A stretch of DNA of 64,000 nucleotides from Methyloprofundus sp. (lineage in GTDB: Bacteria; Pseudomonadota; Gammaproteobacteria; Methylococcales; Methylomonadaceae): positions 855 through 64,854 of the forward strand of contig DUBW01000037.1 of assembly GCA_012960135.1 (NCBI GenBank), written 5' to 3'. The position numbers and the translations under genes are program-made. Below, in pieces: positions 1 through 64,000 of this stretch (positions within the stretch are counted from its first letter, which is position 1; every line of letters starts with the position of its first letter). The notes below the pieces were generated by a model that was not told where the DNA came from, ran no database searches, and was given only the letters and a program-made list of their open reading frames with translations.

Positions 1-682
1 CGGCTAAAGATTGCATCCGGGTTTCGTAGACGATGCGTTCTTCTTCATCAAACATGCGATCTACCGCACTTATCGCTTTAACAATGTTTTTATCTATTTT
101 AAGTTCTGCCGGAATGCTGTCTTTATTTAACTTATCCGCTTTGGTTAAAAAACTACTCCACCGGTCTAGTGCGCTATCGATTTCTTGATAGGATTTTTTG
201 AACTTTCTAAGTTCTACATAATGTAATTCAAAAATATCGTGCAATTTATCATCTTTACCCGTGGCTGTATTGATGATTTTATAGCAGTTGTGCATTTCTT
301 CGATATCAGGAATAAAGTTAAAGTCCATGATGTTAATGCTGATGGTCTTTTTTAACTCTTTAAACATCATGCCTTCACTGAGCTGTTCGGTAACCAGTTT
401 AGCCCAGTAGTAGATGGCACGTTTGTCAAAGTTGTAATCTTCGCTGATTTGCATTTCAACATTAAACCACCGTCCTTGTTCGCTTTTCGCTTTAATGTCT
501 AATATCGACATTTTACCTGCACGGTAATCGGCAAGGTTGTAAGGGTTTTTTAATTCAACTTCTACTATTTGTTCTTCGTCGGAGATGATTGCGTTAATTA
601 AAGAGATCAGCAGGTCTTTGTTTTCTTCGCTGCCAAAGAGTTTTTTAAAGGCGAAATCTACGCGTGGATTTATTTTACACAT
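1..682 (-). CDS. Rpn family PD-(D/E)XK nuclease / putative transposase, 3' end cut by window edge
   Basis: The reading frame is open from an ATG at 682 to the left edge, giving 227 visible residues; the C-terminus lies outside the window. The N-terminus (KINPRVDFAFKKLFG) is the hallmark start of the Rpn/PDDEXK-transposase family, proteins that nick DNA and promote RecA-independent recombination. The nuclease core is visible: Asp62 in LDIKAK and Glu76-x-Gln78 in VEMQ, the E-x-Q variant usual for this family. Members are often present in many copies and spread horizontally, which fits the accessory character of the surrounding region. Whether it is intact beyond position 1 cannot be seen. Confidence 0.85.
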   Translation of the reverse strand, partial: MCKINPRVDFAFKKLFGSEENKDLLISLINAIISDEEQIVEVELKNPYNLADYRAGKMSILDIKAKSEQGRWFNVEMQISEDYNFDKRAIYYWAKLVTEQLSEGMMFKELKKTISINIMDFNFIPDIEEMHNCYKIINTATGKDDKLHDIFELHYVELRKFKKSYQEIDSALDRWSSFLTKADKLNKDSIPAELKIDKNIVKAISAVDRMFDEEERIVYETRMQSLA

Positions 683-1161
683 GGTTTATCCAGAGGAAAA
701 TCGGCATCAAAAGGGGCGTACTCGATTGAAATTCAGTCAACACAAAGGGGTTAGATTTTTCATTATCGCATTTTAGTCTTTATTTCTATTTCAGATAGAT
801 TCATTCTTAATTTATTGATAGTGCGTCCACAATGGATTGTAATGATCTTCATTATTAGCGTATCCCACTGTTGTAAAATAGTAAAAAACGGGAAGCCGAT
901 GCTAAACTGCTTGATAAATTTGAGATTAAGAACATTGTTCTGGTCTCACTATTAAAAATGTAAAAACCCATCGCCTATATGAAGTATATGCTAACACACG
1001 TATTGATACTTGGTAGCAAATAAGGTGTCACTACCTCAGCTAATACAGCCGCTATTTTCCTTTTATAGATAGTCTATTTTAAGTGACTCATTTAAAATAT
1101 AATTTCCAACCTTTATTCCTGCCCTGCAAAATAGGTACTACGCTAGAACAAATTATCAACA
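683..1161. other. Intergenic region, no gene recognised
   Basis: This AT-rich stretch separates the divergent Rpn-type gene and the AEC permease. I see no supportable coding sequence on either strand. A TATAAT hexamer at 1098-1103 lies about 60 bp before the permease start and could be a -10 element, but there is no convincing -35 box. Confidence 0.5.
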
Positions 1162-2082
1162 ATGTTAGAACAGTTTACCTTTGCCTTAAATGTCACAACA
1201 CCGATTCTAGTATTACTTATATTAGGTATTAGCTTCCGGCGCACGGGGTTTATTGACCAGCACTTTATCAATATCGCCAATAGCTTTGTGTTTAATGTCA
1301 CCTTGCCTTGTTTGCTGTTTTTCAGTATTGCTGGCACGCCGCTATCTCATGCTAGCAATATTCCGCTTTTTCTATTTGGTGCTTTTATTACTCTAGGCAG
1401 TGCTTTGTTATTCTGGTTAGTTAGCCTGGTGTTAATCGAAACTGATAAACGCGGTGTTTTTATTCAGGGGGCTTTTCGGGGAAACCTGGGGATTATCGGG
1501 ATTGCCCTGGTATTCAATGCTTACGGGACAGAAATGCTGGCAGTCGCCAGCCTGTATATGGCGCTTATTGCGATTATAGATAATCCGTTATCTATAATAA
1601 TTTTAAGCCCTAAAGGACAGAAACCACATAAATCAATCCTGACTAATCCTATTATCATTGCTGTTTTTTTAGGTCTGGTTTTTTCCGGACTGCACGTGTC
1701 TATACCCACATTCATCAACCAGTCTGGGCAATATCTGGCACAAATGACACTACCACTTGCCTTAATTTGCATAGGCGGTAGTTTGTACTGGGAAAATTTT
1801 CAGAGCCATTCTAAAGATGTGATCTGGGCAACATTATGCAAATTACTATTGCTGCCATTGCTGGGTACTGCGCTGGCAATTTATCTGGGCTTTAGAGATA
1901 AGGAATTAGGTCTGATTTATCTGATGCTGTCATCGCCCACGGCAGTTTCCAGCTATATTATGGCTAAAAAAATGACGATGCACGGTACCATTGCCGCTGA
2001 AATTATTGCGCTTTCGACCGCCAGTAGCATCCCAGTTATCACTCTGGGCTTAATCCTGCTGCAAGCCACTGGTTACTTATAA
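1162..2082 (+). CDS. AEC family (auxin efflux carrier-like) transporter
   Basis: This 306-residue protein is almost wholly hydrophobic, with about ten predicted membrane helices, and begins with a helix followed by the short loop GISFRRTGFID seen in AEC-family permeases. The family exports small organic acids; the substrate of this member cannot be told from sequence. The two-halved layout, with a less hydrophobic middle around residues 150-165 (SPKGQKPHKSI), fits the 5+5 inverted topology of the family. It is followed 173 bp later by an unrelated EamA permease on the same strand, so the two may or may not be co-transcribed. Family assignment is good and function is open. Confidence 0.85.
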   Translation: MLEQFTFALNVTTPILVLLILGISFRRTGFIDQHFINIANSFVFNVTLPCLLFFSIAGTPLSHASNIPLFLFGAFITLGSALLFWLVSLVLIETDKRGVFIQGAFRGNLGIIGIALVFNAYGTEMLAVASLYMALIAIIDNPLSIIILSPKGQKPHKSILTNPIIIAVFLGLVFSGLHVSIPTFINQSGQYLAQMTLPLALICIGGSLYWENFQSHSKDVIWATLCKLLLLPLLGTALAIYLGFRDKELGLIYLMLSSPTAVSSYIMAKKMTMHGTIAAEIIALSTASSIPVITLGLILLQATGYL

Positions 2083-2255
2083 TCCTAAAAAAGCAGTTGA
2101 CGGCTATAAAACATTAGCAGTGACTAACTATTAATCACTATGAATATGAATATGAATACAAATACTTACCAGTTATCAGGTAAATATACATCGCTCCACA
2201 GTTTTGTGCATACACCTGAGTACACAACCTGTACTCACTTGCGTTTTCTAGGATA

Positions 2256-3134
2256 ATGAAAATCGCACTGTCCTTTGTCTTTATTGTATTGCTGTGGGCA
2301 ACAACGCCTTTGGCAATTAAGTGGAGTGCGGACGGCTCCAGCTTTATTTTTGGAGTCACTGCACGCATGTGCATAGGTTTAATCTGCCTACTATTTATGC
2401 TGGTTTTAATGCGTCAGCGCCTCATCTGGCATAGCCTTGCCAAGCAAACTTATTTTGCCATCGCGATACAAATCTATGGGGCTATGATGGCTGTTTACTG
2501 GTCAGCTCAATTTATTCCCTCTGGCTGGATTTCTGTTATTTTCGGGTTAACACCTTTTATAACCGCTGTACTCTCGGCAATCTGGCTAGGAGAGAATAGC
2601 TTATCCTGGAATAAATTACTGGCATATATTTTAGGTATTGCGGGGCTCAGCATCATGTTTCACTCTGCCTTGCATATAAGCTACAGTACTGCCATGGGTG
2701 TGCTCGGCGTATTACTGGCCACTTTTTTACAATCGTTTAGTGCCGTCTGGGTAAAGCGCATTCATGCGAAATTACCTGCGATTACTCAAGTCACTGGCGG
2801 GATGTTATTTGCCCTGCCCTTTTATCTAGCCAGCTGGTGGTTTATGGATGGCCAATTACCTGATACTCTGCCTACTAATAGCGCCTTTTCTATTTTATAT
2901 TTAGGACTCATTGCGACACCCATTGGTTTTGCACTGTATTATTATATTCTGACACATCTTCCGGCAACGAGCGTTGCGCTAATTACCTTAATATCGCCTG
3001 TATTAGCGTTAATGTTAGGCCATTATTTGAATCAGGAAGCGCTGACTCTGGAAATTGCCATGGGTGCAGGGCTGATCTTATGTGCCCTAGTTCTGCAGAG
3101 TTTTGTTAATCGTTTAAAACCAGAAAAAACTTAG
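2256..3134 (+). CDS. EamA/DMT superfamily transporter
   Basis: This 292-residue protein has ten hydrophobic segments arranged as two repeated EamA domains (roughly residues 5-135 and 145-285). The first opens with VLLWATTPLAIKW, the usual DMT start. The second half carries LGLIATPIGFALYYYILTHL, the conserved segment of the second EamA repeat. Members export amino acids, nucleosides or other metabolites; substrate is not inferable. The start ATG follows TTTTCTAGGATA, giving a modest ribosome-binding site. The stop codon sits directly at the left end of the palindromic repeat at 3130-3183, which may act as its transcript end. Confidence 0.88.
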   Translation: MKIALSFVFIVLLWATTPLAIKWSADGSSFIFGVTARMCIGLICLLFMLVLMRQRLIWHSLAKQTYFAIAIQIYGAMMAVYWSAQFIPSGWISVIFGLTPFITAVLSAIWLGENSLSWNKLLAYILGIAGLSIMFHSALHISYSTAMGVLGVLLATFLQSFSAVWVKRIHAKLPAITQVTGGMLFALPFYLASWWFMDGQLPDTLPTNSAFSILYLGLIATPIGFALYYYILTHLPATSVALITLISPVLALMLGHYLNQEALTLEIAMGAGLILCALVLQSFVNRLKPEKT

Positions 3135-3183
3135 GCTCCTGGAAATCAATCATCGCCCACTATTTGTTTCTAGGTGCCTTAAG
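3130..3183. repeat. Palindromic intergenic repeat, copy 1
   Basis: The left arm (from cttaggctcctgg) and the right arm (ending ctaggtgccttaag) are imperfect inverted repeats of about 20 bp around a short centre. The same arms occur, better preserved, at 30412-30481, so this is a dispersed element of at least two copies rather than a chance hairpin. It overlaps the last codon of the EamA gene. Confidence 0.75.
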
Positions 3184-3332
3184 CAAGCTGATGAAATATC
3201 CCAAAATACCTACTACACGCTTTTCCACAAATTTCAATCAGCGGCGCTTGAGATGTTTCTACTGAGTTAATCTTGAAATAAGGATGGTTAAAATGATTTA
3301 ATCATCCACAAACTTTAAATTGTAAGGAAAAA

Positions 3333-3508
3333 TATGCCTCACTTATCAGCTGAAAAAAATAATTTTAATAGATCGCTTTTAGGCAGGAAAAACGGTGTTA
3401 CTGGATTTAGACGGCCATATCAACTCTAGTGGAACTAACGGTGCAGGGAAAACAACTTGCTTACGTTTGATACCGCTATTCTAGGGTGATCGCCCTAATC
3501 ATTTGTGA
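3333..3508 (+). pseudogene. Remnant of the N-terminus of a P-loop (SMC/ABC-like) ATPase
   Basis: One frame from about 3353 reads KKIILIDRF, a TAG stop at 3380-3382, AGKTVLLDLDGHINSS, then GTNGAGKTT (3431-3457), a textbook Walker A motif, then CLRLIPLF, a second TAG at 3482-3484 where a tyrosine codon would be expected, GDRPNHL and a final TGA. This is the N-terminus of a large ATP-binding protein of the SMC/AAA type, with two in-frame stops and no downstream body. An ATG with a good ribosome-binding site (3333) lies in a neighbouring frame, suggesting a frameshift as well. The exact family is not identified. A later frame at about 3540-3620 is open for roughly 28 codons but is not recognisable. 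Confidence 0.7.
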
Positions 3509-3673
3509 GTATTATAAGGCTATAAAGTACTACAGGATTATTAGGCCACTACAATGCTCATAATACCCCGTTAGCACTCGTCCCTATAGAACTCCTTCAA
3601 GCACATCAGGAACTTCTTTAGCCATTAATAAAAAACTTTCAAAACTTCACCTTAAACTTTAAGGACTCACATC

Positions 3674-4306
3674 ATGCTTTCCCCGCTAAGAAAATCATTG
3701 CTACCTACCACTGCCGAAGCATTACCCGGCCGTGAAACAGCTATCTGCACCCCGGGGAAACACTTTGTATCTGCTCATCCTATTGCTCCGCCTTTCCCGG
3801 GAAATATCCAGGTAGCTATCTTCGCGATGGGCTGCTTCTGGGGCGCGGAACGGTTTTTTTGGCAACAAAAAGGGGTCTTCAGTACTGCTGTCGGTTATGC
3901 AGGAGGAATCACGCTTAACCCGACTTATAAAGAACTTTGTTCGGGCTTAACCGGACACACCGAAGTGGTCAAAGTGATGTTCGACCCTGTCACTATCCGT
4001 TATCAGGATTTACTGCTGCTTTTCTGGCAAGCACATAATCCAACGCAAGGGATGCGCCAGGGCAATGATATTGGCACTCAGTATCGCTCAGCCATATACG
4101 CGACCAGTGCAGAGCAACTTGATACTGCTCTCAAATCAAAACAACATTATCAGCAACAACTTACTAATGCTGGTTGTGACTTGATTAGTACGGAAATTAT
4201 AGCCGCGCCGGTGTTTTATTATGCGGAAAATGAGCATCAGCAATACTTGGCTAAAAATCCTGATGGCTACTGCGGGTTAGGTGGGCTAGGTATTTCTTTT
4301 AAATAA
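3674..4306 (+). CDS. msrA: Peptide methionine-S-sulfoxide reductase MsrA
   Basis: MsrA reduces methionine-S-sulfoxide in proteins and free methionine, repairing oxidative damage in the cytoplasm. The 210-residue protein matches the long enterobacterial form: an N-terminal arm, then [13 protein letters not shown] with the catalytic Cys54, then [17 protein letters not shown] and [12 protein letters not shown]. The C-terminal recycling segment GYCGLGGLG keeps the first resolving cysteine (Cys200), but the position of the second one in E. coli MsrA (Cys206) is Ser208 here. A strong ribosome-binding site (TAAGGAC) precedes the ATG. It stands alone, between a decayed ATPase fragment and the aminotransferase gene. 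Confidence 0.96.
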
Positions 4307-4664
4307 TAAATGTCTTCAAACACCTTGATCATAGGGAATTCCGAATATCTTAGAAACCGCAGTTGAGCACGGATTTTGTGGAAAATCTGAGTGCGAAAAA
4401 TAAGGCACCATTCTTGCCAATGGCCATCACCCTTGGCAAGAGTTGTCACGCAGTATTCCGTATTCAGATTTATTCACAAAACTGTGAAGCGGAATATCCT
4501 TATCCAACAAGTGGCATGTATTTACGATCATAAAATTTAATACTCAGCCATTTATAGTGCTTTATAGCGGTCAATTGCGGATTCTAGGATTATAAGTTCG
4601 CAAGGATTGTTCATAGGGTATAATTCACATTTTTCTTAACCATCATTTGATTCGAGGGAGCTAA
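4307..4664. other. Intergenic region upstream of the aminotransferase gene
   Basis: I see no gene here on either strand. Apart from the promoter-like pair at 4597-4624, no repeat or strong hairpin stands out. Confidence 0.5.
4597..4624 (+). promoter_or_regulatory. Likely sigma-70 promoter of the aminotransferase gene
   Basis: A perfect TATAAT (4619-4624) is preceded at a 16-bp spacing by TTCGCA (4597-4602), four of six matches to the -35 consensus. It lies about 40 bp before the ATG at 4665, which has GAGGGAG as ribosome-binding site. Confidence 0.6.
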
Positions 4665-5849
4665 ATGAGTATCAAACTTTCAGACCGACTTAGCGCGGTT
4701 AAACCATCACCCACTCTGGCAATTACTGCACGGGCAGCAGAAATGCGCGCAGCCGGTAAAGACATTATTGGCCTGGGTGCTGGCGAGCCTGACTTTGATA
4801 CCCCTCAGCATATTAAAGCCGCTGCGATAACAGCAATTAACGATGGTTTCACAAAATATACTGCGGTTGATGGTACGCCAAGTCTAAAACAGGCGGTCAT
4901 TGATAAATTTAAAAAAGATAATGGCTTTGACTATACGCTTAAGCAAATTCTGGTCTCTTCTGGCGGCAAGCAAAGCTTTTATAATTTAGCCCAGGCTCTA
5001 TTAAATAAAGGTGATGAGGTTATTATTCCTGCCCCTTACTGGGTTTCCTATCCTGATATTGCCTTGTTAGCGGATGGCATCCCAGTGATTATCAAAACCA
5101 CTCAGGAGAAAAACTTTAAGATTACGCCTGCTCAATTGCGCGCTGCCATTACCGATAAAACCCGCTTATTTGTTATTAATAGCCCGTCTAACCCGACCGG
5201 CGTAGCCTATTCATTAGCTGAACTCAAAGCACTGGCAGACGTATTGTTAGACTACCCGAACATTATCGTTGCAACCGATGATATGTACGAGCATATACTT
5301 TGGGAAAAGGACAGTTTTGTAAATATCCTGAATGCCTGCCCTGAGCTATATAACCGCACGATGGTCCTCAATGGCGTGTCTAAAGCTTATTCGATGACAG
5401 GCTGGCGCATTGGTTATGCCGCAGGTCCTGAAGCAATTATTGCTGGCATGCGTAAAGTGCAGTCACAGAGCACTTCTAATCCTACCTCTATATCTCAGGT
5501 AGCTGCCGAAGAAGCCTTAAAAGGTGATCAAAGCTGTATAGACACTATGCTGGTAGAATTTAAGAAACGCCACGATTATGTGGTTGATGAACTTAATAAA
5601 CTGCCTGGCATTGAGTGCATCAAGTCCGATGGAACATTTTATGTTTTTCCTAATGTTGAACAGTTAATTTCGCGATTAGAGGGTATTAATAATGACCTTG
5701 ATCTGGCTGAATACTTTATCGAAAAAGCTGACGTGGCATTAGTGCCTGGGTCTGCTTTTGGTTGTCAGGGACATATCAGAATTTCCATTGCCACCAGTAT
5801 GGAAAATTTACAAACCGCTTTGATACGTATTAAAAAAGCGATTTCTTAA
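4665..5849 (+). CDS. aspC: Pyridoxal-phosphate aspartate aminotransferase (class I, subgroup Ib)
   Basis: This enzyme interconverts aspartate plus 2-oxoglutarate with oxaloacetate plus glutamate; subgroup Ib members may also use prephenate. The 394-residue length is typical. The start MSIKLSDRLSAVKPSPTLAI, the GAGEPDFDTP motif near residue 40, NSPSNPTG near residue 171 and SKAYSMTGWRIGY with the Schiff-base lysine near residue 240 are all family signatures. The final arginine motif (GHIRISIA) binds the substrate carboxylate. It has its own promoter and a strong shared terminator. Prephenate specificity cannot be decided by eye, and the symbol reflects the usual naming of this group. Confidence 0.93.
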   Translation: MSIKLSDRLSAVKPSPTLAITARAAEMRAAGKDIIGLGAGEPDFDTPQHIKAAAITAINDGFTKYTAVDGTPSLKQAVIDKFKKDNGFDYTLKQILVSSGGKQSFYNLAQALLNKGDEVIIPAPYWVSYPDIALLADGIPVIIKTTQEKNFKITPAQLRAAITDKTRLFVINSPSNPTGVAYSLAELKALADVLLDYPNIIVATDDMYEHILWEKDSFVNILNACPELYNRTMVLNGVSKAYSMTGWRIGYAAGPEAIIAGMRKVQSQSTSNPTSISQVAAEEALKGDQSCIDTMLVEFKKRHDYVVDELNKLPGIECIKSDGTFYVFPNVEQLISRLEGINNDLDLAEYFIEKADVALVPGSAFGCQGHIRISIATSMENLQTALIRIKKAIS

Positions 5850-5866
5850 TCTCGTCTCCGCTTTGT

Positions 5867-5899
5867 GGCTTAGGTTTTTTGCAGAAAAAAACCTAAGCC
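5867..5899. terminator. Bidirectional intrinsic terminator between the aminotransferase and porin genes
   Basis: A perfect 14-bp inverted repeat (ggcttaggtttttt / aaaaaacctaagcc) with a four-to-five-base loop has T-runs on both strands. It lies between two convergent genes and can end both transcripts. Confidence 0.85.
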
Positions 5900-5909
5900 C
5901 TCTTTGCGT

Positions 5910-7205
5910 TTAGAAAGTCACACTACCCTGCACCCAGATTTTCTGGGTATTTTTTTCTACGCCTGCATTGACCGCTGCCTGGCTATTACTTGCATCATAA
6001 TATGCGTATTTTGCCAGTATTTGATAGTGCTTGCCAAAGTGTTTACTAAGCAGAAAATCATACTCATTCCCATACTTGCCACTGCCACTTGATTCCGTAA
6101 AATTATGGTAGGCAAACAACAATTTGACGCCATAAAAACTTTTATCTATCGTTGCCTTAATATCTCGAACACCTCTAACAGGTGTGACCAGAAACTTATC
6201 TGCCCAGCCTTGAAATAGGTGCTTGGTACCTAGCGGTGTTTGGAATGCATAGCTTCCGTTGCCATCTAGTTGCTCCACTCCAGACTGGATGCTAACCCCT
6301 ACATAGCTTGCCCCTAAAATAATATTGTATCTATCTAAACCATAGTTACCGGGGTTATTTTTATAGTCAGATTGATTACTGTAGCCCACATCATAGTGCA
6401 ACTGAATATCATGTATTAGCTTAGGCGTGCCATGCATGCGCACCCCATAAGTTTGTGTTGAATTAACAGCAGCAGCATAATCAGCTAACCAATATCCATA
6501 GCCTGTCAAGGTACTAAATCGGCCAAATTTATAGCTAAAATTAAACACCGGCATGGTAATCGGACGCTCGATAGACGTCACCGTTTGCACCTGACCTATA
6601 TACATAATATTTAATGTCAGGTTTTTTATCGACTTATTTTGAATCACCACTGAATCAAAGGTTTGCTCCATTTGTCGCCAGGCAACATTACCAATAAAGC
6701 GCTGGTTATCTAGAGCGATCACTTGCCGGCCTCCCTTTATTAAAGTATTAGGAATACCTTTATAACTAAGCCAGAATTGATTTAATTCTTGCTCTTGCGG
6801 ATCGGCAACAACCTCATAGTTGGTTTTACCATTACGCAAACTATTATAGTCATCCTGCATGGACAGGTTACCTTCATATTCAGCATAAACCTGCAGTCCA
6901 TGAAACTCGGGCGTGAGATAACCAAAGCGCAGGCGCATGGTATTGGCAATTGCTGTTTTTATCGGTGAATCGTCAGTAATATGAACATACTCATAGCGAT
7001 ATCGCAGATCAAACGTAACTTGACCATATTTACCTTGCTCACCAAACAAAAGTGCATTTTCTACAGTTTCATTTATAATCGCCGCCTGGACAGGTAGCGC
7101 CATCAAAAAAGTAATCACACTAACACAAGCAGTGCAGTACCATTTTTTCTTTAAAGAGGTGGAGTTTTTGTAATCTACTGACTTTAAAATAAAATATTTA
7201 CCCAT
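5910..7205 (-). CDS. Outer-membrane beta-barrel porin-like protein (alginate-export-like family)
   Basis: This 431-residue protein has an N-terminal signal peptide with a long charged lead-in (hydrophobic core about residues 26-40, cleavage after PVQA). The mature part alternates polar and aromatic residues in strands such as FDLRYRYEYV, RLRFGYL and LQVYAEYEG, and ends in GSVTF with the C-terminal phenylalanine used for outer-membrane insertion. GGRQVIALDNQRFIG resembles segments of the alginate-export/porin family found in many environmental proteobacteria. Solute specificity is unknown. The start ATG has no clear ribosome-binding site, and the 20-residue basic lead before the signal core is unusually long. 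It converges on the aminotransferase gene through a shared terminator. Confidence 0.8.
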   Translation of the reverse strand: MGKYFILKSVDYKNSTSLKKKWYCTACVSVITFLMALPVQAAIINETVENALLFGEQGKYGQVTFDLRYRYEYVHITDDSPIKTAIANTMRLRFGYLTPEFHGLQVYAEYEGNLSMQDDYNSLRNGKTNYEVVADPQEQELNQFWLSYKGIPNTLIKGGRQVIALDNQRFIGNVAWRQMEQTFDSVVIQNKSIKNLTLNIMYIGQVQTVTSIERPITMPVFNFSYKFGRFSTLTGYGYWLADYAAAVNSTQTYGVRMHGTPKLIHDIQLHYDVGYSNQSDYKNNPGNYGLDRYNIILGASYVGVSIQSGVEQLDGNGSYAFQTPLGTKHLFQGWADKFLVTPVRGVRDIKATIDKSFYGVKLLFAYHNFTESSGSGKYGNEYDFLLSKHFGKHYQILAKYAYYDASNSQAAVNAGVEKNTQKIWVQGSVTF

Positions 7206-7314
7206 TTATGCAATTATCAAAACAGCTGTTGCGTTCATTATTTTTATCACTGTGCGTCTTTCCTTACTAACTTTTCATCTATTTTAATTTCCAGAGTAAT
7301 CCACCTGTTTAAAG

Positions 7315-7380
7315 ACCTCTCTAGAGTAGTCAGGTCCTCAGCGGGGGATGGGTCATTTCCTCCCCGTCCTCTAGAAGTCA
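7315..7380. repeat. Hairpin-rich stretch, possibly a remnant of an IS200/IS605-type end
   Basis: The stretch has nested inverted repeats: cgggg (7342-7346) with ccccg (7362-7366), and ctctagag (7319-7326) with ctctaga (7369-7375). On the minus strand it reads TCTAGAGGACGGGGAGG, the style of GC-rich stem found at the right end of tnpB-bearing IS200/IS605 elements. No transposase or TnpB sequence is left nearby, so this is only a suggestion. Confidence 0.3.
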
Positions 7381-7625
7381 AACGCTCGTATTAATACCAC
7401 TATTTGCGTATCAGCCTGGTGTGCTGCTCTGATAGAAGTTGATTCAATTCCCGCTCTCCTGTTGAATCTGAGAAAAACCCAGGATAAATACAATCATTAA
7501 TCGTTGCATATTTTTTATACGCGTTAGAGATCTAAGCATAATGATAACAAACTCCTTTGCGCTATGCATGCCCACATGCCTATTGTTACGTAATAAAATC
7601 ATCCCGATTAGATTTTCCTGATAAA

Positions 7626-7654
7626 TATACATCTAAAAATCAGCATCTTATAAT
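7626..7654 (+). promoter_or_regulatory. Possible sigma-70 promoter for glnA
   Basis: TATACA (7626-7631) and a perfect TATAAT (7649-7654) are 17 bp apart, about 140 bp before the glnA start. A second TATAAT at 7724-7729 lies nearer the gene but has no good -35 partner. Which one is used cannot be decided from sequence. Confidence 0.4.
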
Positions 7655-7797
7655 GTAAACTGACTCGATACATAACTATACTTTTTAAGCTGCAAGAAAA
7701 GGGTAATTTGTTCCTTTATATTGTATAATGATTTTTTACGATGTTACGCAACGTATTAACAGCTATTTCAACCAACTCTTATATGGAGACACTTTAA

Positions 7798-9207
7798 ATG
7801 TCAGTAGATAACGTACTAAAAATAATACAAGAAAACGATATCAAATTTGTTGATTTTCGTTTTTGTGACACTCGCGGTAAAGAGCAACACGTAACTTTCC
7901 CTGCACATAGCATCAATGAAGATACGTTTGAAGAAGGCAATATGTTTGATGGCTCTTCTGTTGCAGGATGGAAAGGCATCAATGAATCTGACATGATTTT
8001 AATGCCAGACCCGGCTACAGCCAAAATAGACCCTTTCTTTGATGACAATACATTAATCCTACGTTGCGATATTATTGAACCAAGTGACATGCAAGGTTAC
8101 GAACGTGACCCACGCTCAATTGCTAGACGCGCTGAAGCTTATATGCTATCTACAGGGATAGCTGACACTGCTTTTTTTGGTCCGGAAAATGAGTTCTTTG
8201 TATTTGATGATGTACGCTGGAATAGCGACATGGGTAGCTGTGGTTACAAGGTCGATTCAGAAGAAGCCGGCTGGAACTCTGAAAAAGCCTATGAAGATGG
8301 TAACATCGGTCACCGCCCAGGCGTAAAAGGCGGTTATTTTCCTGTACCTCCAGTTGACTCTCTACAAGACATGCGTTCTGCAATGTGTCTAGTTTTAGAA
8401 GAAATGGGACAAACAACAGAAGTTCACCATCACGAAGTGGCTACTGCAGGTCAATGTGAGATTGGCTCTAGATTTAATACTCTAGTTAATAAAGCTGATG
8501 AAGTTCTGGAACTTAAATATGTGGTTGCCAATATTGCACACGCGTATGGCAAAACTGCCACTTTTATGCCTAAGCCTTTAGTCGGTGATAACGGTAATGG
8601 TATGCACGTTCACCAGTCTTTAGCAAAAGATGGGCAAAACATTTTCTCAGGTGATTTATACGGTGGTCTATCTGAAACTGCTCTTTTCTATATTGGCGGT
8701 ATCATCAAGCACGCAAAAGCACTAAACGCTTTCGCTAACGCATCAACAAACAGTTACAAGCGTCTGGTTCCAGGCTTTGAAGCTCCTGTTATGCTAGCTT
8801 ACTCTGCACGTAACCGTTCGGCTTCTATCCGAATTCCTTTTGTAAACAATCCAAAAGGTCGTCGTATCGAGTTACGTTTTGGTGACTCTACTGCTAACCC
8901 TTACCTATGCTTCGCTGCAATGTTAATGGCTGGCCTTGATGGCATCCAGAACAAGATCCATCCTGGTGATGCAATGGATAAAGATCTATACGACTTACCT
9001 CCTGAAGAAGAAAAGCTCATTCCTCAAGTGGCTTTCTCTTTTGATGAAGCACTAAAAGCATTAGATAAAGATCGTGAGTTCCTGACGCGTGGCGGTGTAT
9101 TCACTGATGATGCTATTGATGGTTATATTGATCTAAAAATGGAAGAAGTACAACGTCTACGTATGAGTACTCATCCTGTAGAATTTGATATGTACTATAG
9201 CTTGTAA
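7798..9207 (+). CDS. glnA: Glutamine synthetase, type I
   Basis: GlnA makes glutamine from glutamate, ammonia and ATP and is the main entry point for ammonium. The 469 residues match the dodecameric GSI-beta form. Visible signatures are [11 protein letters not shown] near residue 50, [10 protein letters not shown] near residue 265, the ATP-binding [19 protein letters not shown] and the tyrosine in [10 protein letters not shown] near residue 397, the site adenylylated by GlnE. The ribosome-binding site is TATGGAGACACTTTAA ahead of the ATG. ntrB and ntrC follow on the same strand after a terminator, the usual glnA-ntrBC arrangement, so glnA is expected to be under NtrC control, though no sigma-54 box was seen. 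Confidence 0.98.
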
Positions 9208-9247
9208 TAATATTATCGCTACTGCTTGCAGTAGTCGTTCTATTTAT

Positions 9248-9285
9248 AAAAGGGGCTGCTATTTATTTAGTTAGCCCTTTTTTTT
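9248..9285 (+). terminator. Intrinsic terminator after glnA
   Basis: Left arm aaaaggggct (9248-9257) pairs with agccc plus a run of eight T (9273-9285), with one bulged G. It would end most glnA transcripts before ntrB, giving the partial read-through usual in glnA-ntrBC loci. A smaller hairpin (ctactgc/gcagtag) lies just before it. Confidence 0.75.
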
Positions 9286-9448
9286 GCTCAAAAAACACCG
9301 CGTCAAAAGGGTGCGTATATTTATTTAATTGCGCCCATCATTAGTGCGTTAAAATAATATCTCTTTCTAGTCCGGCAAATTCCTTAGTATCAATACTTGG
9401 TCTATACTTTGCTTCTAACTTACAAACCACTTCTTTCAAGCCCATAAA

Positions 9449-10495
9449 GTGTACAAAAAAATTCTCGATAATATTAATGAAGCTATTCTCTTATTTAATA
9501 GAGACCTGCAGCTTATTTATATCAATACAGCAGGCGAAGTTTTATTTGAAGATAGCGCAAGGCACTTGCTCGGTCGACCTGCAAAAGATTTACTAAGTTT
9601 CGATAGATCACTTAAAGATGATTTATTGCGCTGCATAGAGCGCAATGAGGGCTTTTTTGACCACGAGCATACGCTGAATTTACTGCACAAAAAGATAACC
9701 ATCAGCTTTAGCGCAACTCCAATTGTGGATAATCCTGAGGAGCCAGAGGTGCTTGTTGAATTACAACAACTCGATCGGCATATACGCATATCAAAAGAAG
9801 AGCAATTAATTGCTCAGCAACATATCTCGCGCATGTTGATGCGCGGATTTGCACATGAAATTAAAAATCCATTAGGTGGCCTGCGTGGAGCCGCCCAGCT
9901 TCTGGAACTTGAATTACAAGATAATGACTTAAAAGAATACACCCAGATTATTATCAAAGAAGCAGACCGCATGCAGACATTAATGGATAAAATGCTGGGT
10001 CCTAATAAACCCCCCAATATTGTCGCTTTAAATATACACGAAGCCCTGGAACGGGTACGACAACTAGTTCAGGCCGAGCTTAGTCATAGAATAATAATCA
10101 AACGTGATTATGATCCTAGTATTCCTAAGCTAAAAGCAGATAAAAACCAGCTTATCCAGGCCTTTTTAAATATTATCCGCAATGCAAGCCAGGCTATTGT
10201 TGATACAGGTGAAATTACTTTACGCACCCGAATACACAGGAACATGACCATTGCTGGAAAACAGCACAAATTAGCTGCTCGTATTGATATTATCGACAAC
10301 GGTAGTGGTATAAAGCCTGAGTTAATGAATCAGATCTTTTATCCGATGATTACCGGACGCAGTGATGGTACCGGACTAGGCCTGCCTATTTCGCAATCGA
10401 TCATTAACCAATATAACGGTATTATTGAATGTACCAGCACATCAGAAAATACCGTTTTTTCAATTTATTTACCCGTAGGAAATGCAAATGACTAA
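9449..10495 (+). CDS. glnL: Nitrogen regulation sensor histidine kinase NtrB
   Basis: NtrB phosphorylates NtrC when nitrogen is short and, with PII, removes the phosphate when nitrogen is plentiful. The 348-residue soluble protein starts with GTG. An N-terminal PAS domain (about residues 5-110) comes first, then the H-box FAHEIKNPLGGLRGA with the phosphorylated His136, the N-box NIIRNASQA near residue 237, and the G-boxes DNGSGI and GRSDGTGLGLP. There are no membrane helices, as expected. It overlaps ntrC by 8 to 14 nt depending on which ntrC start is used, so the pair is translationally coupled. Confidence 0.96.
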   Translation: MYKKILDNINEAILLFNRDLQLIYINTAGEVLFEDSARHLLGRPAKDLLSFDRSLKDDLLRCIERNEGFFDHEHTLNLLHKKITISFSATPIVDNPEEPEVLVELQQLDRHIRISKEEQLIAQQHISRMLMRGFAHEIKNPLGGLRGAAQLLELELQDNDLKEYTQIIIKEADRMQTLMDKMLGPNKPPNIVALNIHEALERVRQLVQAELSHRIIIKRDYDPSIPKLKADKNQLIQAFLNIIRNASQAIVDTGEITLRTRIHRNMTIAGKQHKLAARIDIIDNGSGIKPELMNQIFYPMITGRSDGTGLGLPISQSIINQYNGIIECTSTSENTVFSIYLPVGNAND

Positions 10496-11918
10496 TAGCT
10501 ACAATGTGTGGATTACCGATGATGACAAGTCTATGCGCTGGGTAATTGAGAAAGCCCTGAATAAAAATGACATAGTGACACGAAGCTTTGCCACGGCTCA
10601 AGAATTATTGAATGCGCTAGAAAACGACACCCCAGATATGCTATTATCTGATATTCGCATGCCTGGTATAGATGGCTTGCAATTACTGAAAAAACTTCAG
10701 GTCTCGCACCCTACCCTTCCAGTCATTATTATGACCGCACAATCAGACCTGGATAGTGCTGTGTCTGCCTTTCACGGAGGAGCATTTGAGTACCTCCCCA
10801 AACCTTTCGATATTAAAGACATGCTCACTGTTGTGCAGCGCGCTTGCTTACATAATAAGCAGCAGGCAAACAGCACTCCGGATCTTAATAGTGATAATGA
10901 TTTTAATTCCCCTGAAATTATCGGGGCCGCACCCGCCATGCAAGAAGTTTTTCGTGCCATAGGCCGTCTGGCACGCTCGCATATTACCGTGCTCATCAAT
11001 GGCCAATCAGGTACTGGAAAAGAACTGGTTGCTAAAGCCCTACACCGCCACAGCCCACGAGCAAAGCAACCCTTTATTGCCTTGAATATGGCAGCGATTC
11101 CTAAAGATTTAATGGAATCTGAATTATTTGGTCATGAAAAAGGCGCATTTACTGGTGCAAATGCACGACGCGCCGGGCGTTTTGAGCAGGCAGATAATGG
11201 TACTTTATTTCTTGATGAAATAGGTGATATGCCGCCCGAACTACAAACACGCTTATTACGCGTATTGGCCGACAATGAATTCTATTCGGTTGGTGCCCAC
11301 ACTCCGACCCGAGTCGACGTGCGCATTATTGCTGCGACCCATCAAAACCTGGAAGCCTTAGTCGAGCAGGGAATATTTAGAGAAGATTTGTTTCATCGCC
11401 TAAATGTTATACGTATCCATATCCCACCACTCAATGAACGTACTCAGGATATTCCTTTGCTAATGCAGTTCTTTTTAGCCGCTGCAGCGAAAGAACTAGA
11501 CAGTGAAGTGAAAATATTAACAACTGAGGCAGACGATTACCTATGTACTTTAGCCTGGCCTGGAAATGTACGCCAGTTAGAGAATTTTTGTCGCTGGATT
11601 ACCGTTATGGCTTCTGGGCGTGAAATACATCTAGCCGATCTACCTCCCGAATTATTACCTGATTATAAAGCAAGCGTATCAAATTCAGGCACGCCTGAAT
11701 CGGAGACTGATTGGGAAGTAAGCCTGAAAAAAGCAATTGAAGAATGCATTGCGCAAGGGCAACAAAATATCGCCAAGAAAATCATTCCCTTAACAGAAAC
11801 TATTCTGATTAAATCAGCGCTAGAGCATACCCACGGGCACCGCCATGAAGCTGCTAATTTATTAGGATATGGACGGAATACTTTAACTCGAAAAATTAAA
11901 GAATTAGTCATCGAATAA
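10482..11918 (+). CDS. glnG: Nitrogen regulation response regulator NtrC (sigma-54 activator)
   Basis: NtrC activates sigma-54 promoters of nitrogen assimilation genes after phosphorylation by NtrB. The 478 residues hold a receiver domain (phosphoacceptor Asp57 in LLSDIRMPG, conserved Lys in YLPKPFD), an AAA+ domain with Walker A GQSGTGKE (174-181) and the sigma-54 contact loop GAFTGA (221-226), and a C-terminal Fis-type helix-turn-helix ([20 protein letters not shown]). An alternative ATG at 10488 gives [13 protein letters not shown] and is an equally good start. The partner sigma factor rpoN lies at 55501-56952 in this window. Confidence 0.97.
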
Positions 11919-11966
11919 TGATTATCCAATGAAGTACTAGTAAATAATCCCCTCAAGAGGGTAACC

Positions 11967-12227
11967 CTATTCTGGGTCTGACCGCAGTGTATTACGTGTT
12001 TTTTTATCGAGTAATTTATACTGCGATTTCAGCTTAATGACATGCATAAATGTGCCTAGAAAACCGATAAAAATTCCTACACATAACTCCAGAGTTAAGG
12101 CTAGTGCTAACGGCATGTGTATGGTCATAAAATAAAAGTCAATATCTACGTTCTGAAAATTACGTAATGAAAAGACCAGTGCAACCAAAGCAATCAGTGA
12201 AAAAAAGACAGGCACTATAATCCGCAT
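11967..12227 (-). CDS. lapA: LapA family inner-membrane protein (YciS)
   Basis: This 86-residue protein has two membrane helices (about residues 3-21 and 40-65) and a basic tail, with the spacing and the FSLRNFQNVDIDFYF loop of the LapA/DUF1049 family. In E. coli LapA works with LapB to control LpxC turnover and lipopolysaccharide amount. It lies 23 bp after ihfB, the usual rpsA-ihfB-lapA order, but lapB, which normally follows, is not here: the next gene is the convergent ntrC. Weakly conserved family, so function is inferred from family and context. Confidence 0.85.
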   Translation of the reverse strand: MRIIVPVFFSLIALVALVFSLRNFQNVDIDFYFMTIHMPLALALTLELCVGIFIGFLGTFMHVIKLKSQYKLLDKKTRNTLRSDPE

Positions 12228-12250
12228 GACAAAATCTTATGGTTTATATA

Positions 12251-12556
12251 TTAATCAGTAATTTCATGTGTATGACGAGTTTCATCGACGCGATCACGCA
12301 ACTCTTTGCCCGGCTTAAAATGTGGGACATATTTTTCTGTTAAGGAAACTGCATCCCCTGTTTTAGGATTGCGTCCCATTCTAGGCTTACGGTGATGTAA
12401 GGAAAAACTACCAAAGCCACGTACTTCTATTCTTTCATTGGCCGATAAAGATTGACCCATCTGCTCTAGCATACATTTCACAGCAAGCTCTACATCCTGC
12501 AAAGCTAAATGAGGTTGTTTCTTTGCTAATTGTTCGATTAATTCAGATTTAGTCAC
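12251..12556 (-). CDS. ihfB: Integration host factor subunit beta
   Basis: IHF-beta pairs with IHF-alpha to bend DNA in transcription, recombination and replication, and supports sigma-54 activators such as NtrC. The 101 residues follow the HU/IHF fold: [13 protein letters not shown] start, [15 protein letters not shown] and the DNA-intercalating arm [17 protein letters not shown] with its proline. The start codon is GTG with AGGA upstream. It sits behind rpsA as in most gammaproteobacteria, but a strong terminator lies between them, so it needs read-through or its own promoter. lapA follows 23 bp later. Confidence 0.97.
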
Positions 12557-12728
12557 AGTTGATCCTATAATTTTGTGATTTTCCTGTATTTTACTTTAAG
12601 CTACGGATAAATCTAATGTTTTTTTTAAATATTTATATAACTCAATAGCCTGAACCATAATCCTGGGTCCAACTACCTTGCAGATTTAGCGCTATTAGCT
12701 ATCTATGGCAAAAACGATCTCGCATAAA

Positions 12729-12760
12729 AAAGGGTTTAATTTTTGCAAATTAAACCCTTC
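12729..12760 (-). terminator. Intrinsic terminator after rpsA
   Basis: A 13-bp perfect inverted repeat (aagggtttaattt at 12730-12742 with aaattaaaccctt at 12747-12759) is followed on the minus strand by a T-run. It sits 20 bp beyond the rpsA stop codon. Confidence 0.85.
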
Positions 12761-12777
12761 TTATTAACGCCTGGTTA

Positions 12778-14439
12778 CTATTTATCCAATTGCTTGAACA
12801 AGTCACCCATTGTCGGTGTTCCAGCTACAGCTTCTGAGTATTCTTTCATAACAGAGGCTTCAGCATCAGAATCTTTCGCTTTAATAGATAAAGAAATTGA
12901 TTTGTTTTTCTTATCTACGCCGATAAACTTAGCTTCAACTTCGTCACCTACACTCAGCAACTTAGTCGCATCTTCAACACGATCACGCTGAATCTCAGAT
13001 GCTCTTAGATAGCCTTCGATGTTTTCAGCCAGAGTAATAACCGCTCCTTTAGCATCAACTTCTTTTACAATCCCTTTAACCATACTGCCTTTTTCATTAA
13101 TGGCAATATAGTTCTGGAAAGGGTCTTGTTGTAATTGCTTGATACCAAGAGAAATACGCTCGCGTTCGGCATCAACAGCTAAAATAACGGTTTCTACTTC
13201 ATCACCTTTCTGGTATTCGCGAATTGATTCTTCCTGCCCATCAGACCATGAAATATCAGACATATGTACCAGACCATCAATATTTCCATCCAGACCGATA
13301 AAGATACCGAAGTCTGTAATTGATTTGATTTTACCGGAAATTTTATCGCCTTTGTTATGCGTAGCAGCGAACTCATCCCAAGGATTAGTACGACACTGCT
13401 TCATACCTAATGAAATACGACGTCTTTCTTCGTCGATTTCAAGAATCATGATTTCAACCAGATCGCCTAGCTGTACAACTTTAGAAGGATTAACGTTTTT
13501 ATTCGTCCAGTCCATTTCAGAAACGTGTACCAGACCTTCTACACCTTCTTCGATTTCAACAAAACAACCGTAATCAGTTAAGTTATTTACTTTACCTGAC
13601 ACACGCGTACCCGCTGGGTAGCGGTTAGCAATATCATGCCATGGATCTTCAGCCATTTGCTTCATGCCTAATGAAACACGAGTTTTTTCTTTGTCGAATT
13701 TAAGTACCTTAACTTCGATTTCTTGACCAATTTCCACACACTCAGATGGGTGACGCACACGACGCCAAGCCATATCGGTAATATGTAATAGACCGTCGAT
13801 ACCACCCAAATCAATGAATGCACCGTAGTCTGTCAAATTCTTGACAATACCTTTAACAACTATGCCATCAGCCAGTGTTTTAAGTAATTCATCTCTTTCT
13901 GCACTGTATTCTTTTTCAACGACAGCACGACGAGATAACACAACGTTGTTGCGTTTCTGGTCAATTTTAATCACTTTGAATTCAAGATCACGACCTTCAA
14001 GGAAAGTAGTGTCTCTGATAGGACGAACGTCGACTAATGAACCTGGCAAGAAAGCGCGTAATGCACCCACTGCGACAGTAAAACCACCGCGAACCTTACC
14101 ATTAATACGGCCGGTAATTGTCTCTTCCGCTTCGAAGGCAGCTTCCAGTTCACCCCAAGCTCTATGCTTCTTCGCTTTATCACGAGAAAGTAATGTAGCA
14201 CCTAGACCATCTTCGATTAAATCTAATGCAACCTCAACTTCATCACCTACACTAACTTCAAGGTCACCTTCGTCGTTTAAAAATTGCCATTTTGGAATCA
14301 CACCTTCTGATTTCAATCCCGCACTGACAATAACTTTATCGTTATCGATGTCAACGACTATACCTACCAGCATCGCGCCAGTACGCATTTCCGTTTGTTT
14401 TACACTTTCTTCAAATAAATCAGCAAAGCTCTCGCTCAT
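12778..14439 (-). CDS. rpsA: 30S ribosomal protein S1
   Basis: S1 binds mRNA on the small subunit and unfolds structured leaders so translation can start. The 553-residue form begins at [12 protein letters not shown]; an upstream in-frame extension of 11 codons (to 14472) is rejected because it does not match the family start. Six S1 repeats are visible, recurring as GxVxxxxxxGxFVxL-type strands: two ribosome-binding repeats first, then four RNA-binding ones with segments such as [24 protein letters not shown] and SLGMKQ. It follows cmk, as in most gammaproteobacteria. A small hairpin with T-run lies in the cmk-rpsA gap. Confidence 0.97.
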
Positions 14440-14490
14440 TGTTTTCGTCCCAGACTTGTATGTAGAATCCAAGTCTCTATCTCAGTAGTT

Positions 14491-14517
14491 AAAAAAATAG
14501 CTGTGTGTCATCACACA
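14491..14517 (-). promoter_or_regulatory. Hairpin and T-run in the rpsA leader (possible attenuator)
   Basis: On the minus strand, TGTGTG and CACACA (14502-14517) form a 6-bp stem with a 4-base loop, then AGCTA and a run of seven T (14491-14497). It lies between cmk and rpsA, about 50 bp before the rpsA start. It could partly terminate cmk transcripts or form part of the S1 leader structure; the stem is short. Confidence 0.35.
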
Positions 14518-14535
14518 ACCAATAAATGGTATTAC

Positions 14536-15192
14536 TTATTCAGTTAAAATCATGACCTGATTAATGACTTCCGCTATGCTTATATCAGATGAATCCAGAT
14601 AAAATGCGTCTTCAGCCGGCATCAGTGGCGCTGTTTTTCGTTCGCTATCGCGACGATCACGCAACATAATCTCCTGAGTAATCTTATCAAGGTTAGCATC
14701 AATCCCTTTTTCTTTCAACTGTTTAAATCGTCTGTCGCCTCTTTCTTTTGCGCTCGCCGTTAAATACACCTTAAAATCAGCATCGCTAAAAACAACCGTC
14801 CCCATATCACGTCCATCAGCAACCAGACCGGGGAGCTGGCGAAAGTCTTTCTGCTTTTGCAGCAAGACCTTTCTAACGGCAGGGTATGCCGCTACTTTTG
14901 ACGCAGACGCTCCGGTTTCTTCTGTGGGCAATCGAGCAGTTATATCGATACCATCAAGCTTTACCACCAGTTCATCATCGCACTCAAAAGCCAGCTGCAT
15001 ATTTTTCGCCACCTCTGCAACGGCAGCTTCATCCAATAAATCGACTTGCTTATCCAGAGCAGAAATTGCCAGCGAGCGGTAAATAGAGCCGCTGTCTAAA
15101 TAATGCCAGCCCAACTTCTTTGCAACTGCCCGACTAACCGTACCTTTTCCGGCACCACTAGGACCATCAATGGTTAAAACAGGGATATTCAT
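14536..15192 (-). CDS. cmk: Cytidylate kinase
   Basis: Cmk phosphorylates CMP and dCMP with ATP. The 218-residue protein has the P-loop GPSGAGKGTVSR (residues 10-21), then LDSGSIYR with a Ser-Gly-Ser in the substrate-binding loop, the GRDMGTVVFSDADFKVYLTAS core near residues 128-148 and the lid RRDSERKTAPL, all standard. Its ATG overlaps the aroA stop by one base (TAATG), so translation is coupled. It ends the aromatic block and precedes rpsA, the order found in Pseudomonas-type genomes. Confidence 0.97.
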   Translation of the reverse strand: MNIPVLTIDGPSGAGKGTVSRAVAKKLGWHYLDSGSIYRSLAISALDKQVDLLDEAAVAEVAKNMQLAFECDDELVVKLDGIDITARLPTEETGASASKVAAYPAVRKVLLQKQKDFRQLPGLVADGRDMGTVVFSDADFKVYLTASAKERGDRRFKQLKEKGIDANLDKITQEIMLRDRRDSERKTAPLMPAEDAFYLDSSDISIAEVINQVMILTE

Positions 15193-17381
15193 TAGCCCTC
15201 CTGTGTGCTTATATTAAGCCCAAGCTTTTTCGTTAAGACAGCAAAGCCTGGAAATGACGTATTTACATTTTCACAATCCTGAATCTCGATAGTGCTGGTT
15301 GCCCGTAATCCCGCCATAGCAAACGACATTGCAATTCGATGATCACCATGGGAAATAACCGAGCCTCCTCCTATAGTTCCACCCTTTATCACCATGCCGT
15401 CTTCGGTAGGTTGCGCATCGACGCCAAGTATCTGCAAACCATCCGCCATGACCTGAATACGGTCACTCTCTTTAACCCGTAATTCTTTTGCACCGGTTAA
15501 AATAGTTGTCCCTTCTGCACAGGCTGCGGCCACAAATAACACCGGAAATTCATCGATAGCCAGCGCAACAAATTCTTCTGGAATTGCAATGCCTTTAAGC
15601 GCCGCACTGCGTACGCGTATATCCGCAACCGGCTCACCACCAACGGCACGCTGGTTAAGTAATTCAATATTGGCGCCCATTAACTGCAGGATATTGATAA
15701 CTCCGGTACGCGTTGGATTAATACCCACATGCTGTAAAGTTAAGTCAGAATTCTCGGCTATTGACGCACCTACCAGAAAAAAAGCGGCGGATGAAATATC
15801 ACTAGGTACATCAATATCGGTTGCGTTCAATTTCCCCTGACGCGAAATCGTCACCTGATTACCCTCCTTCTTAACAGGATAAGCAAAACCAGACAGCATA
15901 CGTTCAGTATGATCACGCGTTGGCGCTGGCTCAGTAACCGATGTTTCACCCTGAGCATATAAACCGGCAAGCAATAGACAGGACTTAACCTGCGCACTGG
16001 CAATCGGCATATCATAGTGGATGCCTTGTAAATTGCTCTGCCCTCTAATCGTTAACGGTGCAGTGCCGTTTTCAGTACTTTCAATCACCGCGCCCATTTT
16101 AGCCAAAGGATCCGTTACACGTCGCATCGGGCGACCTGATAAGGACTTATCTCCGGTCAGAATCGCATCAAATTTTTGCCCTGCTAACAGCCCACAGATC
16201 AAGCGCATGGAGGTCCCTGAATTCCCTAAATAAATAGGTTCTTTAGGCGCCTGTAAACCATCCAGACCGACACCATGAATAGTAACCTGTCCTTTTTCCG
16301 GGCCTTCTATCTTAACGCCCATCGCCTGAAATGCCCGCAAAGTCGCCAGCGCATCATCACCCTCTAAAAAGCCACTCACATGGGTTACACCCTCAGCAAG
16401 CGACCCTAGCATAATGGAGCGATGTGAAATTGATTTATCGCCTGGCACCCGCACTTGGCCTTGCAAGTGTCCGCCAGCTTGTACGGTAAAAGTAATAGAT
16501 TGAGTCATATTATTGTGTTGATCTAAAAAACGCTGCCGCGCATTGCGGGCATAAGTAAAAGTATCGCACAGTGCCTGAGTCTGGTTGTGTTGCAGCATTT
16601 TCTTAACACTGTTCAGCTCAGAGCATAGCTGCTCAATTAATGGAATAATTTGTTGTTTGTTAGCTAGACAAATATCCTGCCACATGGTCGGATCGCTGGA
16701 AGCAATACGGGTAAAGTCTTTAAAACCTCCCGCCGCATATTTAAAGATTTCATCCTGCTCATCTTTTTTGCCTAATAAATCGACCAAAACAAAAGCGATA
16801 ATATGTGGCAAATGGCTGGTAGCCGCAAGCACAGTATCATGCTGCTCTACCAGCATATAGGAAACAGTGCTACCCAAACCTTGCCAAAACCTGGCGGCCT
16901 GCTGAACAAATCCCTTATCAGTCTGCACACAAGGGGTTAATATCACCCGTTTGCGCTGAAATAAATCTGTCAAAGCAGCATCCACACCACTGTTTTCCGC
17001 CCCAGCTATCGGGTGAGCCGGTACAAAATTTGGCGGCATAGCGGTAAATACTTCCGTCAGCGCTGTTACCACATTTCCTTTGGTGCTGCCGGCATCCATA
17101 TATAAAACCTTTTCAGACCAAAAAGGCGCAAGCTGCTTAAAGATACCCGCCATTGCACCCACGGGTGTGGCAATAATCACACAATCGGCATTAGCCACGG
17201 CTTCGGCCATTTCCAGACTATAACTATCGATAACCTTTAATTCCTGAGCCCGCTGCAAATTGGAAAGATCTTCCTCCCGCCCATAGGCTGATATCGTAGT
17301 GCAGAGATTATTTTGCCGGGCAGCACGCGCGATAGATCCGCCAATCAACCCGACACCTATAATGCATAACTTATTAAACAT
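15192..17381 (-). CDS. aroA: Fused prephenate dehydrogenase / EPSP synthase (TyrA-AroA)
   Basis: One continuous 729-residue frame covers two enzymes. Residues 1-285 are a TyrA-type dehydrogenase: GVGLIGGS NAD-binding loop (9-16), VPAHPIAGAENSG near 120-132 and TSHLPH near 188-193. Residues 295-729 are EPSP synthase: PGDKSISHRS (313-322), GNSGTSMRL, the DELPVLF-like DEFPVLF segment and RVKESDR. The first makes 4-hydroxyphenylpyruvate from prephenate; the second makes EPSP in the shikimate pathway. MFNKL at 17381 is chosen as start because it overlaps the hisC stop by 8 bp; the 36-codon upstream extension lies inside hisC. Such fusions are known in other gammaproteobacteria. An internal ATG (MTQSITF, residue 292) might also yield AroA alone. 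Confidence 0.95.
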   Translation of the reverse strand: MFNKLCIIGVGLIGGSIARAARQNNLCTTISAYGREEDLSNLQRAQELKVIDSYSLEMAEAVANADCVIIATPVGAMAGIFKQLAPFWSEKVLYMDAGSTKGNVVTALTEVFTAMPPNFVPAHPIAGAENSGVDAALTDLFQRKRVILTPCVQTDKGFVQQAARFWQGLGSTVSYMLVEQHDTVLAATSHLPHIIAFVLVDLLGKKDEQDEIFKYAAGGFKDFTRIASSDPTMWQDICLANKQQIIPLIEQLCSELNSVKKMLQHNQTQALCDTFTYARNARQRFLDQHNNMTQSITFTVQAGGHLQGQVRVPGDKSISHRSIMLGSLAEGVTHVSGFLEGDDALATLRAFQAMGVKIEGPEKGQVTIHGVGLDGLQAPKEPIYLGNSGTSMRLICGLLAGQKFDAILTGDKSLSGRPMRRVTDPLAKMGAVIESTENGTAPLTIRGQSNLQGIHYDMPIASAQVKSCLLLAGLYAQGETSVTEPAPTRDHTERMLSGFAYPVKKEGNQVTISRQGKLNATDIDVPSDISSAAFFLVGASIAENSDLTLQHVGINPTRTGVINILQLMGANIELLNQRAVGGEPVADIRVRSAALKGIAIPEEFVALAIDEFPVLFVAAACAEGTTILTGAKELRVKESDRIQVMADGLQILGVDAQPTEDGMVIKGGTIGGGSVISHGDHRIAMSFAMAGLRATSTIEIQDCENVNTSFPGFAVLTKKLGLNISTQEG

Positions 17382-18480
17382 TCGCAAGAACAGCTTTGAG
17401 TGCGTTGATAAAAAACTCATTCTCTGCCGCCGTACCGATACTGATGCGCAAATGATTGGGCATTTCGTAGTTGGCCACAGGACGCACAATCACACCTTTG
17501 TGTAATAAAGCTGTATTGATGCTACTTGCTTCACGCTGCAAATCCACTGCAACAAAGTTTCCTACAGATTCAATCCAGGGCAAGCCCAGACTGGAAAACT
17601 CTGCCGTCAAAAACTGCATACCCGCATTATTCAGCGCGATTGTCTCGGCTAAATAATCGCTATCTTTTATCGCTACTGCAGCTGCAGCCAAAGCCAGTGA
17701 ATTGTTATTAAATGGCTGGCGCACCCGGTTTAATATATCTGCGATTTCTGGGCTCGACAAACCATAGCCTACTCGCAAACCCGCCAGACCATGCGCCTTG
17801 GAAAAAGTACGTGTAATCACTAGATTAGGAAACTGGGCTAACCAGGCAATGGAATTAGGGTAATCGCTTTTCGCAACATACTCATAATAAGCTTCATCCA
17901 GAACAACAATCACATGCTCAGGAACTGCTGCTAAAAACTCACTTAAAGCCCCTTCTGTTAAATAAGTCCCCGTAGGATTATTCGGATTAGCAATAAACAC
18001 CAGCCGCGTTTTTTCTGTGATCGCCGCCAGCATTGCCTTTAAGTCATGCCCGTAATCTACAGCAGGAATAACTCTAGCTTGCGCACCCACCGCTTGAGTA
18101 ACCAGCGGATAAACCGCAAACGCGTGCTGCGAAAAAACCACTTCATGTTCGGTGCTTAAAAATGCTCTAGCCAAGAGCTCAAGAATTTCATTCGAACCAT
18201 TACCCAACGTAATTTGCTTGCTATCAACTAACCATTTCTCTGCTAACGCGGCTTTTAAAGCAAAACCATTGCCATCGGGATAGCGCGATAAATCGGCGAA
18301 ACTTGCCTGCATTGCCTGCCTGACTTTTTCGCTGGGCCCTAACGGATTTTCATTCGAGGCCAGCTTAACGATCTTAGTTAAACCCAGCTCGCGCTCCAGT
18401 TCAGAAATAGGCTTTCCGGGCTGGTATGGAACTAATGTTTGCACACCAGAGGTGGCGAGTTGAATAATGCTGTGTTGCAT
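17374..18480 (-). CDS. hisC: Histidinol-phosphate aminotransferase
   Basis: HisC transfers an amino group to imidazole-acetol phosphate in histidine synthesis; in this genomic setting the enzyme often also transaminates aromatic keto acids (phenylpyruvate and 4-hydroxyphenylpyruvate). The 368-residue protein has KLASNENPLGPS near the start, ANPNNPTG near residue 150 and TRTFSKAHGLAGLRVGYG with the PLP lysine near residue 215. The ATG at 18480 is preferred to the in-frame TTG at 18504. Its stop overlaps the TyrA-AroA start. The location between pheA and tyrA/aroA points to a role in Phe and Tyr synthesis, which is inference from context. Confidence 0.94.
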   Translation of the reverse strand: MQHSIIQLATSGVQTLVPYQPGKPISELERELGLTKIVKLASNENPLGPSEKVRQAMQASFADLSRYPDGNGFALKAALAEKWLVDSKQITLGNGSNEILELLARAFLSTEHEVVFSQHAFAVYPLVTQAVGAQARVIPAVDYGHDLKAMLAAITEKTRLVFIANPNNPTGTYLTEGALSEFLAAVPEHVIVVLDEAYYEYVAKSDYPNSIAWLAQFPNLVITRTFSKAHGLAGLRVGYGLSSPEIADILNRVRQPFNNNSLALAAAAVAIKDSDYLAETIALNNAGMQFLTAEFSSLGLPWIESVGNFVAVDLQREASSINTALLHKGVIVRPVANYEMPNHLRISIGTAAENEFFINALKAVLANV

Positions 18481-18534
18481 AGTAAATAAAGGGGAGTTGA
18501 TCAATCTATCAAATTAGCGCGAGCCGTTTAATTA

Positions 18535-18552
18535 AGCGGACTAAAGTCCGCT
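18535..18552. repeat. Perfect palindrome between pheA and hisC (REP-like)
   Basis: agcggact (18535-18542) and agtccgct (18545-18552) flank a 2-base centre. Short GC-rich palindromes of this kind in otherwise AT-rich gaps are typical of REP-type dispersed elements. No second copy was seen in this window, so dispersal is unproven. Confidence 0.45.
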
Positions 18553-18562
18553 CTACATAGGC

Positions 18563-19648
18563 TTATAAAATAGCCTTGGGGTATGAACCTAGAATTTTTA
18601 TCATCGTAACGCGTGATTTTAATTCCTCTAGCGCAGTGGTAATGTCTTTATCAGTCTGATGCCCATCTATATCAATAAAGAACAGATAATCCCACAAGCC
18701 TTGCCGCGAAGGGCGCGATTCGATCTTTGTCATACTGATACCATGTTTGGCAAATGGCTGCAAAATACCATACAAGGCACCTGCGTGATTTTTAGTGGAA
18801 ATCAGTAACGAGGTTTTATCCTCATCTGTTGAAGTTGAGGTCAATTGACCGATAATCACAAAGCGCGTGGTATTATCCGACTGATCTTCAATGCCACGCT
18901 CAAGAATGGGCACATTATAAATTTCAGCCGCCACCTCTCCCGCGATAGCTGCTGCACCCTGCTTTGAAGAAGCAATTTTGGCTGCCTCGGCATTACTATT
19001 CACTTCGATACTGGGCACGCCTGGCAGGTGTTTTTCCAACCATTGACGACATTGAGCCAATGATTGCCTATGCGAGTATACTTCGGTCACGTCACTTAAA
19101 CTGGCAACATTGGACATAAGATTATGCTCAATCCTGATCGCCACTTCACCACAGATTTGTACCGGCGACGCCACAAATCGATCCAGAGTGGGAGTGACCA
19201 CCCCTTCTGTTGAATTTTCAATCGGCACTACCCCAAACTGACAGCGTCTAGATTCAACCGCCTGAAAAATATCTTCAATCGTAGTCACCGGCTCGGTACA
19301 AATCGCATGACCGAAATGTTTAAATGCCGCCTGCTGGGTAAATGTTCCCTCTGGTCCCAGAAAAGCAACTTGCAAAGGCTTTTCCAGCGCCAGGCAGGCG
19401 GACATTAATTCACGAAAAAAACGCGCTGCGGTATCGTCATCTAACGGCCCGGGGTTTAAATCCTTAATCCGCCGCAGTACCAATGCCTCCCGATCCGGAC
19501 GATAAAAACAGCTATCTTCACCTGCCGCAATCTTGGTCCGGGCAACCTCTTCTGCCAGCACGGCACGCTGGTTAATCAATTGCAATATTTGTTGATCTAT
19601 TGCATCGATCTGATTTCTTAATTCAGGAAGAGGGATTACATCAGTCAT
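18563..19648 (-). CDS. pheA: Bifunctional chorismate mutase / prephenate dehydratase
   Basis: PheA turns chorismate into prephenate and then into phenylpyruvate for phenylalanine synthesis. The 361-residue protein has an AroQ chorismate mutase domain first (about 8-90; LRNQIDAIDQQILQLINQRA), the dehydratase domain (about 97-275; FLGPEGTFTQQAA, and DNTTRFVIIG with the catalytic Thr) and a C-terminal ACT domain (about 280-355; ESRPSRQGLWDYLFFIDIDGH) that gives feedback inhibition by phenylalanine. It lies 18 bp after serC and before hisC. Confidence 0.97.
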   Translation of the reverse strand: MTDVIPLPELRNQIDAIDQQILQLINQRAVLAEEVARTKIAAGEDSCFYRPDREALVLRRIKDLNPGPLDDDTAARFFRELMSACLALEKPLQVAFLGPEGTFTQQAAFKHFGHAICTEPVTTIEDIFQAVESRRCQFGVVPIENSTEGVVTPTLDRFVASPVQICGEVAIRIEHNLMSNVASLSDVTEVYSHRQSLAQCRQWLEKHLPGVPSIEVNSNAEAAKIASSKQGAAAIAGEVAAEIYNVPILERGIEDQSDNTTRFVIIGQLTSTSTDEDKTSLLISTKNHAGALYGILQPFAKHGISMTKIESRPSRQGLWDYLFFIDIDGHQTDKDITTALEELKSRVTMIKILGSYPKAIL

Positions 19649-19666
19649 ATCAATAAGCTATAGTAA

Positions 19667-20746
19667 TTAATGAGTACGTTCAAACTCTGCCATAAATTGA
19701 ATTAAAGCATCTATGCCTGATTCTGGCATGGCATTATAAATACTAGCGCGCATACCACCTACCGAACGATGGCCTTTTAATGACAAAAATCCCTGCTCTT
19801 TTGCCGTAGCAAGAAAGGCTTTATCCAGTTCATTATCCGCTAAAATAAAAGGCACATTCATACGTGATCTATCAGCGACAGCAACCGGGTTACTGTATAA
19901 ACCAGACTGATCAATAGCCGCATACAATTTAGCTGCTTTACGCTGATTGATTTGCTCGATAGCCGCAATACCACCCTGTGCTTTCAGCCATTGTAATACC
20001 AGACCCACTAAATACCAGGTATAGCTTGCAGGCGTATTTAGCATCGACTCTTGATTAGCCTGCTTTTCATAATTAAAAATATCCGGCAAGCCTTTTTGTG
20101 CCTTACCTATAAGATCATCTCTAACGATCACCACAGCAGCACCCGCAGGCCCCATATTTTTCTGCGTGCCGGCATAGATAATGCCAAATTTACTGACATC
20201 AATGCTGCGTGACAGAATATTAGAAGATATATCCGCAACTAACGGTAAGTCTCCAACATCAGGAATATCCTGAAATTCGACTCCATGTATCGTCTCATTA
20301 GGCGTGTAATGTAAATAAGCAGCCTGATCGTCAATATTCCAGGTCGAACGCTCCGGAATAGAGGTGAAATTATTGGCTTCACCACTGGCAGAAACAATGA
20401 CATTACAATAAGCCTTTGCACTTTTAATGGCTTTTTCGGACCAGGCACCTGTATTGATATAACAGGCCTTATCCTTGCCAGCTAAAATATTTGCAGGAAT
20501 AAACGAAAACTGCCCCGTTGCCCCGCCTTGTAAAAACAGGATTTTATAATTATCAGGAATCGCCATTAACTCGCGCAAATCTTCATGCAGGGCTTTGGCA
20601 ATCGACATAAATTCGGCACCGCGATGGCTCATTTCCATCACTGACATGCCCGAACCCTTCCAGTCCAGCATTTCTGCCTGTGCCTGTTTTAAGACAGCTG
20701 CGGGCAACATAGAAGGCCCGGCACTAAAATTATATACTTTGGTCAT
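19667..20746 (-). CDS. serC: Phosphoserine aminotransferase
   Basis: SerC makes phosphoserine from 3-phosphohydroxypyruvate in serine synthesis and serves pyridoxal-phosphate synthesis too. The 359-residue protein starts YNFSAGPSMLP, carries FLQGGATGQFS near residue 70 and YAGTQKNMGPAG with the PLP lysine near residue 196, and ends with the GGMRASIYNAMP motif. The ATG shares one base with the gyrA stop (TAATG), so it is probably translated by coupling to gyrA. pheA follows. Confidence 0.97.
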   Translation of the reverse strand: MTKVYNFSAGPSMLPAAVLKQAQAEMLDWKGSGMSVMEMSHRGAEFMSIAKALHEDLRELMAIPDNYKILFLQGGATGQFSFIPANILAGKDKACYINTGAWSEKAIKSAKAYCNVIVSASGEANNFTSIPERSTWNIDDQAAYLHYTPNETIHGVEFQDIPDVGDLPLVADISSNILSRSIDVSKFGIIYAGTQKNMGPAGAAVVIVRDDLIGKAQKGLPDIFNYEKQANQESMLNTPASYTWYLVGLVLQWLKAQGGIAAIEQINQRKAAKLYAAIDQSGLYSNPVAVADRSRMNVPFILADNELDKAFLATAKEQGFLSLKGHRSVGGMRASIYNAMPESGIDALIQFMAEFERTH

Positions 20747-23397
20747 TATTCACTCTCGCCCGTATCTGGGTCTACTTGATTCACTGGATCACTGGCTACG
20801 TCATCCGTAGCTGTAGGTTGCTCGTCAACTATCGTTTCATCCTGCTCGATATCTTCTTCGGACTCATCTTCAACCAGGCCGTCAATTTTATCTACGCCAA
20901 TCAGCTTTTCTTTGCTGTCTAGCCGTATCACTCTAACACCTTGCGTATTTCTTCCCACCACTGAAATTTCATTTACCCGAGTACGCACCAGCACACCGCC
21001 ATCGGTAATCAACATAATTTCATCATGATCCGCTACCAGCACTGCTCCGACTAATCTACCGTTACGTTCAGAAGTCTGCATGGCAATCATGCCCTGGCCG
21101 CCACGTTTATGCCGAGTAAATTCAGCTAAGCGGGTACGCTTACCATAGCCATTTTCTGTGATATTCAGTACAGTACCTTCCGAAGAGGTAATCAGGGAAA
21201 TGATTTTTTGCCCTTCACCCAAGCGCATACCACGCACACCCATCGCCGTACGCCCCATAGAACGTACATCCGCTTCGCTAAAGCAATTTGCTTTACCACC
21301 ACTACTGAATAGTAGAATATTTTGCTCGCCGTCGGTGACTGCAACACCGACTAATTTATCACCCTCACGTAAGTCAATGGCAATTTTACCGTTCGAACGC
21401 TGACGCTCAAATTCTTTTAATGGCGTTTTTTTAACAGTACCTGCTGCGGTCGCCATAAAGATATACTGCGTTTCGCTATATTCACGCACCGTTAACATGG
21501 CGCTGATTTGCTCATCTTTATCTAAAGGCAGTAAATTTACAAACGGCTTACCGCGTGATGCCCGACTGGCGATTGGCAATTGATAAACCTTAAGCCAATA
21601 GACCTTACCGGCAGAAGAAAAACACAAAATTGTATCGTGCGTATTGGCAACGATCAACTTATCCACAAAATCTTCTTCTTTAGTCGCCGTAGCTGATTTG
21701 CCGCGACCACCACGCCGCTGTGCCTGATAATCTTCCAGACGTTGCGACTTCACATAACCCTCATGCGACATGGTAACCACCACATCTTCTTCGGTGATAA
21801 AGTCCTCTTCAGATAAACTAAGCTGTTCGATTACTATTTCAGTACGACGCTCATCGGCATATTCTTCTTTAATCGCTTCCAGTTCTTCGCGAATCACTTC
21901 CATCAAACGTACTGCACTACCAAGAATCTCAAGATATCCATCAATCAAGTCTAATAGCTTTTTATATTCGTCAACAATTTTATCTTGTTCTAAGCCTGTT
22001 AATCGATGTAAACGCAAGTCCAAAATTGCCGTTGCCTGTGCTTCAGAAAGGCGATACTCAGAACCATGAATACCGAATTCCTGTACCAAACCATCAGGCC
22101 GCGAACGATCAGCATCCGCACGTTCTAATAAAGAAGCCACTAGACCTGAATTCCAGGTTTTTTCTAGCAAGCTGCTTTTAGCTTGAGCTGGATTGGCAGA
22201 ATTTTTGATTAACACAATCATTTCATCAATATTGGACATGGCCACTGCCAGACCTTCCAATACATGTGCTCTCTCACGTGCTTTACGTAACAAATAAATT
22301 GTACGCCGAGTAACAACTTCGCGACGATGATTGATAAAGGCATGCAGAATTTCTTTTAAATTCATGCACTGTGGCCGTCCATTGGAGATAGCCACCATAT
22401 TGATCCCAAATACGGTACGCATTTGAGTTTGTTTGTATAGATTATTCAATACCACGTCAGGTACTTCGCCACGGCGTATCTCTATAACCATACGCATACC
22501 ATCTTTATCAGACTCATCACGTAGACCGGAAATACCCTCGATTTTTGATTCTTTAACCAGATCGGCAATTTTTTCCAGTAGCCGAGCCTTATTTACCTGA
22601 TAAGGTAATTCAGTAACAATGATCGCCTGACGAGTGCCCTGATTGTAATCTTCGACATGACTGCGACCGCGGATATAAACTTTACCTCGCCCAGTTTCAT
22701 AGGCATCATAAATACCGGAAACACCATTGATAATACCAGCGGTTGGAAAATCAGGCCCTGGAATATGCTCCATTAACTCGCGAATAGCTATATCAGGATT
22801 ATCCATCTGCATCAGACAGGCACTGATCACTTCGCTCAGATTATGCGGTGGGATGTTGGTTGCCATACCCACGGCAATACCTGAAGAGCCATTAACCAAT
22901 AAAGCCGGCACTCTAGCAGGTAAAACAGCCGGCTCAGATTCAGACTCATCATAGTTGGCATTAAAATCAACTGTTTCCTTGTCCAGATCAGCCAGCATTT
23001 CATGCGCAATCTTGGCCATGCGCACTTCGGTATATCGCATCGCCGCTGGAGAATCACCATCAACCGAACCAAAGTTACCCTGCCCATCGATCAGCATATA
23101 GCGTAAAGAGAACGGCTGCGCCATTCGGACGATAGTGTCATACACTGCAGTATCGCCATGAGGATGGTACTTACCGATCACATCCCCGACTACACGTGCA
23201 GATTTTTTATAGGATTTATTCCAGTCATTACCCAAGACACTCATTGCATATAAAACACGTCGATGAACGGGCTTTAAGCCATCTCTAACGTCCGGGAGTG
23301 CCCGACCGACGATAACGCTCATTGCGTAATCCAGGTACGACTGCTGCATCTCGTCTTCGATACTAACTAGGGTTATTTCTTTAGCAAATTCTGACAT
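20746..23397 (-). CDS. gyrA: DNA gyrase subunit A
   Basis: GyrA cuts and rejoins DNA during negative supercoiling, in an A2B2 complex with GyrB. The 883-residue protein has the active-site Tyr122 in MRYTEVR, the quinolone-determining region with Thr83 and Asp87 ([15 protein letters not shown]), and six C-terminal beta-pinwheel blades including the GyrA box QRRGGRGK near residue 560. Thr at position 83 is the natural residue in several genera, so it does not by itself signal resistance. The last 40 residues are acidic. It heads the gyrA-serC-pheA-hisC-tyrA/aroA-cmk run. Confidence 0.98.
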
Positions 23398-23422
23398 GGG
23401 GGTCCGTCTATACGTCTCTATC

Positions 23423-23444
23423 GCCGATAAATCAATTTATCGGC
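23423..23444. promoter_or_regulatory. 22-bp perfect palindrome in the gyrA leader
   Basis: gccgataaat (23423-23432) and atttatcggc (23435-23444) are perfect inverted arms around two bases, ending 25 bp before the gyrA start. It could be an operator or an RNA hairpin near the ribosome-binding site. No regulator is recognised from the sequence. Confidence 0.5.
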
Positions 23445-23505
23445 TAGTGGTTTTCTAAATAACCTGGGGGTTTAAGTCCAAATTAACATGACTTGACAAC
23501 CGTTT

Positions 23506-23514
23506 ATTATAACA
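23506..23514 (-). promoter_or_regulatory. Possible extended -10 promoter for gyrA
   Basis: On the minus strand the sequence reads TGTTATAAT, a perfect -10 hexamer with the extended TGn motif, about 110 bp before the gyrA start. The -35 region is poor, as is common with extended -10 promoters. Confidence 0.45.
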
Positions 23515-23693
23515 ATAATTTCAGTCCTTTGGACGCTAAAATTTATAATGACAAATCAGGCTAAATTAGACCGTGATTTATTAAAATTTTCTTATCGATT
23601 TAACTATCGCGGACAAGTAACTTGTTTAGAATAAAACAAATAAATCCCCCCGAAAGTCCTAGAAAAATAAGTGTCTACAGCAAGACTTTGGTA

Positions 23694-24290
23694 CTAACTT
23701 TGATCTTTCTTATAAAGGTTTAAAACCTGCTTCACATAATTTTGCGTTTCCGGATAAGGTGGAATCTGGTTATTATATTTTTTGACCGCATTTTCACCGG
23801 CATTATAAGCAGCAATGGTCAGGCTTAAGTCATCCTTAAAAAGACCTAGCAAATATTTGAGGTATTTGGTACCGGCAAAAATATTCTGCTTAGGGTCTTT
23901 ACGATTTTGAGCGCCGTATTGACGAGCAGTCGCAGGCATTAGCTGCATTAAACCCACCGCGCCCGCGCTGGAAACAGCTGTCGCATTATAGGCGGATTCG
24001 GCATATATCATTGCATGAACAAGCTTAGGGTCTATACCGTGCTTGCTAGCTGCGGCTTCAATGATAGGGGTATATTTCTTTTTATTTTTCTGCAGATGTT
24101 TAAACGATGCCTTATAGCCTTTTGGCTTGCTACGAATAATCAGCTTGTATTTTTTGTCTGGTGGTTGGTCAGTATAATAAACCCCTCCATCTGGAGAGGT
24201 ATACTTATAGACATCGGCCCAGGCGCTAAGACTTATGCCTATCAAGGCTAATGCACAGACGCATAACTTTAAGTCATTAAGCCGACTCAA
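23694..24290 (-). CDS. Lytic transglycosylase with N-terminal DUF4124 domain
   Basis: This 198-residue secreted protein has a signal peptide (residues 1-25, ending SAWA), a DUF4124 domain (VYKYTSPDGGVYYTDQPP) and an SLT lytic transglycosylase domain (about 75-195) with the catalytic Glu in AMIYAESAYN, then GAVGLMQLMPATA and LTIAAYNAGENAV. It cleaves peptidoglycan glycan strands in the periplasm. The start is a TTG directly next to the stop codon of the MutS-like gene; no ATG gives a complete signal peptide. It probably forms an operon with that gene. Confidence 0.9.
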   Translation of the reverse strand: MSRLNDLKLCVCALALIGISLSAWADVYKYTSPDGGVYYTDQPPDKKYKLIIRSKPKGYKASFKHLQKNKKKYTPIIEAAASKHGIDPKLVHAMIYAESAYNATAVSSAGAVGLMQLMPATARQYGAQNRKDPKQNIFAGTKYLKYLLGLFKDDLSLTIAAYNAGENAVKKYNNQIPPYPETQNYVKQVLNLYKKDQS

Positions 24291-25862
24291 TTAGCTATCC
24301 GCCAGATAACCTGCGATATCTTCCTTGGAAAAGCCAATCTTTTTCGCCACACGATGTGCATGACTGACTCTGGAAATACCTGGAATTAACTTATGCGTTG
24401 GATCTTCATCAATAAATTCAACTTGCAAGGCAACACCTTTTTTCTCCGCCAGAAAGTGGTCAACCAACTGGTGGTTATGGGTAATTAGTATGGTGTTATT
24501 ACCTTTTTGATAAAAGCCATTGAGCACATTCGCCGAGGTTTCCATTTTCTCTTCAAAGGTGGTACCTTCGGATAATTCATCCAGCACGACCAGACTTTTT
24601 GCCGTCGATGCTAAAAAAACAGCTTTGGTGCGTTTTAATTCGGTACCAAAGCGCCCTTCACCATCATCTAGCTGGCTAATTTCTGGGGCTTGATAGAAAA
24701 TTTTATCGGCTACCGTTAACATTGCCGAATCCGCCGTCACGAAACTGCCGATCTGCGCCAGTAACTGAATCTGCGTCAAGGTTTTACAGAAAGCCGTTTT
24801 ACCACCACTATTTGGCCCGGTAATCAGCACCAATTTTTCCTGATCTATACTAAAGTCATTGCCGACATAGTCCGGACCCACCTGGCTTAATACTGGATTT
24901 TTTGCATTCTTCAAACTGATTTTATGATGCTTGGCCTCAATCAATTCCGGCAATACCACAGCACCGGCATTCTCCTCAGCGTATTTCACCAACGACATTA
25001 ACTCATCCAGCTGGCCTAATACATCTAACGCCTTGCCTAGATCATTTGATTGCCTGTATTCCTCACGCAAAGGCTTAATGCAACTGTCCCTATCAAAGCC
25101 GCCAATAATAGGAAAATAAATCAGCATCATGGGCACAACAAAAATAGCCACTGCCGGTGAAAAACTAAAGAAACCAATCGGGACAAACAGATTAACAATC
25201 AGCAGAGCGGCAAACACCATTGCAATTAGCATGGGCTTGAAAACGTGAGGCTTAAAAACAATCGCAGGCGTTAATTTTTTTCTATCCAGCACGCACTGCA
25301 TTCCTTTTTCCGTAATATAGACGGGGCCGGTCATTAAAGAGTAGGTTCGCGTTTTAGTGAATTCTCTCAAGCCATTAAAAAGCGAACCAAGGTAGCTACT
25401 TTCAGGTTTGTTAAGTTGTAGCACGCCCCCCACAAAATCCAGAATAAAACGCACTCCACTGCGGTATTGCTTATAGCCATAACCTTCAATTGCTGCATCA
25501 TCTCGTGCTGTGCCGCCCGAGCTCAGGAATTTTGCAAAGAGCAATTGATAAAACAACTTTTCATCTTTTTTAGCACTCAGCAGCAGTTGCTGCAATGTGT
25601 TTTTTAATTTCGGATTTTCCTGTATTTCTTTAACTGCCTGCTGCTTTTCAACAATTTCTTGCAAGTCGTCCGATGGCTGCGCCAAAGAACGGTATAAAAC
25701 TGCCTGCCCTATGATTGTCTGCGCCTTATTGATGGTCGCAAATACACTATCAACTTCTATGCTTTTAAACGCGCCAGAATCCAACACACCCGCGCCGGTT
25801 TCTGCCGGTTTACTGATTCGAATATCAGGCCACTTTTCCTGCCACGCATTGAGTAAAGTCAT
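24291..25862 (-). CDS. MutS-related ATPase with two membrane helices
   Basis: The 523-residue protein ends in a MutS-type ATPase domain: Walker A GPNSGGKT (349-356), the LDDGEGRFGTEL segment, Walker B LVVLDELSEGTTF and the ILITHNHQL switch. The N-terminal 200 residues resemble the MutS core/clamp helices (IGQAVLYRSLAQP) but the mismatch-binding domain is missing. Two hydrophobic helices (about 211-229 and 233-252) are inserted in the middle, which would anchor it in the membrane. It is therefore not a mismatch-repair MutS; its role is unknown. It is followed without a gap by the lytic transglycosylase gene and preceded by hemH. Confidence 0.85.
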   Translation of the reverse strand: MTLLNAWQEKWPDIRISKPAETGAGVLDSGAFKSIEVDSVFATINKAQTIIGQAVLYRSLAQPSDDLQEIVEKQQAVKEIQENPKLKNTLQQLLLSAKKDEKLFYQLLFAKFLSSGGTARDDAAIEGYGYKQYRSGVRFILDFVGGVLQLNKPESSYLGSLFNGLREFTKTRTYSLMTGPVYITEKGMQCVLDRKKLTPAIVFKPHVFKPMLIAMVFAALLIVNLFVPIGFFSFSPAVAIFVVPMMLIYFPIIGGFDRDSCIKPLREEYRQSNDLGKALDVLGQLDELMSLVKYAEENAGAVVLPELIEAKHHKISLKNAKNPVLSQVGPDYVGNDFSIDQEKLVLITGPNSGGKTAFCKTLTQIQLLAQIGSFVTADSAMLTVADKIFYQAPEISQLDDGEGRFGTELKRTKAVFLASTAKSLVVLDELSEGTTFEEKMETSANVLNGFYQKGNNTILITHNHQLVDHFLAEKKGVALQVEFIDEDPTHKLIPGISRVSHAHRVAKKIGFSKEDIAGYLADS

Positions 25863-25905
25863 GTTATTTCTTCTTATTATTTTCTAGAAAGGGCGTTAAA
25901 TCGCT

Positions 25906-26880
25906 TTAACTGCCTCTGTTGGAAATTAAATCCAGCATCAGTTGTACGTTTGCGTCTGAATCATTTAACGCCGGGATATATTGATACCCCTGGCCACCCG
26001 CCTGAATAAAAACTTCCTTATTAGTCATATTGATTTCTTCCAGGGTTTCCAGGCAATCGATTGCAAAGCCCGGGCAAATAATATCAATATTTTTAATGCC
26101 TTCATCAGGTAGTGCCATTAAGGTTTCTACGCAATAGGGCTGCAACCACTTTGCCTTACCAAACCGGGACTGAAATACCACGCGCCACTGATGATCCTTT
26201 ATCATTAGCTGCGCTGCAATCAACTCGGCAGTTTTTAGACACTGGTAATAATATGGATCACCTTTTTTTGTCAGCAGATCAGGTAAGCCATGAAAGGAGA
26301 GTACCAATAGTTCACCCTGCCCATGCTCAGCCCATGTTTTCAGGACAGAATTGGCAATACTTCTGATATAGAGAGGGTGCTGGTGATAGTCGTTAATAAA
26401 GTTTAATTCGGGAATATAGCGCCACTTCATTAACTCGGCCGCTACCGTATCAAACACACTGGCCGTGGTCGTTGATGAATATTGCGGATACAATGGCACA
26501 ATCGTGAGTTGCTCACACTGCGCTTTGTGCAGTTTACGTAATACTCCGCTCAGCGAGGGCTTGCCGTAACTCATCGCCATTTGCACAGAAACCTGAGGCT
26601 CTTGCTCAAAACGCTGGGCCACTTTATCAGTCAAGTCCTGAGTTAAATAAGTTAATGGCGAGCCTCGATCAGTCCATACTTTAGCATAGGCTTTTGTAGA
26701 CTTACTCGGTCTAAAGGGTAAAACAAAAAAGTTTAGAATTAGCCACCAAAGGGCACGCGGTAGATTGACCACACGGGGGTCACCGAGAAAATGGCGTAAA
26801 AACTGCCTAACCGATCGAACAGTTAATTTCTCTGGAGATCCCAGATTAACAATTAAAACCGCACGTTTTTTAGCTGGCAT
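25906..26880 (-). CDS. hemH: Ferrochelatase
   Basis: HemH inserts ferrous iron into protoporphyrin IX, the last step of protoheme synthesis, on the inner membrane. The 324-residue protein starts with VLIVNLGSPEKL, carries the catalytic His in LSFHGLPD near residue 197 and the acidic metal-path motif CPGFAIDCLETLEEI near residue 270, all family signatures. folE lies 7 bp upstream on the same strand, suggesting a shared transcript, although the pathways are unrelated. Confidence 0.97.
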   Translation of the reverse strand: MPAKKRAVLIVNLGSPEKLTVRSVRQFLRHFLGDPRVVNLPRALWWLILNFFVLPFRPSKSTKAYAKVWTDRGSPLTYLTQDLTDKVAQRFEQEPQVSVQMAMSYGKPSLSGVLRKLHKAQCEQLTIVPLYPQYSSTTTASVFDTVAAELMKWRYIPELNFINDYHQHPLYIRSIANSVLKTWAEHGQGELLVLSFHGLPDLLTKKGDPYYYQCLKTAELIAAQLMIKDHQWRVVFQSRFGKAKWLQPYCVETLMALPDEGIKNIDIICPGFAIDCLETLEEINMTNKEVFIQAGGQGYQYIPALNDSDANVQLMLDLISNRGS

Positions 26881-26887
26881 AATAACC

Positions 26888-27439
26888 TCAACTACCGCGG
26901 TTAATTAAACTCAAAAATTCTGCTCTTGTACTAATTTCATTACGAAAAATACCCGTCATAACAGACGTTGTCATCACTGAATTTTGTTTCTCAACACCGC
27001 GCATCATCATGCACATATGTTTCGCCTCAATCACTACCGCAACCCCTTTCGCATGTACCGCAGTTTCAACAGCATCGGCAATTTGCTTGGTTAGTCTTTC
27101 CTGAATCTGCAAGCGCCTGGCATACATATCCACAATTCTTGCCAATTTAGACAAGCCTAATACATGACCATCCGGCAAATAAGCAATATGACATTTCCCC
27201 ACAAAAGGCAATAAATGATGCTCACATAAAGAATACAACTCTATATCTTTGACGATGACCATATCTTCGGTATCGGCTTCAAAAATTGCACCATTCAATA
27301 CTTCTTCAAGGGTTTTCTCATACCCATTATTTAAAAATTTAAAGGCTTTAGCGGCACGTGCAGGAGTATCAACCAAACCCTCGCGCGTCACATCTTCACC
27401 AACTGCTTCAATAATTTTGCTGAAATACTCTTCCATCAT
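26888..27439 (-). CDS. folE: GTP cyclohydrolase I
   Basis: FolE converts GTP to dihydroneopterin triphosphate, the first step of folate and queuosine-type pathways. The 183-residue protein has [12 protein letters not shown] near residue 22, [21 protein letters not shown] with the zinc-binding Cys and His residues, [20 protein letters not shown], and the second zinc ligand region [16 protein letters not shown]. Two consecutive ATG codons (27439 and 27436) are both possible starts. dusA precedes it and hemH follows closely. Confidence 0.97.
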
Positions 27440-27473
27440 CTGTCTCTAAAATTTAATAACGGCTTAGTATACA

Positions 27474-28460
27474 TTATAGTTGCACTAATTCTAACGCCTC
27501 TAAAATAACATCTTCATCTGCTCCAGCCTTAGGTCCTCGCTCGCTAAGATGCCGCCGCCACGCCCTCGCCCCCTGAATACCATGGAATAAACCCAGCATA
27601 TGCCGGGTGATGCTGTGTAGCCGCACACCTACGGCTAATTGCTGGCGTATATAAGGTAGCATTTTTTGCACAACTTCATGTCGGGTTATAGGGTCGCCAG
27701 ATTGCTGATAAATTGTCGCATCAACTCCGGCTAATAGGTAAGGATTGTGATACGCCTCACGACCAATCATGACGCCATCAAGGCTGGCTAGTAGATCAAG
27801 CGATTGTCCTAAACTGCTAATTCCACCATTAATAATAATTTCCAGATCAGGAAAATCCTGTTTAATCTGCTGGACTACCTCATAATTCAATGGAGGGACT
27901 TCTCGATTCTGTTTCGGTGACAGTCCTGATAACCAGGCTTTGCGTGCATGAATAATAAAGGTTCGACAACCGCCTTCTGCAACCGTGCTGATAAAATGCG
28001 CTAATTCCTGATAAGAATCCTGTTCATCAATCCCAATACGTGATTTAACCGTAACAGGGATGTTCACAGCCTTTTGCATCGCCGCAATACACTCTGCAAC
28101 CAATTCTGGCTCAGCCATTAGGCAGGCACCAAAGCGGCCATTTTGTACTCGGTCACTTGGGCAGCCAACATTTAAGTTAACTTCATCGTAACCGTATTCT
28201 GCTGCCATTTGACTACAGATAGCTAAATCTTGCGCTGAATTTCCGCCTAGCTGTAAAGCCACTGGATGTTCTTGTTGAGTAAAGCCCAGATGACGTTCAA
28301 CATCACCATTTAACAAAGCCCCGGTAGTTACCATTTCAGTATATAAAACAGTATTCCTGGACAATAAACGATGAAAGTACCGACAGTGTCTGTCTGACCA
28401 GTCCAGCATTGGTGCAACGCAGAGTTTATGCGCTGAAAATAAAGGTAACTCTTGTTTCAT
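27474..28460 (-). CDS. dusA: tRNA-dihydrouridine(20/20a) synthase DusA
   Basis: DusA reduces uridines 20 and 20a in the tRNA D-loop using FMN and NADPH. The 328-residue protein has the FMN-binding start VAPMLDWSDRHCR, the catalytic cysteine in GCPSDRVQNGRFGACLM near residue 109, and the DusA-type HARKAWLSGLSPKQNREVPPL segment near residue 180, which separates DusA from DusB and DusC. It ends with a helical bundle that binds tRNA. It lies 34 bp upstream of folE on the same strand. Confidence 0.96.
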   Translation of the reverse strand: MKQELPLFSAHKLCVAPMLDWSDRHCRYFHRLLSRNTVLYTEMVTTGALLNGDVERHLGFTQQEHPVALQLGGNSAQDLAICSQMAAEYGYDEVNLNVGCPSDRVQNGRFGACLMAEPELVAECIAAMQKAVNIPVTVKSRIGIDEQDSYQELAHFISTVAEGGCRTFIIHARKAWLSGLSPKQNREVPPLNYEVVQQIKQDFPDLEIIINGGISSLGQSLDLLASLDGVMIGREAYHNPYLLAGVDATIYQQSGDPITRHEVVQKMLPYIRQQLAVGVRLHSITRHMLGLFHGIQGARAWRRHLSERGPKAGADEDVILEALELVQL

Positions 28461-28700
28461 ACTACTTTAACTTGTTTTTATAGTGATACCGTATACCTGA
28501 CACCACTTAGTATCAGTGAAGTTCAGGCCAGGTTATTGAAAACTGGGGGGGGATATTTCTGCTTAGCAAATAGCATTACTTTGCGCAGGTAATAAGCTTA
28601 TAATTAAGTCAACCGCACAAACATGCAATACAGTTTAAACTTTTATGACTATCTTTTACCATCAATAACATCGCGGTATTGTACACAGAGAATACTAACC

Positions 28701-29135
28701 ATGAAAATCATCACTACACTCATTCTGGTACTTGCTATTTCACCTGTATATGCAAAAATCTACCAATGCGAAGTCAATGGCATAAAAAGTTATCAACAAT
28801 TTCCCTGCAAACGAGATGGCAAGGAATATACTCTACCTAAGGACATTAGCCCAGAAGAACAGAAAGCCGCTGTACAGAAACTAGATAAAGAAATCGCCGC
28901 TCAAGCCTCGGCAAAGCAATTACAAAAAGAAGCGGATGACAAAGAACGTTTGATTCAAGCTCAAGAAGAAAATGCCGATGCCGCCTATCAAAACGCGCGG
29001 GCAAATAAAGCGCAAGTTTTACTAGATGAGCAACGCTCTCAAGATATCAACAGACGTCCCTATTATTATCCTGCAAGGCCTATAAATCCGATTGAAAGGC
29101 CCGTTAACCCTATTACAAACCCCTTGCCAAACTAG
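28701..29135 (+). CDS. Secreted DUF4124-domain protein
   Basis: The 144-residue protein has a signal peptide (MKIITTLILVLAISPVYA, residues 1-18) followed by a DUF4124-like segment (KIYQCEVNGIKSYQQFPC), a helical, probably coiled-coil middle rich in Ala, Gln, Glu and Lys (about 50-110), and a proline-rich tail ending in PNPITNPLPN-type repeats. The ATG at 28701 is chosen over 28623 because it gives a clean signal peptide. Function is unknown; DUF4124 domains often occur in periplasmic proteins linked to the cell wall. It stands alone. Confidence 0.75.
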   Translation: MKIITTLILVLAISPVYAKIYQCEVNGIKSYQQFPCKRDGKEYTLPKDISPEEQKAAVQKLDKEIAAQASAKQLQKEADDKERLIQAQEENADAAYQNARANKAQVLLDEQRSQDINRRPYYYPARPINPIERPVNPITNPLPN

Positions 29136-29176
29136 TACTGAATTAAACTCAGTAATATAGTATGACCCCGTACTTC

Positions 29177-29207
29177 TCATGATAAAGCCTGATCTGCTTT
29201 ATCATGA
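29177..29207. terminator. Strong hairpin after the DUF4124 gene
   Basis: tcatgataaagc (29177-29188) and gctttatcatga (29196-29207) form a perfect 12-bp stem with a 7-base loop. There is no T-run directly after it, so intrinsic termination is uncertain. Confidence 0.45.
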
Positions 29208-29366
29208 TGCTTTATGCCAAGGTTGGGTGTTAAAATATCGCCCCAAGCGCCACAACTATCGACCCAATCAAGCGATTTTGTTTGCCTTATATATTATATT
29301 TACCTGGAATAAGCCAAAATCCTCGATCAGGATTATTCACCCTCTACCCCTATAATTTTATAGTTA

Positions 29367-30224
29367 ATGAATATCTCAATCGTACTTCCTGCGAAAAATG
29401 AAGCAAAAAATATTACTGCCGTATTACAAAGCATACAGGCTTTAGAGCTTAATGCTGAAGTATTAGTCATTAACGATGGATCTACAGACAATACCGCCGA
29501 ATTAGCAGAGCTAGCCGGTGCAAAAGTCATTAGCCACCCCTACAGCCAGGGTAACGGGGCAGCGATTAAAACCGGCGCAAGAATTGCTAGCGGCGATATT
29601 ACCGTGTTTATGGATGGCGACGGCCAGCATAACCCGGCTGATATCCCGATGTTTCTGCAAAAAATGGAAGAAGGCTATGATATGGTCGTAGGTGCCAGAA
29701 ATGTAAAATCCCAGGCTTCACTATTACGCCGTATTGGAAATGCTTTTTATAATCGTTTCGCGACCATCATGACTGGGCACAAGATTGAAGATTTAACATC
29801 AGGGTTCCGAGCCGTTAGAACCGATAAATTTAGAAAATTTCTATACCTATTACCCAACGGCTTTTCCTACCCGACCACCAGCACCATGGCATTTTTTCGC
29901 TCTGGCTTTCCGGTAGCTTATGTCCACATACATGCTGGCCAGCGTAAAGGCAAAAGCCATATCCGCTTATTTAGAGATGGTGCCCGTTTCTTTATTATAA
30001 TTCTGCGCATCGGCTCATTATTTTCACCCATGCGCTTATTCCTACCGATAAGCACCGCCTTATTCTTACTTGGCATGGGTTATTATGGCTATACCTACGT
30101 AACCATACACCGCTTTACCAATATGAGTGCACTCTTGCTCAACACCTCAGTCATTACCTTTTTAATGGGCTTTCTCTCCGAACAGGTTTCAGCTTTGCAT
30201 TATCGACATGCTGAGGATGATTGA
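29367..30224 (+). CDS. Family 2 glycosyltransferase, membrane-anchored
   Basis: This 285-residue protein has a GT-A domain (1-210) with VLPAKNEAKNI, VINDGSTDNTAE, the metal-binding DGDGQHNPADIP motif and the acceptor-site segment DLTSGFRAVR, followed by two membrane helices (about 220-245 and 255-275). It resembles dolichyl/undecaprenyl-phosphate sugar transferases, which load a sugar onto a lipid carrier at the inner membrane. The sugar is unknown. No other polysaccharide genes are adjacent, so its pathway cannot be told from context. Confidence 0.9.
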   Translation: MNISIVLPAKNEAKNITAVLQSIQALELNAEVLVINDGSTDNTAELAELAGAKVISHPYSQGNGAAIKTGARIASGDITVFMDGDGQHNPADIPMFLQKMEEGYDMVVGARNVKSQASLLRRIGNAFYNRFATIMTGHKIEDLTSGFRAVRTDKFRKFLYLLPNGFSYPTTSTMAFFRSGFPVAYVHIHAGQRKGKSHIRLFRDGARFFIIILRIGSLFSPMRLFLPISTALFLLGMGYYGYTYVTIHRFTNMSALLLNTSVITFLMGFLSEQVSALHYRHAEDD

Positions 30225-30254
30225 ACCTAGCGCATATAAAAAATAAAAATTAGT

Positions 30255-30274
30255 TGCCGCTTAATCAAGCGGCA
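30255..30274 (+). terminator. Hairpin after the glycosyltransferase gene
   Basis: tgccgctt (30255-30262) and aagcggca (30267-30274) form an 8-bp GC-rich stem with a 4-base loop 30 bp after the stop codon. No T-run follows, so it is only a weak terminator candidate. Confidence 0.4.
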
Positions 30275-30411
30275 GTATGTATCCGGTTTGGGTTGAGCAG
30301 TACGGTTATAACGCAACATTATATGACAACATTTCGGGATGTAATTTACCTATTCTACTCTTCTTGAGTGTGTCTTTTTCTCATAATTAAAACTGGCCTT
30401 TTAGCTATAAA

Positions 30412-30481
30412 CTTAGGCACCTGGAAACAAATAACCGTCTAATATTTGGGCAGGATTTTTGCTTGTTTCCAGGTGCCTTAA
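30412..30481. repeat. Palindromic intergenic repeat, copy 2
   Basis: The left arm cttaggcacctggaaacaa (from 30412) and the right arm ttgtttccaggtgccttaa (ending 30481) match across 16 or more bases, around a centre of about 32 bp. The arms also occur at 3130-3183. The right end abuts the last codons of the decayed higA gene. The size and terminal inversions fit a miniature non-autonomous element or a REP-type palindrome. Confidence 0.8.
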
Positions 30482-30814
30482 TTTCGCTTCACTAATTAGA
30501 TTTTCTAAGGGAATGGATAAGTGCGCATGTAGATTGCGTATCATATTCAATGAGAGTCCCCCTTTGTTGATTTAAAAGCCTACAGGAATACTTAACCATT
30601 ACACTCTAAATCTTTTCTTGTGAGGTTCAGCTGATCCATTCTAAACTTTATAGCCTTGATTGAATCAAGGGAGGGGAATGGGATAATGAATTTGTTCATT
30701 ATCATCAAATTCGTCTCCATCTTCCGTACCTTCATCAATACCCTACAATTCCTCAATTTGTGAAAGAGCTCTATCGTAGTCCTGTTCTGTTTTAATTGCT
30801 TGAATATCCATCAT
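30482..30814 (-). pseudogene. higA: Decayed HigA-type antitoxin
   Basis: Three frames together spell a HigA-like antitoxin. Frame one starts at 30814 with MMDIQAIKTEQDYDRALSQIEEL, is stopped by TAG (30743-30745), and continues GIDEGTEDGDEFDDNEQIHYP. Frame two (30666-30595) reads KAIKFRMDQLNLTRKDLE, the start of the helix-turn-helix domain. Frame three (30562-30482) reads GGLSLNMIRNLHAHLSIPLENLI, the C-terminal part. The pieces are in the family order, with the segment between frames two and three largely lost. The gene cannot make a working product. Confidence 0.8.
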
Positions 30815-30918
30815 ATTACCTCGATATCCATTTTGTCGTATTGCTTATGTGCACCAATAAACCTTGAAATGGTTTCTTCAATACTAAATAACACAGCCCT
30901 CACATATTTCTTATACAG
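30811..30918 (-). pseudogene. higB: C-terminal remnant of a HigB-type toxin
   Basis: A 35-codon open stretch ends in RFIGAHKQYDKMDIEVI, which resembles the C-terminus of HigB-type mRNA interferases. Its TGA overlaps the ATG of the antitoxin remnant, the toxin-first overlapping order typical of higBA operons. Upstream of 30918 the frame is closed by a stop and the catalytic body is gone. Confidence 0.65.
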
Positions 30919-30973
30919 AACTCAGTCAATGCAAGGTATACTTAAACCACTGTAACTAACGCCATGAACCATT

Positions 30974-31702
30974 ATGCCTGTTGATATTTTAGCTGCCCTA
31001 ATCATCACTACGATGATTCAGTCTTTATTTGGTGTTGGTATCTTGCTGTTTGGTACACCGCTGTTACTTTTGCTGGGCTATGATTTTAGCTATACGCTCT
31101 CGGTATTGCTACCTATTTCTATTGCTATCAATCTGTTGCAGGTCGTAAAGCATTACCACCTTATCAACCTTGATCTGTATAAAAATATCCTTTTATACAG
31201 TATCCCGTTCATCGTTTTCTTTCTGTTTATCATTACGAATATCAAAGTGAATATTGGCCTGCTGATTGGGCTATTTTTAATCTTTGTTGCGCTGAAAAAT
31301 TTCTTTCCGCGTATTGAACAGTCTTTGAGAACAATGATCCGGTATGAAAAACTGTATTTGATGATGATGGGTATTGTTCATGGTATTACTAATTTAGGCG
31401 GCTCTTTGCTAACGGCATTAGTGCATGAGCAGGGTCATTCTAAAAATATTACCCGTGTTACGATTGCCATTTGTTATGCCACTTTTGCGGCATTTCAATT
31501 ACTCACCTTGTATGTCATCGGCTATGAGAGCGGGATGTCTTATACCGATAATATGTTATTACTGCAAATTTCAGTGGTGGTATTTTTATTTACTGAAGAA
31601 TTTCTGTACACCCAAATCGATAACCAAAAATATGCTCAGCTATTTGCAATCTTCCTGGCTATTTCGGGAGTCTTATTAATATTCAAGTCGTTGAATTCTT
31701 AA
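30974..31702 (+). CDS. TauE/SafE family membrane transporter
   Basis: The 242-residue protein has about seven or eight membrane helices. It begins with SLFGVGILLFGTPLLLLLGY and has a mid-protein repeat of that motif (GIVHGITNLGGSLLTALV), the pair of half-repeats characteristic of the TauE/SafE (sulfite/sulfoacetate exporter) family. Substrate is unknown; sulfur compounds or organic anions are typical. It starts a run of four plus-strand genes with short gaps (27 bp to the DUF502 gene). Confidence 0.82.
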   Translation: MPVDILAALIITTMIQSLFGVGILLFGTPLLLLLGYDFSYTLSVLLPISIAINLLQVVKHYHLINLDLYKNILLYSIPFIVFFLFIITNIKVNIGLLIGLFLIFVALKNFFPRIEQSLRTMIRYEKLYLMMMGIVHGITNLGGSLLTALVHEQGHSKNITRVTIAICYATFAAFQLLTLYVIGYESGMSYTDNMLLLQISVVVFLFTEEFLYTQIDNQKYAQLFAIFLAISGVLLIFKSLNS

Positions 31703-31729
31703 CACAATAATAAAAACAAAGGAACCATT

Positions 31730-32326
31730 ATGAATAGCTATATAAAACGTATCACCAATTACTTTCTTATTGGTATTCTTGCTTTTATCCCGATTGCAGT
31801 GGTCTTACAAATTGTTTTATTTATGAAAAAGCTTATTACTGTCACTTTTGAGTTTGTGTATGGCTACTGGGATAACTATTTAATTACTTTACTCATCTTT
31901 GCATTCAGTTTTTACTTTTTTGTTTATATTGGCTACCGTTTAAATATTGTGGGACGGTCATGGGTTATTGGTTTTATTGATAATATTATTAACCGTATTC
32001 CCTTATTGAATTCAATCTACAGGGTGATTAAAAAAGTTGTCAATTTATTTTCTGGACACACTAAAGAAGAAACACGCGAAGTTGTTTTCACCGAATATCC
32101 AAAAGATGATGTCTGGGTACCTGCCTATGTAACTAACAAGGTCGAGGATATGTATATCCTGTTTATCCCGACTTCACCTAACCCTACTTCTGGCTTTACT
32201 GTGATTGTGCATGAATCCAAGATTATTAAATCAAAAATGAGTATTGAAGAGGCAACCAGCTTTATTATCAGTGTGGGTGTTGATTTCAATCATACTGATA
32301 ACCTGCAAGTATTTAAACCTAAATAG
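31730..32326 (+). CDS. DUF502 family membrane protein
   Basis: This 198-residue protein has two N-terminal membrane helices (about 10-32 and 48-70) followed by a soluble domain with NRIPLLNSIYRVIKKVV, VFTEYPKDDVWVPAYVT and LFIPTSPNPTSGFTVIV, the signature segments of DUF502. The family is widespread in proteobacteria and plants and has no defined biochemical role. A good ribosome-binding site (AAAGGAACC) precedes the ATG. It lies between the TauE-like and FetB-like genes. Confidence 0.88.
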   Translation: MNSYIKRITNYFLIGILAFIPIAVVLQIVLFMKKLITVTFEFVYGYWDNYLITLLIFAFSFYFFVYIGYRLNIVGRSWVIGFIDNIINRIPLLNSIYRVIKKVVNLFSGHTKEETREVVFTEYPKDDVWVPAYVTNKVEDMYILFIPTSPNPTSGFTVIVHESKIIKSKMSIEEATSFIISVGVDFNHTDNLQVFKPK

Positions 32327-32345
32327 TCGATTGTAAAAGAACCTT

Positions 32346-33062
32346 GTGAGCAGTATCGAAATAATCAATTTAAGCAGCCTGGCTTTATCATTACTACCTG
32401 CCTTACTCGTTCTATTAGTTTTTGCTCACTGGTCTTTAAATGTCATGCATTCGATCTACGCACTATTGCGTATGCTGATCCAGCTGGCATTAGTCGGTTA
32501 TGCTTTAACATTTATCTTTGCCACCCAAAATAGCGGCATTATTTTAATTATTTTATGTATTATGTGTACCGCATCCAGCTGGATTGCGCTGAACACGGTT
32601 ACTGAGCAGCGCTTAACACTGTATAAATTTGCTTTTCTAGCGATTACTTTGGGTGGCGGTCTGACTCTGCTATTAATAACTCAGGGCACGCTGCATTTAA
32701 CGCCCTGGTATGCACCGCATTACATGGTACCTATTGCTGGAATGATATTTGGTAATAGCATGAATAGTGTTAGCTTGGCGGCCGAACGTTTACACGCTGA
32801 AATACTACACCACGATAGCTATATCCAGGCGCGAAATATTGCTTTTCAGGCCGCCATGATTCCGGTGATCAACTCTTTGTTTGCGGTAGGCCTGGTGTCT
32901 TTACCCGGGATGATGACTGGGCAAATACTTTCGGGTATTTCGCCTTTTATTGCTGCGCGTTATCAAATTATGGTAATGGCAATGATTTTTGGTTCTTCTG
33001 GCTTGTCGGCTGCACTGTACCTAATTTTTGTTAGATCCACTTATGCCAAATATTACACATGA
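32346..33062 (+). CDS. FetB/YbbM-type ABC transporter permease (UPF0014)
   Basis: The 238-residue integral membrane protein has about seven helices and the family segments MHSIYALLRMLIQLALVGYAL near the N-terminus and PIAGMIFGNSMNSVSLAAERLHAEI in the middle. In E. coli FetB pairs with the ATPase FetA in iron homeostasis and peroxide resistance. No ATPase partner is present in the flanking genes. The start codon is GTG. Its stop overlaps the next gene (ATGA). Confidence 0.85.
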   Translation: MSSIEIINLSSLALSLLPALLVLLVFAHWSLNVMHSIYALLRMLIQLALVGYALTFIFATQNSGIILIILCIMCTASSWIALNTVTEQRLTLYKFAFLAITLGGGLTLLLITQGTLHLTPWYAPHYMVPIAGMIFGNSMNSVSLAAERLHAEILHHDSYIQARNIAFQAAMIPVINSLFAVGLVSLPGMMTGQILSGISPFIAARYQIMVMAMIFGSSGLSAALYLIFVRSTYAKYYT

Positions 33063-33490
33063 GTTTTAAACCTGCCAATTCTTTCTCCCATAGCTCAGCG
33101 ATTCAGTTGCAATTAATAAAGCATCAGCGAATGCTAAAAATCATCCTCGCTGCAAGCCCTAAGCAACTGCGCGCACATATTAAGGATTGCGTTATTAATG
33201 ATAACAACTTAATGATTTATGTTAGCTCGGCCGCCTGGGCATCTCAGCTACGTTTTTGCAGTGTGCTGATCCAGCAGGCTGTGAATGCAGAGAGTAATGC
33301 AAGGATAAAAAAGATTCGGGTCAGAGTGCTGCGGCCAGAGCCATTCAAGATGGCAGAAGAGATCAATAAAAAAATCCCTTCAATTGAGAATATAAACCTA
33401 CTCAGAGGTAATGCCGATGCGCTGGCCGAAGGGAAATTAAAGGATGCGTTATTAGGCCTAAGCAGGGTTTTACAAAAACAAAGCCATTAA
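33059..33490 (+). CDS. dciA: DUF721 / DciA-like protein
   Basis: This 143-residue basic protein has the DUF721 core (LNDNNLMIYVSSAAWASQLRF-like strand around residues 50-70, then VNAESNARIKKIRVRVLRP). DciA is the ancestral loader of the replicative helicase DnaB in bacteria without DnaC. Its place next to lpxC and the end of the dcw cluster, convergent with lpxC, is the usual one for the family in gammaproteobacteria. It overlaps the FetB-like gene by four bases. The family is weakly conserved, so the assignment rests partly on location. Confidence 0.8.
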   Translation: MSFKPANSFSHSSAIQLQLIKHQRMLKIILAASPKQLRAHIKDCVINDNNLMIYVSSAAWASQLRFCSVLIQQAVNAESNARIKKIRVRVLRPEPFKMAEEINKKIPSIENINLLRGNADALAEGKLKDALLGLSRVLQKQSH

Positions 33491-33516
33491 CACCTAAGCC
33501 CCTGTGTAGTTGTTGC

Positions 33517-34437
33517 TTACTCGTTAGCACGGCTTTCTGCTGAGCGCATAAAGGGTATCGGGGCATCTTCATCATTTTCAAAAGCCACCTTTTCCCAGGC
33601 ATCCGTATCAGCCATCAGCGCTCTTAATAATCGGTTATTTAAACCATGTCCTGATTTATAGCCTTGATATTCGCCAATCAAGCTGTGGCCTAACAAATAT
33701 AAATCACCAATCGCATCCAGCATTTTGTGTTTTACAAATTCGTCGGCATAGCGCAAGCCGCCTTCGTTGAGAATTTTGTCATCATCAATTACGATAGCAT
33801 TATCCAGGCTTCCACCCAGAGCCAGATTATTTTCCCGCAAAAATTCGATGTCCTTCATAAATCCAAAGGTCCGCGCTCTGCTAACTTCTCTAACAAAGGT
33901 CGTGGAGGAAAAATCCATACTTGCGGTTTTGACATTTTCGTCAAATGCCGGGTGCTCAAAATCTATCGTAAAGGTTACTTTAAAACCATCCATAGGTAAA
34001 AAAGCAGCCCATTTATCACCTTCTGTGACTTTAACTTCATGCTTAATTTTAATATATTGCTTCGGTGCATCTTGTTCCTGCACACCGGCAGATTGAATCA
34101 GAAATACAAATGGCCCGGCACTGCCGTCCATAATAGGCACTTCTGCTGCGGTAACATCAACCAGCGCATTATCAATACCTAGACCTGCCATGGCAGAGAG
34201 TAAATGCTCTATGGTAGAAATCTTTACACCATCTTTAACCAGGGTTGTAGAGAGTGTCGTCTCACCGACATTATGTGGAATGGCATCAATGGTAACCGGC
34301 TCGTCTAAATCAACGCGTCTAAATTTTATTCCCGTATTGATCGCAGCTGGATGTAAGGTCAGGTATATCTTATTGCCTGTATGCAGACCAACACCCGTCG
34401 CTCTAATGGTATTTTTTAATGTGCGTTGTTTAATCAT
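33517..34437 (-). CDS. lpxC: UDP-3-O-acyl-N-acetylglucosamine deacetylase
   Basis: LpxC is a zinc amidase that performs the committed step of lipid A synthesis in the cytoplasm. The 306-residue protein has the first zinc histidine in [17 protein letters not shown] near residue 78, and the second cluster [20 protein letters not shown] near residues 235-255 with the zinc His and Asp plus the catalytic His. It is the last gene downstream of ftsZ in the dcw region, as usual, but is separated by a 192-bp gap with hairpins and probably has its own promoter. Confidence 0.98.
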
Positions 34438-34480
34438 TTGCTATGCCTGGGTCCAGTCTGTCTTCAATCAAATCTCGAAA

Positions 34481-34489
34481 AGTATACCA
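34481..34489 (-). promoter_or_regulatory. Possible extended -10 promoter for lpxC
   Basis: The minus strand reads TGGTATACT, a five-of-six -10 hexamer with an extended TGn motif, 44 bp before the lpxC start and beyond the ftsZ hairpins. No good -35 hexamer is present. Confidence 0.4.
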
Positions 34490-34561
34490 CATCCGCTAAA
34501 ACTGAGGCACAGCGCCTTTTTGTTAACACACATAAGCGCCTAGAGCTAGTCAATAGTCTAA

Positions 34562-34621
34562 GCTTTAAACAATGCCTCCATTGTTTAAAGCGCAAAGCCT
34601 GAGGCCAAGGCTTTGCGCTTT
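34562..34621 (-). terminator. Two overlapping strong hairpins after ftsZ
   Basis: The first stem on the minus strand is a perfect 14-bp inverted repeat (34587-34600 with 34608-34621), just 8 bp after the ftsZ stop. A second perfect 13-bp stem (34562-34574 with 34579-34591) shares five bases with it, so the two cannot both form fully. Together they should stop or slow transcription out of the dcw cluster into lpxC. T-runs are short, so termination may be partial. Confidence 0.65.
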
Positions 34622-34629
34622 AACATGTC

Positions 34630-35787
34630 TTAATCAGCCTGTCGACGTAAAAAAGCGGGAATATCTAGATAATCCATATCTGCTGAATTATTTTTTGGTT
34701 GTACGCCGAATCGCGTCTCTTTGTTATCCTGATTATTACGCGTAATAGTTGGCGTATCTAAACTTGCGTAATCATTAGCAGTGGTCGCTATAGCCGGTGC
34801 AATATGAATAGGTGTACTCACTGATTTTTGGTTAGCCCCCATTCCGGTTGCAACTACAGTGACTTTAATTTCATCACCCAGGTCTTCATCAATAGCCGTA
34901 CCAATTTTAATAATAGCATCGTCCGAGGCAAAAGCATGGACAATATTTCCCACTTCATCAAATTCGGAAATACCTATATCTGCTGCAGAAATATTAACCA
35001 AAATTCCGCGCGCACCCTGAAGGTTGATATCTTCTAGCAATGGGCAAGCAATCGCTTTTTCTGCAGCGACCCGCGCTCTGTTTTCCCCACTCGCCATACC
35101 CGTACCCATAATAGCGGCACCCATACTCGACATGACTGTTTTAACATCGGCAAAATCTACATTAATCATGCCTGGGCTAGTAATTAACTCGGTAATACCT
35201 TGCACTGCATCTAGAAGCACATCATTCGCGGCAGCAAAGGCTTTGGTCATGGATACATTAGCACCTAACACCGGCAATAATTTCTGATTAGGAATAATAA
35301 TCAATGAGTCTACATGCTTCTCTAAATCTGCAATACCTGCTTCAGCCACTAGTTTTTTCTGTGTACCTTCAAAATCAAACGGCTTGGTCACTACTGCGAC
35401 CGTCAGGATATTCATTTCTTTGGCAATCTCAGCAATGACAGGAATCGCGCCGGTTCCCGTGCCACCACCCATGCCTGCTGTTAAGAACAGCATATTCGTA
35501 CCTTCCAGTACATCGCGAATAATATCTGTGTTCTCTTCTGCCGCTTCTCGACCCACTTCTGGATTCGTACCCGCGCCAAGACCTCTGGTCAGCTCAGCAC
35601 CTAACTGAATAACGGTATCAACTTCCAGACGGCGCAAAGCTTGTGCATCGGTATTTGCACAAACAAATTCAACTCCTTCTATTTCGCTGTTCATCATATG
35701 GTCAACGGCATTCCCTCCACCGCCGCCGACTCCAATCACTTTAATGACTGCATTTTCCAAACCTAAATCCATTAATTCATATTTCAT
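34630..35787 (-). CDS. ftsZ: Cell division protein FtsZ
   Basis: FtsZ is the tubulin-like GTPase that forms the division ring. The 385-residue protein has IKVIGVGGGGGNAVDHM, the GTP-binding tubulin signature GMGGGTGTGA near residue 104, the T7 catalytic loop NVDFADVKTVM near residue 206, a variable linker (about 315-368) and the C-terminal FtsA/ZipA-binding tail LDIPAFLRRQAD. It follows ftsA by 22 bp and is followed by strong hairpins. Confidence 0.99.
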   Translation of the reverse strand: MKYELMDLGLENAVIKVIGVGGGGGNAVDHMMNSEIEGVEFVCANTDAQALRRLEVDTVIQLGAELTRGLGAGTNPEVGREAAEENTDIIRDVLEGTNMLFLTAGMGGGTGTGAIPVIAEIAKEMNILTVAVVTKPFDFEGTQKKLVAEAGIADLEKHVDSLIIIPNQKLLPVLGANVSMTKAFAAANDVLLDAVQGITELITSPGMINVDFADVKTVMSSMGAAIMGTGMASGENRARVAAEKAIACPLLEDINLQGARGILVNISAADIGISEFDEVGNIVHAFASDDAIIKIGTAIDEDLGDEIKVTVVATGMGANQKSVSTPIHIAPAIATTANDYASLDTPTITRNNQDNKETRFGVQPKNNSADMDYLDIPAFLRRQAD

Positions 35788-35809
35788 TGCCTTTGCCTCG
35801 ATTTATTGT

Positions 35810-37036
35810 TTAAAAATTATTTTGAAACCAAGCTTTCATTGCTGCCAAAAGCCCATCTCTCTTTTCTACCAAATGATCCCCGCTTGCCAAATGATCCCTG
35901 CCATACAATAACAACCCTACTCCTGTTGCATGTACCGGGTTTTGCACCACATCGGTTAAACCCACTACATGTTGTGGAGTTCCTAGTCGCACTGGCATAT
36001 GAAAAATCTCCTCCGCTAGATCCACTAGCCCTGTCACTTTTGAACTCCCTCCTGTTAATATAATTCCTGCTGTAATTAACCCTTCATAACCACTACGCCT
36101 TAACTCCGCCTGCACTAAGAGCATTAATTCCTCATAACGAGGCTCGATAATTTCAGCCAGGTTCTGCTTGGAAATTTTGCGTGAAGGTCGGTCGCCGATA
36201 CTGGCCACATCAATCATTTCATTCGCATCTGCTAATTGCGTTAATGCGCAACCATGTTCGCGTTTAATCTGCTCAGCATTTTGCGTCGGGGTGCGTAATG
36301 CGACAGCTACATCATTGGTTACCTGGTCCCCTGCTATGGGAATAACCGCCGTATGCTTAATGGCCCCTTGATTAAACACGGCGATATCGGTCGTACCCCC
36401 TCCGATATCGATCAAGCAGACACCCAGCTCTTTTTCATCCTCGGTTAAAACCGAGGAACATGATGCTAGTTGCTCCAGAACGATATCATCGACATCTAAA
36501 TCACAGCGACGTATACATTTGATAATATTTTGTGCCGCGCTAACACTGCCCGTCACCATATGTACTTTTGCTTCTAGACGGATGCCTGACATCCCGATCG
36601 GCTCTTTAATACCGGCCTGCAAGTCAATAATAAATTCCTGCGGCAAGATATGAATAATCTTTTGATCCGCCGGAATCGCTACAGCTCGTGCTGAATCGAT
36701 CACCCGCTCTATATCATATTGCGATACTTCCTTGTCTCTGATTGCGACAATTCCATGTGAATTTAAGCTTTTAATATGGCTCCCTGCGATCCCGGCATAC
36801 ACCGAAGTAATCTCACAGCCAGCCATTAATTCAGCTTCTTCAACAGCGCGCTGAATCGAGTTAACAGTAGACTCTAGGTTAATCACCACCCCTTTTTTTA
36901 AGCCCCGCGACGGTGTAGAACCAATACCGATCACCTCAACTTCACCATTTTCATTGATCTCGCCAACGATAGCAGCAACTTTGGATGTCCCTATATCCAG
37001 CCCTACAATTACATTACGCTCTATTTGTTTTGCCAT
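35810..37036 (-). CDS. ftsA: Cell division protein FtsA
   Basis: FtsA is an actin-like ATPase that tethers FtsZ to the inner membrane. The 408-residue protein has phosphate-1 loop VGLDIGTSKVAAIVGE, the 1C domain typical of FtsA (about 85-160), phosphate-2 LIDIGGGTTDIAVF near residue 207, the adenosine motif GIILTGGSSKVTGL near residue 325 and a C-terminal amphipathic helix ending MKAWFQNNF. The 68-bp gap to ftsQ is the longest inside the cluster and could hold an internal promoter. Confidence 0.98.
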   Translation of the reverse strand: MAKQIERNVIVGLDIGTSKVAAIVGEINENGEVEVIGIGSTPSRGLKKGVVINLESTVNSIQRAVEEAELMAGCEITSVYAGIAGSHIKSLNSHGIVAIRDKEVSQYDIERVIDSARAVAIPADQKIIHILPQEFIIDLQAGIKEPIGMSGIRLEAKVHMVTGSVSAAQNIIKCIRRCDLDVDDIVLEQLASCSSVLTEDEKELGVCLIDIGGGTTDIAVFNQGAIKHTAVIPIAGDQVTNDVAVALRTPTQNAEQIKREHGCALTQLADANEMIDVASIGDRPSRKISKQNLAEIIEPRYEELMLLVQAELRRSGYEGLITAGIILTGGSSKVTGLVDLAEEIFHMPVRLGTPQHVVGLTDVVQNPVHATGVGLLLYGRDHLASGDHLVEKRDGLLAAMKAWFQNNF

Positions 37037-37104
37037 TACATTTGCCTTTCACTACTTGATAAGAATAAGCCAGACTCTTGGTCTAGCCGCATTCCAGGTA
37101 ATAA

Positions 37105-37821
37105 TTACCACTCTATTTTTTCATTTTCTCGCCAACGCACGGCATAACCATTCGGGTAGCGCATATCGACATAAACCATTTTATTCACTAGCTCACCTCC
37201 GGTTACAATCAGTGCTTTCATTAACTGGCTAAATTTCTCCAGAGGCTGCAACCTGCCTAACTGTATTACCAGGCCATTTTCCATACTCAATAACCAGGAT
37301 TGCCTTTCATTGACTCGAAACTCTGTCAGGTACAAGCCCTGATCCATCAAGCTGACACTCAATCCATGCATGACCTCGAGTAACACCAAGCGCTGCTCAT
37401 TAGGTGCATACAATACCGGCAAGGTTTGAAAGCGATCTATATTCAACGGCCTAAATACCTCACCTTGTTCATTCAACAAACTATGCTCCTGCCAGCGTAT
37501 TACCGGTTTTTGCTCATGAATTCTAAGCTTGAGCCGGTCCGGCCAGATCCGCTTTACCTGGATACTTTCTGTCCAGGGCAAATTCATTAGCGAATTGCGG
37601 ATTGCCTGTAAATCGACTGAAAAATATCCCGCCTGTACCAGTGGGTTAATTTTCATTTGAATATCTTCCTTATCTATATATTGAAAAGCCCCTTCAACCT
37701 GTACATGACGTATCGGCACCATATTCGCAATGGTCTGCTGCATAAATGGCCCGCTAAAAATAATGCCGAGTAGAATAATCAGCATTGTGGCTAACTGTAT
37801 CTGCCGGTGCGTGCTAATCAT
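37105..37821 (-). CDS. ftsQ: Cell division protein FtsQ
   Basis: FtsQ is a bitopic divisome protein that links early cytoplasmic and late periplasmic division proteins through FtsB/FtsL. The 238-residue protein has one N-terminal membrane helix (about 10-30), a POTRA domain (about 36-105; VRHVQVEGAFQYIDKEDIQ, then LPWTESIQVKRIWPDRLKLRI) and the beta domain with the terminal YVDMRYPNGYAVRW motif. It overlaps ddl by four bases. Confidence 0.96.
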   Translation of the reverse strand: MISTHRQIQLATMLIILLGIIFSGPFMQQTIANMVPIRHVQVEGAFQYIDKEDIQMKINPLVQAGYFSVDLQAIRNSLMNLPWTESIQVKRIWPDRLKLRIHEQKPVIRWQEHSLLNEQGEVFRPLNIDRFQTLPVLYAPNEQRLVLLEVMHGLSVSLMDQGLYLTEFRVNERQSWLLSMENGLVIQLGRLQPLEKFSQLMKALIVTGGELVNKMVYVDMRYPNGYAVRWRENEKIEW

Positions 37822-38750
37822 TTAAAGCTAGTCTCTAGAATACGCCACGCTAAATCATCAAAACTCAAGCCTCCCTGCTGTGCTGCCATAGGAACCAAGC
37901 TATGATCAGTCATCCCTGGCACGGTATTCACCTCAATTAATTGCGTCTGTCCTTGTGTATCAATAAACACATCGACACGCCCCCAGCCCTGAACACCTAT
38001 TACTCTACAAGCCTGTAAGGATAATTCTTCTAACTCAGTTTCTATCTCTGCGCTCAGTCCCGATGGACAATGATACTGGGTAGTATTCGCCCGATATTTA
38101 GCATCATAGTCATAAAAAGTATTCGGAGTTTCCAGTCTGATAACTGGTAATGTTTCATCATTTAAAAACCCTACCGTGTATTCCTCACCTTCAACCCAGG
38201 CTTCTGCATAAACATCACATTGATATTGAGCCGCGTCTTGCCATGCTTTAATCAATTGCTCTTTCGTTTCTGCCTTACTCATTCCCAGGCTCGAACCTTC
38301 CAGTGCTGGTTTAACAATCACTGGAAACCCTAACTTATCGATACACCCCTGAATATCAGACTCACTCTGCAGCAGAGCCCATTTCGGACTTGTTAGACCA
38401 GCGCCTTGCCAACACAACTTTGTGCGTAATTTATCCATGCTTAAGGCCGAAGCCAATACACCACTGCCGGTATAAGGCAACTCCAACGTATCTAGTACCG
38501 CTTGCAAAACACCGTCTTCGCCACCTCGCCCATGTATCATATTGACCACACGATCAAATGTTCTATCTTGCAAAGCGTTCAGCACCGTGCTCTCAACATC
38601 CACCGCAGTCACATCAACCTTACAGCGCAACAAAGCTTGAAATACTGCATTACCACTATTCAGTGAAACCTCCCGCTCCGCTGCCGTACCGCCCATCAAC
38701 ACGGCTACCCGGCCAAAATCAGCAGGCTGTTTTATTGCTGCAGGTTTCAT
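37818..38750 (-). CDS. ddl: D-alanine--D-alanine ligase
   Basis: Ddl joins two D-alanines with ATP for the cell-wall pentapeptide. The 310-residue ATP-grasp enzyme has VAVLMGGTAAEREVSLNSG near the start, IHGRGGEDGVLQ, KPALEGSSLGMSK in the ATP site and the metal-binding tail QLIEVNTVPGMTDHSLVPMAA. The start MKPAAIKQ at 38750 is chosen because it gives a four-base ATGA overlap with murB; an eight-codon extension to 38774 lies inside murB. Confidence 0.97.
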   Translation of the reverse strand: MKPAAIKQPADFGRVAVLMGGTAAEREVSLNSGNAVFQALLRCKVDVTAVDVESTVLNALQDRTFDRVVNMIHGRGGEDGVLQAVLDTLELPYTGSGVLASALSMDKLRTKLCWQGAGLTSPKWALLQSESDIQGCIDKLGFPVIVKPALEGSSLGMSKAETKEQLIKAWQDAAQYQCDVYAEAWVEGEEYTVGFLNDETLPVIRLETPNTFYDYDAKYRANTTQYHCPSGLSAEIETELEELSLQACRVIGVQGWGRVDVFIDTQGQTQLIEVNTVPGMTDHSLVPMAAQQGGLSFDDLAWRILETSFK

Positions 38751-39643
38751 ATTAACTTGTCTCCCACGATGCAAACCTCGGTACGTAATTTAACACCTTG
38801 CTGGCTGGCAACTTCACTCTGTACATATTCAATCAGCTGTTCTATATCTGCTGCCGTTGCGCCACCGGTATTGACAATAAAATTGGCGTGTTTTTCCGAG
38901 ACCTCAGCGCCCCCTATCCGATAACCTTTTAAGCCACTTGCTTCAATCAAGCGTGCGGCATGATCATTGGTAGGGTTTCTAAATACCGAACCACAACTAG
39001 GCTGATTAGTCGGCTGGGTTAAAGCGCGTTTCGCCAGCAGCTTTTTTATTTGTTCCTGTCCGTTATTGTTTTCATTTCTGCTTAATTTTAAAACTGTCGA
39101 TAAAAAACAATTATTTGCGACGTTTTTGACAGTGCGGTAGCTCACCTCGAATTCATTCATCTTCGCGTGCCTGATCTTGCCACCTACTGGCATCATTTCG
39201 ACACTTTGCACTAGGTTCCAGGTCTCTCCTCCAAACGCGCCGGCATTCATTTTCAGAGCCCCACCCATGGTACCAGGGATACCCGCTAAAAATTCAGCCC
39301 CGGCCAGACCATGCTCGGTGCAAAAACGTGCTACATGCGCACTGGCCACACCACACTCAACATAAACCTCAGTATCACTGAGTAAGTTCATTTGCTTAAC
39401 CTTGGCCCGCACATTAATGACCGTACCCCGTATGCCACCATCCCTGATTAATAAGTTACTGCCTAACCCTAGCCAGAACACTGGCTCGTCGACAGACAGG
39501 CCAGAAATAAATTGCTCCATATCTTGTTTATCCGCCGGAATATACATACGCTCTGCATCACCGCCGACTCGCCAGCTGTTGTATTTGGCCAGATTTTCAT
39601 GGGCTAAAACTTTCCCACGTAAGCTGTCGTTACAAGCTGTCAT
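38747..39643 (-). CDS. murB: UDP-N-acetylenolpyruvoylglucosamine reductase
   Basis: MurB reduces enolpyruvyl-UDP-GlcNAc to UDP-MurNAc with FAD and NADPH. The 298-residue protein is the short type IIa-like form: [31 protein letters not shown] (FAD binding), [22 protein letters not shown], the catalytic Ser in [14 protein letters not shown] near residue 225, and [17 protein letters not shown] at the end. It is coupled by four-base overlaps to murC before it and ddl after it. Confidence 0.97.
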
Positions 39644-41076
39644 TTTTCTAGCAACTCAACTAATTGCTGGGGTAGTTGGGTAGCAATATGTCCAACATTC
39701 CCCGCGCCCATAGTCAATAGCACATCATTAGGCTGAATAATACCGACCAGAATTTCTGCCAGATCATCGCTATTCTCTACAAACACTGGATTGACCTGGG
39801 CTCGCGCGCGAATCGCACTGCTTAAAGCACGTCCATCCGCACCGCGAATTGGCGTTTCTCCTGCCGCATAAACATCCAGTAAAATCAGTACATCAACGGT
39901 CGATAAAACGTTGACAAAATCTTCAAATAAATCCCGTGTTCGAGAATATCGATGCGGCTGAAAAACAACCACAGAACGTTTATCTGGCCAGGCCTGTTGT
40001 AGCGCTTCTAGGGTTGCAGCAACTTCTCTGGGGTGATGTCCATAGTCATCCACTAGCGTTAAAGCACCCTGCTTGAATGGAATTTCACCATTCACCTGAA
40101 AACGTCTACCGATCCCTTTAAATTCAGCCAGACTGTTAATGATTGCCGCATCGTCTACATTGAGTTCTGTGGCAATGGTTATAGCCGCCAGGGCATTCAG
40201 CATATTATGCCAACCCGGCATATTCAGCGTAACATTTAGATCTTTATGCTCATCCCCGCGAGTAACCGTAAAGCGGGTACACATACCTTGCTGCTGAACA
40301 TTCACCGCTCTTACATCTGCCTCTTTGTCTACGCCATAGGTTTTAATTGGTTTTGATAATTGCGCTAAAATTTCGCGCACCCCGGGGTCATCAATACATA
40401 GAACAGCTAAACCGTAAAAAGGTATATGGTATAAAAATTCGATAAAGGTATTTTTTAAACGAGTAAAACTCCCTTCATAGGTTTCCATATGGTCCTGATC
40501 TATATTAGTGACCACGGCTATGATGGGCTGAAGATGTAAAAAAGAGGCATCACTCTCATCCGCTTCGGCAACTAAATATTGCCCCTGCCCCAATTGCGCA
40601 TTAGTCCCAGCACTATTGAGCCGACCGCCAATAACAAAAGTCGGATCCAGCCCCCCTTGCGCCAGAATACTTGCTACCAGGCTGGTTGTTGTGGTTTTTC
40701 CGTGCGTACCTGCAACAGCAATTCCAAAGCGGAAGCGCATCAGTTCTGCGAGCATTTCTGCCCGTGGAATCACCGGAATACGATGCTGGTAGGCATAGTT
40801 AACTTCAACATTTGTTTTATCAACGGCCGTAGAAGTCACTATGACATCCACTCCTTCTACATTTTTCTGTTCATGACCTATATAAACTGTGACGCCTGCC
40901 TGTCTTAACCTCTCAGTGACAGCGCTTTCTTTAATATCCGATCCTGAAACCTCACAGCCTAAATTACTCATCACTTCAGCAATACCACTCATGCCTGTGC
41001 CACCCACACCTACGAAGTGGATTTTCTGCATCTTGCTTAAGCGCTGCTTAATAATCTGGTTAATTGAATCTTTCAT
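39640..41076 (-). CDS. murC: UDP-N-acetylmuramate--L-alanine ligase
   Basis: MurC adds the first amino acid, L-alanine, to UDP-MurNAc. The 478-residue protein has the Rossmann-like start [17 protein letters not shown], the P-loop [12 protein letters not shown] near residue 118, the carbamylated-lysine region of Mur ligases and the C-terminal [14 protein letters not shown] and FQPHRYSRT motifs typical of MurC. The start MKDSIN at 41076 matches the family and overlaps murG by four bases; the seven-codon extension to 41097 is rejected. Confidence 0.97.
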
Positions 41077-42128
41077 GCCATTGCCTCCAACATACATTGC
41101 TCGGCAACTTTCTCTGTTGCATCGAATTTTGCACTTTGTCTTGCTGCAACTGCCATTGCCTCAAGTTGTGGCGCGAGTTGTTGAATCTGTGCAGCCAAGA
41201 ATTCTACTGTTAACTGCGGCTGAGCAATCATAGTTGCTGCCCCTCTAGTGACTAGATACTCTGCATTAGCAGTCTGATGATCATCAATCGCATAGGGATA
41301 AGGAACCAGAATACTGGGTATACCCATCGCAGCCACTTCACTGACGGTCATTGCACCTGCACGGCAGATCACTAAATCAGCCCATGTATACGCGCCAACC
41401 ACATCACTGATAAAGGCCATGACGGTTGCCGCTACCGATTTATTTGCATAGGCTTCCGTGACTTGCTGCAACATTGCCTCGCCTGTCTGATGTCTTACCT
41501 GCACGTTATTCAGTAAAGCCAGAGCATCGGGAAGCACTTCATTTAAGCGCTGTGCACCCAGACTGCCGCCCATCACTAAAATATGTAATGGATTTGCAGA
41601 GTCACGCTCCTGTTTATGAATTGCCTGGGTAAATTCTTTCCGCAATGGATTGCCGGTAAAAATAGCCTGCTTACTTGTAGGAAAACTCCCCGGAAAAGCC
41701 TGTAGTACTTTATTTGCTAGTCGAGAAAGTAGTCGATTAGTCGTTCCCGGGACTCTGTTTTGTTCATGAATCACTAAGGGAATCACCATCAACTTTGCCA
41801 TCAGTCCACCTGGACCTGCGACAAAGCCGCCCATACCCAGGACTACATCAGGCTTTCTTTGCTGTAAAATTTTTCTGGCTTCCAGGCAGGCTTTTATCAG
41901 CATCCAGGGCATTTTAAATAGTGCCAGCGTACCTTTGCCACGCAAACCATTAACACTTAAGAAGTCCATTGCTATTTCATTTTCCGGTATCACTCGGCTT
42001 TCCATTCCTTTTCGCGTACCTATCCAGCTCACTTGCCAGTTCTGCTCGAGTAAATAATGAGCAACAGCCAGCGCAGGAAACACATGCCCCCCTGTACCCC
42101 CTGCCATAATCACGATGCGCTTACTCAT
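41073..42128 (-). CDS. murG: Lipid II synthase MurG (GlcNAc transferase)
   Basis: MurG moves GlcNAc onto lipid I to make lipid II on the cytoplasmic membrane face. The 351-residue GT-B enzyme has [17 protein letters not shown] (G-loop 1), [14 protein letters not shown] (G-loop 2), [14 protein letters not shown], and the donor-site [11 protein letters not shown] and [41 protein letters not shown] at 42128 is the start; it overlaps the ftsW end by eight bases. The longer frame to 42194 runs inside ftsW. Confidence 0.97.
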
Positions 42129-43314
42129 AAGCGCGCACCACTGCTGCGGTTTTAATTTCTCTAGCTGCCTGTTTGCTGAGTGCGACCATTTCACTATTCA
42201 CGCGATACAACATCGCCATGGCTGAACACATCACAATCATGCTGCCGCCACCATAACTCATAAACGGTAAAGTCAATCCTTTGGTTGGCAACGCACCCAT
42301 ATTAACGCCCATATTGACAAACGACTGAAAGGCGAACCAGATACCTAAACCATAAGCCACATAAGCAGAGAATTTTTTATCTAATTGCTCGGCCATTAAA
42401 CCAATGGCAAAAGCGCGCCAAACGATAATTGTAAATAAGGCAATCACGGATAAAACGCCCAGTAAACCCAGCTCTTCTGCAATCACAGAAAACAGAAAGT
42501 CAGTGTGCGCTTCGGGCAAATAGAACAGCTTTTGTACGCCACTGCCTAGGCCAACACCTGTCCATTCACCGCTTCCAAACGAAATTAATGCCTGTACCAA
42601 TTGAAAACTCTTGCCAAAAGGATCTTCCCAGGGATGCAAGAAACTAGTCACCCGTGCAGACCGATAATCAGAAAAAACAACCGCTAATATTCCGGCACTT
42701 ATCACTGCAACGATCAAAAAAATAAATTGCTGTAATCGTGCCCCACTTAAAAACATAACGCCCATGGCAATGGTCAGAATTACCACCGCTGATCCCATAT
42801 CAGGCTCTAATAACAATAAGCCACAGGCACTGGACAATAAAAACAAGGGTTTCACCAAGCCATAGGCTGACTCTTTAACAAAATCATGATGCCGGGTTAC
42901 AAAGCTTGCCATATAAATAACCACAATTAATTTAACCAGTTCAGAGACCTGAATTCTAATTCCTATAACTGACAACCAGCGCATACTACCATTGACTTTG
43001 ACACCAACACCCGGTATCAAGACAATTACCAGAAAGATCAATCCAACTACAAATAGCGCTGGCCCTGCTTTTTCCCATACTGCCATGGGAATCAAACCGA
43101 CAAAAAATCCTGCCATAACACCTAGGCAGATATGTATAAATTGCCTGAAAGGGTAATGAAATACATCACCGGTCAGTTTTGCACCTAAATGCAAGGATGC
43201 CGAGGAGACCATTAAATAACCGATAACGATTAGCGCCACGCCAGCAAAGACCAATGCCTTATCAAAATAGATATGCACTCCTGCCAGCTTTGCTAACTGC
43301 TCACCGATATTCAT
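42121..43314 (-). CDS. ftsW: Peptidoglycan polymerase FtsW
   Basis: FtsW is the SEDS-family glycosyltransferase that polymerises lipid II at the septum with FtsI. The 397-residue protein has about ten membrane helices, with GVGVKVNGSMRWLSVIGIRIQVSELVKL, LLLEPDMGSAVVI (catalytic Asp region), LPEAHTDFLFSVIAEELGLLG and the final GLTLPFMSYGGGS motif. Its place between murD and murG identifies it as FtsW rather than RodA. It overlaps murD by four bases. Confidence 0.97.
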   Translation of the reverse strand: MNIGEQLAKLAGVHIYFDKALVFAGVALIVIGYLMVSSASLHLGAKLTGDVFHYPFRQFIHICLGVMAGFFVGLIPMAVWEKAGPALFVVGLIFLVIVLIPGVGVKVNGSMRWLSVIGIRIQVSELVKLIVVIYMASFVTRHHDFVKESAYGLVKPLFLLSSACGLLLLEPDMGSAVVILTIAMGVMFLSGARLQQFIFLIVAVISAGILAVVFSDYRSARVTSFLHPWEDPFGKSFQLVQALISFGSGEWTGVGLGSGVQKLFYLPEAHTDFLFSVIAEELGLLGVLSVIALFTIIVWRAFAIGLMAEQLDKKFSAYVAYGLGIWFAFQSFVNMGVNMGALPTKGLTLPFMSYGGGSMIVMCSAMAMLYRVNSEMVALSKQAAREIKTAAVVRAYE

Positions 43315-44684
43315 TTTTGTAATGCCTTTACTTCGCTGACAAACATGTTGCCTCGTTCCTTATAATTGGTAAATTGATCCATGCTTGCACAAGCGGGTGA
43401 TAACAATACGGTGTCGCCAGTCTGGGCAATTTTTTGTGCCTCTTTGACCGCTTTTTTTAAAGTACCTAAGTCAAGCACAGCAATGCAATCATTCACAGCC
43501 TGTTTAATCAGCTGACTATCCTTGCCAATTAGCAACAATGCTTTAACTTTTGTTTTTAGCAAGGGAACAAGATCACTCATATCTGCTGCTTTGGCATCTC
43601 CCCCTGCAATCAATACCACGCTGGCATCTTTAAAATTCTGTAGTGCAGCGACACAAGCGCCCACATTCGTTGCCTTGGAATCATTAACCCAGCTAACATC
43701 ATCGATTTTGGCAACAAATTGCACTCGATGCTTTAAGCCTTTATAACTGCGCAACGCACTGCACATCGCAGCTTCTGGAAGCCCAATAACCGATCCTAAA
43801 GCCAACGCTGCTAAAGCATTTTTCTGATTATGCACCCCTGAAATTAATAGGTCATCGACCGGCATTATCGCCCGTCCATGAACAGCCAAGCTTCTACCTT
43901 CTGGAGTTTCTAGCACAGTATAATCAGCATTTCCCTGAGTCGCGAAAGTGAGTATTTTTCTATTGCCTTGTGGTTTGATACCCGCATATCGGCAATCATT
44001 ATTGACCACCATGACACCATTACCTGCATAGACCTTTTGCTTTTCTTCTACATAGCTATCAATATTTGCATAGCGATCCAGGTGGTCCGCCGAAATATTG
44101 AGTACTGCTCCCGCTACCGCATTAAGTTGACTGGTGCGCTCCAGTTGAAAACTGGATAGCTCCAAAATATATAACTCCGCCTCGTCACTAAGTAACTGCA
44201 ATGCAGGTATTCCCAGATTGCCTCCCACAGCTACCTTTTTTCCTGCCGCTTTGGCCATATCTCCTAGCAGTGTGGTCACGGTACTTTTGCCATTAGAGCC
44301 GGTGATCGCTACAACGGGTTCTCTCATTGCACAGGCAAATAAATCTATATCACTTATTGAACGCACTCCTCTGGCGAGTGCCTGCTGAATAATAGGCTCC
44401 TGCATGGAAACCCCGGGGCTAACGACCATATGGCTTGCAACATCAAATACAGTCTGGTCAAAACCACCCGTAAAAATGGCAACATCCGGCATCTCAGCCA
44501 ATAATTTATCGTTAAAAGGCGGATTTTTCCTGCTATCGACAATGGCAAACTGCAAGCCCAGGCGATGCAAGAAATAAGCGACAGATAAACCGGTCACACC
44601 CAGACTCACTACGACAACTTTGGAGTTCTCCTTATCTAAAGAAAACTGAGTATCGAGCGCGGTTAAAATGTCATCATTTGTCAT
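43311..44684 (-). CDS. murD: UDP-N-acetylmuramoylalanine--D-glutamate ligase
   Basis: MurD adds D-glutamate as the second residue of the stem peptide. The 457-residue protein has VVVSLGVTGLSVAYFL, the P-loop ITGSNGKSTVTTLLG near residue 118, ELSSFQLERT, the HNQKNALAALAL motif and the C-terminal LLSPACASMDQFTNYKERG typical of MurD. It sits three bases after mraY and overlaps ftsW. Confidence 0.97.
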   Translation of the reverse strand: MTNDDILTALDTQFSLDKENSKVVVVSLGVTGLSVAYFLHRLGLQFAIVDSRKNPPFNDKLLAEMPDVAIFTGGFDQTVFDVASHMVVSPGVSMQEPIIQQALARGVRSISDIDLFACAMREPVVAITGSNGKSTVTTLLGDMAKAAGKKVAVGGNLGIPALQLLSDEAELYILELSSFQLERTSQLNAVAGAVLNISADHLDRYANIDSYVEEKQKVYAGNGVMVVNNDCRYAGIKPQGNRKILTFATQGNADYTVLETPEGRSLAVHGRAIMPVDDLLISGVHNQKNALAALALGSVIGLPEAAMCSALRSYKGLKHRVQFVAKIDDVSWVNDSKATNVGACVAALQNFKDASVVLIAGGDAKAADMSDLVPLLKTKVKALLLIGKDSQLIKQAVNDCIAVLDLGTLKKAVKEAQKIAQTGDTVLLSPACASMDQFTNYKERGNMFVSEVKALQK

Positions 44685-44687
44685 CTG

Positions 44688-45770
44688 CTATCTCAACTTC
44701 AATGTTGCTAAGCCAACTAACACCAGGATAAAAGTAATAATCCAGAACCTGACAATAATTCTAGGCTCAGGCCAGCCTTTTAATTCTAAATGATGATGGA
44801 TCGGTGCCATTCTAAAAATTCGCTTGCCGGTTAACTTAAATGAAGCCACCTGCATAATGACCGACACCGTTTCCATAACAAATACACCACCCATGATCAG
44901 CAGCACTATCTCCTGCCTGACTAATACGGCAACGACACCGAGTGCCGCGCCTAATGCCAGCGCACCTACATCGCCCATAAAGACCATCGCTGGATAAGCG
45001 TTAAACCATAAAAACCCCAAGCCCGCTCCCACCAGAGCTGCGCAAAAGACAATCAACTCTCCTGCTTTGGGTATATAAGGAATAGCCAGATATTCGGCAA
45101 ACATCATATGCCCTGTCAGATAGGCAAAAATAGCTAATGCACCAGCGACCATCACTGTGGGCAAAATCGCCAGACCATCCAGACCATCGGTTAGGTTCAC
45201 TGCGTTGCTGGTGCCGACGATAACAAAATAGGTCAATACCACATACGTCCAGCCCATATCGATCATCACGTGTTTAAAAAACGGTACGATAAACTGGGTT
45301 TCCGCTGGCACTTGTGCTGTTTTAAATAAATAGATAGCGGCAGTAAGCGCAATCACTGACTGCCAGAAATATTTAGCTCGTGCCGATAAGCCGTCACTAT
45401 TGCCTAACTTCACTTTTTTATAATCATCGACAAAACCGATGACGCCGTAAGTCATGGTGACTAATAACGCGACCCAGATATAGCTATTTTCCAGATCGCC
45501 CCAAAGCAAGGTGCTGGTTGCTATACCGACTAGAATCAGAGTCCCGCCCATGGTCGGGGTGCCTGCCTTTTCATAATGGCTCTCCGGCCCATCATCCCGT
45601 ATGCTTTGCGCAATCTTCTTATTACTTAAGCGCCGAATCATGCCTGGCCCCACTATAAAAGAAATCATTAAGGCAGTCAGGGCGCTTAAAATTGCGCGCA
45701 AGGTTAAATACTGGAATACTCTAAAGCCTGATTCAAATTCGGTTAAATAATCAAAAAAATACAGTAACAT
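44688..45770 (-). CDS. mraY: Phospho-MurNAc-pentapeptide translocase MraY
   Basis: MraY transfers phospho-MurNAc-pentapeptide to undecaprenyl phosphate, making lipid I. The 360-residue protein has ten membrane helices; the cytoplasmic active-site loops read [21 protein letters not shown] with the metal Asp pair, [13 protein letters not shown] with a further catalytic Asp, and [22 protein letters not shown] with the conserved His triple. The length equals that of E. coli MraY. It follows murF by one base. Confidence 0.98.
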
Positions 45771-45771
45771 G

Positions 45772-47133
45772 CTAGTTCCCCGTTACGTTTAATAATGCAT
45801 TAACCACAACTTCCATTTTCTGAGCCCTGGAACCTTTTACCAATAGTGTTTGCTCTGGTGTTATTTGTTCTTTTACTGATTTAATCAAATCATCTTGTGC
45901 AGCAAAATATTCAGCTCCTGCACCGAATGCCTGCACCGTGTTTTCTGCCATTGCCCCAGTTGCAAACAAACGCTGTACCCCTGCATTTTTAATGTCTCTA
46001 CCCATCTCGCTATGTATGTGCTCACTGTCAGCACCCAATTCGCCAAAAGCACCTAAAGCGAGCCATTTTTCTCCCGGGCACTGTTTTAATACTTCTAATG
46101 CCACTGCTAATGAAGCAGGATTGGCGTTATAGGTATCATTAATCAATTTAATACCTGAGTCGGATGCAAATAATTGCAAGCGACCGTTAACCACCTTAAC
46201 GCGTTTCAAGCCAGTCTGAATCTGTTTTAGATCGATACCTAATGCTAGACAGGCGGCACTAGCTGCCAGCGCATTTTTTACATTATGCTCACCTGCTAAA
46301 ACCAACTCGACAGGTACTTTGTTACCATCCGCAACTAAATCAAAGTAGGTTTTAAATTGCTGATCTTGCACTTGGGTAATAATGTTTTCAGCACTTATAT
46401 CTGCAGCCTGTTTCAGGCCAAATGATAGTACCTTCCGCTCTTCAGCCAGTCCTTTCCATAGACCATAAAAATGATCATCGGCATTGAGAATAGCAATACC
46501 ATCATCATCTAATGATTGAATAATTTCAGCTTTAGCATTCGCCACCCCTTCTATACTGCCAAAACCTTCAATATGCGCCGGACCCACATTGGTAATCACT
46601 GCGACATCAGGCCTAGCATAGTGACTGGTATAGGCAATTTCGCCACGATGGTTCGCGCCCATTTCTATCACTGCATACTGCTGCTGCTTCAGGCGTAATA
46701 ATGTTAAAGGTACACCGATGTCGTTATTAAAGTTGCCTTGCGTAAATAACACTTGAGAGTTAACTGCCAGAATTGTGGCAATCATTTCTTTTACAGTAGT
46801 CTTGCCGTTACTTCCGGTAATGGCACAAACTTTTAGCTGCAACTTGTTTCTTATTGCACCAGCCAGCTCCGCTAACGCAATTCGGGTGTCTTTAACAACA
46901 AGCTGTGGCAAATCGGTGTCTCCTTTTTTGCTAACAATTAGGGCGCCTGCACCCTGTTGTTGCGCCTGAGCTATAAAATCGTGACCGTCAAACTGCTCAC
47001 CTTTAATGGCTAAATAAATATCACCCCTGGATAAAGTACGCGTATCAATACTAAGCCCAGAAATAGGCACTGAGGTACCGACTAGCTCTGCCTTTAGGAT
47101 TTCGCTTATTTCATTCAATGTCAGAGTCATCAT
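45772..47133 (-). CDS. murF: UDP-MurNAc-tripeptide--D-alanyl-D-alanine ligase
   Basis: MurF adds D-Ala-D-Ala to complete the pentapeptide. The 453-residue protein has the P-loop [15 protein letters not shown] near residue 106, [37 protein letters not shown] and the terminal motifs [13 protein letters not shown] and [14 protein letters not shown], typical of MurF. It overlaps murE by four bases. Confidence 0.97.
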
Positions 47134-48590
47134 GCGGCTAATAACTCCTGTACGATTTCGCGGTCACTGAAAGGATATTTAATACCCTCTAACTCTTGAT
47201 AGTCTTCGTGGCCTTTACCAGCAACCAACACAATATCGTGTTCTGAACTCAGCGTAATTCCATGTTCGATGGCTGCCTTGCGATTATTAATCACCGTGAT
47301 CTTATCCATCTGTAGCTCGCCGACAATCTGCTTAATAATAGAGTCACCATTTTCAAAGCGCGGGTTATCGTCGGTCACGATAATGCGGTCTGCTAATTTT
47401 TCGGCAATATAGCCCATCTCGGATCGCTTGCCTTTATCTCTATCACCCCCGCAGCCAAACACAACATTTAACTGCGCGGTACAATGCAATCTTAAAGTGC
47501 TTAACACCTTATTCAAGGCATCGGGAGTATGCGCATAATCCACTACCACCAGCGGCTTTCCGGCACCCCCGGAAAAGCATTCCATACGCCCTATTACCGG
47601 CTTAATATCCTTTATTGCTAATAAGCATTCCGACAATTCCCTACCTGACTCTAATAAAACAGCCAGTACCGCGAGAATATTTTGTAAATTAAAATCACCT
47701 AACAAACCGGCTGTCAACTTTACCCGCTGCCCCTGCCAAACAACATCGCAGGCTATTCCAGCCAAGGTATAACAAATATTACTGGCTATTAAACTTGAAT
47801 CAGTACTATGTACTTTCCCCTGCAAACTATAAGTTAAGATTCTGACTTCATCTGTTATGGCAGCGATAACACGTTCGGCATAAGTATCATCCAGGTTAAC
47901 CACGATAAATCTTAAATCCGGCCATTTGAGTAATCGTAATTTTGTCTGAAAATAGACCTCCATACTGCCGTGATAATCTAAGTGATCACGACTCAGGTTA
48001 TTAAATACCGCACCACTAAATGTGATTGCATTCACTCGCCCTTGCTCAAGCCCATGCGATGAGACTTCCATCGCAACATTTGTCATGTCATGTTGATAAA
48101 AATGAGCTAATATCTTTTGTAAAGCAAATGCATCGGGCGTGGTATTTAGGGTACTGTGCAACTCAGAGTATCGCCCCCAACCCAATGTACCGATAACACC
48201 ACAGGCATCCATGGCCTGGGCTAAAAACTGACTACAGGATGTTTTTCCATTAGTCCCTGTAATACCGATAATATTCAAGTGCCGTGCAGGATATTCGTAA
48301 AATCTAGCAGCGATACACCCTAAATTCGCCGCTAGATTTTCAACAGCAACCAACGCTATGCCGGTTATATCTGCAGCCAGCTCGCTGCCCTGTCCTGCAC
48401 GGTCATAAACAATCGCAACAGCACCTTGCTGCTTAACTTTTTCAGCATAGAGTAAACCATGCTGCTCAGTGCCTGCCACAGCAAAGAAAACGCCACCCAT
48501 GGAAATTTCACGGCTATCCAAAGCAATATGAGTGATTTCAGCATCGTGCTTGACACACGCCAGAGCTGTTAATAGATCCGATAATTTCAT
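47130..48590 (-). CDS. murE: UDP-MurNAc-L-Ala-D-Glu--meso-diaminopimelate ligase
   Basis: MurE adds the third stem-peptide residue. The 486-residue protein has the P-loop ITGTNGKTSCSQFLA near residue 108, SSHGLEQGR, DHLDYHGSMEVYFQTKL, VDYAHTPDAL and TDDNPRFEN. The DNPR motif is the one that binds the free carboxylate of meso-diaminopimelate, so a DAP-type wall is indicated. It starts four bases after ftsI and overlaps murF. Confidence 0.97.
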   Translation of the reverse strand: MKLSDLLTALACVKHDAEITHIALDSREISMGGVFFAVAGTEQHGLLYAEKVKQQGAVAIVYDRAGQGSELAADITGIALVAVENLAANLGCIAARFYEYPARHLNIIGITGTNGKTSCSQFLAQAMDACGVIGTLGWGRYSELHSTLNTTPDAFALQKILAHFYQHDMTNVAMEVSSHGLEQGRVNAITFSGAVFNNLSRDHLDYHGSMEVYFQTKLRLLKWPDLRFIVVNLDDTYAERVIAAITDEVRILTYSLQGKVHSTDSSLIASNICYTLAGIACDVVWQGQRVKLTAGLLGDFNLQNILAVLAVLLESGRELSECLLAIKDIKPVIGRMECFSGGAGKPLVVVDYAHTPDALNKVLSTLRLHCTAQLNVVFGCGGDRDKGKRSEMGYIAEKLADRIIVTDDNPRFENGDSIIKQIVGELQMDKITVINNRKAAIEHGITLSSEHDIVLVAGKGHEDYQELEGIKYPFSDREIVQELLAA

Positions 48591-48594
48591 ATCG

Positions 48595-50349
48595 CTATTT
48601 TGTTAATAAGACTGTCATACTCTGCTCTTCATCGGGTGCAATACCTAATAATCTTAACGCTCCACCCATTACTTTGGAGAAAATGGGCGCGGCCACTAAA
48701 CCACCGTAATATTGTCCTGCATGCGGTGAATCAACCATAACCGCAATAATTAACTTGGGATCACTTGCAGGTGCCATACCAACAAAAACCGCAAAGTAAT
48801 CATCACTGTATGCCCCGTTCTTAACTTTTTTAACGGTTCCTGTTTTACCCGCGACTCGGTAGCCTTCTACCCGGGCTTTATAGGCGGTGCCGTCTTTTTT
48901 TACCACCTGTTCCAGCATCGTTCTAACACTGACTGCAGTTTTCGGTGATATCACCTGTTGTACATAGTCATCCCGGTCGCGCTTTAGCAGGCTAACCGAG
49001 TGTAATTGCCCATCATCTGCCAGAGCAGTATAAGATCTAGCCAATTGCAAGACCGACATCGACAGGCGATAACCAAATGATAAGGTAGCCTGTTCAAATT
49101 CACTCCAGCCAAAATACTCAGGCAAACTACCACTTGCTTCACCCGGAAAACCTACCCCTGGCGACATACCAAACCCTAATGAATGATAAAACCGCCAGAA
49201 ATATTCAGGTGGCATTGATAACGCAATCTTACTGGCGGCAACATTACTCGATTTCTTTAACACACCCGTTAAATTCAAAGTACCGTAGTCATGACCGTCC
49301 TTAACCCACTTTCCTTTTATCCTTAAGTTTTTTGTCGTAAAAAACTGATTCTCTTTAATATAGCCACCGTCCAAAGCTGCAGCAACCACCAGTGGTTTCA
49401 TGGTAGATCCTGGCTCGAATACATCGGTTATTGCTCTATTCCGGTAATGCGAAATGTTCGAGCCTTTGCGTGAGTTCGGATTAAAGGAAGGCTGATTAAC
49501 AATTGCCAGCACATTACCTGTTTCTGCTTCTAAAATAACCAACGCTCCGGCCTCTGCCTTATGCTTAGTCACTCCTGCTTTTAATTCTCTATAAGCCAAG
49601 TACTGCAAGCGCTCATCTATGCTTAAGGTGAGGTCCTGGCCAGCTTCAGGCTCTTTAATACTTTCTACATCATACTCAGCAATTACCCGCCTCGCGCCAT
49701 CACGAATCACCCGTTTACTACCCGCAACCCCTTTCAGAGTCGAGTTATGCATTAACTCCAGCCCTTCCTGCCCCTGATCATCAATATTAGTAAAACCCAG
49801 TAAATGTGCCGTAACTTCACCCGCAGGATAAAAGCGCTTAAATTCCTTGAGAACAGCGACACCGGGCAAACCTAATGCCTTAACCTTAACTGCCAGATAC
49901 GGTTCTATGCGCCTTTTTAAATAGACAAACTGCTTATTCGAAGCTGGATTAAATGCTCTTTTAACTTTATCCAGCGATATGTCTAATAACTTTGCCAGCT
50001 GCTTTAGCTTTGTTGCATTGTTTGATTCAGAGCAGATCTGTTTTGCCTTTTTATCGGTTTTTACCTTGCAGTATTGCGGGTTTACCCACACAGATTCAAC
50101 CGGTGCACTAACAGCAAGGCCCTCATCATTGCGGTCCTTAATTTGTCCTCTATAAGCGGCAATTTTCACAGTCCTGACATGTCGGCTGCGAGCCTGTTTC
50201 TGCAAAAATTGCGTATCCAGAACCTGTAGTTGAACTGCTTTCGCCACTAACATTAACATGGCACCAGTCATTAGAATCATTACCAGTTTTCTTCTACCTG
50301 AAAAGTCATCTGCTTGCTTATTGTTGTTTTTCTTTTCAGCTTGCAACAT
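48595..50349 (-). CDS. ftsI: Septal penicillin-binding protein 3 (FtsI)
   Basis: FtsI is the transpeptidase that cross-links septal peptidoglycan with FtsW. The 584-residue bitopic protein has one N-terminal membrane helix (about 25-45), a pedestal domain (AAYRGQIKDRNDEGLAVSAP start), and a transpeptidase domain with the catalytic Ser in FEPGSTMKPLV near residue 303, SSN (KKSSNVAASK) and KTG (AGKTGTVKK) motifs. It is two bases after ftsL. Confidence 0.98.
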   Translation of the reverse strand: MLQAEKKNNNKQADDFSGRRKLVMILMTGAMLMLVAKAVQLQVLDTQFLQKQARSRHVRTVKIAAYRGQIKDRNDEGLAVSAPVESVWVNPQYCKVKTDKKAKQICSESNNATKLKQLAKLLDISLDKVKRAFNPASNKQFVYLKRRIEPYLAVKVKALGLPGVAVLKEFKRFYPAGEVTAHLLGFTNIDDQGQEGLELMHNSTLKGVAGSKRVIRDGARRVIAEYDVESIKEPEAGQDLTLSIDERLQYLAYRELKAGVTKHKAEAGALVILEAETGNVLAIVNQPSFNPNSRKGSNISHYRNRAITDVFEPGSTMKPLVVAAALDGGYIKENQFFTTKNLRIKGKWVKDGHDYGTLNLTGVLKKSSNVAASKIALSMPPEYFWRFYHSLGFGMSPGVGFPGEASGSLPEYFGWSEFEQATLSFGYRLSMSVLQLARSYTALADDGQLHSVSLLKRDRDDYVQQVISPKTAVSVRTMLEQVVKKDGTAYKARVEGYRVAGKTGTVKKVKNGAYSDDYFAVFVGMAPASDPKLIIAVMVDSPHAGQYYGGLVAAPIFSKVMGGALRLLGIAPDEEQSMTVLLTK

Positions 50350-50351
50350 TA

Positions 50352-50618
50352 TCAGAGCCGTATATAAACAATAGCTTTTCTGTCTAACTCAATTAATCCC
50401 ATTTTCTTTCTCGCTATTTTTTCTACGCGATTATGCTCAGCTAACATTCGCTCTTCTATGGTCAGTCGCTCCCAGCGAACTTGCAGTCGATCTAACTCCT
50501 GCTCGGTTTTTTGTATCGCTATAAAAACCAACCGGGAATTATGCTTGCTAAAAATAACACCCAATCCAGAACCAACTACGATAAACAATAAAACAGCAAC
50601 CATACTTCGTAGCAACAT
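50352..50618 (-). CDS. ftsL: Cell division protein FtsL
   Basis: FtsL is a small bitopic divisome protein that forms a coiled coil with FtsB and activates FtsWI. The 88-residue protein has a short cytoplasmic start, a membrane helix (about 5-24) and a heptad-rich periplasmic segment (about 27-70; VFIAIQKTEQELDRLQVRWERL) ending in a KKMGLIEL motif. The sequence is poorly conserved across species, but size, topology and place between rsmH and ftsI make the call firm. Confidence 0.95.
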   Translation of the reverse strand: MLLRSMVAVLLFIVVGSGLGVIFSKHNSRLVFIAIQKTEQELDRLQVRWERLTIEERMLAEHNRVEKIARKKMGLIELDRKAIVYIRL

Positions 50619-50619
50619 A

Positions 50620-51543
50620 CTATTTACGTTGCGCTATACGCATTACTGCGCTACGCGATCTGGGATTTTCTGCCAATTCCTGCTTACCTGCTTTAATCGC
50701 TTTGCCGCATTTTTTTAATCTTATGGCTGCCAGCTCTTCGGGCTGAAACGGTAATTTACTCGACGTATACTTGCCTCTTGACTCATCTCTGATAAAGCGC
50801 TTAGCAATTCTATCTTCCAGCGAATGAAAAGAAATAACCGCCATTATGCCGCCACTCGCCAATACATTTACCGCCTGATCCAGCACCGTTGTTATTTCTT
50901 CTAACTCCCGATTTACGGCTATCCTGACTGCCTGAAAACTTCGCGTTGCTGGGTGTTTATGCTTTTCTTTAAAGGGTATCGCCTCGACTAGTAAATCAAC
51001 AAACTGCTGAGTTGTTACTAAAGGTTTTTCAGCTCTTTGGGTCACGACCGCATTAGCGATACGCCGTGCAAATCGCTCTTCACCATAATCAAACAACACT
51101 TGCACCAGGTCTTCTTCAGTAACACTGGCCAGCCATTCTGCTGCCGAGAGACCAGTAGTACAGTCCATACGCATATCCAGCGGCCCATCCCGCATAAAAC
51201 TAAAGCCCCGCTGAGCATTATCTAGTTGTGGCGATGAAACGCCAAAATCCAAAAGAATACCATCCACCTTTCCTTGCCAGCCCCTTTTCTCAACTACCTC
51301 CTGTAACTGTGAAAAACAACAATGTTCTAATTGAAAACGCACATCTTTGTCCAATTCCTGCGCATATTCAGACTGTATAGCATCCAGATCCCTGTCTAGC
51401 GCTAACAATTGCCCTCCAGACCCTAACTGCTGAAGTATGCCGCCACTATGTCCACCGCGTCCAAACGTACAGTCTATATAAATCCCGTCAGGTTTTATCG
51501 ATAGCTCATGCAGTGCTTCATTAAATAATACCGGTAAATGCAT
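50620..51543 (-). CDS. rsmH: 16S rRNA (cytosine(1402)-N(4))-methyltransferase RsmH
   Basis: RsmH (MraW) methylates N4 of C1402 in the ribosomal P-site. The 307-residue protein starts MHLPVLFNEAL, has DCTFGRGGHSGGIL (SAM-binding) near residue 28, the GILLDFGVSSPQLD motif, RGFSFMRDGPLDMRMD, and AVISFHSLEDRIAKRF near residue 230. The ATG at 51543 is chosen over an in-frame TTG at 51561, because it matches the family start and does not overlap mraZ. It is one base before ftsL. Confidence 0.97.
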   Translation of the reverse strand: MHLPVLFNEALHELSIKPDGIYIDCTFGRGGHSGGILQQLGSGGQLLALDRDLDAIQSEYAQELDKDVRFQLEHCCFSQLQEVVEKRGWQGKVDGILLDFGVSSPQLDNAQRGFSFMRDGPLDMRMDCTTGLSAAEWLASVTEEDLVQVLFDYGEERFARRIANAVVTQRAEKPLVTTQQFVDLLVEAIPFKEKHKHPATRSFQAVRIAVNRELEEITTVLDQAVNVLASGGIMAVISFHSLEDRIAKRFIRDESRGKYTSSKLPFQPEELAAIRLKKCGKAIKAGKQELAENPRSRSAVMRIAQRK

Positions 51544-51557
51544 GTTTTCTTTTCTTA

Positions 51558-52025
51558 TCAAAAGGACAAGTTTTCCAACTCATCCAGACCCTCATCATCA
51601 TCGCCTTCAAGCCAATCATTCTCTTTAGCATTCCAGGCGTCTTCATTCCATATTTCAAATTTATTTAACTGCCCCACTAAAATCAACTTCTTTTCCATGC
51701 CGGCAAATTTTCTCAATTTTTCAGATAGCAATAGGCGACCCTGCGCATCCATTTCAGTTTCTGTAGCATTACCAATCAGGAAGCGGCGTAATTTGCCAGC
51801 CATTTTGTTTAAAGTAGGCAGTTTGCTAACGGTTAATTCCAGCTTTTCCCATTCAGGCAGCGGATAAAGCCATAAACAACCCGGCTCACCTATGCATTTC
51901 TCATTCACAGCGACGGTCACAACTAGCTGACGCTCGCAACAATCCTGTAATTCCTCTCGAAACCGAGTAGGAATTGCAAACCGTCCTTTTGCGTCTAAAT
52001 TGATTGCTGTTACACCACGAAACAT
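51558..52025 (-). CDS. mraZ: Transcriptional regulator MraZ
   Basis: MraZ is the DNA-binding repressor that controls the dcw cluster it heads. The 155-residue protein has the two SpoVT/AbrB-like half-domains: AINLDAKGRFAIPTRFRE near residues 6-24 and ATETEMDAQGRLLLSEKLR near residues 87-105, each with the DxxGR signature. The C-terminal tail is acidic. Four 10-bp operator repeats and a strong promoter lie immediately upstream (52061-52134), so self-regulation is expected. Confidence 0.98.
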   Translation of the reverse strand: MFRGVTAINLDAKGRFAIPTRFREELQDCCERQLVVTVAVNEKCIGEPGCLWLYPLPEWEKLELTVSKLPTLNKMAGKLRRFLIGNATETEMDAQGRLLLSEKLRKFAGMEKKLILVGQLNKFEIWNEDAWNAKENDWLEGDDDEGLDELENLSF

Positions 52026-52060
52026 TTTTTCCCTTTCCTAGTCATTTTTTTCTAAAAAAA

Positions 52061-52100
52061 CCTACTTTCCACCACTTTCTACTACTTTCTACCACTTTTT
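52061..52100 (-). promoter_or_regulatory. MraZ operator: four 10-bp direct repeats
   Basis: On the minus strand four consecutive 10-bp units follow the pattern GTRGTRGAAA: GTGGTAGAAA, GTAGTAGAAA, GTGGTGGAAA and a last GTAGGTTTTT. MraZ is known to bind repeated GTGGG-type boxes at 10-bp spacing ahead of its own gene. The array begins at the expected transcription start and ends 36 bp before the mraZ ATG. Confidence 0.85.
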
Positions 52101-52105
52101 AATAG

Positions 52106-52134
52106 ACTATAGGTTTCTAGTACCGTTTAGTCAA
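52106..52134 (-). promoter_or_regulatory. Promoter of the dcw cluster (Pmra)
   Basis: On the minus strand TTGACT (52129-52134) and TATAGT (52106-52111) are separated by exactly 17 bp, each with five of six consensus bases. The predicted start, about 52099, falls at the edge of the MraZ operator repeats, so bound MraZ would block initiation or early elongation. Confidence 0.85.
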
Positions 52135-52140
52135 GGAGGA

Positions 52141-52358
52141 TTTAGAATAATTTCCCTTTTTTGACAATGACTTAGATAACCCCCTCCATAATAAACACAA
52201 AAAAAAATTAACAAAACAAAACCACAATAAATTTCAACTATTTGTTTTTTTTTCTTAATGTAAATTCTAGGTAGGTAGAAAATAACCAGCCGCTAATATT
52301 GATTGCACTACCTACCTCTTTATTACCCATACACGACAAAATTTCAGGCAATAAAAAA
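52141..52358. other. Intergenic region between the dcw promoter and the EGKCG peptide gene
   Basis: No gene is supported here. The DNA is very AT-rich, with long A and T runs around 52200-52260. A 10-bp inverted repeat, aggtaggtag (52269-52278) and ctacctacct (52308-52317), stands out; whether it is an operator or a hairpin is unknown. Confidence 0.5.
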
Positions 52359-52385
52359 CCCACAAAGCAACAAATGCTTTGTGGG
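52359..52385 (-). terminator. Intrinsic terminator after the EGKCG peptide gene
   Basis: A perfect 11-bp stem (cccacaaagca with tgctttgtggg) has a 5-base loop and is followed on the minus strand by a run of six T. It lies about 50 bp after the stop codon of the 52433-52792 gene. Confidence 0.85.
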
Positions 52386-52432
52386 CCTTAAAAATAGCGA
52401 CTTCCGGGCTAAACCCGGGCTAAATTTATTTT

Positions 52433-52792
52433 TTATTTAATATTCTCACCACATTTTCCTTCGCCGCATTTACCTTCCATATCCATTTTTTTTGCTTTAG
52501 ACGTAGGTTTATTTCCCGCACATTTTCCTTCAACTGTTTTTTCCATAGCACCTTCAGGCATCATGTTTGCGCCACACTGGCCGGCACCACATGTACCATC
52601 TTTCATTTTCGAATTTCCTTTTTTTTCTTTATCTGCCTCTGCTACAAACATATAACCGCTAGATAATTCATTGATTTCAAAGGGGTTACCGCCGCTACTT
52701 TCAATACTTTCTGCTTGCACACTTGTGGCCGTTAAACCAGAAACCAAAGTCGTACCTACTGCAATTACCAAAGGTGTTTTTTTTATACTCAT
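52433..52792 (-). CDS. HvfA-like secreted peptide with EGKCG motifs (possible metal-binding RiPP precursor)
   Basis: This 119-residue protein has a signal peptide (1-27, ending SVQA), the conserved segment NPFEINELSSGYMFVAEADK, then a low-complexity Lys/Gly/Met tail with five cysteines in repeated boxes: DGTCG (65-69), AGQCG (71-75), EGKCA (88-92) and two EGKCG boxes (106-115). EGKCG peptides of the HvfA type are known to be modified by DUF692 (MNIO) enzymes at cysteine and to bind copper. No hvfB (DUF692) or hvfC gene is adjacent, so the modification machinery, if any, must be encoded elsewhere. The ribosome-binding site is GAGGAAAG. It lies 24 bp after mgtE and ends at a strong terminator. 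Similarity is judged by motif only. Confidence 0.75.
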   Translation of the reverse strand: MSIKKTPLVIAVGTTLVSGLTATSVQAESIESSGGNPFEINELSSGYMFVAEADKEKKGNSKMKDGTCGAGQCGANMMPEGAMEKTVEGKCAGNKPTSKAKKMDMEGKCGEGKCGENIK

Positions 52793-52816
52793 TGATCTTT
52801 CCTCAAAATTAATTAA

Positions 52817-54166
52817 TTACGCCAATAGAAAAATTGTCGCTAAACCTAAAAATGACATAAAGCCTATCACATCTGTGACAGTTGTCAGCAAAACGCCTCC
52901 CGCCAACGCTGGGTCGATACCTCTTTTTTGTAAAAACAAGGGGATCAAAACCCCTGCCAAAGCGGCACAACTCAAATTTATAATCATCGCACCGCCGAGC
53001 ATTATACCTAATGGCATATTAGAGAACCAAGCGGCTGCAATCATGGCGACAACGATTGACCAGACAACACCATTAACCGCACCTATTGCTAACTCTTTAA
53101 ATAGAAAAGACATGGCATTTGAAGAGCTGATCTGGTGCAATGCCAAGCCGCGTATCACCAGAGTCAAAGTCTGACTACCCGCAATCCCACCCATACTTGC
53201 AACTATCGGCATCAGCACTGCCAGAGCAACAATTTGATCGATGGTTGCTGTAAATAAGCCAATGACCCAGGAGGCTAGAAAGGCCGTAAATAAGTTCACT
53301 CCCAACCAGACTGCTCTACGCTTAGCACTGACCAGCACTGGGGCAAATAAATCATGTTCTTCGTCCAGACCAGCAGAAGTGAGCATGGCATGATCAGCCT
53401 CTTCTCGAACAATTTCGAGCACATCTTCAATAGTAATTCGACCAACCACCACCTCCTGCTCATCAACTACTGAAGCAGATAGTATATTTCTGTGCTCAAA
53501 AATAGTTGCAACCTCCGCAATAGGCATATTGATTGGAATTGCTTCAATATGCGTCATCAACGTTGAAACAGTTGCATTGGGATCACCGGTTAAAATTGTT
53601 GGCACTGATATCTTGCCTAGATAACGATTATTGCGAGCAACAACAACCAAGCTATCCAGATTTGCAGGCATATCTTTATGCTCCCGTAAATAGGTCAGTG
53701 TGTCATCTATCGTCAAATCGCCTCGTATCGGCACAAAATACGGATTCATTAACCGGCCAGCCGTATTCCCTTCATAAGATAAAGCCGCTTCAAGGCGACT
53801 ATTTCCTTCCTTGTTAAGTATTTTTCTTCTAACTTCTGCAGAAAAATCAGCAACCAGGTTCGCCATATCTCTAGGTTCTAATTGGCTTGCAGCGGCTACC
53901 AAGTCCTTTGCTGATGTCCGCTCAATCAAACCAACCCGAACTTCACCATGCAATGCCGCGAGCGTTTCTCCCATTGCTTCAGGCGCCATAATGCTCCAAA
54001 GCTTATACCTGTAATCAATCGGTAAAGATCTGAGCAATAAGGCTATTTCAGTAGGATACAAGCTATGTAAATGACTGCGTGCATCATAAAGCGCACCACT
54101 ATCCAGATCAGCAATAATTTGCTGTAAATTTAAATCCAAGTGATCTTGTGGTCTAGTTGATAGCAT
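52817..54166 (-). CDS. mgtE: Magnesium transporter MgtE
   Basis: MgtE is a Mg2+ channel gated by cytoplasmic magnesium. The 449-residue protein has the N domain (about 5-130), two CBS domains (about 135-255; GRLMNPYFVPIRGDLTIDDTL and VVGRITIEDVLEIVREEADHAML) and five membrane helices (about 285-449), with the pore-lining GGIAGSQTLTLVIRGLAL segment near residue 320. In pseudomonads mgtE follows rapZ and ptsO; here it follows rapZ directly. Confidence 0.96.
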   Translation of the reverse strand: MLSTRPQDHLDLNLQQIIADLDSGALYDARSHLHSLYPTEIALLLRSLPIDYRYKLWSIMAPEAMGETLAALHGEVRVGLIERTSAKDLVAAASQLEPRDMANLVADFSAEVRRKILNKEGNSRLEAALSYEGNTAGRLMNPYFVPIRGDLTIDDTLTYLREHKDMPANLDSLVVVARNNRYLGKISVPTILTGDPNATVSTLMTHIEAIPINMPIAEVATIFEHRNILSASVVDEQEVVVGRITIEDVLEIVREEADHAMLTSAGLDEEHDLFAPVLVSAKRRAVWLGVNLFTAFLASWVIGLFTATIDQIVALAVLMPIVASMGGIAGSQTLTLVIRGLALHQISSSNAMSFLFKELAIGAVNGVVWSIVVAMIAAAWFSNMPLGIMLGGAMIINLSCAALAGVLIPLFLQKRGIDPALAGGVLLTTVTDVIGFMSFLGLATIFLLA

Positions 54167-54217
54167 ATCTTTATCTCACTGTTTTGTGACTAGCGAAAGC
54201 ATATTAAATTTCACTAG

Positions 54218-55075
54218 TTATTGCAATTCGCGGTGCCTGACAATAACACTAAATGCCTTGCCCTGAAAGTGTCGTGCCAGGCTGTCTACTAAAAATACTG
54301 AGCGGTGCTGCCCTCCTGTACACCCAATAGCAACGGTTAAATAGCTGCGGTTTTCTTGTTCGAAGCGGGGAATCCAACGCTCTAATAAAGACGAAATATC
54401 TTCTGAAAACTCCGTCACCATTGATTCTGATTGTAAAAAATCAATCACTACCTGATCTTTACCTGTATACCCTCTTAACTCAGGACTCCAATAAGGGTTA
54501 GGTAAGCAGCGCGCATCAAAGACAAAATCAGCATCTAGTGGTATCCCGTGTTTAAAACCAAATGACTGGATCTGAATAGAAATCTTTTGTGCGTCACCTA
54601 CCTGCACATAATCTCTGATTAATTGCCTTAACTGATGATAATGCGTGCGGCTGGTATCGACAACTAAATCAGCATCCTTGGCTACCGCCATTAAAATATC
54701 TTTTTCAATTTTAATGGCTTCCTTTAATGACAGGTGCAAATCAGTTAAAGGGTGCCGCCGCCTGGTTTCACTATAGCGTTTTAATAAAACACTCTCTTCG
54801 GCCTGCATAAAAATAACATCACATTCGATATCCTGATCGCGGATCAATGCTATTTTATCGACAAAAGTATATAAACTTTCACTTTGATTTCTGGCATCAA
54901 TTCCGATCGCAGTTTTACCGTACGTCACCTGATCTTGCAACATAACATTACTGACAAAGTCATCCAGCAATTTAATGGGCAGATTATCGATACAATAAAA
55001 GCCACTGTCTTCCAGAGTATCCAGAGCAATACTCTTTCCTGAACCAGAAAGCCCAGTCAATATTAATAGTTTCAT
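54218..55075 (-). CDS. rapZ: RNase adapter protein RapZ
   Basis: RapZ is a nucleotide-binding protein that in E. coli senses glucosamine-6-phosphate and guides RNase E to the GlmZ small RNA. The 285-residue protein has Walker A TGLSGSGKSIALDTLED near the start, the Walker B-like IDAR segment, and the C-terminal domain with SFGFKHGIPLDADFVFDARCLPNPY and AIGCTGGQHRSVF. It lies 82 bp after hpf; ptsN, which sits between them in many relatives, is missing. Confidence 0.97.
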   Translation of the reverse strand: MKLLILTGLSGSGKSIALDTLEDSGFYCIDNLPIKLLDDFVSNVMLQDQVTYGKTAIGIDARNQSESLYTFVDKIALIRDQDIECDVIFMQAEESVLLKRYSETRRRHPLTDLHLSLKEAIKIEKDILMAVAKDADLVVDTSRTHYHQLRQLIRDYVQVGDAQKISIQIQSFGFKHGIPLDADFVFDARCLPNPYWSPELRGYTGKDQVVIDFLQSESMVTEFSEDISSLLERWIPRFEQENRSYLTVAIGCTGGQHRSVFLVDSLARHFQGKAFSVIVRHRELQ

Positions 55076-55105
55076 AGCTTTAACTTATAAACTGCGCGAT
55101 GGACC

Positions 55106-55145
55106 AAACAGCGAAGACCAAACAGAAGAAAGCCCTTCGCTGTTT
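55106..55145 (-). terminator. Hairpin between hpf and rapZ
   Basis: aaacagcgaag (55106-55116) and cttcgctgttt (55135-55145) form an 11-bp perfect stem with an 18-base loop. There is no T-run, so it may be an RNA processing or stability signal rather than a terminator. A direct repeat gaccaaacag (55102-55111 and 55116-55125) overlaps it. Confidence 0.4.
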
Positions 55146-55157
55146 AACCCTTTGCAT

Positions 55158-55448
55158 TTAGCGGTGCGATTGCACTTTTTCTTTATGTTTGATAATTTGG
55201 CGATCTAACTTGTCGACCATATTATCAATGGCAGCATACATATCTTCCTGAACATCATCGGCAAATAGCTTGGCTCCACTAATTTGCACGGTTGCTTCTG
55301 CTTTTTGCTCTAGTTTTTCTACTGTCAAGATAACATGTACATCAGTAACATGATCAAAATGACGCTTGAGCTTACCAATTTTATCTTCTACATGCTGTTT
55401 CATTGCTTCTGTGACTTCAACGTGACGACCTGTTACGCTAACTTGCAT
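55158..55448 (-). CDS. hpf: Ribosome hibernation promoting factor (short HPF)
   Basis: Short HPF binds the 30S subunit and helps 70S ribosomes dimerise in starvation. The 96-residue protein has the single HPF/RaiA domain: MQVSVTGRHVEVTEAMKQHV start, KIGKLKRHFDHVTDVHVIL, VQISGAKLFADDVQEDMYAAID and a basic C-terminal helix (DKLDRQIIKHKEK). It is in its usual place behind rpoN, with a 52-bp gap. Confidence 0.96.
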   Translation of the reverse strand: MQVSVTGRHVEVTEAMKQHVEDKIGKLKRHFDHVTDVHVILTVEKLEQKAEATVQISGAKLFADDVQEDMYAAIDNMVDKLDRQIIKHKEKVQSHR

Positions 55449-55500
55449 AAATTTAACCCCTGATTACATTAAAAAAAATGATAGCCATTATACTACTTTC

Positions 55501-56952
55501 TTACAAGAGTCGCTTCCTTTGACTCGACGCTGGAATAGATATTGCCTCTCGATACTTGGCTATAGTACGCCGCGCAACATTAATCCCTTTTTCTTTTAGT
55601 AATCCCGCCATTTTACTGTCACTAAGCGGTTTTACCGGATTTTCATTATTAACCAATTCCTTAATAAACGCTCGAATTGCCGTTGCCGAACACTCCCCCC
55701 CTTCTGCAGTTGAGACATGACTGGAAAAGAAACACTTGAATTCAATCACGCCATTAGGTAAATGCATATACTTTTGCGTAGTCACCCTGGATATCGTTGA
55801 CTCATGCAGCTCCAATTCCTCTGCAATATCTCTTAATACCATTGGTTTCATGGCGATAGCACCACGCTCAAGAAATTCTGTCTGCCGCCGGATAATACTC
55901 CGCCCGACCCGCAATAAAGTATCATTACGGCTATGCAGGCTTTTAATAAACCAGCGAGCTTCCTGCAAATGCTCTTTCATACTGACATTATCTTTACTAT
56001 TGTCCGTCCTTTTTATCATGCTTGAATAAAAAGGATTGACTCTTAACCTTGGGGCGATATCAGGATTTAATTCGACCTGCCATTGACCATTCACCTTGGC
56101 AACAAACAAATCAGGAATAACATACGCAGACTTCCCTTCCTCAATCGCCTGCCCCGGAACTGGATCCAGAGAGCGAATCAAAGCAATTGTTTCGCCTAAT
56201 TTATGTTCTGAAATAGCTAATCGCTTAACCAGTTTTGCTATTTCCTGCGCCGCTAATAATTCCAGATGACGTTTTACTAGTTCTATAGCCTCAGCTCTAA
56301 ACGGGGTATCTTCCGGCAGTTGGCGTAATTGTATATGCAAACAATCTTTTAAATCTTCTGCTGCCACACCGGGAGGATCAAATTGTTGCACTCTATGCAA
56401 CACGGCATAAAACTCATCCTCTTCCAGGTCTTCTATTTGCTCGCTTAAGCCTTGATAAATATATGCGCCAGGGTTAGTTAAATAACCTTCCTTATTCACT
56501 GAATCAACGATCGCCATCGCCATGGCACGGTCCCTGTTAGTAAAAGGTAGCATTTCCATTTGCCATAATAAGTGGTCTTGCAGGCTGATGACTTTAGTGC
56601 GTTGCGCTTCAAAATCAGGCGCATCATTTGCAGGCGTAGATCCAGATCCCATCTGTACCGAGTCAAACACATCTTCCCATGAACTATCAGTCGGCAACTC
56701 ATCGGGTATATCTGTTTGTGACCCTTCGCTACTCATGCGATCTGTGGTATCCACTTTATTTTCTACTACTTTCTGCTCACTTAAAGATGACCCTTCCTCT
56801 TCAGTGACTTCAATCATCATATTTGAATCTAATACTTGCTGAATTTCTTGCTGCAAGTCTAATGTGGACAACTGCAATAATTTAATCGCTTGCTGCAATT
56901 GTGGTGTCATTGATAACTGCTGTCCCATGCGGAGTTGCAAAGACTGCTTCAT
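55501..56952 (-). CDS. rpoN: RNA polymerase sigma-54 factor
   Basis: RpoN directs RNA polymerase to -24/-12 promoters and needs activators such as NtrC. The 483-residue protein has region I (QLRMGQQLSMTPQLQQAIKLLQLS), an acidic region II (about 55-125), the core-binding domain, the helix-turn-helix (ELHESTISRVTTQKY near residue 385) and the C-terminal RpoN box ARRTIAKYRE. It lies 47 bp after lptB, the conserved order. Its partner activator ntrC is at 10482-11918. Confidence 0.98.
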   Translation of the reverse strand: MKQSLQLRMGQQLSMTPQLQQAIKLLQLSTLDLQQEIQQVLDSNMMIEVTEEEGSSLSEQKVVENKVDTTDRMSSEGSQTDIPDELPTDSSWEDVFDSVQMGSGSTPANDAPDFEAQRTKVISLQDHLLWQMEMLPFTNRDRAMAMAIVDSVNKEGYLTNPGAYIYQGLSEQIEDLEEDEFYAVLHRVQQFDPPGVAAEDLKDCLHIQLRQLPEDTPFRAEAIELVKRHLELLAAQEIAKLVKRLAISEHKLGETIALIRSLDPVPGQAIEEGKSAYVIPDLFVAKVNGQWQVELNPDIAPRLRVNPFYSSMIKRTDNSKDNVSMKEHLQEARWFIKSLHSRNDTLLRVGRSIIRRQTEFLERGAIAMKPMVLRDIAEELELHESTISRVTTQKYMHLPNGVIEFKCFFSSHVSTAEGGECSATAIRAFIKELVNNENPVKPLSDSKMAGLLKEKGINVARRTIAKYREAISIPASSQRKRLL

Positions 56953-56999
56953 TTAACCCCTCATGATATAAAGACAACAATTAAAGAATTTCAGCATAA

Positions 57000-57725
57000 T
57001 CAAAGACTAAAATTCTCACCAAGATACACACGTCTTACCTCTTCATGCGCAACAATATCCGCCGCAGATCCTTCGGCAATCACCTGCCCTTCGTTAAGAA
57101 TATAAGCGCGATCACAGATACCTAATGTTTCCCGGACGTTATGTTCAGTAATTAAGACGCCGATATTTCTATCTTTCAAATGAGCAATAATCTTCTGGAT
57201 TTCAATCACAGAAATAGGATCAACTCCAGCAAAAGGCTCATCTAGCAAAATAAATTCAGGGTCGGTTGCCAAAGCCCTAGCAATTTCAACTCGGCGACGC
57301 TCCCCTCCTGATAAACCCATCCCTATATTATTGCGAATATGCGAAATACTAAACTCGTCTAATAATTCATCAATAATTAATTCAATTTGCCCTTTACTGA
57401 GGCCTTTTCTTAATTCAAGTACAGCACGTAAATTATCGCTCACGCTCAGCTTTCTAAACACCGAAGCCTCTTGAGGCAAATACCCTATACCCAGTTTTGC
57501 GCGGATATGCATCGGGTAGTGCGTAATATCCTGCTGGTCATAAAATATTTGTCCAGTATCCGCGCGCACCAAACCTACCAGCATATAAAAACTGGTTGTT
57601 TTCCCGGCACCATTTGGACCTAGCAAACCCACAATTTCATTACTGGCTACATGTAATGATACCTCATTTACAACAGTACGTTTTGCATAGCTTTTACCAA
57701 TTTTTTTTGCTGCTAAAATCGCCAT
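57000..57725 (-). CDS. lptB: Lipopolysaccharide export ATPase LptB
   Basis: LptB powers extraction of lipopolysaccharide from the inner membrane together with LptFG. The 241-residue ABC ATPase has Walker [12 protein letters not shown] near residue 36, Q-loop [15 protein letters not shown], the signature [15 protein letters not shown], Walker [14 protein letters not shown] and the H-loop ITEHNVRE. It shares one base with the end of lptA and precedes rpoN, the standard order. Confidence 0.98.
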
Positions 57726-58243
57726 TACTGCTCACCCGCTCCATCTTTTGGCTGCAATATCACATGAACGCGCTTACTATCCGAGCCACTGCTACCTGCT
57801 TTAACCACTTCTGCGATACGGTCATATTCTATTCTTTCGCTTGCCGTACTATTTTTCCCCTGCCATACCACTGCCTCTTCGACCATAATCAATAACTTTG
57901 TCTCTGGATAATACTCAGCAGTCAGGGCGTTGCCATGCACATCTTCTTTGCCTTCTTCTGGAGTCTGCTGAAATTTAACTGGCGTACCTGTAGCCACCAG
58001 TTTTTGTATTTCCCGGTTTTCCATATACACGACGACTTTATCTGCATCCATACGCATACTGCCCTGCATAACAATAACCATACCGGTATAGATGCTAACA
58101 CCTTTTTTATCGTCATAAAAACCAGAGTTTGACTCAATACTGACTGGCTGAGCGGTATCGCCATCTATTGCAAACACACTAGGACTAAAGACAAGGCTTA
58201 ACCCCAAAAAATATGGTGGAAATAGCCAATTACTTATACTCAT
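57725..58243 (-). CDS. lptA: Lipopolysaccharide transport periplasmic protein LptA
   Basis: LptA forms the periplasmic bridge that carries lipopolysaccharide from LptC to LptD. The 172-residue protein has a signal peptide (about 1-25, ending VFA) and a beta-jellyroll OstA-type domain with repeats such as [40 protein letters not shown]-like strands and [12 protein letters not shown]. It overlaps lptC by 14 bases and lptB by one, so the three are co-translated. Confidence 0.94.
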
Positions 58244-58796
58244 GCTGCCCTTTTACATTTGCCAATAATTTTATATACAATGGATCCTGATAATACAACG
58301 TCATCCCCACACCAGATATTCTCTCCAAACCACTCACCATTTCAGCCCAGTCATCAGTTTCCGCGTAATTCTGCTTGGGCAACAAGCGTAAATTACTGGT
58401 TTTTACATTGATCTCACGGACATTTTCAGCAGCAACCCGATCTATAAAAACCTCACCATTCATGGAGATTTTATTACCATCCGGCGAAACATGTCCGGTT
58501 TTAGACCGGATTACCCAGGGCGGCGTTGTTTTTTTATATACCGTCATCACTGGATTTATAAGTTTAGTTCCCATACTACCACTATAATTAGCAGCATGAT
58601 CTGCGGTTAACTTACTATCTGCCCGACCCAATTGATCCATCTGGATTTTACTATAGCCCAGAGCAAAATGCTCGGCGCTTGGTTCTGCTGCTGGCGTATC
58701 AATTGTTTCCTGTTCAGGCGCATAATTCACCGCCAATATTGAACCCAGGAAAATCAGTAACAATAAAAAAATAGTTTTATATTGTTCAGCAAACAT
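58230..58796 (-). CDS. lptC: Lipopolysaccharide export protein LptC
   Basis: LptC receives lipopolysaccharide from LptB2FG and hands it to LptA. The 188-residue bitopic protein has one N-terminal membrane helix (about 7-24) and an LptA-like jellyroll periplasmic domain (about 45-175) with strands such as GEVFIDRVAAENVREINVKT and LRLLPKQNYAETDD. The sequence is variable in the family; the call relies on topology, fold pattern and location between kdsC and lptA. Confidence 0.93.
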   Translation of the reverse strand: MFAEQYKTIFLLLLIFLGSILAVNYAPEQETIDTPAAEPSAEHFALGYSKIQMDQLGRADSKLTADHAANYSGSMGTKLINPVMTVYKKTTPPWVIRSKTGHVSPDGNKISMNGEVFIDRVAAENVREINVKTSNLRLLPKQNYAETDDWAEMVSGLERISGVGMTLYYQDPLYIKLLANVKGQHEYK

Positions 58797-59323
58797 TACA
58801 ATTTTTTAAATGAATTGACTAGCCCATCCATTTTTCCTTGTGCCTGTAAGATAAAATCACAGACCTCGCGAACAGCTCCCTGCCCTCCTGACAACCGGGT
58901 CTGCCAATCGATATAAGGTAAAATATATTCACTCGCGTCCTGCACGGCAATTGCCAGGCCTACCTGCAGTAATACCGGCAAATCTATCAAATCATCACCT
59001 ACATGCGCTGCCTGGTCAGGCGTACACCCTACTTTAGCAATTATTTCTTTAAACGCTTGTCCTTTGTCGGTTTGCCCCAGGTAAACCAGATCAATACCTA
59101 ACATCTCCATACGCAAAACAACGGGTTTAGAGGCTCTCCCCGAAATTACCGCAACCTGAATCCCTGCTTTTTGTAATAGCTTGATGCCTAAGCCATCCCG
59201 CGCATTAAATGATTTATACTCTCTGCCCTGTTCATCAAAAAACAGCTTGCCATCGGTTAAAACACCATCAACATCTAAAATTAATAATTTAATATTTTTC
59301 GCTTTTTCGATTCTATTTTGCAT
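58796..59323 (-). CDS. kdsC: 3-deoxy-D-manno-octulosonate 8-phosphate phosphatase
   Basis: KdsC removes phosphate from Kdo-8-phosphate in lipopolysaccharide core synthesis. The 175-residue HAD-family protein (type without cap) has the catalytic LLILDVDGVLTDGKLFF near residue 13, AVISGRASKPV near residue 55 and HVGDDLIDLPVL near residue 107, the three HAD motifs. It lies one base after kdsD and shares one base with lptC. Confidence 0.97.
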   Translation of the reverse strand: MQNRIEKAKNIKLLILDVDGVLTDGKLFFDEQGREYKSFNARDGLGIKLLQKAGIQVAVISGRASKPVVLRMEMLGIDLVYLGQTDKGQAFKEIIAKVGCTPDQAAHVGDDLIDLPVLLQVGLAIAVQDASEYILPYIDWQTRLSGGQGAVREVCDFILQAQGKMDGLVNSFKKL

Positions 59324-59324
59324 T

Positions 59325-60308
59325 TTAGACTATACCCGCATGAATTAAATCGTGCATATTCAACGCACCCGTCACTTGCTTATTTTCATCAACAACAATC
59401 AGTGCGTTAATTTTCTTCTGCTCCATAATTTGCATCGCTTCAGCCGCTAGAATATCCTGCCTGATCACCTGGCAATCAATCGTCATTACTTCTACTAATG
59501 CGGCCTGTTTAATATCAATCGCTTTTTCCAGTAGCCGGCGCACATCGCCATCGGTAAAAATACCTGCCAGCTGCCCTTGCTGATCAACCACAGCAGTCAT
59601 TCCCAGTTTTTTCGCCGTCATTTCCACTAAAGCATCCATAATACTGGCACCTTGCGCCACTATCGGTAATTGCTCTCCGGTATGCATAATATCACTCACC
59701 ACTACCAGCAAACGCCTACCCAGGTTTCCTCCAGGGTGAGACATGGCAAAATCATCACGAGTAAAGCCACGCAGGGTCATCATTGTCACTGCCAGCGCAT
59801 CACCCATAACTAAAGCGGCTGTCGTACTTGCCGTAGGTGCCAACCCTAAAGAACAGGCTTCCTTCTCGACCGCATTGCTCAAATGCGCTGAAGAAAACTT
59901 GGCCAGGGTCGAGCCTACTCTGCCTGTCATGGCAATCATGGGCACAGCCAGACGTTTTATAATGGGTAATAAGGTCAGTATTTCCTCGGTTTCGCCCGAA
60001 TTAGATAGCGCCAGCAGCACATCTTGTTGAGTGATCATCCCTAAATCACCATGACTTGCTTCACCCGGGTGAACAAAAAAAGCGGGTGTCCCAGTACTCG
60101 CCAGTGTTGCCGCAATTTTTCCCGCTATATGCCCTGACTTCCCCATACCCGTCACCACAACCCGTCCTTTACATGCGGCAATAATGCGACATGCCTGAAC
60201 AAAATCTTCATCAATTGTGTCTATTAGAGAATTCACAGCCGCTGCTTCCAGAGCAATGACTTCTGCTGCAACTTGTACTAGCTGGTTATCATTCATATTG
60301 GCTATCAT
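59325..60308 (-). CDS. kdsD: D-arabinose 5-phosphate isomerase
   Basis: KdsD converts ribulose-5-phosphate to arabinose-5-phosphate for Kdo synthesis. The 327-residue protein has a SIS domain (about 40-180; VVTGMGKSGHIAGKIAATLASTG, HPGEASHGDLGMI, ALSNSGETEEIL) and two C-terminal CBS domains (about 205-327; IFTDGDVRRLLEK). It follows the calcium/sodium antiporter gene by 12 bases, as in E. coli yrbG-kdsD. Confidence 0.97.
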   Translation of the reverse strand: MIANMNDNQLVQVAAEVIALEAAAVNSLIDTIDEDFVQACRIIAACKGRVVVTGMGKSGHIAGKIAATLASTGTPAFFVHPGEASHGDLGMITQQDVLLALSNSGETEEILTLLPIIKRLAVPMIAMTGRVGSTLAKFSSAHLSNAVEKEACSLGLAPTASTTAALVMGDALAVTMMTLRGFTRDDFAMSHPGGNLGRRLLVVVSDIMHTGEQLPIVAQGASIMDALVEMTAKKLGMTAVVDQQGQLAGIFTDGDVRRLLEKAIDIKQAALVEVMTIDCQVIRQDILAAEAMQIMEQKKINALIVVDENKQVTGALNMHDLIHAGIV

Positions 60309-60320
60309 TGATACCGTTGT

Positions 60321-61283
60321 TTAAATAACACTTTGATAAATAGTCCACTGGTAAAGCAAATAAGCAGACAACAAGCCACCACCTTCCCAACGATTGATAC
60401 TGCCCGCTTTGGAAAGCCCCATCCCTAATATAAACAATACCCCGGTAAAGGCCAGTAAAACCGGAAAGTCACGGCTGATAACAGTTGCATCTACCGGCCC
60501 TGGCGCAATCAATGCCGGCAAAGAATAAACAGCCAATAGATTATACACATTAGAGCCGATGACATTACCTACAGCCAAATCATCCTCGCCCTTGAGCACA
60601 CTACCTATCGATGCAGCCAGCTCAGGCAAGCTGGTACCTAATGCAACAATAGTCAGGCCTATTACTAAATCACTGACACCCATAGTATGCGCTATATTTA
60701 CTGCAGCCCAGACAAGAACCTTGGAACTAATCAATAAACCCATCAAACCTAGCACAAAAAATATCCACGCCTTATTATTGGGCATTGTTTCGGGTATTTC
60801 CGCTTCGACTTCTTTAGTCAGGATATCACTTTTATGCTCTACCATCGCCGCCCGTATCAGCCAATATAAAAAGGCAACCAGACCAAGTAGCATTAGCACA
60901 CCATCGAACACACTTAAGCCATCTAAAGCCAGAACATAACAGGCGATACTGATTAACATCAAAACGGGCAACTCTCTTTTGAGTAGACTCGAATGGAAAG
61001 CCAGTGGAGCAATCAATGCCGTAGCGCCGAGTATCAAGCCCATATTGGCAATATTGGAACCAATCGCGTTACCTATAGCCAGACCAGGGTTGCCCTGCAA
61101 GGAAGCCAGTGAAGAAACCATGATTTCTGGCGCGGAAGTACCGAGGCCCACGATAGTTAAGCCGATTAATAATGGCGAAATACCAAAACCTCGGGCTATG
61201 GATGAAGCGCCGTCTACAAACCAGTCGGCAGCAAAGACCAGAACGACCAAGCCTAGCAGCAAAACAAGAATATCAATCAACAT
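60321..61283 (-). CDS. yrbG: Calcium/sodium antiporter (YrbG-like, CaCA family)
   Basis: This inner-membrane cation exchanger has 320 residues and about ten helices. The two inverted repeats each carry the ion-binding alpha motif: GLTIVGLGTSAPEIMVS near residue 42 with AIGNAIGSNIANMG, and GLTIVALGTSLPELAASI near residue 205 with AVGNVIGSNVYNLL, with the acidic residues in TSAPE and TSLPE. It is the first gene of the kds/lpt run and diverges from mlaF, as in E. coli. Confidence 0.94.
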   Translation of the reverse strand: MLIDILVLLLGLVVLVFAADWFVDGASSIARGFGISPLLIGLTIVGLGTSAPEIMVSSLASLQGNPGLAIGNAIGSNIANMGLILGATALIAPLAFHSSLLKRELPVLMLISIACYVLALDGLSVFDGVLMLLGLVAFLYWLIRAAMVEHKSDILTKEVEAEIPETMPNNKAWIFFVLGLMGLLISSKVLVWAAVNIAHTMGVSDLVIGLTIVALGTSLPELAASIGSVLKGEDDLAVGNVIGSNVYNLLAVYSLPALIAPGPVDATVISRDFPVLLAFTGVLFILGMGLSKAGSINRWEGGGLLSAYLLYQWTIYQSVI

Positions 61284-61833
61284 ATTTTTAGTTGGTTCGA
61301 AAATTGCTTATTGTGCCATAAAAATCATAATCCGTATCAGGAATCCTGACAAAATAACCAGGCTGTGTACATGCATTAGCTAATGAACTTGTACTTTAAC
61401 GTTTACTATAAGACTATTGCCGTCTAAAAATAAAACGCCCTATCTCAGCTACTCCCCCATCAACTGTAAAAGGGAGCTCCTGCAGAAGGCTAAATTATTG
61501 CTGCGGATTTGTATCGCTATTCGGCGCAAAACTTTTGTTCGTTTTCAAGGCGTAGCAATAAGTATATAGCAAGCTTTGCAACTACTTCTACAACGGCTAC
61601 AACGCGAAAAACGGGCAAAAGAACAAGTCAAGACCCGGGTATTATTAAATCCCTGCCTAAGTGCAGCTCTAAAATTCAAAGCCATAACATTTCTGTGGTC
61701 AGCAATCTTACTGATAAACAAAATACCTGCTTTTCACACTTAAACTAAAATATCTAAGCATTAAAAATAGCTGTCGCTTAGTGCTTACACTATAATGCTA
61801 TTGTTTTATAATCTGATTTTTCTTTGTTATACC
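61284..61833. other. Divergent region between yrbG and mlaF
   Basis: No supportable gene lies here. A short open frame of 79 codons (61509-61748) has a composition unlike a real protein and no ribosome-binding site. The stretch around 61500-61640 has several odd, wordy segments (for example cttttgttcgttttcaaggc) that look like part of a dispersed repeat, but no second copy is in this window. The mlaF promoter is at the right end. Confidence 0.45.
61791..61796 (+). promoter_or_regulatory. Likely -10 element of the mla operon
   Basis: A perfect TATAAT lies 38 bp before the mlaF ATG at 61834. The -35 region is weak. Its position overlaps the alternative upstream start at 61795, so a transcript from here would begin after that codon. 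Confidence 0.45.
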
Positions 61834-62631
61834 ATGATTTCCATACGCAATTTAACTTTCTCTCGTGGCAACAGGAAAATTTTTGACAATATCTCGCTAG
61901 ATATTATGCCGCATAAAATTACCGCGATTATGGGGCCTAGTGGTACCGGTAAAACCACCTTATTAAAATTGATTGCAGGGCAACTCAGGCCTGATAGCGG
62001 AACGCTATTAGTTGACCAGAAAAACGTACATCAACTTTCGCGCACAGAGCTCTACAAGCTGCGCAAAAAAATGGGCATGTTGTTTCAGAGCGGCGCCTTA
62101 TTAACTGATATGTCAGTGTACGATAACATTGCATTTCCCATCAGAGAGCATACTCAACTCCCGGAATCAATGATACGCACACTGGTACTAATGAAGCTCA
62201 ATGCGGTTGGCTTACGTGGAGCACGCGACTTAATGCCCAGCGAACTCTCTGGCGGCATGGCAAGACGTGTAGCGATGGCTCGAGCTCTAGCTCTGGATCC
62301 CGAAATGATCATGTTCGACGAACCTTTTACCGGCCAGGATCCGATATCTCTGGGAGTGTTAGTCAAATTGATTAAAAAATTAAATCAAACGTTACACTTA
62401 AGCAGCATAGTTGTTTCACATAATGTCGTAGAAACCGCTTCTATTGCAGATTATATTTATCTTATTTCGGAGGGCAAAGTGGCCGGCCAAGGCACGCCCG
62501 AAGAACTGAACACAACTAAATCAGACTGGGTTCAGCAATTTATGCAAGGCAAAGCCGATGGCCCAGTGCCATTTCATTACCCTGCACAGGACATTAACAG
62601 CGACCTACTTTCTAATAACGCTAAATTATGA
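61834..62631 (+). CDS. mlaF: Phospholipid transport ATP-binding protein MlaF
   Basis: MlaF is the ATPase of the MlaFEDB complex, which moves phospholipids between the two membranes to keep outer-membrane asymmetry. The 265-residue protein starts MISIRNLTFSRGNRKIFDNIS, has Walker A GPSGTGKTT, Q-loop LFQSGALLTDMSVYDNI, signature LSGGMARRVAMARAL and Walker B IMFDEPFTGQDP. The ATG at 61834 is preferred to 61795, which adds 13 hydrophobic residues and coincides with the -10 box. It overlaps mlaE by four bases. Confidence 0.96.
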   Translation: MISIRNLTFSRGNRKIFDNISLDIMPHKITAIMGPSGTGKTTLLKLIAGQLRPDSGTLLVDQKNVHQLSRTELYKLRKKMGMLFQSGALLTDMSVYDNIAFPIREHTQLPESMIRTLVLMKLNAVGLRGARDLMPSELSGGMARRVAMARALALDPEMIMFDEPFTGQDPISLGVLVKLIKKLNQTLHLSSIVVSHNVVETASIADYIYLISEGKVAGQGTPEELNTTKSDWVQQFMQGKADGPVPFHYPAQDINSDLLSNNAKL

Positions 62632-63407
62632 ACTTCTTCCAGTCCATAGGTCATTCCAGTTTAAAATTTCTGGCTAAGTTAGGCCGCAGCAGCCTGTTTT
62701 TTAGTGCTATATTAACCGGCTTTGGATATACCTTAAGCCGCCCGGGCTTACTTATTAAACAGCTGTATAATATCGGCGTGCTTACGTTCTGGTTAATTGC
62801 AATTTCCGGACTCTTTGTCGGCATGGTACTTGGCTTGCAAGGCGTTTATACTCTATCTACCTTTGGCGCCGAATCTTCATTGGGAATTATGGTCGCAGCC
62901 TCTCTCGTCCGAGAGTTAGGTCCTGTGGTTAGCGCGCTATTATTTGCCGGGCGCGCAGGCTCGGCTTTAACGGCTGAAATTGGCCTAATGAAAGCAACCG
63001 AACAACTTTCAGCAATGGAAATGATGGCCATAGACCCATTAAAATACATTATTGCACCGCGCTTTTTTGCAGGATTTATATCACTCCCCTTATTAGCGGC
63101 ATTGTTCAGTGCTATCGGTATTTTAGGGGGATACCTCGCCGGCGTAGAACTATTAAACGTTGACTCAGGTTCTTATTGGTCACAAATGCAAGGCGCGATT
63201 GATTTTCACGACGATATTATTAACGGCGTTATCAAAAGTATTATTTTTGCCTGGCTAGTTTCCTGGATTGCCTTATTTGAAGGTTATGATGCCGTCCCGA
63301 CTGCTTCCGGAATCAGCCGGGCAACCACTCGCACCGTGGTCACTTCTGCTTTTGCCATTCTGCTGTTTGACTTTTTATTAACTGCCCTTATGTTTGGAGC
63401 GTCCTGA
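62628..63407 (+). CDS. mlaE: Phospholipid transport permease MlaE
   Basis: MlaE is the membrane subunit of the Mla importer/exporter. The 259-residue protein has an amphipathic N-terminal helix and five membrane helices, with the family segments LVRELGPVVSALLFAGRAGSALTAEIGLMKATEQLSAMEMM and FEGYDAVPTASGISRATTRTVV. It overlaps mlaF by four bases and is followed by mlaD two bases later. Confidence 0.97.
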   Translation: MNFFQSIGHSSLKFLAKLGRSSLFFSAILTGFGYTLSRPGLLIKQLYNIGVLTFWLIAISGLFVGMVLGLQGVYTLSTFGAESSLGIMVAASLVRELGPVVSALLFAGRAGSALTAEIGLMKATEQLSAMEMMAIDPLKYIIAPRFFAGFISLPLLAALFSAIGILGGYLAGVELLNVDSGSYWSQMQGAIDFHDDIINGVIKSIIFAWLVSWIALFEGYDAVPTASGISRATTRTVVTSAFAILLFDFLLTALMFGAS

Positions 63408-63409
63408 TC

Positions 63410-63874
63410 ATGCCATGCAAATCCTTGGAAATTTTAGTAGGGCTATTTGTTAGCCTGTGTATTGCCGCACTTTTCTTTCTTGCATTGCAAGTCAGCAATT
63501 ATAGTGACTTGCAAGACAACGGCAGCTATACCGTGAATGCCCATTTTGAGAATGTCGGTGGCCTTAAAAGCAAAGCATTAGTCTCTATGGCTGGCGTCCC
63601 AATTGGACGTGTAACCGAGATTAGTTTCGACTCGGATAACTATGATGCGCTCGTTAAGATACGCATCGACGCACGATATAACAACTTACCTAGCGATACG
63701 TCAGCCAGTATTTTAACTTCAGGCTTACTTGGCGATAAATACATCGGTCTGACACCCGGTGGACTGGATGAATTCTTGCAGGAAGGTGATAATATAGAGC
63801 TCACTCAGTCGGCACTGGTACTAGAGAGGCTAATTAGTCAGTTCCTGTTTAATTCAGCGGATGACGATAAATAA
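63410..63874 (+). CDS. mlaD: Phospholipid-binding protein MlaD (MCE domain)
   Basis: MlaD forms a hexameric ring that carries lipids across the periplasm from MlaFE. The 154-residue protein has an N-terminal membrane helix (about 7-27) and one MCE domain (about 38-115) with YTVNAHFENVGGLKSKALVSMAGVPIGRV and ASILTSGLLGDKYIGLTPGG, the lipid-tunnel segment. It ends with a short helical tail. Normally mlaC follows; here a STAS-domain gene starts four bases later. Confidence 0.95.
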   Translation: MPCKSLEILVGLFVSLCIAALFFLALQVSNYSDLQDNGSYTVNAHFENVGGLKSKALVSMAGVPIGRVTEISFDSDNYDALVKIRIDARYNNLPSDTSASILTSGLLGDKYIGLTPGGLDEFLQEGDNIELTQSALVLERLISQFLFNSADDDK

Positions 63875-63878
63875 ACCG

Positions 63879-64000
63879 ATGCACAATATTGAAATTCTCT
63901 CCCCTGCCAGAGATCACATTATTATTAAGGGCGATTTAACTTTCAGCACAATTAACAAAGCTCACACAACCGCTTTAAAACTTGAGCAATCAGCCCCATC
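63879..64000 (+). CDS. mlaB: STAS-domain protein, probably MlaB, cut by window edge
   Basis: An ATG four bases after the mlaD stop opens a frame that runs to the right edge (40 codons). It reads MHNIEILSPARDHIIIKGDLTF and continues STINKAHTTALKLEQSAP, with the GDLTF strand typical of STAS domains such as MlaB, the small regulatory subunit bound to MlaF. In E. coli mlaC lies between mlaD and mlaB; here it does not. Only the N-terminus is visible, so the assignment rests on this motif and position. Confidence 0.75.
   Translation, partial: MHNIEILSPARDHIIIKGDLTFSTINKAHTTALKLEQSAP

Follow-up and report, generated by a model that had tools for sequence, protein, structure and literature searches.

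The small protein encoded by P0001 in a Methyloprofundus sp. genome is, on its profile and leader matches, a precursor of the broader EGKCG/oxazolin (HvfA-like) family and not an HvfA equivalog, and we consider it probable that one HvfB-HvfC pair encoded elsewhere in the genome modifies it and other dispersed precursors in trans, giving copper-binding EGKCG products. This reading draws on gene content, gene positions, a shared leader, selection and gene order across a sample of the family, from which we infer the enzyme-substrate pairing, the thiooxazole chemistry, the copper binding and the localisation. What is new is that precursor and enzyme genes are split in complementary fashion throughout a genus, accompanied by a remnant and a leader match; stand-alone precursors and the idea of trans modification are already in print, and the genus is an unusually clear case.

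Results

The P0001 locus

P0001 lies on the minus strand of the window, by which we mean the whole 64,000-nucleotide stretch of DNA analysed, as an open reading frame running from 52792 to 52433. A sequence-only reading had described a secreted-type peptide of 119 residues with five cysteines in EGKCG-type boxes, its own ribosome-binding site, a strong terminator and a 24-bp gap to mgtE, leaving the strand unstated, and each of these features was borne out. The cysteine boxes read DGTCGAGQCG, EGKCAGNK and EGKCGEGKCG, with the general form (D/E/A)G(T/Q/K)C(G/A) and the literal EGKCG in the last two boxes only. Judged by eye, the N-terminus resembles a signal peptide, with MSIKK, a hydrophobic stretch and VQA followed by E. 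The ATG is preceded by GAGGAAAG, and the sequence 3' of the gene (fold of 52340-52435) forms a hairpin of -36.2 kcal/mol (z -5.0), which was not listed by a simple promoter/terminator scan of the window that returned nothing above chance. In the order of minus-strand transcription the open reading frame list gives rapZ, mgtE, P0001 and the terminator, followed by mraZ and the rest of the dcw cluster; mgtE alone was checked against Pfam, and rapZ, mraZ and dcw are what we take the other genes to be from their order and sequence. The features of the locus are as follows.

52433..52792, minus strand: EGKCG-type precursor gene P0001, five cysteines (NF050137 27.0 bits, cut-off 19.5; orthologues in the genus)
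52712..52792, minus strand: signal-peptide-like segment, residues 1-27, also the proposed leader (by eye; Cys-free leader profile, E 4.6e-17)
52649..52687, minus strand: conserved NPFEINELSSGYM motif, residues 36-48 of P0001 (residue invariance in alignments)
52445..52609, minus strand: cysteine-box core, residues 62-116, with C68, C73, C91, C109 and C114 (orthologue conservation)
52797..52804, minus strand: ribosome-binding site GAGGAAAG (sequence)
52356..52388, minus strand: terminator hairpin and T-run (fold, -36.2 kcal/mol, z -5.0)
52817..54166, minus strand: mgtE, upstream neighbour of P0001 (Pfam MgtE, MgtE_N and CBS)
51558..52025, minus strand: mraZ, start of the dcw cluster, past the terminator (open reading frame list; presumed name)

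Family assignment

P0001 scored above the cut-off of NF050137, the EGKCG repeat domain of HvfA-type metallophores (27.0 bits, cut-off 19.5), and below that of NF050188, the narrow HvfA equivalog model (26.9 bits, cut-off 95). The latter cut-off was also missed by four hvfB-linked relatives (32.0, 26.2, 43.1 and 54.4 bits) and by the two other precursors of the same genome (20.1 and 19.3 bits), and we therefore file P0001 in the broader family. Both models were matched at E 0.01 or better by all 22 precursors of a mixed set. The expectation that P0001 would prove HvfA-like in a profile search is therefore upheld at the EGKCG/oxazolin level and fails at that of the strict equivalog. A Pfam search of P0001 gave no match, DUF2282 included. 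A position upstream of hvfB, which is usual in the family and not required, is absent for P0001; stand-alone precursors have been described, so hvfB linkage is not obligatory (PMC12452194, extract).

Modifying enzymes in the genome of the window

No DUF692 or DUF2063 gene adjoins P0001, and the description of a peptide without its modifying enzymes is accurate for this locus. It does not extend to the genome. A genome-wide profile search of G000, the genome of the window (2.5 Mb, 92 contigs, 90% complete), revealed one DUF692 gene (G000:C45:25111-25893) with a DUF2063 gene next to it, and the reading that there are no modifying enzymes was rejected. Matches to these two families over the cut-offs are confined to contig C45, with a sub-threshold DUF2063 match on C89 (E 0.3). 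The pair passes the equivalog models for HvfB (438 bits, cut-off 360) and HvfC (291 bits, cut-off 142), and the HvfB aligns with the solved DUF692 protein 3BWW (E 5.3e-72). No precursor was found in the 10 kb fetched around the pair, including the interval between hvfB and its divergent upstream neighbour, presumably a DAHP-synthase-like gene, so that the enzymes are orphaned as much as P0001 is. The sequence-only reading had offered two alternatives, modification by a locus elsewhere or function as an unmodified peptide, and the evidence favours the first, since the C45 pair is itself without an adjacent precursor. The possibility that the true hvfBC substrate is a DUF2282 bufferin was rejected, none being found in the 12 genus genomes searched (of 18). 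The genome also carries a strong match to PF02461 (PmoA/AmoA family) and, at G000:C59:60772-61464, another mgtE-like stretch, which is interrupted by two in-frame stops and is probably a decayed gene.

Three dispersed precursors with a shared leader

A search of the genome to E 10 with the EGKCG domain model, answering the suggestion to look for other EGKCG peptides, returned seven stretches, all within three genes: P0001 and two further precursor genes, none of them beside hvfBC. The second precursor (L012:4936-5517; G000:C45, minus strand), of 193 amino acids with nine cysteines, lies at 67 kb on C45, about 41 kb from hvfB, after what we take to be sucCD. As first-ATG open reading frames, its genus relatives are up to 278 amino acids long, and several of them end in long tails rich in Met (GMGDMKGM repeats), reminiscent of copper-binding Met motifs. 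The third precursor (L013:4885-5172; G000:C11, plus strand) has 95 amino acids, and its signal-like segment ends in a cysteine (TSGC, by eye), suggestive of a lipoprotein. A TSGC-type cysteine is also shared, again judged by eye, by similar genes in G002, G003, G005, G009, G011 and G015.

Versions of the NPFEINELSSGYM motif are present in all three precursors, and their leaders agree. Within the motif of P0001, residues P37, F38, E42, G46, Y47 and M48 are invariant in 18 relatives, and F38, L43 and G46 are invariant across 22 diverse precursors. We built a leader profile from the Cys-free leaders of 15 hvfB-linked precursors of 15 other genera (17 had been cut, and two mis-cut ones were dropped). 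Searched against the genome to E 10, it found the three precursors at E 1.7e-21, 4.6e-17 (P0001) and 3.2e-4 (the third precursor), with a sole other match at E 1.08. Because a profile devoid of cysteine picks the same three genes, the leader and the cysteine boxes separately indicate the same enzyme class. A scan of the genome contigs with P0001 as a single-sequence query found no relative.

hvfBC loci in the genus and in the rest of the family

In a sample of 18 genomes from 18 other genera (G018-G036 minus G023, which has no hvfB), a precursor frame lies 45-602 bp upstream of the G000-like hvfB, on the same strand, in all but G030. At this exceptional locus (L117) there is no precursor 5' of hvfB and the sole DUF2063 gene is on another contig, perhaps because the split has also arisen outside this genus, or because the assembly is fragmented. 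Among the 17 genus genomes with the main hvfB, in contrast, 15 have no linked precursor in the fetched loci (at least 1,470 bp upstream of hvfB), one (G016) has a broken remnant and one (G004) an intact gene; the eighteenth genus genome, G014, gave no DUF692 or DUF2063 match. The remnant in G016 (L102:2587-2878), just 5' of hvfB, has an intact leader and boxes that are out of frame or lost; it may be a fossil gene, or the draft assembly may contain a sequencing error. These linkage counts rest on the fetched loci of G000-G036, and the family-wide matches given below were not inspected singly.

As G000 is a draft (90% complete, 92 contigs), a linked precursor or a second MNIO might lie in its missing part and the split be an artefact of assembly. 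We regard this as extremely unlikely: the hvfBC locus is contiguous and has no precursor, and the unlinked state recurs in 15 of the 17 genus genomes, including G009, which is assembled in 2 contigs (about 100% complete) and has one DUF692 gene and four precursor places, none adjacent to it. Since G009 shows the split in 2 contigs, assembly gaps were rejected as its cause. For G009 the family-wide scan counted six profile matches, a number of matches and not of genes. The picture of one enzyme pair is not uniform, since in G002 and G010 there is also a divergent hvfB accompanied by a precursor, and G003 and G009 have a second DUF2063 gene elsewhere (a weaker one in G009). At the second hvfB-hvfC loci (L076 in G002, L093 in G010), hvfB has 59-60% identity to that of G000, and the accompanying precursor is a different one with many EGKCGDK and GGCN boxes.

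In the hvfB tree the main genes of the genus fall into a single clade within the family (100/97, with the bootstrap not fully settled), and their dN/dS is 0.029-0.057 in the eight closest pairs, the linked genome G004 being absent from six of these. This strong constraint and the single nested clade argue that hvfB was inherited, not newly acquired, so that the genus kept the enzymes and lost their linkage to a precursor. Within that clade G004, G016 and G017 make up a nested group (100/99), and because G004 sits within the genus its linked gene was possibly re-linked or re-acquired instead of retained.

The family-wide set was an even draw from a larger group and comprised 151 genomes, each at least 90% complete. 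Among the matches listed, the A2 precursor profile was matched in all 151 genomes and DUF692 in 147. The four with a precursor match and no detected DUF692, among those matches, are G014, G023, G074 and G137, for which gaps or true loss are possible, and a fifth case, G166, has a DUF692 match that is only sub-threshold. G023 is 98% complete, and its related peptide keeps the cysteine boxes; at this locus (L127:2342-2911) the peptide is followed by a same-strand open reading frame that by eye resembles an ECF sigma factor.

Conservation of P0001 and its position after mgtE

The mgtE orthologue is held by 16 of the 18 genus genomes, and the peptide follows it at a distance of 17-70 bp in every one of them; the absence of the peptide from G006 and G008 was set aside, since neither holds that mgtE orthologue. 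An AGGA-type site precedes the start in 15 of the 16 orthologues (by eye; G013 is doubtful). C68, C73, C91 and C114 are conserved in 16/16 and C109 in 14/16. All 78 cysteines of the 16 orthologues have G or A as the next residue, as do 141 of 149 in 17 hvfB-linked precursors, against a baseline of 5/49 in neighbouring and marker proteins. This rule fits the small-residue preference of FonBC, which tolerates G or A after Cys and modified a two-repeat substrate and not a one-repeat one (PMC12668002, extract). Orthologues of P0001 gave a dN/dS of 0.07-0.35 in the eight closest pairs, looser than hvfB; dN/dS is quoted for closest pairs only, as most pairs are near silent-site saturation (median pS 0.77, hvfB). 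The median pN/pS is 0.31 for the peptide versus 0.12 for hvfB.

These data bear on the possibility that P0001 is an unmodified thiol metal-binding peptide and that the substrates of hvfBC are limited to one or both of the remaining precursors, which we consider rather unlikely. An unmodified role is an option named in the discussion of PMC12452194 (extract), and it agrees with the weaker constraint on the peptide than on hvfB and with the 4/151 genomes that, among the matches listed, have a precursor match and no detected DUF692. Free thiol ligands, however, have no obvious need for G or A after all 78 cysteines, and the leader match of P0001 (E 4.6e-17) is far better than that of the third precursor (E 3.2e-4). 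We count the DUF692-less genomes with a precursor match, the faster evolution of the peptide and the loss of C109 in 2/16 orthologues against modification in trans, which is still the reading that we prefer.

A function of P0001 within the mgtE region, for example in magnesium homeostasis, with a resemblance to HvfA that is compositional only, would agree with the 24-bp gap and with the linkage in 16/16 genus genomes. We judge it very unlikely, given the profile and leader matches to HvfA-type precursors and the closest relatives from five other genera (G019, G023, G025, G028 and G033), which have no mgtE in the fetched flanks (about 1.5 kb or more) and whose mgtE orthologue is on a different contig or at a distance of 347 kb. 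On the strength of these relatives the mgtE linkage, not seen in the five other genera, was rejected as a functional clue; it appears to be a chromosomal address, perhaps with shared transcription, and the stand-alone type of peptide is probably older than that address.

Discussion

We propose that P0001 is the precursor of an EGKCG/oxazolin (HvfA-like, thiooxazole) modified peptide. In the cytoplasm, HvfB-HvfC from G000:C45 would bind the signal peptide of P0001 together with its NPF..ELSSGYM leader and oxidise the cysteines of CG and CA to thiooxazoles, after which the modified peptide would be released to Sec, exported and cleaved, and would bind periplasmic copper. These enzymes would likewise serve the two further dispersed precursors. 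In the genus, the linked precursor would have been lost or displaced and hvfBC kept, leaving a split pathway that works in trans. In a studied system, HvfA without its signal sequence is a poor substrate of HvfBC, and the signal peptide was proposed to be the leader (PMC13419390, extract); modified products bind copper (PMC12668002 and PMC13419390, extracts). Products of this type are reported to absorb light near 305 nm (PMC12668002 and PMC12452194, extracts), and modification of two repeats is reported to lower the mass by 8 Da (PMC12668002, extract), from which we calculate a loss of about 4 Da for each cysteine.

P0001 resembles HvfA of Haemophilus influenzae, FonA of Fontimonas thermophila and MmrA of Microbulbifer in its putative Sec-type leader, its EGKCG-type boxes, its match to NF050137 and the presence of HvfB and HvfC equivalogs in its genome. 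It differs from all three in being unlinked to hvfBC, in having EGKCA as box 3 and in being one of three dispersed precursors instead of a single one in an operon, and from strict HvfA in its score (26.9 bits against a cut-off of 95). The bufferins Buf1 (DUF2282) likewise use a Sec signal peptide as leader, an MNIO with a DUF2063 protein, thiooxazoles and copper, features that P0001 would share; unlike Buf1, it has no DUF2282 domain (Pfam), and none was found in 12 genus genomes. With methanobactin (MbnA/B/C) the proposed system would have copper, the methanotroph setting and a DUF692 enzyme in common, whereas the HvfB of G000 reaches 62 bits on the MbnB model, for which the cut-off is 325, and MbnA, unlike HvfA-type precursors, has no signal peptide (PMC12452194, extract).

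The closest parallel to the arrangement in G000 is with stand-alone bufferin and oxazolin precursors, which also have no linked MNIO and can occur as several precursors with one MNIO (PMC12452194, extract). The same extract describes precursors that stand alone, as many as four EGKCG precursors in one fully assembled genome, and EGKCG precursors with no MNIO in 67/2583 genomes, and it puts forward the untested proposal that one MNIO-partner (MNIO-PME) pair may serve several related precursors. It contains no case of hvfBC lacking its own precursor genus-wide while sister genera keep the operon. Trans action of one MNIO/DUF2063 pair was left open by this 2025 survey (PMC12452194, extract), and the genus offers a clean natural test of it, with enzymes that are mostly without a linked substrate, several unlinked candidates and sister genera that keep the operon. 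For annotation, a genome-wide search is needed before orphan EGKCG peptides are called enzyme-less.

The matches to the precursor profile and to DUF692 place the peptide chemistry across the sample of the whole methanotroph family. The methane enzyme of this family depends on copper. It is possible, though we would not presume it, that the lone HvfBC is a one-enzyme, many-substrate system whose precursors place copper sites at different positions in the envelope, possibly feeding or protecting methane monooxygenase. Such a system might comprise three architectures, a short soluble precursor (after mgtE), a long Met-rich one (after sucCD) and a lipoprotein-like one, a division that we put forward with the same reserve.

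In the literature searched, mostly other than subscription journals, we found no paper on EGKCG peptides in methanotrophic symbionts. Methanotrophic gill symbionts of Bathymodiolus mussels are among the best matches to the orthologue profile (L134, L135 and L137). The L134-L141 loci probably overlap in part with the genome set analysed above (for example, L136 and G014), and mgtE lies just 5' of the match in the four best of them (L134-L137) and in L141.
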